From a virus, in the IMG/VR virus record IMGVR_UViG_3300031774_000103, positions 1 to 28,633 of that record: a DNA stretch of 28,633 nucleotides. The stretch is one strand, 5' to 3'. The translations under genes were made by a program, and so were the position numbers. Positions 1 to 28,633 of this stretch are shown in pieces. The notes beneath the pieces were generated by a model. The model was not told the DNA's origin, made no database searches, and saw only the letters and a program-made list of their open reading frames with translations. Numbering within the stretch: the first letter of the stretch is position 1; every line of letters starts with the position of its first letter.

Positions 1-943
1 TGGCGTTCTTTAAAGCTCCGGATTCTATTCCGACAGTAGTTGCCTGATTTTCAATTGCAGCCTGTAGTATTTTAGAAGCAGTTTCTTTAATATTCCAACG
101 ACCGTGTAGTATATCTTTAACCCACCACTTATCACCGTGGATTTTAACGATTGATATAGCTGTTTCATCTAACTTACTCCCTTTGAGACCACGCTCTTTC
201 TCCACCGACTCAAAGCCCGCAGGGTCAACCGCAATAACAAAATTGCCTTCCTCCGGTTCATTCTCATCGTACTTAATCCATTCATTTTTAAATATACCGC
301 CAGTAAAACTTACAAAGGATGCTTCAAATTCTTGTCTGAACGCTTGCGTCGACATTGTTCTTCTAGCAACTTCTACTTCTTTTGGGTCTATTAAAGGGTT
401 ATCTATAGATGTAAACTGAAATGCTTCCCAGTCCTCGTCTTTTTCTGCCTCTAAATACAAATCATAAAAATGATTCTTCCCGGCGGGCGTCCCAATAAAG
501 AGTGCACCACCTTTTACATCTGAAAGTGTCGGTCTTATAATTTGTTCCCAGACCTCTACCTTCATACTTGCGTACTCATCGAGTACAACATAAGCAAGTC
601 CTACGCCCCTTAGAGTATCTGGTCTGTCACTCCCCTTTAAGCTAATTCTTCTACCATTAACTAACTTCATAGTAGCTGTATTCTCGTGGGTAGACTCTAT
701 AAGGTCTGTATCGTGCAACAGTTCCTTAAGCATATTCCACATAATATCTTTAGCTTGTTGGAATGTAGGACCTATATAAAAGACATCCTTACTTTCCGAC
801 TGTAGAGCCTTGATGATTAGTATCCACGCTGCTAGTCTGGACTTTCCAAATCGCCTACCCGCACTTACTACTTTAAATCGGGCAGTGCTATTGAAGATTT
901 CTAGCTGTGCAGGATGTAGTTGTACATCTAACTCTTTAGCCAT
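1..943 (-). CDS. terL: Terminase large subunit (partial, C-terminus off the left edge)
   Basis: ATPase-nuclease motor that packages DNA into the prohead. I translated the minus strand from the ATG at 943: 314 codons stay open to the edge, against roughly 450-580 residues for complete phage TerL proteins. A Walker A-type loop lies at residues 27-35 (SAGRRFGKS). Walker B is at about 118-123 (YVVLDE, D122/E123), followed by a GTPAGKNHFYDL segment near 151 that fits the ATPase coupling region. The C-terminal nuclease domain begins with VIAVDPAG (D240 a likely metal ligand), and a later TVGIESG segment may supply an acidic ligand. The start overlaps the terS stop by 8 nt, so the two are translationally coupled. 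Family assignment is firm. The packaging type (cos or headful) cannot be told. Confidence 0.95.
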   Translation of the reverse strand, partial: MAKELDVQLHPAQLEIFNSTARFKVVSAGRRFGKSRLAAWILIIKALQSESKDVFYIGPTFQQAKDIMWNMLKELLHDTDLIESTHENTATMKLVNGRRISLKGSDRPDTLRGVGLAYVVLDEYASMKVEVWEQIIRPTLSDVKGGALFIGTPAGKNHFYDLYLEAEKDEDWEAFQFTSIDNPLIDPKEVEVARRTMSTQAFRQEFEASFVSFTGGIFKNEWIKYDENEPEEGNFVIAVDPAGFESVEKERGLKGSKLDETAISIVKIHGDKWWVKDILHGRWNIKETASKILQAAIENQATTVGIESGALKNA

Positions 944-1334
944 TACCGATACTCACAATTGTTTTGTCAATATCAGCTTCTTCTATTATTACACCGTCTT
1001 CATATGTTAGTTCTTTCTGGTCTTTTTCTTCTATCTCTACTTTCTTAGCCTCAAGACCACCAACATTAATAATTACGTTACCTTTATCTTCTCCGGACCT
1101 AAACTCTACTGATTTAGTTGTAGGTATAATTCGGTCCATACACATCTTAAGACAGGTTCTATCACCTTCGAGTGCTAAGTCTATGACCTTTTGTACAATC
1201 TCTGGTCCTCTATTAGACATCAACTCTCTACTTAGGGCTGTATACTTGTTGACACTGCCCTTAGGTCTCCCGTTAGGGTTTAAACTCTTCATACCCTTGT
1301 ATAAGTTGGGCGAACCTTTATTTTTTTTAGACAT
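936..1334 (-). CDS. terS: Terminase small subunit-like protein
   Basis: 132 residues, immediately upstream of terL. The N-terminus has a basic NPNGRPKGSVNKYTALSREL segment (residues about 20-39) typical of the DUF5681-type phage proteins that often precede TerL. A short helical region follows, then an acidic tail. By position and this motif it should recognise phage DNA and load TerL. An AAGGAG Shine-Dalgarno sits 7 nt upstream of the ATG at 1334. It is the first gene of a minus-strand transcript that probably starts at the promoter at 1449-1477. The TerS role is inferred from synteny and the motif. The protein could instead be only a DNA-binding accessory. Confidence 0.82.
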   Translation of the reverse strand: MSKKNKGSPNLYKGMKSLNPNGRPKGSVNKYTALSRELMSNRGPEIVQKVIDLALEGDRTCLKMCMDRIIPTTKSVEFRSGEDKGNVIINVGGLEAKKVEIEEKDQKELTYEDGVIIEEADIDKTIVSIGNG

Positions 1335-1389
1335 CCTAACTCCTTAGTGTACTACAGTTTCAACTAAAATGGTAAATTAGAATGATAAT

Positions 1390-1417
1390 AAAAGGTTGTT
1401 TCTAAGAGAAGCCTTTT
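1390..1417. other. Hairpin in the terS leader
   Basis: AAAAGG (1390-1395) can pair with CCTTTT (1412-1417). Inside it TTCT/AGAA can also pair. Read on the minus strand, it lies between the predicted promoter and terS and is followed by only four T residues. It may be a weak attenuator or a leader-stabilising stem. Confidence 0.35.
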
Positions 1418-1448
1418 TAGGTGAATCTTTTTTTTAATCTATAGTAAT

Positions 1449-1477
1449 AGTATAGCATACTTTTCAATGGAAGTCAA
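1449..1477 (-). promoter_or_regulatory. Sigma-70-like promoter with extended -10, reading into terS-terL
   Basis: On the minus strand: -35 TTGACT (1477-1472), a 17-nt spacer, -10 TATACT (1454-1449), with TGC directly before the -10, an extended -10 motif. The predicted start is near 1442, about 108 nt before the terS ATG. It is the best minus-strand promoter I found in the window and probably drives the terminase genes, perhaps also late genes beyond the left edge. Confidence 0.75.
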
Positions 1478-1592
1478 GGTTCTATAGTAAATAAAGTCAC
1501 TTAAGTCCCTCCCCGCACAAGTCATTTGTAGAAATTCTCTAGTAAACAACAGATTTTACTCAAATCCTCTCCAATCTGCGAGTGAGCCTATA

Positions 1593-1598
1593 TATAAT
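1593..1598 (+). promoter_or_regulatory. Plus-strand -10 box without a clear -35
   Basis: A perfect TATAAT in an AT-rich context. No good -35 lies 16-18 nt upstream, so it would need an activator or is fortuitous. A start at about 1605 would place the 1602-1648 hairpin at the 5' end of the RNA. Confidence 0.35.
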
Positions 1599-1601
1599 AC
1601 A

Positions 1602-1710
1602 CGCACGGTCCTATTGGGTCCCCGGGGTGTCACTTGAGAGCACGTGCGGAGCTGTCCGATTGTGCACAAATGAGAGAAAAAGAGTACGTGAGTTTGAATC
1701 TTTAGAGCTC
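1602..1710 (+). other. Palindrome-rich, potentially structured segment
   Basis: A dense group of self-complementary words: CGCACG pairs with CGTGCG about 40 nt downstream (ending at 1648), CCCCGGGG lies at 1620-1627, GCACGTGC at 1640-1647, TTGTGCACAA at 1660-1669, and GGAGCT (near 1648) pairs with AGCTCC (near 1706-1711). It is more G+C-rich than its surroundings. It could be a structured leader RNA or a cluster of protein sites. No tRNA fold could be made from it. Confidence 0.4.
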
Positions 1711-1717
1711 CAGTGTT

Positions 1718-1731
1718 TGTCACCGGTGACA
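1718..1731. repeat. 14-bp palindrome TGTCACCGGTGACA, copy 1
   Basis: Perfect copy, intergenic, about 50 bp upstream of the TATAAT at 1783-1788. The position suits an operator or activator site for the first early promoter. The other copies start at 2498 (one mismatch), 3254, 4622, 5766, 7681, 13394 and 24190. Confidence 0.85.
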
Positions 1732-1759
1732 GAGTCTATAAATTATTTTTGTACGATTC

Positions 1760-1788
1760 TGTTTACAAGCTGTGCACTTATGTATAAT
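1760..1788 (+). promoter_or_regulatory. Candidate early promoter for the 1869 gene
   Basis: Perfect TATAAT at 1783-1788. The -35 is weak: TGTTTA at 17-nt spacing, or TTTACA at 15-nt spacing. The predicted start is near 1795, leaving a leader of about 74 nt. The 14-bp palindrome lies just upstream. Confidence 0.5.
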
Positions 1789-1796
1789 AGACTCAT

Positions 1797-1842
1797 CTTA
1801 AGCGGGATTGCTTGAGAGCCTAGAAACCATAAAATATCTAGG
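1797..1842 (+). other. Two consecutive hairpins in the early leader
   Basis: CTTAAGC GGGATT GCTTGAG (1797-1816, one G-T pair) is followed by CCTAGA (1819-1824) pairing with TCTAGG (1837-1842) across a 12-nt loop. They begin almost at the predicted transcript start, so they could protect the 5' end from decay. Confidence 0.45.
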
Positions 1843-1868
1843 AATTACAATAACTTATAGGAAATATT

Positions 1869-2441
1869 ATGAAAAATAAAATGACAGACCAACAACACAT
1901 TGAGAGCTTTATTGATACTTTAGGTAACATTCGCAAGGCAGAAGGACAGGTCACTGAGACCCTAAAGTCTGTGGCTACGAATACTAAGTTTAAGAATGTG
2001 TTTCTTAAGGAGATGAATAAGCAACTCACTACACTAGAGAACGAAGCTCTAAAGGACTTCAAAGGGCGTGTACATAAAATGCAGAAGCTTATAGCTAAGA
2101 AAAAGACACAGGAAGCTATATTGACCGCTAGAGATAACGCGGAGCCTGATACTCATCACTACACTATACGCCTAGTTAATGACAAGGATATCACTGAGAG
2201 AGGTACTCACAAGGAAGCTGATAGGGGTAAATTGAGAGAATTCTGCTTAGTCAAGCCGGAGCCTGAATCTAAGAGAGAAAAGACAATTAGTGAGATTGTA
2301 GGAGACTGGCAAGAAAAGGTATTGGGTGAGAATTCCGATATGTCAACAGAGGAATATGAGAGACAAATGCTAGACTTGAAAGCACAGATACTCATTGAGA
2401 CTGTGAATATGAAGCCTAAGAAAAAAGATAAAGCCGCTTAA
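1869..2441 (+). CDS. Early protein of unknown function, hydrophilic and charged
   Basis: 190 residues and the first plus-strand gene after the divergent region. An AGGAAA ribosome binding site precedes the ATG at 1869; a second in-frame ATG four codons later is also possible. The protein is highly charged, mostly predicted helical, with a Lys-rich middle (about 65-80) and a Lys-rich C-terminus (KPKKKDKAA). No signal peptide, membrane segment or known motif is visible. It is a single-gene transcription unit, with a promoter near 1783 and a strong terminator right after the stop. The place and dedicated control suggest an early host-takeover or DNA-binding role, but that is inference only. I do not recognise the family. 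Confidence 0.9.
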   Translation: MKNKMTDQQHIESFIDTLGNIRKAEGQVTETLKSVATNTKFKNVFLKEMNKQLTTLENEALKDFKGRVHKMQKLIAKKKTQEAILTARDNAEPDTHHYTIRLVNDKDITERGTHKEADRGKLREFCLVKPEPESKREKTISEIVGDWQEKVLGENSDMSTEEYERQMLDLKAQILIETVNMKPKKKDKAA

Positions 2442-2461
2442 TATCTTAGCAACCTAAAGAG

Positions 2462-2486
2462 CCCGGGTTAATCCCGGGTTTTTTTT
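2462..2486 (+). terminator. Rho-independent terminator after the first early gene
   Basis: A six-bp all-G/C stem (CCCGGG, loop TTAAT, CCCGGG) runs directly into eight T residues (2479-2486). It lies 20 nt after the stop at 2441 and separates the first early gene from the next unit. Confidence 0.93.
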
Positions 2487-2497
2487 GGTCCAAAGTT

Positions 2498-2511
2498 TGT
2501 CACCAGTGACA
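2498..2511. repeat. 14-bp palindrome, copy 2 (one mismatch: TGTCACCAGTGACA)
   Basis: Intergenic, between the terminator and the TTGACA promoter; its right end is 17 bp upstream of the -35 at 2528. One central base differs from the consensus, breaking the perfect symmetry. Confidence 0.75.
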
Positions 2512-2527
2512 GATTATTGACAAGCTA

Positions 2528-2556
2528 TTGACAATACCAAAGCAATGAATTATTAT
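2528..2556 (+). promoter_or_regulatory. Sigma-70 promoter for the small early genes
   Basis: Consensus -35 TTGACA (2528-2533), a 17-nt spacer, -10 TATTAT (2551-2556). A second TTGACA lies 11 bp upstream (2517-2522) as part of a TATTGACAA direct repeat. The start should be near 2563, which rules out the TTG at 2556 as the start codon of the next gene. Confidence 0.8.
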
Positions 2557-2588
2557 TGGCACAAATCAACAACAGACCCGGAGGTCAT

Positions 2589-3251
2589 ATGAAAAAAGTA
2601 AGAATAGGAGAGAAGGAATATTCTAGGACAGTGATAAAGAATAATATTCTTAAGGTGTACAAAGTATCTGCAGATTATGAGAGGAACGACTGGTACAGAG
2701 AAGCCCATAATTTTGGCGTTGAGGTATCAACCTTCCTAAAGGCATTCCGAAACTATAATATCACCGTCAATCAAGTTCTAGGGATTGTGAGTGCACTGTC
2801 TCCGCTTAAAGAGTGGGAGAAAAATAAAGAGATTGCAGTTGACTTTATCTTGACTGGTGATTGCGGACATATGGGAGCTAACAAGCGTAAAGCTAGACAG
2901 ATTTTAGACTTAAAATATACTGGCAATGGACACCCAATGGACCCGCAACGTGATGCGGTCTTTAAGGAGAGTAATGTTTATTATGATGATGAGATACTCA
3001 GAATTCTAAGCGGTCCCAAAACATCACGCTTTTATATGAATATGATGTACCCGGACGGAACCGGAGTGACAGTGGATAGACACGCTATCGCTATAGCTAT
3101 CGGACGGACCGCAACAGATAAAGAGCAGTCTTTAACACCAAAGGCATATCAATTCATAGAGAAGTGTTATATAATGACTGCTGAAACATTAGGACTGGAC
3201 CCGTTACACCTCCAGTCTATAACGTGGCAGACTTGGAAGCGTATAAAATAG
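2589..3251 (+). CDS. Conserved phage protein, DUF7178-like
   Basis: 220 residues from the ATG at 2589, which has a GGAGGT ribosome binding site 3 nt upstream. The frame is open back to a TTG at 2556, but that codon overlaps the promoter -10. The order of motifs WYREA (near 33), ALSPLKEWEKN, GANKRKARQIL, SGPKTSRFYMNMMYPDG and VTVDRHAIAIA matches, as I recall it, a family of phage proteins called DUF7178. The motif order resembles helix-hairpin-helix DNA glycosylases, so a base-excision-like or DNA-binding role is possible, with the VDRH aspartate a candidate catalytic residue. Function is not established. A copy of the 14-bp palindrome follows the stop by 2 nt. Confidence 0.85.
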   Translation: MKKVRIGEKEYSRTVIKNNILKVYKVSADYERNDWYREAHNFGVEVSTFLKAFRNYNITVNQVLGIVSALSPLKEWEKNKEIAVDFILTGDCGHMGANKRKARQILDLKYTGNGHPMDPQRDAVFKESNVYYDDEILRILSGPKTSRFYMNMMYPDGTGVTVDRHAIAIAIGRTATDKEQSLTPKAYQFIEKCYIMTAETLGLDPLHLQSITWQTWKRIK

Positions 3252-3253
3252 TT

Positions 3254-3267
3254 TGTCACCGGTGACA
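3254..3267. repeat. 14-bp palindrome TGTCACCGGTGACA, copy 3
   Basis: Perfect copy in the 45-nt gap between the 2589 gene and the 3297 gene, 2 nt after the stop codon. Confidence 0.85.
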
Positions 3268-3277
3268 TAATTTTAAT

Positions 3278-3299
3278 CAAAAGACTAGGAGGTCTTATG
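3278..3299 (+). repeat. 22-nt leader repeat with the ribosome binding site in a hairpin loop, copy A
   Basis: The segment ends in the ATG of the 3297 gene and is repeated exactly at 3685-3706. AAGAC pairs with GTCTT around a TAGGAG loop, so the Shine-Dalgarno lies in the loop of a 5-bp hairpin. It may be a translational operator shared by the two genes. Confidence 0.6.
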
Positions 3300-3464
3300 C
3301 AAGTATGGCATTTAGGGTATGACATTACCAAAAACCATTGGGATTATGTGGACGCTGAAACAGAAGCGGAAGCAATCGAAATTTTAAAGCGTAGAGTATC
3401 TGACGAGGAGCATATTCCAGAGAGTCAGATTGAGGTTCACGCTATTTATAGAGGAGAAGATTAA
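3297..3464 (+). CDS. Small early protein, 55 residues, unknown
   Basis: ATG at 3297, 6 nt after an AGGAGG ribosome binding site inside a small hairpin. The protein starts MQVWHLGYDI and ends with the acidic HAIYRGED. It is acidic, with a probable alpha-helix rich in E and A in the middle and no membrane segment. The stop (3462-3464) touches the ATG of the next gene (3465), so the two are coupled. The A-E-A-I-E-I-L-K-rich pattern recalls small phage proteins that modify host enzymes, but I recognise no family. Confidence 0.82.
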   Translation: MQVWHLGYDITKNHWDYVDAETEAEAIEILKRRVSDEEHIPESQIEVHAIYRGED

Positions 3465-3695
3465 ATGAGTAAAACAGTATCAGTAGAAAAGTCTTGGGGT
3501 GACGGTGAAGTCGATGTCACCCTCGAGGAATTTCAGAAGAAATTTCAGGACCATCACCAACTTTATCTATTAGTTGACTATGAAGAACTAGATTCTATGA
3601 CAAAATATCTTGACAGAATCAAGAAAATGATAGATAATTTAGCTACTCGGAAGTTTGATATACTTTACGAGCGACAAAATAAACCAAAAGACTAG
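3465..3695 (+). CDS. Small early protein, 76 residues, unknown
   Basis: It starts directly after the stop of the 3297 gene, with a GAGGAGA ribosome binding site inside that gene's end. The sequence is charged and helical with no cysteines. An acidic first half (DGEVDVTLEEFQKKF) precedes an amphipathic helix (LDSMTKYLDRIKKMIDNL) that could mediate dimerisation. Its end overlaps the second copy of the 22-nt leader repeat. Nothing links it to a known family. Confidence 0.82.
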   Translation: MSKTVSVEKSWGDGEVDVTLEEFQKKFQDHHQLYLLVDYEELDSMTKYLDRIKKMIDNLATRKFDILYERQNKPKD

Positions 3696-3706
3696 GAGGT
3701 CTTATG
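3685..3706 (+). repeat. 22-nt leader repeat with the ribosome binding site in a hairpin loop, copy B
   Basis: Exact copy of 3278-3299. It overlaps the last codons of the 3465 gene and ends in the ATG of the 3704 gene. Identity over the whole segment, while the genes behind it differ, points to a conserved control element or a recent duplication of the leader. Confidence 0.6.
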
Positions 3707-4027
3707 ACACAGGAAGAATTAACTGTAAAACGCGAGGATTTGTATAAATCCTGGGGATATGACATAGATAAGCTACCATTCGGAGCCCATATGTGGCTCG
3801 AACCGGAGAAAGGAACCAGACAGAACCCATATTCTGGGGTTATTGTCGAACTAGACCCGGTAGAGATGGCTATTTATGACCATACTATGATGTCTTATCA
3901 CGACCATATCGAATTAGGTACGGGTGGTGATTATGCAGAAGCTAGAAAACTATACAAAGACTTCAACAAAGGCAAGAATTGGTTCATTGAGAACAATATT
4001 GAAGCCTATATGGACTTAATTGATTAG
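3704..4027 (+). CDS. Early protein, 107 residues, unknown
   Basis: It begins at the ATG of leader-repeat copy B, with AGGAGG upstream. It is acidic and rich in aromatic and His residues: HMWLEPEKGTRQ near 30, then MMSYHDHIELGTGGDYAEA near 65. No signal peptide, membrane segment or cysteine pair. The His/Asp group could bind metal, but no catalytic motif is clear. It belongs to the run of small genes between the 2528 promoter and the non-coding RNA. Family not recognised. Confidence 0.85.
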   Translation: MTQEELTVKREDLYKSWGYDIDKLPFGAHMWLEPEKGTRQNPYSGVIVELDPVEMAIYDHTMMSYHDHIELGTGGDYAEARKLYKDFNKGKNWFIENNIEAYMDLID

Positions 4028-4035
4028 GAGATATT

Positions 4036-4326
4036 ATGGAAATAAGCGTATATTCAAGCGACGTTAGGGACTTTGACGAGCAAGTAGAGTCATTTTTTGA
4101 CATCAGACACCAGTTTAGTGCCAATATTTTTGATGATAGAGGTAAAGTTAGTTTAGAAAATTATGAGTATAGCATTGAACCTGAGACATATATGGCTGTA
4201 CTGATAGACCAACAACAACAAATTGATGAACTCAGGCAGATTGTTGAGCAACTCAAGAAAAAGTCTGGTTGGGTCTCTGGCTATGATGACCACGGATGGG
4301 ATGTTCCAGACAGGGGGCTAAATTGA
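4036..4326 (+). CDS. Early protein with C-terminal coiled coil, unknown
   Basis: 96 residues. AGGAGA lies 6 nt upstream of the ATG. The N-terminal half has alternating hydrophobic and acidic residues that suggest beta structure. Residues about 58-76 (IDQQQQIDELRQIVEQLKKK) form a clear heptad-type coiled coil, followed by a Gly/Trp-containing tail. The stop overlaps the next ATG (ATGA at 4324-4328), so translation is coupled to the next gene, which is also a coiled coil; the two may interact. Function unknown. Confidence 0.85.
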   Translation: MEISVYSSDVRDFDEQVESFFDIRHQFSANIFDDRGKVSLENYEYSIEPETYMAVLIDQQQQIDELRQIVEQLKKKSGWVSGYDDHGWDVPDRGLN

Positions 4327-4481
4327 TGAGTAATCCCAACAACAATATGAATGCTTACAAACAGGCGTTACAAATTAACAGAGACCTCAAGCGTGAGAAT
4401 GACCGTCTTGAGGAGAAAATTAAAGAACTTATGGAGATAATAGAGGAGTTAGTAAATGCACAAGAAACCACTGATGAGTAG
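4326..4481 (+). CDS. Small coiled-coil early protein, 51 residues
   Basis: The start is the ATG at 4326, overlapping the previous stop, rather than the upstream in-frame ATG at 4296 inside the 4036 gene. Residues about 14-44 are one continuous coiled coil (LQINRDLKRENDRLEEKIKE onwards) with Leu/Ile at regular spacing. It overlaps the next gene by 26 nt. It is probably a dimerising or adaptor protein. Nothing indicates a specific role. Confidence 0.75.
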   Translation: MSNPNNNMNAYKQALQINRDLKRENDRLEEKIKELMEIIEELVNAQETTDE

Positions 4482-4734
4482 ACTGTCACAGGCATATGAA
4501 GACAGTAAACTTTTATACTTTGTGACTGATGGCGAAGGTAACTGTATGCTAGACAGAGTGACACAAGTAGACGCACAGATATATGCTATGAAGAATGGTT
4601 GGTCTATCGGTAGACACGATGTGTCACCGGTGACAAACTATCAGCCAAACGAGGACTTGCCTTTTTACAATGACGACGGCACTGCTATCACTTATGAGAA
4701 CAAAGACATACTCAATGAGGAGGATTTACAATGA
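4456..4734 (+). CDS. Early protein, 92 residues, unknown
   Basis: GAGGAG lies 8 nt upstream of the ATG at 4456. A second ATG six codons later (MSRLSQ) is a possible alternative. Soluble acidic protein: a central segment LLYFVTDGEGNCMLDRVTQV suggests a beta-hairpin, and the tail is rich in D and E. The 14-bp palindrome at 4622 is read here as SPVT, a frame different from that in the replication genes. The stop overlaps the ATG of the zinc-ribbon-like gene (ATGA). Unknown family. Confidence 0.82.
   Translation: MHKKPLMSRLSQAYEDSKLLYFVTDGEGNCMLDRVTQVDAQIYAMKNGWSIGRHDVSPVTNYQPNEDLPFYNDDGTAITYENKDILNEEDLQ
4622..4635. repeat. 14-bp palindrome TGTCACCGGTGACA, copy 4 (in a gene)
   Basis: Perfect copy inside the 4456 gene, read in the TCA-CCG-GTG frame. 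Confidence 0.85.
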
Positions 4735-4910
4735 GATGTAAGTGTTGTGATGCCTTGCTCAATGAATGGGAGTCTAAGGCAAAGGACCCTGCAGATAGAA
4801 CAAAATATTTAGACTTGTGCTCTGTCTGTAGATACCATTCCAATCCTTATTCTTTCTTAGATGATGACGAGGTGATAAAAAAAGAAGATATTAATGTTGA
4901 CATCGGTTGA
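4731..4910 (+). CDS. Small zinc-ribbon-like protein, 59 residues
   Basis: ATG at 4731 overlaps the previous stop; GAGGA lies upstream. The N-terminus MRCKCCDALL and the later LCSVCRYH give two paired-cysteine knuckles about 25 residues apart, a layout that would bind one zinc ion. The C-terminus is acidic. Small Cys4 proteins of this size occur in many T7-like marine phages and usually have no known role; binding of nucleic acid or host RNA polymerase is possible. It is the last gene before the non-coding RNA, and its stop codon overlaps the TTGACA of that RNA's promoter. Confidence 0.82.
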   Translation: MRCKCCDALLNEWESKAKDPADRTKYLDLCSVCRYHSNPYSFLDDDEVIKKEDINVDIG

Positions 4911-4936
4911 CAAATAGATTAAAATATTACTATAGA
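4907..4936 (+). promoter_or_regulatory. Promoter of the non-coding RNA
   Basis: Consensus -35 TTGACA (4907-4912), overlapping the stop of the previous gene, an 18-nt spacer and -10 TATAGA (4931-4936). The predicted start is near 4943, exactly at the foot of the first hairpin (4944-4972). Confidence 0.7.
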
Positions 4937-5000
4937 TTCAATTAAAGTGATAACCATAATAATTATTACTTTGGTTGAGTCTTAAGTAAGAGTGATTAGA

Positions 5001-5142
5001 GATACTGTAGCTCAGCTAGTGGGGAAGGAAGGGGGATACTCCTTGTGCAAACCGTCCTGTTACTAGATAAAGAGCGGTCATTAAGTCTGTTCTAGACTAT
5101 GTCTTAATGGCGTCGTCCCGGGTTCAAGTCCCGGCAGTATCA
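5001..5142 (+). tRNA. tRNA-like domain with insertions in the D-loop and anticodon loop; no clear anticodon
   Basis: Acceptor stem GATACTG (5001-5007) pairs perfectly with CAGTATC (5135-5141), with A5142 as discriminator and no encoded CCA. TA follows, then D-stem GCTC (5010-5013) with GAGC (5072-5075). The T-arm is perfect: CCGGG, loop TTCAAGT, CCCGG (5118-5134). An arm of 9 bp (5077-5085 with 5103-5111, one G-U) stands at the anticodon position but has a 17-nt loop. The D-loop is about 58 nt and forms its own branch: CTAGT (5016-5020) with ACTAG (5062-5066), AGGA with TCCT, and AGGGG-GATA-CTCCT. The domain is about 142 nt against about 73-76 for a normal tRNA. The surplus of roughly 68 nt is accounted for by about 50 nt in the D-loop and 18 in the anticodon loop. 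No canonical anticodon can be assigned, so decoding is doubtful. Confidence 0.5.
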
Positions 5143-5161
5143 TCTAATCACTTTTATATGG

Positions 5162-5200
5162 CTGTTGTGATTTCGAGTCCGTCACAGCAGTCTTTTTTTT
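5162..5200 (+). terminator. Rho-independent terminator of the non-coding RNA
   Basis: CTGTTGTGA (5162-5170) pairs with TCACAGCAG (5182-5190) with one G-U, an 11-nt loop, followed by TC and eight T residues (5193-5200). It ends 22 nt before the ATG of the ssDNA-binding protein, so the replication genes need readthrough or a promoter I cannot see. Confidence 0.85.
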
Positions 5201-5222
5201 CAGGGCTCCGAGGAAACAAACT

Positions 5223-5633
5223 ATGATAACTAAAGGTATAGCAAAGTATGTCTATCTAGACAGTACAGAAAAATTCAATGGTGAGGATACTGGTAAGTAC
5301 ACACTTACTGTCGCTGTTGATGACAAAGAAGCCAAAGCACTAGAGTCGGCAGGTGTTAAGGTTCGCACTATTCAGACAGAGGACGGAGGGTCTTACAAGG
5401 CACGTAAGTTCTCCACCAAGTATCCATTGTCTTTTGATATGGTGAAGATGGCTGAGGATGGTGAATCAATCGGACACGATTTTGGAGCTGAATCAGAAGT
5501 ACAGGTACTTTGGAAAGCAGGAAACGAACACCCTCAACACGGGGTCGCAACCTACCTCACTGCAGTTAAAGTATTGAAGCGTACCGAAGGGTACAAATCA
5601 CAGGATGCTGAGACTAGTGAGTTCTTCGCATAA
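5223..5633 (+). CDS. Single-stranded DNA-binding protein, T7 gp2.5-like
   Basis: 136 residues. GAGGAAA lies about 6 nt upstream of the ATG. A beta-rich body fits an OB fold: KYTLTVAVDD near 25, SYKARKFSTKYPL near 58 and a C-terminal ATYLTAVKVLKR strand. It ends in an acidic, aromatic tail (SQDAETSEFFA), the hallmark by which gp2.5 and other SSBs contact polymerase and primase-helicase. It is shorter than T7 gp2.5 (232 residues). Its place directly before primase-helicase is typical of T7-like phages. The last 29 nt overlap the start of primase-helicase in another frame, so the tail codons are doubly constrained. The assignment rests on composition, tail and synteny rather than a catalytic motif. 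Confidence 0.78.
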   Translation: MITKGIAKYVYLDSTEKFNGEDTGKYTLTVAVDDKEAKALESAGVKVRTIQTEDGGSYKARKFSTKYPLSFDMVKMAEDGESIGHDFGAESEVQVLWKAGNEHPQHGVATYLTAVKVLKRTEGYKSQDAETSEFFA

Positions 5634-7269
5634 CTCCTCTACGTTTGTAGAACACAAGCCCTGCCCTGCCTGTAGAGATACAGGTGGGGACAGGTCAGGT
5701 GATAACTTGGCTATCTATTCTGATGGTCACGGTTATTGTAATGCCTGTGGTCACTATCAAAAAAGTGTCACCGGTGACAAACATTATGAGGAGGAAACAT
5801 TTATGCAAACAATAACACCGAGAGGTGTGGCTAATGCGTCAATTAAGGACAGACGCATATCATCTAACATAACATCTAAGTTTGGTGTCACTGTTAGTTA
5901 CGACAAGACCGGTAAGATAGAGAAACATTACTATCCATACTACGACTCTAACGAGAGCAATAGGCTCCTCGGATATAAAGAGAGAACTGTCGCAACTAAA
6001 GAGTTTCAGATTATTGGAACGAACAAAGGCTCAGGACTATTCGGACAGAATGCTAACCGCTCCGGTGGAAAGTATCTGACTATCTGTGAGGGAGAAATTG
6101 ATGCCCTCTCGATTTCAGAAATGTTCGATGGGAAGTGGCAGGTGGTCTCCCTAAAGAATGGGGCGTCTTCTGCGTCACGAGATATCAAAGATAATCTAGA
6201 ATACATAGAGTCTTTTGATAATGTAGTGCTTTGTTTCGACCAAGACCAAGCCGGGTTCGATGCGGTCAAAGCCTGTCAAGATATTATATCTGTCGGCAAG
6301 CTCAAGGTTTGTAAGTTACCTATGAAGGACGCTAGTGATATGCTAGTGAACGGAAAGGTCAAAGAGTTTACCAATGCTTGGTGGTCTGCTGAGTCTTATA
6401 CTCCTGCAGGTATCATCAGAGGTAAGGACACTTGGGAACATCTACTTAAGGATGAGAACTTACTTACTGTTGACTATCCGTGGCAAGGTCTTAACACTTT
6501 GACTTATGGATTCAGAGCGAAAGAGCTAGTAACTATCACCAGTGGCTCAGGTATGGGCAAGACCAGTGTCGTTAAGGAACTAGAGTCTTACATACTCAAC
6601 AACACTGAGGACAACCTAGCTATCATTCACTTGGAAGAATCTATCGAGCGTACTGTTAAGGGTCTGATGTCTATCGAAGCCAATGCTCCTATCCACATAC
6701 CTCAGTACGAAAGAGAGCTGAGTGATACGGACAAGAAAGCACTGTGGCAGAAGTCAGTAGGTGACAAGAACGTATTCTTCTATGACCACTTCGGTAGTAT
6801 GTCTGAGGACTCACTACTTAATGTGATTAGAACGTATGCTAAATCCTATGATTGTCAGTGGATTGTACTGGACCACTTGTCTATCGTAGTCAGTGACCAA
6901 GATGGTATACTTGACGAGCGTAAGGCAATTGATGCCATTATGACCAAGCTCCGCAAAATAGTACAGGAGACTGGCGTAGGCTTATTCCTTATATCTCATC
7001 TTAGGAGACCTCAAGGTAGGGCTCACGAAGAAGGTGGACAGGTGAGTCTCTCAGAGCTTAGAGGTTCCGCAGCAATTGCTCAGTTGTCTGACATTGTAAT
7101 AGGCTTGGAGCGTAACCAACAGGACGATGACCCTATCATTCGTAACCAAACAACACTACGGGTTATAAAGAATAGGTTCTCAGGTCTGACTGGTCCCGCT
7201 TGTAAGCTACAGTATGACAGTGACACCGGAAGATTGACGGAGGTAGATGATGAACACAGCTTTTTTTGA
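5605..7269 (+). CDS. Primase-helicase, T7 gp4-like
   Basis: 554 residues; makes RNA primers and unwinds DNA 5' to 3' as a hexamer. Domains in order: a zinc-binding domain with C20, C23, C45, C48 that reads the primase site; a Toprim RNA-polymerase core with CEGEIDAL (E162, E164) and FDQDQAG (D212, D214); a RecA-like helicase with Walker A SGSGMGKTS (313-321), WIVLDHLS as Walker B, an LFLISHLRRP motif and a C-terminal arginine-rich segment. The C-terminus is acidic and aromatic (DDEHSFF), as in T7 gp4, where it contacts the polymerase. The ATG at 5605 has no strong ribosome binding site and is coupled to the SSB gene. An internal ATG at 5803 (M67) has a very strong one. The end overlaps the polymerase gene by 23 nt. 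Confidence 0.95.
   Translation: MLRLVSSSHNSSTFVEHKPCPACRDTGGDRSGDNLAIYSDGHGYCNACGHYQKSVTGDKHYEEETFMQTITPRGVANASIKDRRISSNITSKFGVTVSYDKTGKIEKHYYPYYDSNESNRLLGYKERTVATKEFQIIGTNKGSGLFGQNANRSGGKYLTICEGEIDALSISEMFDGKWQVVSLKNGASSASRDIKDNLEYIESFDNVVLCFDQDQAGFDAVKACQDIISVGKLKVCKLPMKDASDMLVNGKVKEFTNAWWSAESYTPAGIIRGKDTWEHLLKDENLLTVDYPWQGLNTLTYGFRAKELVTITSGSGMGKTSVVKELESYILNNTEDNLAIIHLEESIERTVKGLMSIEANAPIHIPQYERELSDTDKKALWQKSVGDKNVFFYDHFGSMSEDSLLNVIRTYAKSYDCQWIVLDHLSIVVSDQDGILDERKAIDAIMTKLRKIVQETGVGLFLISHLRRPQGRAHEEGGQVSLSELRGSAAIAQLSDIVIGLERNQQDDDPIIRNQTTLRVIKNRFSGLTGPACKLQYDSDTGRLTEVDDEHSFF
5766..5779. repeat. 14-bp palindrome TGTCACCGGTGACA, copy 5 (in primase-helicase)
   Basis: Perfect copy read as VTGD (codons about 55-58), in the linker between the zinc domain and the primase core, 9 nt before the internal ribosome binding site. 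Confidence 0.85.
5789..5805 (+). promoter_or_regulatory. Internal translation start of primase-helicase (short form)
   Basis: AGGAGG (5789-5794), 8 nt before an in-frame ATG (5803-5805, M67). It is far stronger than the signal at the first start. The product would lack the zinc domain, as T7 gp4B does when it starts at Met64. Strong by analogy; not proven. Confidence 0.75.
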
Positions 7270-9067
7270 CATAGAAACTGATGGACTCAACGCTACCAAA
7301 GTACATTGCATTTGTGCGATGCTTGATAATGGTGAGTCTACTGTTTACAATTTTATAGGAGGAGAAGCCAATGGACTTTTTCGAAAATGGTTGGCATCAG
7401 AAGATGTCGACACTCTTGTGGGACACAACATTATTAACTTTGATGTTCCTGTTCTGCGTAGGATTACTGGGATGGATTGGTCTTTTAATTTACGGGACAC
7501 TCTCGTACTTTCTAGACTACATAACCCTAGCCTTGATGGTGGGCACAGCCTGAGGTCTTGGGGTGAGAGGTTAGGTAACTACAAGGATGACTATCAAGGT
7601 GGTTGGGAAGATTATAACCACGAGATGTTACAGTATTGTCAGCAAGATGTACGAGTAACTAGAGCCTTGTATCACCATCTTGTCACCGGTGACAAAGATT
7701 CTCCCGCAGTAGAAATAGAACACAGAACTGCGGACATCATCAGAGAGCAGACCGACAACGGTATGATACTCAATGAGGAACGTGCTTATGAACTACTCGC
7801 TGAGATGAAGGAGAAGGTACTAGATATAGAGGACGAGGTACACGAGAGATTTAAACCTCTGCCTGTGTGGGTAGACTTACCACATCCCGGTTCCAAGAAA
7901 CACAACAAGGATGGTAGTATATCTAAAAGGTATCAAGCTCAGCTAGACAAAGGTGCTCACTGGTTAGACGAGGGTGATGAGATAGTTGATATAGATAATG
8001 ATTGGGGCTATAAGAAGTGGGGCTACTATGAGTATCCCGAGTTCAATCTTGGTTCTCGTCAGCAGATAGCTAAGTATCTACAACACTTCGGTTGGAAACC
8101 TAAATCATTTACTGAGAAGGGCAACCCTATCGTAGATGAGAAGGTACTTAAGACTGTCAAGATACCCGAAGCTCAGTTGATTGTAGATTATCTGACACTG
8201 ACCAAGCGTATAGCTATGGTAAAGAGTTGGGTTGATGCCATCAATGATGAAACTGGTAGAGTACACGGTAGGGTAAACCCTTGCGGTGCAGTTACCGGCA
8301 GGATGACACACTCTAAACCTAATTGTGCTCAAGTCCCTGCGACTAAGCACGACAAAGATGGTAAAATACTTTGGGGTTTTGAGGGTGGCTATGGGGCTGA
8401 CTGTCGTAACCTGTGGACCGTGCCTGATGGCTACAGTTTAGTGGGTTGTGATGCTAGTGGACTAGAACTTAGAATGCTCGCCCACTATATGGACGATAAG
8501 GCATACACTAATGAGATACTCAACGGTGATATACACAGTGCTAATCAGAAGTCAGCAGGACTACAGACTAGAGACCAAGCCAAGACTTTTATCTATGCTT
8601 TCCTTTACGGAGCAGGAGACGGTAAGATTGGTGAGGTAGCAGGAGGTGGTCCCAAGCGTGGTCGTATACTTAAGAAGAACTTTCTTGATAATACTCCCGC
8701 ATTAAAACACTTGCGTAGTAAGGTTGCAGACTCCAGTAAGAAGGGGTGGGTGACAGGACTAGATGGTAGAAAGCTACACATACGCTCAGAACATTCAGCA
8801 CTTAATACTCTATTGCAGAGTGCAGGTGCAGTTGTTATGAAGAAAGCGTTGGTGCTACTAGACGAATATGCAAAGCAGTACAAGATAGATTATAAGTTTG
8901 TACTCAATGTGCACGATGAGTTTCAGTGTGAGGTCAGAGATGACCAAGCTGATTTCTTCGGTGGTCTAGCGGTAGGAGCTATCATCAAAGCAGGTAAATC
9001 TTTTAACTTAAACTGTCCATTGGACGGTGAATATAAGGTAGGTAGAACGTGGCAACAGACACACTAG
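7247..9067 (+). CDS. DNA polymerase, family A, T7 gp5-like, with 3'-5' exonuclease
   Basis: 606 residues. An ACGGAGG ribosome binding site precedes tandem ATGs at 7247 and 7250. The N-terminal exonuclease domain appears active: DIETDG (D8, E10), NFDVP (D66) and YCQQDV (Y130, D134). The polymerase domain has GRVNPCGAVTGRMTHS (341-356), motif A CDASGLELRM (D402), motif B RDQAKTFIYAFLYGAG (R442, K446, Y450) and motif C NVHDEF (H556, D557, E558). The tyrosine at 450 matches T7 Tyr526, which permits dideoxynucleotide use. It is about 100 residues shorter than T7 gp5 (704). Whether the thioredoxin-binding loop (here about 205-265) is kept needs an alignment. It overlaps helicase at its start and the exonuclease gene at its end. 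Confidence 0.96.
   Translation: MMNTAFFDIETDGLNATKVHCICAMLDNGESTVYNFIGGEANGLFRKWLASEDVDTLVGHNIINFDVPVLRRITGMDWSFNLRDTLVLSRLHNPSLDGGHSLRSWGERLGNYKDDYQGGWEDYNHEMLQYCQQDVRVTRALYHHLVTGDKDSPAVEIEHRTADIIREQTDNGMILNEERAYELLAEMKEKVLDIEDEVHERFKPLPVWVDLPHPGSKKHNKDGSISKRYQAQLDKGAHWLDEGDEIVDIDNDWGYKKWGYYEYPEFNLGSRQQIAKYLQHFGWKPKSFTEKGNPIVDEKVLKTVKIPEAQLIVDYLTLTKRIAMVKSWVDAINDETGRVHGRVNPCGAVTGRMTHSKPNCAQVPATKHDKDGKILWGFEGGYGADCRNLWTVPDGYSLVGCDASGLELRMLAHYMDDKAYTNEILNGDIHSANQKSAGLQTRDQAKTFIYAFLYGAGDGKIGEVAGGGPKRGRILKKNFLDNTPALKHLRSKVADSSKKGWVTGLDGRKLHIRSEHSALNTLLQSAGAVVMKKALVLLDEYAKQYKIDYKFVLNVHDEFQCEVRDDQADFFGGLAVGAIIKAGKSFNLNCPLDGEYKVGRTWQQTH
7681..7694. repeat. 14-bp palindrome TGTCACCGGTGACA, copy 6 (in DNA polymerase)
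   Basis: Perfect copy, read as VTGD (residues 146-149), between the exonuclease and polymerase domains. Confidence 0.85.
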
Positions 9068-9930
9068 TAGACGATATATATCGTATGATAGACACCAAAG
9101 AAATTCCTGATGGTGTACCTATAGAACAAGTAATCAATGACTTCGGTGAGAATGTCAAACAGATACTTAGAAACAATATCACAGAGAGCAAGTTCGATAA
9201 ACGCAAGCTCCGTATGTCTAACATAGGCAAGAAAGATAGACAGTTGTGGTATTCTTACAACGGATACAAGGGTGAGGAGCTTATGCCACACACTAGAATC
9301 AAGTTTCTTTATGGTCATTTAATTGAAGAGATGGTACTAGCACTTACTAAACTTTCCGGTCACGATGTGACACACGAACAGAAGAAAGTAGAAGTACAAG
9401 GTATCAAAGGTTCAATGGACTGTAAGATTGATGGTGTATTGACTGATGTTAAGTCATCATCACCATATGGTTTCAAAAAATTTAAAGACGGTTCTCTAAT
9501 TAATGATGACCCCTTTGGATATGTAGACCAAATCAAAGGCTATGCTCACGCTGAGGGTACAACAGATGTAGGTTGGTTAGTTATGGACAAGACCAACGGA
9601 CACCTGACGTATCTTAAGTACGATATGGCTGATGAATCTCAATGGTACTGGACTAAGTTAAACTTCTTCTCGATAGTAGATAGAATCAAAGCTATTAAGA
9701 ATATAGTTAAGCTCAGCAAACCACCTAAGAGATGCTACGAACCTATCCCAGACGGTAAGTCAGGCAATATGAAGTTACCTGTAGGCTGTAGTTATTGTGC
9801 TTACAAGTATGATTGTTGGGATGGACTCAGGACATTTGTATATGCTAATGGACCGAGGTACTTAGTTGAAGTTGAGAACTTACCTAATGTAATAGAGGTA
9901 GATAAAGATGGCAACAAAGTTTCGGAGTAA
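9049..9930 (+). CDS. PD-(D/E)XK exonuclease (RecB/Cas4-like)
   Basis: 293 residues from a GTG at 9049, overlapping the end of polymerase by 19 nt. Motifs of the RecB-type nuclease fold: GHLIEEM (89-95), then IDGVLTDVKSSS with D128 and D133-x-K135, and QIKGYAHA with Q161. Near the C-terminus are four cysteines: RCYEPI, then CSYCAYKYDC, which could hold zinc or an iron-sulphur cluster as in Cas4/AddB proteins, although in those the first cysteine normally precedes the nuclease core. In gene order it takes the place of T7 gp6, the 5'-3' exonuclease that recycles host DNA and removes primers, but the fold is different. Nuclease assignment is firm; polarity and metal cluster are inferred. Confidence 0.88.
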   Translation: MATDTLVDDIYRMIDTKEIPDGVPIEQVINDFGENVKQILRNNITESKFDKRKLRMSNIGKKDRQLWYSYNGYKGEELMPHTRIKFLYGHLIEEMVLALTKLSGHDVTHEQKKVEVQGIKGSMDCKIDGVLTDVKSSSPYGFKKFKDGSLINDDPFGYVDQIKGYAHAEGTTDVGWLVMDKTNGHLTYLKYDMADESQWYWTKLNFFSIVDRIKAIKNIVKLSKPPKRCYEPIPDGKSGNMKLPVGCSYCAYKYDCWDGLRTFVYANGPRYLVEVENLPNVIEVDKDGNKVSE

Positions 9931-10273
9931 GCTAGAGAAAGAATGTGCGGAAGCACTGGGCAGAGAGTGGAAGTATGAGCCTTGTAGGATTGCATATACG
10001 ATACGAAAGAACTACACCCCTGATTTTGTTAAGGGTAAGTATCATATAGAAGTCAAAGGGTTCTTTAGGAGTGGTGACAGACAGAAGTATAAATCAATTG
10101 CTGAGCAGTTAAGTTTTGAAGGTAAAGATTTAATCTTCTTAATGCCACGCCCCGACTCCAAGGTAGCCAAGGGTAATAAGATTACTTATCGACAGTGGTG
10201 TGATAAGTATAATATTAAAATATTTTCAACTAAAGAAATTAAGGAGCTTAAGAAGTGGACGAAGATAAAATAA
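9908..10273 (+). CDS. Endonuclease I, Holliday junction resolvase (T7 gp3-like)
   Basis: 121 residues, overlapping the exonuclease gene by 23 nt. It cuts four-way and branched DNA during recombination, replication and maturation. The active-site pattern of T7 endonuclease I (E20, D55, E65, K67; 149 residues) is preserved: FRSKLEKECAE (E10), NYTPDF (D39) and HIEVKGFF (E48, K50). The GFFRSGDRQKY segment after it matches the T7 GLWESDDRKKH stretch. The N-terminal domain-swapping extension is shorter than in T7. It probably acts as a dimer. Confidence 0.92.
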   Translation: MATKFRSKLEKECAEALGREWKYEPCRIAYTIRKNYTPDFVKGKYHIEVKGFFRSGDRQKYKSIAEQLSFEGKDLIFLMPRPDSKVAKGNKITYRQWCDKYNIKIFSTKEIKELKKWTKIK

Positions 10274-10476
10274 ATCCTAACCATTATAAGCAGGGTAATA
10301 TTGAGGTCATAGACTTTATCTTAGACCAAGATATGGATTACCTAACCGCCTCTATAACTAAGTATGTCTGCCGATGGCGATTTAAGAATGGTATAGAGGA
10401 CTTAAAGAAAGCTCGATGGTTCTTAGATAAACTTATAGAACACGAGGGAGGACAGTATGGCTCTAACTTTAAATGA
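10255..10476 (+). CDS. DUF3310-like small protein
   Basis: 73 residues from a GTG at 10255, with AAGGAG 8 nt upstream; it overlaps endonuclease I by 19 nt. The sequence INPNHYKQGNIEVIDFI, then ITKYVCRWRFKNGIEDLKKA, then RWFLDKLIEHE is the DUF3310 (SaV-like) signature found in many phages, often beside nucleotide metabolism or replication genes. In some phages this domain is fused to a nucleotide kinase; here it stands alone. Biochemical function is unknown. The family call is confident. Confidence 0.9.
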   Translation: MDEDKINPNHYKQGNIEVIDFILDQDMDYLTASITKYVCRWRFKNGIEDLKKARWFLDKLIEHEGGQYGSNFK

Positions 10477-10624
10477 ATTAAAAGAGCGTATTGTTAATGT
10501 AGGACTAGACCCTTGTACTCTGTGTGAGGTATTGGATATAACAACAGAAGATATCTTACACGAGTTCGAGGATAAATTAATGGACAAGAGAAAGGAGTTT
10601 GAAGATGTTGATGATAACGACTGA
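10457..10624 (+). CDS. Small protein, 55 residues, unknown
   Basis: ATG at 10457 with a strong GGGAGGA ribosome binding site, overlapping the DUF3310 gene by 20 nt. The protein (MALTLNELKERIVNVGLDPC and on) looks like a short helix-turn-helix fold: two helices around a GLDPCTLCEVLDI turn, then an acidic helical tail. It could be a small DNA-binding or regulatory protein, but no family is recognised. It overlaps the next gene by 20 nt. Confidence 0.78.
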   Translation: MALTLNELKERIVNVGLDPCTLCEVLDITTEDILHEFEDKLMDKRKEFEDVDDND

Positions 10625-10823
10625 GAACTTTATCCTAATGATGGTAGCAATCTTAGCACTGGGGTCAGTAATGATATGGAGACACGGAGCTAGATGTTAT
10701 GACAGAGGGATAACTGATGCGATACTTATGCACAGAAGCGGAAGACTTAAATATAACACTTACTTAGATGACGATGGGAAGAAAATGGTAAACATCGAAA
10801 TCGACCCACTGGAGGATGAATGA
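10605..10823 (+). CDS. Single-span membrane protein, 72 residues
   Basis: The ATG at 10605 is chosen because GGAG (10594-10597) lies 7 nt upstream; the longer TTG form at 10599 would leave only 1 nt. Residues about 8-25 (FILMMVAILALGSVMIW) form one membrane segment, followed by a basic, then acidic cytoplasmic tail (RHGARCYDRGITDAIL onwards). Its stop overlaps the ATG of nrdJ (ATGA). The role is unknown; a membrane anchor for nucleotide or replication proteins, or a host-membrane effector, are guesses. Confidence 0.78.
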   Translation: MLMITTENFILMMVAILALGSVMIWRHGARCYDRGITDAILMHRSGRLKYNTYLDDDGKKMVNIEIDPLEDE

Positions 10824-12787
10824 ATCAATTACCAAACGATTACCAAAACTTCATTGCACTTAGCAGGTACGCACGATGGCTACCTGAGAAGAAGCGGAGA
10901 GAGACTTGGAAAGAAACTGTAGCTAGATACTTTGACTTTATGGAGGAGCATCTAAAAGAAAATACAAACCAAGAGTTAGTACCTAAGACTAGGAAGATAC
11001 TTGAGGAAGCAGTATGTAACTTAGAAGTTATGCCTAGTATGAGAGCATTGATGACCGCAGGTCCTGCTCTTGCTAAGAATAATATAGCAGGGTACAACTG
11101 TGCTTACCTTAGTGTAGACCACCCGAAAGCATTTGATGAATGTCTATTCGTTCTGATGCACGGTACTGGTGTAGGCTTTAGTGTTGAGAGACAAGCAGTT
11201 AACAAACTACCCGAAGTCCCTACAGATATGGTAGATATAGATGATGTCATTGTCGTACAGGATTCTAAGGAAGGGTGGCAGTCTGCATTCCGTAAGCTGA
11301 TTACTTATCTTTATGATGGTGAGATGCCTAAGTGGGACTTCTCTAAGGTCAGACCTAAAGGTTCTAGACTAGCTACCTTTGGTGGTAGAGCCAGTGGACC
11401 AGAGCCTTTACTTGACTTGTTTAACTTTGCTACTAACATATTTAAAGAAGCAGGCGGTCGTAAACTGACAAGCTATGAGTGTCACCGTATGATGTGTAAG
11501 ATTGCAGAAGTAGTTGTAGTGGGTGGTGTTAGACGAAGTGCCCTGATTTCACTATCTAATCTAACTGATGAGCGTATGCGTAATGCTAAGTCTGGTCAGT
11601 GGTGGTCTGATACACCAGAGATGGCACTAAGTAACAACAGTGTATGCTACACAGAGAAGCCTGACATCGGTATCTTTATGAAGGAATGGACATCACTGTA
11701 TGAGTCTAAGTCAGGTGAGCGTGGTATCTTCAACAGAGAAGCAGCAATTAAACAGGTGGCATCTATAGGTAGAAGAGATACTGACCACGACTTTGGTTGT
11801 AATCCTTGTAGTGAAATCATATTAAGAGATGGACAGTTCTGTAATCTTACTGAGGTTGTAGTGAGAGCGGAAGACACGCAAAAAGATATACTCCGTAAGG
11901 TTAGACTAGCTACCATACTTGGTACATTCCAAGCATCACTTACTAACCTCAAGAGATTGAGACCTAAGTGGGTACACAATACAGAAGAGGAAGCCCTACT
12001 AGGTGTATCACTCACTGGTATTATGGATAATGCTTTTATGAATTATAGTAATGATGATAGTAGAGGATACTATGGTAAGCGTAGCCTGCCTGATTTTCTA
12101 TCTGACCTTAGAAAAGAATCTGTTAAGACTAACAAGGAATGGTCAGAGCTACTAGGCATTCAACAAGCTACTGCTACTACTGCTATTAAACCTAGTGGTA
12201 CAGTCAGTCAGTTAGTTGATAGTGCTAGTGGTATACACACTAGACATAGTGATTATTATATTCGTAGGGTTAGAGCAGACTCTAAGGACCCAATAGCACA
12301 GCTAATGGAAGACCAAGGCATACCTGCTGAACCTGATGTAATGAAACCTAACAGCGTTAAGGTATTCTCCTTCCCTATGAAAGCTCCTAAAGGTGCAGTA
12401 ACTAGGAACGAGAGGAGTGCTATCGAACAACTAGAGCTGTGGCTTATGTATCAAAGATACTACTGTGAGCACAAGCCTAGTGTTACTGTTAGTGTGAGAG
12501 AACACGAGTGGATGGAAGTAGGTGCGTGGGTATACAAACACTTTGATGAAGTATCAGGTGTTAGTTTCCTACCACACTCAGACCACACATATCAACAAGC
12601 ACCATATGAGGAGTGTGATAAGAAGACACACGATGCTCTAGCTAAGAAGATGCCTAAAGCAGTAGACTGGGATTTGATTAGCGAGTATGAGCTTACAGAT
12701 ATGACAGTAGGAACTAAGACACTAGCCTGTACTGGTAGTGTGTGTGAACTTGTCGACCTCGTTGAGGAAGAGAGGGATGTCGAATGA
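10820..12787 (+). CDS. nrdJ: Class II (adenosylcobalamin-dependent) ribonucleoside-triphosphate reductase
   Basis: 655 residues; makes deoxynucleotides for phage replication by radical chemistry started from coenzyme B12, with no oxygen need and no small subunit. Key residues line up with the monomeric Lactobacillus leichmannii enzyme: FGCNPCSEIIL gives N328, thiyl cysteine C330 and E332 (N406, C408, E410), C341 in QFCNLTE (C419, same 11-residue spacing), C94 in GYNCAY (C119). The C-terminal shuttle pair is C637/C642 in ACTGSVCEL (same spacing as C731/C736). It is about 84 residues shorter than that enzyme. GGAGG lies upstream and the ATG overlaps the previous stop. The gene implies a host that makes or takes up B12. 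Confidence 0.96.
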   Translation: MNQLPNDYQNFIALSRYARWLPEKKRRETWKETVARYFDFMEEHLKENTNQELVPKTRKILEEAVCNLEVMPSMRALMTAGPALAKNNIAGYNCAYLSVDHPKAFDECLFVLMHGTGVGFSVERQAVNKLPEVPTDMVDIDDVIVVQDSKEGWQSAFRKLITYLYDGEMPKWDFSKVRPKGSRLATFGGRASGPEPLLDLFNFATNIFKEAGGRKLTSYECHRMMCKIAEVVVVGGVRRSALISLSNLTDERMRNAKSGQWWSDTPEMALSNNSVCYTEKPDIGIFMKEWTSLYESKSGERGIFNREAAIKQVASIGRRDTDHDFGCNPCSEIILRDGQFCNLTEVVVRAEDTQKDILRKVRLATILGTFQASLTNLKRLRPKWVHNTEEEALLGVSLTGIMDNAFMNYSNDDSRGYYGKRSLPDFLSDLRKESVKTNKEWSELLGIQQATATTAIKPSGTVSQLVDSASGIHTRHSDYYIRRVRADSKDPIAQLMEDQGIPAEPDVMKPNSVKVFSFPMKAPKGAVTRNERSAIEQLELWLMYQRYYCEHKPSVTVSVREHEWMEVGAWVYKHFDEVSGVSFLPHSDHTYQQAPYEECDKKTHDALAKKMPKAVDWDLISEYELTDMTVGTKTLACTGSVCELVDLVEEERDVE

Positions 12788-12939
12788 TACAAACAGTTCT
12801 ACTTATTATAGTATTACAAGCAATTGTTATATCAATTACAGGATGCTCACAAACAGCACCAGATTCTGTTAAAGCAGGTCAGCTAGTTTGTCAGCCTAAA
12901 GATTCTAAATTATGTATAGGATGGAAATATGATTTATAA
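12784..12939 (+). CDS. Small lipoprotein, 51 residues
   Basis: ATG at 12784 overlaps the nrdJ stop (ATGA), with AGAGGG upstream. A hydrophobic signal (QTVLLIIVLQAIVISI) leads to a lipobox ITGC with C21 as the lipid-modified residue, leaving a mature peptide of 31 residues with two cysteines and a C-terminal WKYDL. Serine at +2 favours outer-membrane sorting. Size and type recall outer-membrane spanins, but the mature part is short, and superinfection exclusion is equally possible. It overlaps the next small membrane gene by 11 nt. Confidence 0.8.
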   Translation: MIQTVLLIIVLQAIVISITGCSQTAPDSVKAGQLVCQPKDSKLCIGWKYDL

Positions 12940-13042
12940 AGTTAGAGATTTAATTATGCTACTGATAGCAGGAGTTTCTGCGGGTTGTCTAGTGTACATT
13001 GTTATGTTCCTAGATGCTCTTAGAAAGGGGTGGCTTGTATAG
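12929..13042 (+). CDS. Very small membrane protein, 37 residues
   Basis: ATG at 12929 within the end of the lipoprotein gene; AGGATGG is a fair ribosome binding site. One membrane segment (LIMLLIAGVSAGCLVYIVMFL) is flanked by basic residues on both ends (KVRD and RKGW). It is tightly packed between two other membrane-related genes. It is too short for a usual inner-membrane spanin; it could be a small holin or antiholin or a partner of the lipoprotein. Confidence 0.6.
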   Translation: MIYKVRDLIMLLIAGVSAGCLVYIVMFLDALRKGWLV

Positions 13043-13072
13043 CCAATGTTTTACATTAATATAGGAGACAAT

Positions 13073-13315
13073 ATGTTAGAAAAAGTAAAGAACGGTGCTG
13101 ATGGTGCGATTGACGTTGGCATTAAACTGATTAGCTTATCAATTATATTACAGATTATCTTTGGTCCAAAGGTAGCCTTCCTAACTGGAGATGTAATTGG
13201 TTCTATCTTAGGTATAGTATGGACCTTAGGCAATGGGGGATTGGCAGGTATAATCGCAGCCCTTATTATTTGGAGACTACTCGACAAAGATATAGTCGAT
13301 GAGCTTAAAGACTAA
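13073..13315 (+). CDS. Two-span membrane protein, 80 residues (holin candidate)
   Basis: ATG at 13073 has AGGAGA upstream; the longer form from 13046 lacks a ribosome binding site. A short amphipathic N-terminus (MLEKVKNGADGAIDVG) is followed by two hydrophobic segments (LISLSIILQIIFG and, after a turn, ILGIVWTLGNGGLAGIIAALIIW) and a charged tail (RLLDKDIVDELKD). Size, two spans and the charged C-terminus fit a class II holin. No endolysin is found next to it or in the window, so the lysis role is only a suggestion. Position in the early block is unusual for a holin. Confidence 0.75.
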   Translation: MLEKVKNGADGAIDVGIKLISLSIILQIIFGPKVAFLTGDVIGSILGIVWTLGNGGLAGIIAALIIWRLLDKDIVDELKD

Positions 13316-13448
13316 GGCTAACAAAACTTGGGGTCTCGTCCGTATGGATGGGACTTCCAAGCTATACTACAAATTAAGGAGTGACAAGAAATCTGTCACC
13401 GGTGACAAAGTTAATCCAAGACTTTGGCAAACTGACTGGAGGAAGTAA
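13299..13448 (+). CDS. Small basic protein, 49 residues, overlapping the membrane gene
   Basis: An open frame from an ATG at 13299 (17-nt overlap with the previous gene) to the stop right before the next start. It has no clear ribosome binding site, so translation would depend on coupling. Basic composition with three tryptophans (NKTWGLVRMD, RLWQTDWRK). It fills what would otherwise be a 133-nt gap and contains palindrome copy 7 (read as SVTGDK). It may be a real gene, or the stretch may be a spacer holding the palindrome. Confidence 0.5.
   Translation: MSLKTKANKTWGLVRMDGTSKLYYKLRSDKKSVTGDKVNPRLWQTDWRK
13394..13407. repeat. 14-bp palindrome TGTCACCGGTGACA, copy 7
   Basis: Perfect copy, 42 bp before the GTG of the nuclease-like gene at 13449, inside the weak 13299 frame (VTGD frame). 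Confidence 0.85.
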
Positions 13449-13883
13449 GTGAACGAGAATAAAGTTATTAAAGCACTTAACAGTATGAAGTATAACTTTG
13501 AACCTATGGATGATAGGTTCTCAAGGTACGATGCTTTTGATAAAGAGCACGGGATTATGCTAGAGATTAAGTGTAGGAATAAACACTACCCCGACACATT
13601 AATAGAGAAGATGAAGTATGATTGGAACAAGAACTTTGCAGAGGAGAACAACCTAGAGTTTTGGTACGCAGTATCAATGCCTAACAAACCCGGCAGTCAT
13701 ACAATATATATCTTTGACCCCGCTAATTTAGAATCAGACGAAGATGGATATGATTTTAAGTGGCACATAAAAAAACTCCCTGAGAACACAGAGTTCCGAG
13801 GGAGTCAATGGATAGACAAAGAAGTTGGTTATCTACATATAGATGATTGTCTAATATCTTTTGAAGAACGTACTAATCATTAG
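13449..13883 (+). CDS. Nuclease-like protein (PD-(D/E)XK type), last gene of the plus-strand arm
   Basis: 144 residues from a GTG at 13449 with GGAGGAAG just upstream. The N-terminus has FSRYDAFDKEHGIMLEIKCR (about 24-43), with the spacing of a PD-(D/E)XK core: D28 or D31, then E39-x-K41. An alpha/beta pattern follows with FWYAVSMPNKPGSHTIYIFD. It could be a small endonuclease or a holding domain that has lost activity. It converges with the late operon: its last 11 nt overlap the end of the 13873 gene. A minus-strand terminator is embedded in its 3' third (13769-13805), so the same DNA codes for protein and stops the opposite transcript. Confidence 0.78.
   Translation: MNENKVIKALNSMKYNFEPMDDRFSRYDAFDKEHGIMLEIKCRNKHYPDTLIEKMKYDWNKNFAEENNLEFWYAVSMPNKPGSHTIYIFDPANLESDEDGYDFKWHIKKLPENTEFRGSQWIDKEVGYLHIDDCLISFEERTNH
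13769..13805 (-). terminator. Rho-independent terminator of the late (minus-strand) operon, inside a plus-strand gene
   Basis: Read on the minus strand: ACTCCCT (13805-13799) pairs perfectly with AGGGAGT (13781-13775), with an inner GAAC/GTTC pair across a small internal loop, followed by seven T residues (A run 13769-13775 on the plus strand; the first overlaps the stem). It lies about 70 nt past the stop of the last late gene. Confidence 0.85.
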
Positions 13884-15495
13884 AATTATTTCCTTGGTAC
13901 TGAGGTACAGACATAAGACCTGCACCTACACCCGCCTGTTGCCTAGCTTTTTCATAGGCTAGGTCAGCAGATTTGGGCACAGCATACTGTAGTTCTGTAA
14001 GTTGTTCCGCCCAGTTAAACTTATCTTGGTCCTTAACTTTCCTCTTTAATGTTGTATTTGCTAGAGGAGTTAGCTTCTTAACAGGATTTCTTATGTCTCC
14101 TACAAACGGAGGAGTAACTGCTAACACTCTATTAGGTAATAGTTTTGACATACCCGGTATTTTTTCTAGGAAGTTATGCTCATCACTAACAGACATAATA
14201 AATTTACCGTTAGGTTTAACACCTACAATTACATTAACACCACCTTCTGTTATAGAAGAACCTTTTAAACCGTAGTTAGTCCATACGTTTCCTGATTCTT
14301 TATCTATTTTAAATATAGGTTTAGAGTTACCTCTGTAATCTGCACCTTCTAAAAGTTTTTTAAGTTCTTTTAAATTCTTTGGATTAGCATCTGTAAGAGT
14401 TCTTTGCATAGCATTAAACCTAGCATCAAGACCACCAAGAACATCATCATAGTGCCTTCCACTCTTGTTCATACCCCTGCCCCTGTCTTCAAAACCACCA
14501 CGTTTTATATACAGTTTAGTTCCTTTAGAATCTTTAAAAGGTATTCCTTTACCATCTTTCCATACAGAGCCTATATGTTTCTCAATAAAACTATACTCTT
14601 GTTTAGTAGGAACTCCTCCAAGACCTGCTGTCATACCTTTTGTTAGCTTACCATACTGACCTTTTTTAAATGGTTGATATCCACGAACACCTAAGAATTT
14701 ATTAAAGTCAGAAAGTATTTGCTTACCTCCTACTCTACCTGACTGTTCTAATATATGGGCATTTGCTAAAGCTCTGTGTACTAGCTCTATATTTTTATCG
14801 TTCTTGTGAGATAAGAAAGAACCCTCAAGTAAACCTTTGTTTATTCCTTCACTTCTATACAGAGCTCTAGAGTAAGGACTTAAAGCATTAGATAATAGAT
14901 TCATACCACCATAAGCACCGGTCTTCATAAACCCAGTTAGTTTCTTACCTGCTTCGTATCTTCTTATATTAGAAGAGCTTCGTATAACATCATCAGCTTG
15001 CATTAGAACTTGCTTTTGAAAAGGAGTTGTAAACTTCATTGAATCTGTAAGCAATCCTTGCTTCATTGCTTCAACCACATCTACAGTTCTCTGAGTTTTA
15101 CCGTAGTAACCTTGTATAAAATTAGGTATTGAGCTTGCAGTAAATCCTTTCATAACGTCAGAGTTTACATCTGCTCCTGCTTTAATAGCATCATCAACAC
15201 CCTTAACACCTTTGGTAAACATACCGCCACCAATTAAATTAAGAGGGTCTACCAGTAAGTTTGCAGTTCCAGTTAATAGATAGCTAGTTTTACCTAAAGC
15301 ATCTCTTTCAGAAAACTTTTGTTTAGCTAGGTCCTCAGATACTAATTGTTCAAAGTCATAGTTCTCTTCTTGATTCCAACCACGCTTAAGACCCTCAAAG
15401 CGAGTCTCGTCATCCCTCTTAGCACCTACAAAGTATCCTTGTATTGCGTTAGCAGGTCTGTCAAGGTCCTCCATTAAGTCACTAAACCAACCCAT
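13873..15495 (-). CDS. Internal virion protein-like, last gene of the late operon
   Basis: 540 residues, start at 15495 overlapping the previous stop by one base (TAATG). It is a large basic protein, rich in Gly, Lys and Asn, with a hydrophobic stretch near 68-95 (YLLTGTANLLVDPLNLIGGG) and many short amphipathic segments. No enzymatic motif is seen. Its place after two other large internal-protein-like genes and before the terminator is that of T7 gp15/gp16, which are ejected into the cell with the DNA. Assignment is by position and composition. Confidence 0.7.
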   Translation of the reverse strand: MGWFSDLMEDLDRPANAIQGYFVGAKRDDETRFEGLKRGWNQEENYDFEQLVSEDLAKQKFSERDALGKTSYLLTGTANLLVDPLNLIGGGMFTKGVKGVDDAIKAGADVNSDVMKGFTASSIPNFIQGYYGKTQRTVDVVEAMKQGLLTDSMKFTTPFQKQVLMQADDVIRSSSNIRRYEAGKKLTGFMKTGAYGGMNLLSNALSPYSRALYRSEGINKGLLEGSFLSHKNDKNIELVHRALANAHILEQSGRVGGKQILSDFNKFLGVRGYQPFKKGQYGKLTKGMTAGLGGVPTKQEYSFIEKHIGSVWKDGKGIPFKDSKGTKLYIKRGGFEDRGRGMNKSGRHYDDVLGGLDARFNAMQRTLTDANPKNLKELKKLLEGADYRGNSKPIFKIDKESGNVWTNYGLKGSSITEGGVNVIVGVKPNGKFIMSVSDEHNFLEKIPGMSKLLPNRVLAVTPPFVGDIRNPVKKLTPLANTTLKRKVKDQDKFNWAEQLTELQYAVPKSADLAYEKARQQAGVGAGLMSVPQYQGNNSND

Positions 15496-18410
15496 TAATT
15501 AGCCCTCTTAAGAGCTTGCTTTGCTTCCTTACTTATCCTTCTTAATTCTTTTTGCATTCTCTTTAATTCTTCATTATAAGAGTCTGAATTAACACGTCCT
15601 CCTTTATTGTCAGCAACCTTCTTTCTTATTTTTCTAGTAAGAGAATCAATTTTATTTTGATACTTATAACCTACACGCATCTTCATTTTCTTTTCGTCAT
15701 AAGTTTTAACCTTAATACCGATAGCTCCTAGAAGTGCTTCGTTTAAAGTCTTATCATCTTTAGTTGGATGTCTCTTACCATTAGCTTGATAAGCATTATA
15801 TATGCTAAACCCTTGATGAAAGAAAGGTAAGAACTCTTTACCTATGATGTTAGCCCTAGCTTTTAACTCATCCTCCATAACTCCTGAACCTACTCCCGGT
15901 TCCATCTGTTGTGTGAATGTATCAAATCCTGTAACTGCTTTGGCTATACCACCAATAGCACCACCTGATGGCTGTAAAGGTGCGGGAAGACCCGGTACGC
16001 TAAACCCTTGTTGGCTTGTGCTAAACACATCACCCGCAGGAATCCACCTCGATACATCTAGATACTTCTCGTTAGGAAGTTTAATCATTGTATTAGCCCC
16101 AGGAATTCCTAGTACATCGAAGCCCATATTCAGCTCCTCGTATCTCTTCCTCTCTGTCCTGTACTCCTCATCGTCCGCAGCTAAATCGTTAGCAGCATTT
16201 AAGATTAGACCCCATTTAGCTATCTTCCAAGGTCTCTTCATTACTGTTTCAGCTACGATAGGTGCAGCTCTATATGTATAAGAGATAAATGGCATAGCAG
16301 TCTCACGCATTAGTTCTACTGCAGGTGCATCAATCTCATAGTCAAGCATATACTTACGAGCAAAAGCTGCTGCTTCTGCGTACTGGTCATCAGTAGGTGT
16401 AATACCTTCTCTAACATTCTTAGCTAAGTGGTCCTTAAATAAAGCTAGACGGAAGACGCCATCCTCTGCACTGTATAGCTTATCTAGTGGAGTTTTACCT
16501 GCGTGTTTCTTTGTACTCTCCCACATATTATCTAACAGCTTGTCATCATTCTGAGCACCTATCTTCATATACTTCTTGTAGGTGTCTACCTCAAAGTCTG
16601 TCAGTTCTCTCTTCATCATATCAGCATTAAAGACTCCTAACTTCTCAGCCATTTTAAAGTCTTCACTCTTAGTCTTGTTACCTAAAGGAGTAAACGCGTT
16701 AAAGAAATCTTTACCTGCTGAGCCTAAGTGTTTGTACTGACCGTCAACTAAATCATACAGAACTACGTTAGACATAACATTGTTCATATGTACTACTGGG
16801 TTAAGAGATGTTTTAGTTCTCTTCCAAAACTGTAATGCTTTGTGGTGTAGCGTAGAGAATCCTCCGTACCTACCTTGTCGATACTTCTTCATTCTGTTAG
16901 CCCATACTAAATCTCTATGAACTTCTGGAGATACATACCTACCTGCTAAGTTTCCAAACTCTCGAACTCTAGTTCCTTTCTTTCCTACTTTAACAAAAGT
17001 TTCAGGCATCTTTATAAAACCTTCTGGCACATTTTCTGGTGCTACATTCTTAGGTAATACAACATCATTTCCCATTTTAGTTATATCATCATAGAATTTA
17101 AACGTAGCTACATCGTTAGTCATTAGCTTACCAGTCTTAGCCATAGCAAATGTAGAGCTTATAATCTCACCCATCTTTGCTCTTTCTTCGGGAGTATAAT
17201 CTTTATTCATAAGGACTTGACCCTTACCTTTTTTAATTATCCTGTATCCGTTAGCTTCTTCTTCTTTAATTCTAGAAGCTAATGTCTGACCTTTTCTAGG
17301 TCTAAATGTTTTATCTCTACCTCTACGAACAAACTCAGTAGCAATTACGCCTACATTATTTTCATCTCTAACTATTCTTTTCTTTCTAGGGTCAGCAGTT
17401 TTTTCGTAAGAGCGATATAAATATTTTTTCTTGTTGGCTTTAAACACATCCTTATCTAACAAACCTAAGTCTACTAATTGTTTTCCTAAACCATTAACAA
17501 CATCTCTACCTTCTTTTCCTAACGCTTTAACATCAGGAGTCATAAGCTCCATCTCAGACTTAGATAACTTCTCGTCAGTCATAAGTTTGTATAGTGCTCT
17601 ATCTTGTTCAGGAGATAACTTGTTAAATTTTTCAAGAACTTCATTAAAGTCACCAGCCCATTTGTTTTCTAATATCCTTCTGTTACCTTTGGCTTTAACA
17701 TAGTTATCAGGAAGACCATAGTTTTCTATAATCCAACCGCCCATAGTCTTACCAAATCTAGTCTGTCCGAACTTATCAGCAGCTTTTTTACCAGCAGAAT
17801 AAGCTGGGCGTATAGGAGCAGCAACGCTTCTTTGAAATATGTTTAATTCTTTTGCAAACTCTCCGTCATCTATAGCTTTACCTATGTTAGAATATCCGTT
17901 TTTAAGTGCAGGAACAAGTGTTTTGTTTGCTTTGTACATAGCAGGAGACAGAACAGTACCACCGGCAATACCTATAAGAGTGTTGTTTACACGAGTCATA
18001 CCTTCTTCTTCGTCTACATATCCTAGAGGTGCAGAAAGACCTCCGGCAATAGCTCCTGCTTTTGCTGCGGATGCAATGTTCTTTGCTTTCATTCCGGGAA
18101 TAAACCAACCTATAGGGTCTCCAAACAAACCTGCAGTATAAGCAGCCATCATAGAACCACCATAGGTTTCGTTTTGTAGATACATATTAAGTTTCTTTTG
18201 GTCTCTAGCCATCTGTTCTTCATCAGTGCCTAGCAACTGCTTGACTCCTCTCCAAGTATCTGCCATACCCATACGAGCAACAAAAGCTAACTTATCTGCA
18301 TAAGTTTCTTCTTCGTACCCGAGTAAAGGTTGTGTGTTGTTAGTTACAGAATCTTTTTTATCTTCTTCTTTATCAGTATCCAAGTAACTAAATCTATCTG
18401 AGATAGCCAT
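15495..18410 (-). CDS. Large internal virion (ejection) protein, 971 residues
   Basis: The longest gene here. The acidic N-terminus is followed by Gly/Ala-rich hydrophobic segments at about 85-160 (MMAAYTAGLFGDPIGWFIPG, AGAIAGGLSAPLGY, TLIGIAGGTVLSPAMY), which could insert in the host membrane. Then come a long helical, Lys-rich middle, a TSLNPVVHMNNVMSNVVLYD segment near 535, and a coiled-coil, very basic C-terminus ending in KEAKQALKRAN. T7 gp16 (1318 residues) has the same place and general role in building the DNA ejection channel. Unlike gp16, no transglycosylase motif is apparent by eye. The stop overlaps the next start (TAATG). Confidence 0.78.
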   Translation of the reverse strand: MAISDRFSYLDTDKEEDKKDSVTNNTQPLLGYEEETYADKLAFVARMGMADTWRGVKQLLGTDEEQMARDQKKLNMYLQNETYGGSMMAAYTAGLFGDPIGWFIPGMKAKNIASAAKAGAIAGGLSAPLGYVDEEEGMTRVNNTLIGIAGGTVLSPAMYKANKTLVPALKNGYSNIGKAIDDGEFAKELNIFQRSVAAPIRPAYSAGKKAADKFGQTRFGKTMGGWIIENYGLPDNYVKAKGNRRILENKWAGDFNEVLEKFNKLSPEQDRALYKLMTDEKLSKSEMELMTPDVKALGKEGRDVVNGLGKQLVDLGLLDKDVFKANKKKYLYRSYEKTADPRKKRIVRDENNVGVIATEFVRRGRDKTFRPRKGQTLASRIKEEEANGYRIIKKGKGQVLMNKDYTPEERAKMGEIISSTFAMAKTGKLMTNDVATFKFYDDITKMGNDVVLPKNVAPENVPEGFIKMPETFVKVGKKGTRVREFGNLAGRYVSPEVHRDLVWANRMKKYRQGRYGGFSTLHHKALQFWKRTKTSLNPVVHMNNVMSNVVLYDLVDGQYKHLGSAGKDFFNAFTPLGNKTKSEDFKMAEKLGVFNADMMKRELTDFEVDTYKKYMKIGAQNDDKLLDNMWESTKKHAGKTPLDKLYSAEDGVFRLALFKDHLAKNVREGITPTDDQYAEAAAFARKYMLDYEIDAPAVELMRETAMPFISYTYRAAPIVAETVMKRPWKIAKWGLILNAANDLAADDEEYRTERKRYEELNMGFDVLGIPGANTMIKLPNEKYLDVSRWIPAGDVFSTSQQGFSVPGLPAPLQPSGGAIGGIAKAVTGFDTFTQQMEPGVGSGVMEDELKARANIIGKEFLPFFHQGFSIYNAYQANGKRHPTKDDKTLNEALLGAIGIKVKTYDEKKMKMRVGYKYQNKIDSLTRKIRKKVADNKGGRVNSDSYNEELKRMQKELRRISKEAKQALKRAN

Positions 18411-20069
18411 TTAGACTCCTTTTCTTATAAACCACTGTCCGTTTCTTTGTATCATCTGTTTTTCTTTAATAAGTTTTTCTGACGGTGTACCTTTTCCTCT
18501 CCACTTAACTAGAGTTCCTTGTATACCTTCCATCTCAGACATTTTAGTATCTAATGTAGAACTTTTATTTTTTGATAAAGATTCTAAATACAAAACAGCT
18601 TCCGTTTCTTTTCCTTCTTGAACAAGCTGTGTAATATACTGACCATTAGTTAGACTATTTGATACTCCATTAATTTCTTTAGGCTTTTCTTTTAATACTT
18701 TAACAGAAATATCTTCAGCACTTGACATCTGTTCGTATGGAACAGGAACAACTACAACATTACTTTCTGCTTCTCCTTGTTGAGCTTGAGGATTTTCAAC
18801 AACTACAGCTACCGTTTCTCCATTATTAGACTCTTCACTGTTATTGTGGTCAAGCATAAGTTTTCTCATATAGTCACCTCTAAGTCCACCTTGACCTTTA
18901 ATAACTAAATTGTATCCTGCTTCACCTGCATTATCTCTAGCCCAATCTTCAAAGTCTGGATAACCCTCTACCCAATTACCTTCTTCAAACATACTACCAC
19001 CAGTATGATATTCTTGTTTGTATTTATCCCAAAGGTTATCATAAACATTTTGTTCTTTAGAAGACATACCATATTCTTCAGCTTCAGCTTCTTGTTGACC
19101 AATAGCTATTCCTTCTGCGTCTGTAACTGGTTCATATGTTTGTGTGTCTAAGTTATATTTAAGAACATCACTTCCACCGTCTTCATTTGGTCGTAACAAG
19201 TACATACCCTGTGCAGGCATTTGTAAGTTTCTATTCTTAAGCTCAGTTTCTAACTCAAGTGCTTCTGTTTGAGCTGCAACTAAATCTCTACTTCCTTCGA
19301 GACCTAAAGTCTGCTCTGTCTTATGAGCAACATCAGCATCAGCAAGAAGTTTTTTAATGTCATAATCTTTTTGCCATTGTGCGTCAGTAACATTTACTCT
19401 TGATTGTCTCCATTCAAAATCATTTCGTTCTAATGCTGAGCGTGCTTTAGATATATCAAGCTCACCTTGTCTAAGTTTATTAAGAATTTCATCTTGTACT
19501 TTAGCATAATCGTCTTTAGCTTGAAGTCTTTCTTGTTCAGTAGCTCTTAAACCAAAGTCACGTTCTTGTTGATAGATTAAGTTTTCGAACTTAGAGCCTT
19601 CTAGTGCGTGAGTCTTTTCAAATTCATATTCACTTTGTTGTTGAGAAGCTACATTAACAGCAGCATCAGATTCACGAGCTGCTACAGTTCTTTCATCTAA
19701 AGCTAATTTATCATTTTCTAATTGAATTGACCTAGCTTTGTCTATAAACTTCTGACCTATCTGTGGAAATCCTGCTTGAATAAATTTATTAGCAAGAGTT
19801 CTAGAAGTGTTAGGGTCATTAGGGTCCATATTGCTTGTTTCTTTCATAATGTTAGTTATAATCTCAGCCTTTTCTTGTTGTGCAGTTTTCATACCTGCCA
19901 TACCAGCGAGGTTTTGCATAAGCATACCTCCGGCTTGAGTTGCTCCATATACAGAAGCACGACCCGGTTGCAGTTGGGCTACCTTTAATGCTCTATCTCT
20001 AATGTTTACATTATCTGTTGTAGCTGAATCAAAGATATTAGCTATACCAAACATACTTTCTTCTGCCAT
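18411..20069 (-). CDS. Internal virion protein-like, coiled-coil rich, 552 residues
   Basis: Start at 20069 with AGGATA upstream. The first 110 residues are Gln/Ala/Gly-rich and resemble an assembly region. Residues about 110-290 are a nearly continuous alpha-helical, charged segment (KARSIQLENDKLALDERTVA onwards). The second half is acidic with low-complexity parts (VVVENPQAQQGEAESNVVVV). No catalytic motif. It ends one base before the 971-residue gene. It probably packs in the internal core or ejection apparatus, like T7 gp15. Position-based call. Confidence 0.72.
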   Translation of the reverse strand: MAEESMFGIANIFDSATTDNVNIRDRALKVAQLQPGRASVYGATQAGGMLMQNLAGMAGMKTAQQEKAEIITNIMKETSNMDPNDPNTSRTLANKFIQAGFPQIGQKFIDKARSIQLENDKLALDERTVAARESDAAVNVASQQQSEYEFEKTHALEGSKFENLIYQQERDFGLRATEQERLQAKDDYAKVQDEILNKLRQGELDISKARSALERNDFEWRQSRVNVTDAQWQKDYDIKKLLADADVAHKTEQTLGLEGSRDLVAAQTEALELETELKNRNLQMPAQGMYLLRPNEDGGSDVLKYNLDTQTYEPVTDAEGIAIGQQEAEAEEYGMSSKEQNVYDNLWDKYKQEYHTGGSMFEEGNWVEGYPDFEDWARDNAGEAGYNLVIKGQGGLRGDYMRKLMLDHNNSEESNNGETVAVVVENPQAQQGEAESNVVVVPVPYEQMSSAEDISVKVLKEKPKEINGVSNSLTNGQYITQLVQEGKETEAVLYLESLSKNKSSTLDTKMSEMEGIQGTLVKWRGKGTPSEKLIKEKQMIQRNGQWFIRKGV

Positions 20070-20103
20070 AATTGTATCCTATTTATAAATTACTAAAATT
20101 TTA

Positions 20104-20946
20104 TTATCTAAATAAATCACTTCTTCTAGCATTGTCTTGAGCACTACTAAAACCTGTTCCATTTCTTATTGCGTTAGTTCTAGCTGCATCTGTAAGCATA
20201 CTATAACCACTTTTTATATCTTGTATTAAAGGTTTAAAATTATAATCTTGTGCTTGACTTGCTAATCCTGACCAAAATCCTGCTGTAGTATCTGCAGTAT
20301 TGCTTCCTGCTGTAGATACTCCTGACATATTACCAGTAGCATTAGAACCTTGACCTACCATTCTTCCCAAATCTGCTTGAGGTGTTAGCATACCGGCTAC
20401 ATCTCTAGCTCCTGCACCCATACCAAGTGCTTCTGCTCTAAGCATATTCCTGTAGTCCATACCAGTTTGCATAGATTGCATTTGACCTCTCATTCTTTCT
20501 CTACCAATAGCATCTTCAATAGCCATTTGGTCATAGTAACCTTGTGTTCCAGTCCTGCCTTGTGCTATAGCAGCTTCTTGTCCTTGAAGTCTAGATTGAT
20601 TAAAAGCATCAGCATTAAAATCTTCAAACCTTTTAAACTGTTGTTGCTCCATAGCATATGGGTCGCCCATCATACTTTGTAATTCTTCATTTGCCATAGC
20701 AGAAGAGCCTAAGAATCCTTGCATCATAGCTTGATACTGTGGGTCTAGAGTTTGAAGTATTTGTTTTGTTTCGGGGTCAAACTCAACATTACCTGCAGGA
20801 CCATAGTTGCTCCAAGGTAGTGACCTATCGTAAGCTAGGTTTTGTTGGTCTATTTGAAACTGCTGATTTTTTTCCGCAGCTTTTTGTTGTTGCCTAGCGG
20901 AAAGCATACCAACTGCTGCCTTTGCTAAAAATGCTCCTATTGCCAT
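20104..20946 (-). CDS. Virion core protein, T7 gp14-like
   Basis: 280 residues. The N-terminus is small and hydrophobic (MAIGAFLAKAAVGMLSARQQ), then there is a Gln/Met/Ala-rich helical body with many QGQEAAIAQGRTG-like stretches. T7 gp14 (196 residues) is likewise Ala/Gln-rich, with an N-terminal hydrophobic segment that inserts in the outer membrane during ejection. The order small-medium-large (this gene, 552, 971 residues) mirrors gp14-gp15-gp16. Function inferred. A 34-nt gap follows before the next gene, with no promoter seen. Confidence 0.7.
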   Translation of the reverse strand: MAIGAFLAKAAVGMLSARQQQKAAEKNQQFQIDQQNLAYDRSLPWSNYGPAGNVEFDPETKQILQTLDPQYQAMMQGFLGSSAMANEELQSMMGDPYAMEQQQFKRFEDFNADAFNQSRLQGQEAAIAQGRTGTQGYYDQMAIEDAIGRERMRGQMQSMQTGMDYRNMLRAEALGMGAGARDVAGMLTPQADLGRMVGQGSNATGNMSGVSTAGSNTADTTAGFWSGLASQAQDYNFKPLIQDIKSGYSMLTDAARTNAIRNGTGFSSAQDNARRSDLFR

Positions 20947-20947
20947 C

Positions 20948-21802
20948 TTAATCTCCTGTCCTTGTAAATCCGTTATTATCTATTGCTGTTCCTGCACTAC
21001 CGCCTGACCCACCAGAGCCTAGTCCATCACCTGATTGACCGCTTTGTCCAGAAGAACCATTATTGCCTACTGTACCTCCATTTCCTCCAGAGCCAGCAGT
21101 TGTTGTTCCTCGGCTTCCACCTGCTATTGCACCAATACCGCCACCACCAGCAGCAGTTAAAGTTCCTGCTCCACCATTAGCAGATTGTCTTTCACATCCA
21201 GAGCCACTACATTCTGCATTTCTTGAACCAGCAGAGCCAAAAGATTGTCCTCCTCCGCCTCCACCACCTCCAGCGTGGTCACGGTCAGAGAAACTTTGGT
21301 CATCAGTCGAACCACCGCCTCCTCCACCGCCTCCTCCTCCACCGAGGATAGAGCCGTTGTTGTCTAAAGTAATATTCTTCTCTAGCTTTAAAGCTGTGCC
21401 ACCACTACCACCAGACGAGCCATTTGCAGCAGAGCCACCTCCATTTCCTCCTGACCCTCCAGCACCATAAATATAGCCATTGTTAATAATAGTAAGAACA
21501 CCAGCAACACCATTTCCAGTAAGTAAAGCAGGAGTGCTAGTTGAATCTGAATAAACATAAACACCAGAGTTAATGACTACATCTACATCACCTAATTTTT
21601 GGTCAGAAGTAAGTACAGTATCTAGGTCTAATTTATTAACATTACTTGAAACTGTATAAGTATATTTCCTTTGATAAAAAGGCTTCCAAGAACCACCATC
21701 TTTGACACTAGCAGTTAATACTTCTTTCCAAGCACCGCCATCTTTGACAGAAACCTTTGTAGGTTCTTTCCAAGTTCCAGAATCGTTTATCTTTAAAGTC
21801 AT
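20948..21802 (-). CDS. Glycine-rich adhesin-like tail protein with 14-residue repeats
   Basis: 284 residues. The N-terminus holds three repeats with an exact 14-residue period: DSGTWK (7-12), DGGAWK (21-26) and DGGSWK (35-40), a motif seen at the start of phage fibre and appendage proteins. A beta-type middle (to about 110) is followed by long glycine runs, including 11 consecutive Gly, broken by Ser/Thr/Asn loops. This pattern is like the polyglycine-helix sandwich of T-even gp38-type receptor adhesins. Two cysteines (AECSGSGCER) may pair. It probably binds the host surface. The proline-rich frame on the other strand is only its mirror. Confidence 0.75.
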   Translation of the reverse strand: MTLKINDSGTWKEPTKVSVKDGGAWKEVLTASVKDGGSWKPFYQRKYTYTVSSNVNKLDLDTVLTSDQKLGDVDVVINSGVYVYSDSTSTPALLTGNGVAGVLTIINNGYIYGAGGSGGNGGGSAANGSSGGSGGTALKLEKNITLDNNGSILGGGGGGGGGGGSTDDQSFSDRDHAGGGGGGGGQSFGSAGSRNAECSGSGCERQSANGGAGTLTAAGGGGIGAIAGGSRGTTTAGSGGNGGTVGNNGSSGQSGQSGDGLGSGGSGGSAGTAIDNNGFTRTGD

Positions 21803-21803
21803 A

Positions 21804-22139
21804 TTAGCTTGCTACTTGATACCAAATATCTCCGTTAGACCCACCACTTGCAGCAGAAGTGCTAACTGTTCTAGCACCATCTCCGTTCGTACCTAAATTT
21901 CCTATCTCAGTTTGAACATAAGCTGTTGTTGCTACTTGTGTTGTGTTTGTATTTGCTGAAGCAGTAGTTGCACTAAATGCTTCTGAGGCATCCCCATTAA
22001 TGTCTGCTTTAGTATTTACTGCTGTTTCTATTGCTGAAAATTCAGTGTGAAAATCAGCTCCGGATATTACTTTTGCTGCATCTGAGTCAGCTAAATTATC
22101 TTTGCCTGACCAAGCCACAACTTTTGAATAGTCTGCCAT
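21804..22139 (-). CDS. Tail fibre-type small protein
   Basis: 111 residues, starting at 22139 where the previous gene stops. It contains ATTASANTNTTQVATTAYVQ (about 58-77), a repeat type common in phage tail fibre proteins. A charged N-terminus (WSGKDNLADSDAAKVISGAD) and a C-terminus with SGGSNGDIWYQVAS (a typical fibre end) surround it. Located between nozzle and adhesin genes, it may connect the Gly-rich adhesin to the tail. No signal or membrane segment. Confidence 0.75.
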   Translation of the reverse strand: MADYSKVVAWSGKDNLADSDAAKVISGADFHTEFSAIETAVNTKADINGDASEAFSATTASANTNTTQVATTAYVQTEIGNLGTNGDGARTVSTSAASGGSNGDIWYQVAS

Positions 22140-23812
22140 TATCTTATTTTCCCTTGTTTATGTAAAAGTGTTAAGTCTTGTAAAGACGCATCATAACCAT
22201 TACTTTGAATGCTTATAGATATTTTTAAATTTTTTGCTGAACCTGTAAGAGGTGTCTTATATTCTTGTAATCCATATACAGGTTTATATGTAGATGCAAC
22301 TGAGTGTAATGTAGCATTGTGTCCACTACCTGCGTGAGCACCGCTTGCATTTAGAGCTCCGTATAAAGAACTTGACGCCCCCCATAAAGATGTTGTACCT
22401 GTAGTTGTAGGATTTAGGGTTATAGATGTAGTTTTAGACGGAGAAGAACTATAGTCTTTATACCATTTTAATCCTAAGTTAGCACCAGAGCCACCTTCTA
22501 TAACCATAAATAATCTTTTTAACAAAGACGCACCTACAGACTCTCCTAGATTTACCCAAGTAGTTTCAAAGCTACCTGTATAAGAAGCATAACTATATGT
22601 AGTGCCATTAGCTGCTAAGTCTGAATCATAATATCCTTCATAAGTAGCAATACTTCCGTCTTTCTGTCCTACTAGCATACCATAAGTATCTGTGTAGGCT
22701 ATGCTTGCAGGTTCTCTATCTAAATCAAATGTCCAAGTAGTTATTCTAGGAGCTTGATTAGGAGTTAAATGTTTAAAGTCAAAGACATAAGTAATGTTAC
22801 TAGCAGTAAAAGTCATTACATATATTCCTTCGTTCTCTATATAAGCTGACTTAACTTCTGTACTTTGACCTATGTTTCTAATTAATGTGTCTTTAACATT
22901 TACTGATAAATCAGTTAGCGGTACTTTATCTTTTTCAGATGTACGAGCTAGTGACCTAAGACCAGTAGAAGATAAGAATACTAAATCATCTCCAATGTGT
23001 TGTACTGAATCTCTAGCTACACAGCCTACTCCTCGTATAACTTCATTAAGTTTCATACTACCTACAACATCAGGACTTTCATAGATAGCTATGTTGTTCT
23101 TACCAAATACAGCAAGTTGTCCGTAAAACGGAGCAATAGCTATTATGTCATCTCTACCCCAAACTTTCTTTAAATCAAAAGAACCACCACCACTACTAGT
23201 AGTATAGTCATCAGAGTCTAACAGAGCAGAATAATGCAATACATCTTTTTCTTCTGCTACACCACCAACCCACATACGACCATAGAATCCTACACCACAA
23301 CTAGGTTTAAATTCACCTGACGATACAGTAGCAGGTCTAGTAGCATTATCAAAAGCTGCCCATTTAGAACCTGAACCTTGTGAACCGTCGTATCTCTGCG
23401 GTACTGTGTCTTCGTGTAAACAAGTAAGTCTACCATTAAAGTTTATAAACTGCCAATTACCATCTGTACCCGTAACTGTGTGTTTTGTGTCCGCACTTCC
23501 TGTAGGAAACGCAGCATCAGGTGTTGTAAAATCTACAGTGTATATACTTGTACCGTGACTAGCAAATATTTTTTTAACTTGACCGTCTTGATGTTCTATA
23601 ATACTTTTAATAGCAACTCCATTAGGAGCTGCAACATTAGGTGCTATTTTTTGTTTAAATCCTTTGCGTAGAGATATACGACCTGATTCTCTAATCACAA
23701 CATTTTCTGCCTTAGTTAAATAAGATGGGTCTAATGACGCAGGATTAGCTTGTGTGTTTAATCCGTTAAGACCTATGTTAGTTAAGGACTGGTACTGTAA
23801 TTGCTTAGCCAT
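22139..23812 (-). CDS. Tail nozzle protein, tail tubular protein B (T7 gp12-like)
   Basis: 557 residues. The N-terminal segment NGLNTQANPASLDPSYLTKA, followed by ENVVIRESGRISLRKGF, is the typical opening of podoviral gp12-type proteins. The rest is beta-rich with Ser/Thr/Gly repeats and many short strands, as expected for a propeller-like nozzle that closes the tail tube. T7 gp12 is longer (794). The start overlaps the stop of the gp11-like gene by one base (TAATG). Confidence comes from the N-terminal signature and the partner gene. Confidence 0.9.
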   Translation of the reverse strand: MAKQLQYQSLTNIGLNGLNTQANPASLDPSYLTKAENVVIRESGRISLRKGFKQKIAPNVAAPNGVAIKSIIEHQDGQVKKIFASHGTSIYTVDFTTPDAAFPTGSADTKHTVTGTDGNWQFINFNGRLTCLHEDTVPQRYDGSQGSGSKWAAFDNATRPATVSSGEFKPSCGVGFYGRMWVGGVAEEKDVLHYSALLDSDDYTTSSGGGSFDLKKVWGRDDIIAIAPFYGQLAVFGKNNIAIYESPDVVGSMKLNEVIRGVGCVARDSVQHIGDDLVFLSSTGLRSLARTSEKDKVPLTDLSVNVKDTLIRNIGQSTEVKSAYIENEGIYVMTFTASNITYVFDFKHLTPNQAPRITTWTFDLDREPASIAYTDTYGMLVGQKDGSIATYEGYYDSDLAANGTTYSYASYTGSFETTWVNLGESVGASLLKRLFMVIEGGSGANLGLKWYKDYSSSPSKTTSITLNPTTTGTTSLWGASSSLYGALNASGAHAGSGHNATLHSVASTYKPVYGLQEYKTPLTGSAKNLKISISIQSNGYDASLQDLTLLHKQGKIR

Positions 23813-24492
23813 TATTGGTAATTAGTAGTTACAAACCATTCGTTTTCATATTGAGTGTTTCCACTGTCTAACATCACTGCTTGTGCTAAAGAGCTTGCTG
23901 CTTCTTGTGCAGCTATAGATGATTGTGTTCCACCATCTTCACCACGTTCTGCTACAGCACGAGCATAAGCACCTAAGATTACAGGCTTAGACGGTATCTT
24001 AATACTTGTAGTAGACGAGGTTAATTCGTCTTGATACTTAACTATATCAAAAGATATTGTCTGAGCTTCTGTAGGTATAGGAGATAAATCTACTTTAAGA
24101 TTATTAGAACTATCTGCCCCGTTAAAAGCATAGTAACTAGGTTCTCCTGTAGGGTCAGTAGGATACTTAATACTGTTTATGTAATGTTGTGTCACCGGTG
24201 ACAAACTATTACCAGTAGAATTGTTAGTTACATCTAACACTTTAAACTCTTGACCAGAAGATAAGTTATAATTTTTTGTAGCTGCTACAGTAGAAACATT
24301 AACTGTCTCTCTTAGAACTAACCAATCGTGGTAAGACTCTATACTTCTCTTAGCATCGTTAATTAAAGAGCCTATAACTTTCTGATAATCGTTTACTGTA
24401 GAACTATCATTAATAGCTCCAGACCAATCAGAAGCTACTGTGTCTTCTCTTAGTCTTATTAATACTTGATTTATTAGTTCTCTGTATGTCAT
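23812..24492 (-). CDS. Tail adaptor, tail tubular protein A (T7 gp11-like)
   Basis: 226 residues, near the size of T7 gp11 (196). The N-terminus MTYRELINQVLIRLREDTV and the following helical part (VIGSLINDAKRSIESYHDWL) are typical of the gp11 gatekeeper that joins portal and nozzle. A beta-rich insert and a C-terminal helix with ARAVAERGEDGG (about 176-187) complete the pattern. Palindrome copy 8 lies in this gene and is read as SPVT. Confidence 0.9.
   Translation of the reverse strand: MTYRELINQVLIRLREDTVASDWSGAINDSSTVNDYQKVIGSLINDAKRSIESYHDWLVLRETVNVSTVAATKNYNLSSGQEFKVLDVTNNSTGNSLSPVTQHYINSIKYPTDPTGEPSYYAFNGADSSNNLKVDLSPIPTEAQTISFDIVKYQDELTSSTTSIKIPSKPVILGAYARAVAERGEDGGTQSSIAAQEAASSLAQAVMLDSGNTQYENEWFVTTNYQ
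24190..24203. repeat. 14-bp palindrome TGTCACCGGTGACA, copy 8 (in the gp11-like gene)
   Basis: Perfect copy and the only one found in the late arm; it codes SPVT on the minus strand. Confidence 0.85.
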
Positions 24493-24930
24493 CTATTTTC
24501 CTTTTGCTAGTTGAGCTCCAAAGTAAAACTCTATAATCATTGTTGCCCATCCAAAGATTTCATCCATCTTTAAAACTGAGCCTGCCTGTATTTCTATGTA
24601 CTCTACTATGTCTGGTGTAAACTGTATTCCAAAGAAACTAAACCCTTCTATAGTATTAGGTATTACTGTTGGCACATTAAAGAACACAGGTGCTACCTGA
24701 GTAAATATAATTAATGCTAGTATGACAAATATAATGACTCGTCTGTTAAGTGCAGCCATTGGACTCTCTTTGTCTGCTTTATCCCTAGCTTGGTTTATAG
24801 AATCATTGCGTGCCTGCAAGTTCTGTATCATTAGTTTTTGGTTTTCTGCTGCTGCTTGGCTCTTAAGTGCAAACAACTTAGCTACAAAACCTAGTGCTAT
24901 TGGTGCTACATTAGTCAAGAATGCTATCAT
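24493..24930 (-). CDS. Membrane protein, 145 residues (holin-like candidate)
   Basis: The start at 24930 is chosen: it overlaps the previous stop (ATGA) with AGGTTAG upstream; the longer form from 25005 lies in the neighbouring gene. Hydrophobic segments: residues about 2-22 (IAFLTNVAPIALGFVAKLFA), about 65-83 (VIIFVILALIIFTQVAPVFF) and a weaker C-terminal one (FGWATMIIEFYFGAQLA). Between the first two lies a charged helix. Three spans and a small size recall three-TM phage holins; the C-terminal GWATMIIEFYFGAQLAKG is typical of membrane-bound phage proteins in this place. Lysis role not proven. Confidence 0.75.
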   Translation of the reverse strand: MIAFLTNVAPIALGFVAKLFALKSQAAAENQKLMIQNLQARNDSINQARDKADKESPMAALNRRVIIFVILALIIFTQVAPVFFNVPTVIPNTIEGFSFFGIQFTPDIVEYIEIQAGSVLKMDEIFGWATMIIEFYFGAQLAKGK

Positions 24931-25136
24931 ATTGCTAACCTCATTGCCTCTAGAATTCCTACTTGTCCTATGATATACCAAGCAAACGCACCAAAGACAC
25001 CCCATTTAATCTGAAGTAAAGAAGTGTTAATCTTTTGTATACATAAGTTAGTATCGTCAATCTTGCTAAACAGTTTACCTATTTGAGAAGTATGTTTGTC
25101 TAGCTGTAATTGCATACGATTAAGTTTGTCGTCCAT
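24927..25136 (-). CDS. Small coiled-coil and membrane protein, 69 residues
   Basis: The first 45 residues form an amphipathic coiled coil (MDDKLNRMQLQLDKHTSQIG onwards), followed by one C-terminal membrane segment (WGVFGAFAWYIIGQVGIL). It overlaps the next gene by ATGA. A tail-anchored protein of this kind beside a holin-like gene could be part of the lysis or membrane-fusion set. The ribosome binding site is weak. Confidence 0.75.
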   Translation of the reverse strand: MDDKLNRMQLQLDKHTSQIGKLFSKIDDTNLCIQKINTSLLQIKWGVFGAFAWYIIGQVGILEAMRLAI

Positions 25137-25138
25137 AA

Positions 25139-25288
25139 TTATTTACCCACATTTTTCATAGCTACTCTGTGTGACTCAGTAAAACTTAATCCTTTTCTCA
25201 TAAGCCTTTTCATCTCTTCCATATGTTTCTTGCTGTGATGTTTTTTATGCTTATCTAGAGTAGCTAATTGTCTTTTAGTAAGTGCCAT
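25139..25288 (-). CDS. Small, very basic protein, 49 residues
   Basis: ATG at 25288 (minus). MALTKRQLATLDKHKKHHSK, then a helix KKHMEEMKRLMRKGLSFTES, ending in MKNVGK. Nearly the same small His/Lys-rich protein recurs, as I recall, in cyanophage and other marine phage genomes, with function unknown. The composition suggests binding DNA, RNA or membrane phospholipids. The stop is 2 nt before the next ATG. Confidence 0.82.
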   Translation of the reverse strand: MALTKRQLATLDKHKKHHSKKHMEEMKRLMRKGLSFTESHRVAMKNVGK

Positions 25289-25344
25289 TATTTTTTCTTC
25301 TTCTTGCCTTTAGGTTTTTTATAAGGTGTTTTACCATATCCCAT
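25288..25344 (-). CDS. Tiny basic ORF, 18 residues
   Basis: ATG at 25344 with a good AGGAG ribosome binding site 6 nt upstream. The product is MGYGKTPYKKPKGKKKKK; its stop overlaps the next start by one base (TAATG). Tiny Gly-Tyr-Lys proteins of this type occur in marine phages and are easily missed. The coupling and ribosome binding site support translation; the small size keeps confidence low. Confidence 0.45.
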   Translation of the reverse strand: MGYGKTPYKKPKGKKKKK

Positions 25345-25353
25345 AATATCTCC

Positions 25354-25842
25354 TTAGTTTGCTAGTGGATTGTCTAATGCTCGTTGTAATTTATTACCAA
25401 GCCTTTCTTCTAACTCTTTAATCTTCCTATCTGTGTCAGAATAAAGAGCATCTCTTCTGGCATCAAATCTCTCGCCAGCTATGTCAATAGTCTCATCTAT
25501 TTCATCTTGTGAACTATTAACTTTATCTTCTAATCTTTCCATCAAGGCTTCTTGTCTAGTTAAGTCATCCTTTAAATCATTCTTTATAGACCTAGTGTAG
25601 TCTCTAGCTTGCTCAACTGAATCACTCACACTTACTAAAGTCTCTTCTATAACTGCTATGTTTTTTTCTATGGTAGATAAATCAGGTGATTCAAATGCAG
25701 CAATCTTAGCTTCCATATCTAAGTATCTCTGATATATTTCAAAACCACCCCACAGAGCTCCAAGGATTGTCCCTAAGAGAGGTATTATTAGTAGAGCCTT
25801 ACTACCCCCTACCTTGACTCCTGCGTACTCTATTTCTGCCAT
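25354..25842 (-). CDS. Membrane-anchored coiled-coil protein, 162 residues
   Basis: One N-terminal membrane segment (about 17-37, ALLIIPLLGTILGALWGGFE), then about 115 residues of long, highly charged coiled coil (DLSTIEKNIAVIEETLVSVS onwards; KIKELEERLGNKLQRAL at the end). This is the layout of an inner-membrane spanin (Rz) with a periplasmic coiled coil, but many structural phage proteins share it and no adjacent outer-membrane lipoprotein is present. It overlaps the next gene's end by 13 nt. Confidence 0.78.
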   Translation of the reverse strand: MAEIEYAGVKVGGSKALLIIPLLGTILGALWGGFEIYQRYLDMEAKIAAFESPDLSTIEKNIAVIEETLVSVSDSVEQARDYTRSIKNDLKDDLTRQEALMERLEDKVNSSQDEIDETIDIAGERFDARRDALYSDTDRKIKELEERLGNKLQRALDNPLAN

Positions 25843-27299
25843 TGTAAATCCATCAGTTTATTATGTAGTATTTCGTTAGCCAATCCGTTTCTTAATCCTC
25901 TTTGATTGTCTGGTATGTCCTTGTCTAAATATATACCTTTGTCTTTATAAAATACACCATCAATAAGTAGTTGTGTGTTATAACTATTAAAGCCAGCATT
26001 AAAGTTTAAAAGTGCAAGTATAAGACTTTGTAGTTTTTGTTGTTCTTCTAGTGATGCAGCCTCACCCATTTCTACTGCAAGATTCTTTAGCTTGTTACCT
26101 ATAATCTCACGCATCTTTTCTTTCTTACTAGCTTTCTTAGCTGCTTTCTTTAATACTGGTTGCTCTACAACTTCTACTACCGCTTCTTGTTCTGGCTCTT
26201 CTTCTGTTTGTTCTTCTTGTACGGTGTCTTCTTCTGGCTCTGGCTCATCAAGTTCCTCTTCTATTGGTTCTTCTAAAGGTTCTTCTTCTAACTCTGGCTC
26301 TAAGAATTCTTCTAACTCTGCTTCTATTTCCTCTATTAATTCTTCTTGTGCTATCTCTTCAAACAAGTCTTCCATTTCTGGTATAGCTTCTTCTATTGTA
26401 GTAGCAATTAAAGTGTAGTCATCCAACGGTTCTATTTCTATTACTTGAAAAACCTCTGGCTCTTCCAAGACGAATATTGATTCAATACTTTCCTCATCAT
26501 CTTCCCAAACTTCTGGTATATCTTCCTCAACATATTCTTCTATGTAAGCATCGTCCCAGCCATCACATCCGTAATCATACAAAGGGTCCAATGCACATTG
26601 TTGATTATACACATTGTCAGCATAGACTTGAGGATAGTATAAACAACTGATATGACTGTCTGGTATTACACTGCATACACTTTCTCCGTTTGCTATTTCT
26701 ACTGGGTCATCTTCTTGACTGTTCCAAAAGATTGCTCCGTTAGTAGGGTGGTTATAGAACCATTGTTCATACTCACCTAAACTTAAATCTCCAACTACTG
26801 CTACTGTTACTGCGTGGTTATTTATTTGTACCTGCTCATAGTTTACATCTATGTTACCCATCGGGTATATTGTTAGGTCAAATGTGTTACTTGTGTTTCT
26901 GTCGTAATACTCTGATAAGTTTTCCCACATATACTTTTGGAAAGTCTCATCACCTTGTGTATAAAATTTACCTATACCTGTGTCTATTAAATCTGTGTTC
27001 CAAGGCATTATAGTGTAATTAAATCTTACACCTGTAAATGAACTTAGGTCCTGTCCGTGACAACACAACCCATCATATACAATGCCAGTACCGGGTACAT
27101 CAAGAGGGTCAAGAAACCCCACAACACCGTTACTAAACATAAAGCTAGTGACATAACTATTTCCATAAAAAGGAAAAGTAAAGTCAAGAGGTACTTCCAC
27201 CCAGCCATCATCTGCAATCTGATGCTCAATTATCTCCGGGTCAGACCACGAGGATAGCGAGCAAGATAACACCAAGAATGCCACTAACCAACTTTTCAA
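25830..27299 (-). CDS. Exported protein with nidogen-like beta domain and Glu-rich linker, 489 residues
   Basis: Start is TTG at 27299, supported by GAGGAG 6 nt upstream. A signal peptide (MKSWLVAFLVLSCSLSSWSD) is followed by a beta-rich domain with DFTFPFYGNSYVTSFMFSNG, VVGFLDP and MPWNTDL (about 38-105), similar in pattern to NIDO/PEP-like beta domains. Six or so cysteines lie between about 79 and 250. Residues about 255-375 are extremely rich in Glu/Asp/Pro, then a Lys-rich basic patch (KKAAKKASKKEK) and a helical C-terminal domain. Secreted to the periplasm or surface, it could be a virion decoration or host-surface protein. The function is unknown. Confidence 0.82.
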   Translation of the reverse strand: MKSWLVAFLVLSCSLSSWSDPEIIEHQIADDGWVEVPLDFTFPFYGNSYVTSFMFSNGVVGFLDPLDVPGTGIVYDGLCCHGQDLSSFTGVRFNYTIMPWNTDLIDTGIGKFYTQGDETFQKYMWENLSEYYDRNTSNTFDLTIYPMGNIDVNYEQVQINNHAVTVAVVGDLSLGEYEQWFYNHPTNGAIFWNSQEDDPVEIANGESVCSVIPDSHISCLYYPQVYADNVYNQQCALDPLYDYGCDGWDDAYIEEYVEEDIPEVWEDDEESIESIFVLEEPEVFQVIEIEPLDDYTLIATTIEEAIPEMEDLFEEIAQEELIEEIEAELEEFLEPELEEEPLEEPIEEELDEPEPEEDTVQEEQTEEEPEQEAVVEVVEQPVLKKAAKKASKKEKMREIIGNKLKNLAVEMGEAASLEEQQKLQSLILALLNFNAGFNSYNTQLLIDGVFYKDKGIYLDKDIPDNQRGLRNGLANEILHNKLMDLQWQK

Positions 27300-27834
27300 G
27301 AAATACTCCTCTGTTCATATTAGAAGATTGTTGTTTCTCTGGAATCTTCTTAGGGTTCAGTCTCCATTCTGCTGTAGCTTCTTGTCCTATTAGTCCCTCA
27401 CCTGTAGTGGGCGAGTTTATCGGGCAGGGGGTCCCGGCAAATTTCATTGCGTCATACACCGACCTCGTTTGACACATTAAAGCAACTGCTGCTACCTTCA
27501 TACCCATATCATAGAGTACCTTTGCATTCTTAAGCCTCATACAGTTCTCATCTGTGTAAGCCTGTCCTGTGCTGATACCTAGTATCTGTGTCTGTACTGC
27601 TCCACTAACTCCTACCATACATAAGTCACTATTACTTGCGTTAATGCTCGGACTAATTGCACTAGGTGGGTTTGTCCTTATTGTACTCTTAGTGTCTGTG
27701 CTTGTTGTTACTGTACTATTACTTGTACTGTTTGTAACAATTGGGTCAGCAGCCATTACTGGCAATACAAACACTATCCAGAAACAGGCTACAATGCCAA
27801 GTGCAATTACATTATTCCGAAGGCGGGAAGACAT
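27241..27834 (-). CDS. Exported Ser/Thr-rich protein with C-terminal membrane anchor, 197 residues
   Basis: Start overlaps the previous stop by one base (TAATG). A signal peptide (about 1-29, ending VMA-ADP) is followed by a Thr/Ser-rich linker (TNSTSNSTVTTSTDTKSTIR), a Cys-containing domain (NSDLCMVGVSGAVQTQILGI, then ENCMRLKNAKVL and ALMCQTRSVYDAMKF; four Cys), and a C-terminal membrane segment (LVSGILGVILLAILVV). The last 59 nt overlap the next gene in another frame. The family seems to recur in marine phages; function unknown. A periplasmic, membrane-tethered role is likely. Confidence 0.82.
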   Translation of the reverse strand: MSSRLRNNVIALGIVACFWIVFVLPVMAADPIVTNSTSNSTVTTSTDTKSTIRTNPPSAISPSINASNSDLCMVGVSGAVQTQILGISTGQAYTDENCMRLKNAKVLYDMGMKVAAVALMCQTRSVYDAMKFAGTPCPINSPTTGEGLIGQEATAEWRLNPKKIPEKQQSSNMNRGVFLEKLVSGILGVILLAILVV

Positions 27835-28633
27835 TAGGCTTCTAATGCAGCTATACGAGCTTCCAACTCTTGTATTGTTTTAACTAATAAAGGTACAAGT
27901 TTGCTTTGGTCTATACTTTGTGCGGCTATTTCTTCTGGAAGTTTTACATCACCAACAGATTTGCCTTCTGGCAATACATCATTTTCAGTATATAAAACTG
28001 CATCACTCATTGCATCTTTTTCACCAGTTATAGCTTCAGGTACTATGTCTTGTACTTCGTGTGCTATAAAGCCATCAAGTAAAGTATTAGTATCATCTGC
28101 TATAAAATTAAATCTACAAGGTTTAAGTTGTTTTAGTCTTGTCGTAGCATCCCAATCATAGTCTACATTTTCTTTTAAACGATAATCTGATGATGTGGCG
28201 TATGTTGTTGTAGTACCATTTGAAGAAATAGTTCCAACAAAACCATTATTATTTCTAATTCTAAGATGATTATTTGTACCAGTACCCGACGCCCAAGATT
28301 GAATTGTGCCATCAGCTTCTAGAGCTGAATTAGCATCTCCAGCATTAAACCCTTGACCATAGCCTTGAGATGCGACTATGATATGACTAAGAGCAGACAA
28401 ACTCCCAGCGGAGTCAATTCTAACTTTCTCAGAATTATCAATATAGAATCGCATATCTGAACTTGATTCAGCATTACTTTTATCTGAATGTAAAAACAAC
28501 CTACCATTAGATGCTTCTAGCTCAGCATATTTATTATCTCCATTAGAGTCAGCTATTCTCATCTGCCCATTAGAAGGATAAACTTTTAACAATCCAGTTA
28601 TAGTGCCACCAGCTAAAGGTAGCTTAGTTGCAT
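27834..28633 (-). CDS. Tail fibre with C-terminal S74 chaperone domain (partial, N-terminus off the right edge)
   Basis: The frame stays open to the window edge: upstream of the TTG at 28592 it continues as ATKLPLAGGTITG, a typical fibre segment, so that TTG is not the start. The visible part has a beta-type fibre body (KVYPSNGQMRIADSNGDNKY, then LFLHSDKSNAESSSDMRFYI) and a peptidase S74 intramolecular chaperone at its C-terminus: SSDYRLKENVDYDWDATTRL, KQLKPCRFNFI, DGFIAHEVQDIVPEAI, and a final helix PLLVKTIQELEARIAAL. This domain helps the trimer fold and cuts itself off at the Ser before DYRLKEN. Probably receptor-binding or side fibre. Confidence 0.9.
   Translation of the reverse strand, partial: ATKLPLAGGTITGLLKVYPSNGQMRIADSNGDNKYAELEASNGRLFLHSDKSNAESSSDMRFYIDNSEKVRIDSAGSLSALSHIIVASQGYGQGFNAGDANSALEADGTIQSWASGTGTNNHLRIRNNNGFVGTISSNGTTTTYATSSDYRLKENVDYDWDATTRLKQLKPCRFNFIADDTNTLLDGFIAHEVQDIVPEAITGEKDAMSDAVLYTENDVLPEGKSVGDVKLPEEIAAQSIDQSKLVPLLVKTIQELEARIAALEA

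Follow-up and report, generated by a model that had tools for sequence, protein, structure and literature searches.

A predicted tRNA-like cassette with a self-complementary loop in the leaders of phage replication operons

In the bacterial Y RNA YrlA, a tRNA-like module sits on a closing stem that is formed from both ends of the molecule, and the Ro60 orthologue is bound via this stem. The retroviral dimerisation initiation site of HIV-1 (DIS) presents, in the loop of a hairpin, a self-complementary hexamer flanked by purines. A tRNA-like domain of YrlA has been mentioned (PMC7790460). GOLLD, ROOL, and OLE are structured, homo-oligomerising RNAs, two of which (GOLLD and ROOL) occur in phages, and Kretsch and colleagues backed the symmetric kissing loops of OLE and GOLLD by palindrome switching (PMC12286853). 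Phage T4 offers a precedent for control of an mRNA by its own product, as the operator of gene 32 forms a pseudoknot 5' of the ribosome site, and translation of the SSB is repressed by the SSB itself (PMC535899).

Here, we describe an RNA cassette that recalls each of these systems, found in a marine podovirus-like phage fragment of 28,633 nucleotides, the whole of which is referred to as the window. Like YrlA, the cassette places a tRNA-like module on a closing stem, whereas it has no Rfam match, lies in a phage leader, carries a predicted kissing loop, and had no Ro60-type gene next to it among the ORFs read, and the likeness does not imply common descent. The palindrome-switching argument made for OLE and GOLLD can also be applied to it; yet GOLLD, ROOL, and OLE measure several hundred nucleotides with no tRNA-like core described, while the cassette is about 150-170 nt long, belongs to an mRNA leader, and is only predicted to dimerise. 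With the HIV-1 DIS it shares a flanked self-complementary hexamer in a loop, which here belongs to a tRNA-like fold, where the anticodon-like arm bears it, and is not a sign of common descent. The likeness to the T4 gene 32 operator, a pseudoknot 5' of the SSB ribosome site, concerns the leader around the cassette rather than the cassette itself, and is a likeness of layout only, predicted here.

Fold and covariation of the cassette

The stretch in question (4943-5200; the leader elements and the downstream gene are all on the plus strand) is preceded by a small ORF (4731-4910) and followed by a gene for a small ssDNA-binding/annealing-type protein (5223-5633), the first gene of the replication operon, downstream of which lie primase-helicase and DNA polymerase A genes. 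In PHROG, the product of 5223-5633 matched phrog_4787, 'single strand annealing protein', weakly (E 1.7e-4), and the gene holds an operon place equivalent to that of the gp2.5-like gene of L164. While a sequence-only reading of this DNA had put a consensus promoter at 4907-4936, we found the best sigma-70-type match at 4897-4925 (TTGACA-17-TAAAAT; 11 of 12 positions, a consensus match only), from which we infer that the leader starts near 4932. The leader opens with a 5' hairpin (4944-4972) that is kept in relatives without the cassette. At this place, the window and all related SSB leaders carry a near-perfect palindrome, AAAGTGATAATCATTATGATTATCACTTT, directly after the promoter, which could be a DNA operator besides forming an RNA hairpin.

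The cassette (4986-5157) contains no ORF. Its outer helix (4986-5000/5143-5157) encloses a tRNA-like core (5001-5141) consisting of a 7-bp acceptor (5001-5007/5135-5141), U8-A9 (5008-5009), a 4-bp D-stem (5010-5013/5072-5075), a D-loop helix (5016-5024/5056-5066), and a T-arm (5118-5134), and at the anticodon position it carries a 9-bp arm (5077-5111) with a 17-nt loop (5086-5102). The sequence-only reading had proposed the closing helix, acceptor, D-stem, T-arm, and a large D-loop insert at these same positions, which our analysis bears out; the 9-bp arm with its 17-nt loop also stands where it had been drawn, but is not part of the window's minimum-energy fold. Upon folding, the RNA of this stretch reached -93.5 kcal/mol, compared to -63.2 +/- 4.4 kcal/mol for shuffled sequences (z -6.85; 0 of 200 shuffles). 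The minimum-energy fold lacks the D-stem as well as the 9-bp arm, and the pair probability of the latter is ~0.2 in the window ensemble and ~0.9 in L004. The D-stem of the window rests on covariation, and its 9-bp arm is supported by how close relatives, e.g., L004, fold.

We found the tRNA-like fold, comprising the acceptor, D-stem, extended D-loop helix, T-arm, and long closing helix, in 12 distinct sequences. In a MAFFT alignment (n = 10), 98.5% of the cells in the acceptor, D-stem, D-loop helix, and T-arm were paired, and 11 of 27 pairs showed double-sided changes, while slid controls gave 0-2 such pairs and shuffled alignments 4.7 +/- 1.5; with L218 added, 93.5% were paired and 10 of 25 pairs had changed on both sides (slid controls, 0-2). 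The acceptor, D-stem, D-loop helix, and T-arm are, at the level of sequence comparison, supported by these compensatory changes, and the segments that had earlier been proposed to pair do co-vary across 10-11 homologues. The nucleotides matching U8, A14, G15, C48, U54, U55, C56, and A58 of the tRNA elbow, in a tRNA numbering assigned in this analysis, are invariant. The acceptor continues into the outer helix, the two together measuring 18-22 bp in the tRNA-like folds tested, and a bulged A (A5142 in the window) interrupts them in five of the 12 distinct members. In the remaining seven the combined helix runs without interruption, which speaks against the notion that RNase P and RNase Z recognise the RNA at A5142. 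Overall, folding and covariation indicate that the stretch is a genuine structured RNA with a tRNA-like core.

The acceptor, D-, and T-stems and the canonical elbow nucleotides expected of a functional tRNA are all present. A 7-nt anticodon loop with U33 occurs in no member, as type A arms have a loop of 17 nt and type B arms one of 23 nt that a second stem closes; a free 3' discriminator end for CCA is absent, with the acceptor running into the outer helix; and ARAGORN called no tRNA in this stretch. Because the loop, the end, and the gene finder all argue against it, we consider the cassette not to be a functional tRNA. We also rejected an ordinary or suppressor tRNA; the one spurious tRNA-Pyl call by ARAGORN ('Pyl/CUA'), on L160, reflects only the type A palindrome UCUAGA. 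A group I intron or another Rfam family was discarded as well, as there was no match and the cassette ends pair together, unlike intron ends. Searches of Rfam 15, with its Y RNA families included, returned no match at the gathering score or at a loose E-value, and we found no described RNA with this layout in the open-licence literature, which is weak evidence of novelty. The earlier view of a tRNA-like fold lacking a described relative, located upstream of replication genes and with co-varying paired segments, thus stands.

Distribution, leader context, and turnover

Scans with primase and SSB proteins yielded about 150 loci, and further members were obtained from context-free DNA patterns run over the whole viral collection and from a covariance model, R1, that was built on 10 of the 12 distinct members. 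R1 recovered L218 (5e-27) and L304 (6e-11), both outside its training set, and its top matches in two bacterial genomes were genuine tRNA-Phe and tRNA-Arg genes, providing an independent sign of a tRNA-like core. All members confirmed from context-free scans belonged to the leader of an SSB, a gp2.5-like, or an Erf gene, in unrelated phages: upstream of the gp2.5-like gene in L164/L167 and L304, immediately 5' of the Erf gene in L177, L180, L191, and L194, and, in L218, separated from the downstream Erf gene first by a hairpin and next by a small ORF. In the searched viral records, we did not meet the cassette outside the leaders of ssDNA-binding/annealing genes. Taken at the level of sequence, the comparison places the cassette in mRNA leaders that precede ssDNA-binding/annealing genes, and shows a tRNA-like core with a canonical T-arm, a long outer helix, and enlarged D and anticodon arms.

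Searching annotated phages with the window element gave no match, and the type B and L164 elements gave short matches only, largely to T-arms of real tRNAs. A model search of 190 alphaproteobacterial genomes, run without a positive control, returned none at 1e-7. Five pattern matches on bacterial contigs were attributed to chance, and weak model matches in L067/L137 and in the record of L155 were discounted as coding DNA.

Between the cassette and the segment that holds the GAGG ribosome-binding site and the downstream gene's start codon (5210-5225), 5160-5192 and 5203-5208 can form an H-type pseudoknot (5160-5208) that adjoins the SSB ribosome site, with stem 1 at 5160-5171/5181-5192, a U-run at 5193-5200, and stem 2 at 5175-5180/5203-5208. 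Stem 2 is compensated across SSB leaders, co-varying in most of them (GAGUCC/GGGCUC, GAGACC/GGUCUC, AAGACC/GGUCUU, UGAUGUC/GACAUCA, and others), and the pseudoknot is kept in SSB leaders with or without the cassette, including those of L164 and L304. What had been taken for an intrinsic terminator at 5160-5200 is better explained as stem 1 and loop 3 of this conserved pseudoknot, and was not called by a terminator scan with a loop limit of 8, the loop here being 9. In the window clade, the U-run is U8 and may add a terminator role; many relatives have an interrupted run and still retain the pseudoknot pairing. The sequence-only reading had further regarded the RNA as self-contained, a view that finds no support, as the homologues in Erf phages enter the ribosome site without a terminator and the window's hairpin belongs to the pseudoknot. 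The SSB-leader pseudoknot, with the ribosome site that it adjoins (5160-5213 in the window), is a likely autogenous operator of the T4 gene 32 kind. In L008, L010, and L015, which are SSB phages with a type B arm, an additional extended -10-like TGATATAATATTTAT, not present in type A, lies between the cassette and the pseudoknot.

Close relatives of the window differ in whether they carry the cassette. Within its clade, the cassette is present in the window, L002, L004, L005, L008, L010, and L015, and absent from L001, L003, L006, L007, L009, L011, L012, L013, and L024, whose leaders retain both the 5' and the downstream hairpins along with the ribosome site. L001, which is without it, is 98.4% identical to the window over 1,286 nt upstream and 99.6% over 2,111 nt downstream, and the cassettes of the window and L004 are 83% identical, compared to 97% for the downstream flank. 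Given this absence from L001 and the divergence from L004, these sequences argue that the cassette is accessory and fast-changing. Related Erf loci without a cassette exist as well: when L211 is compared with L210, the junction is clean and carries a repeat of three nucleotides, ATT. Target duplication was not consistent at cassette junctions. All four combinations of a long or short D-arm with a type A or B anticodon arm were seen, indicating that arms have been exchanged.

The anticodon-position arm and its self-complementary loop

The arm at the anticodon position occurs in five versions, namely type A (window, L002, and L004), that of L164, type B (L008, L010, L163, L177, L180, and L191), that of L218, and that of L304, each of which has a different palindromic hexamer in its apical loop: UCUAGA (5091-5096 in the window, where it is a predicted kissing loop), ACUAGU, GUAUAC, GUCGAC, and UUGCAA. 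In type B, L218, and L304, the hexamer forms part of an 8-nt loop of the form G-N6-A. From type B to L218, the stem changes from GUG/CAC to GAU/AUC and the loop from GUAUAC to GUCGAC, with both changes compensated. A palindrome at the equivalent place was present in 10 of 1,315 background 8-nt hairpin loops of the same phages, in a comparison where the pattern had been spotted before testing and L304 alone, which fits, was examined afterwards.

The loop thus stays self-complementary while its sequence changes, as a symmetric kissing loop would. If the hexamer paired inside a single molecule, just its outermost bases could take part, and hence the three kept complementary pairs point to intermolecular pairing, an argument that Kretsch and colleagues also make for OLE and GOLLD (PMC12286853). 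These patterns strongly suggest that the anticodon arm is a kissing-loop stem whose hexamer would allow an RNA homodimer to form. We rejected a mini-ORF in the type B arm (MKWVYTQKY) as a tag or leader peptide, since L218 keeps its length and pairing but not the stop. The sequence-only reading, partly right about the structure, missed the self-complementary loop, the presence/absence polymorphism, and the association with ssDNA-binding/annealing genes.

Possible roles and other leader inserts

Our leading interpretation, to which we give a probability of about 0.4, is that of an accessory, horizontally exchanged cassette in the leader of the phage replication operon that self-dimerises and acts in cis. 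We infer the action in cis on the ssDNA-binding/annealing operon from the gene association, which holds in unrelated phages. As leader transcripts and the ssDNA-binding/annealing protein build up, the leader would dimerise, perhaps chaperoned by that protein, and dimerisation would alter the stability or translation of the operon, adding to the effect of the core, T4 gene 32 operator-like pseudoknot at the ribosome site. Any such control by the cassette would be dispensable, as the cassette is missing from ~99% identical phages, and the small ORF between the L218 cassette and Erf counts against a cis role, as the lack of the 9-bp arm in the window's minimum-energy fold does against the kissing loop. 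We tentatively propose, at somewhat less than even odds, that the tRNA fold has been reused as a rigid scaffold that shows the self-complementary loop, such that leader RNAs pair only with their own kind. If true, the different hexamers would be separate self-recognition specificities, serving either to regulate the ssDNA-binding/annealing operon or in competition with relatives that infect the same cell, and the cassette would represent an undescribed viral RNA family joining tRNA mimicry to homodimerisation, adding a small modular case to the few natural RNA oligomers with palindrome switching. The ~99% identical phages without the cassette are natural 'knock-outs', which makes its function directly testable.

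The main rival, which we rank not far behind a cis-acting leader, is a trans-acting tRNA decoy, where a cut in the long closing helix by RNase III (or in the fold by RNase P) would free a tRNA mimic, stable and perhaps dimeric, to serve as a decoy for, or to inhibit, a host enzyme that binds tRNA, e.g., a tRNA-cleaving defence nuclease. Gain and loss among near-identical phages, faster change than in the flanks, and arm swaps would all fit an arms race, the 18-22 bp closing helix is RNase III-like, and the tRNA elbow nucleotides do not vary; yet, in the searched records, the cassette is restricted to leaders of a single gene kind, in Erf phages it lacks a terminator or promoter of its own, and the proposed processing site A5142 is not conserved. 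Clearly less probable is a mobile or selfish insert that spreads by recombination at leader sites and is merely tolerated, its fold being maintained by its own mobility or stability. Such an insert would be consistent with the clean empty and filled sites with the ATT repeat, with several unrelated inserts with similar paired ends at the site, and with the lack of an ORF, whereas the inconsistent target duplication argues against it and tolerance alone fails to explain the restriction to leaders, the conserved tRNA elbow, and the palindromes. We attach little weight to a folded leader of incidental shape that shields the operon mRNA from 5'-end-dependent decay: in Erf phages, the closing helix does begin only a few bases from where transcription is predicted to start, but leaders of the window clade, cassette-bearing or not, already possess a 5' hairpin, and the tRNA core and palindromes would be left unexplained. 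A decayed or interrupted ordinary tRNA gene, which the tRNA-like acceptor, D-, and T-arms and the model's matches to tRNA genes might suggest, is very improbable, as decay would break pairs, whereas covariation contradicts it and unrelated phages preserve, through compensatory changes, both the enlarged D-loop helix and the reworked anticodon arm.

Besides the tRNA-like cassette, the leaders of ssDNA-binding/annealing genes host further inserts, which we term types C, D, E, and F. Type C, upstream of the SSB gene in L025, L026, and L027 and at the leader position that the cassette takes elsewhere, is a structured insert of about 170-220 nt without an Rfam match, which has a hairpin loop with GUCGAC and a clean empty relative in L029. 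Type D (L043 and L044, also upstream of the SSB gene) is about 270 nt long and has similar paired ends and a bulged A, without a tRNA-like core and with no palindromic hexamer in its hairpin loops. Type E (L135/L136) is related to a stretch in L218: the sequence AGAACTTAAGKTGCGAGTTAATGTTTTGGTAGTTTTAAACTC... is common to the SSB-phage leader of L135/L136 and the Erf-phage leader of L218, which suggests an exchange of leader elements between unrelated phages. Type F, the insert upstream of Erf in L214 and L215, is possibly related to the tRNA-like cassette, as judged from borderline model matches (E 0.01-0.03). It has a tRNA-like T-arm with a compensated change from GGUGG/CCACC to GUUGG/CCAAC, as well as an extra hairpin and, at the D-arm position, a loop G[AGUACU]A.
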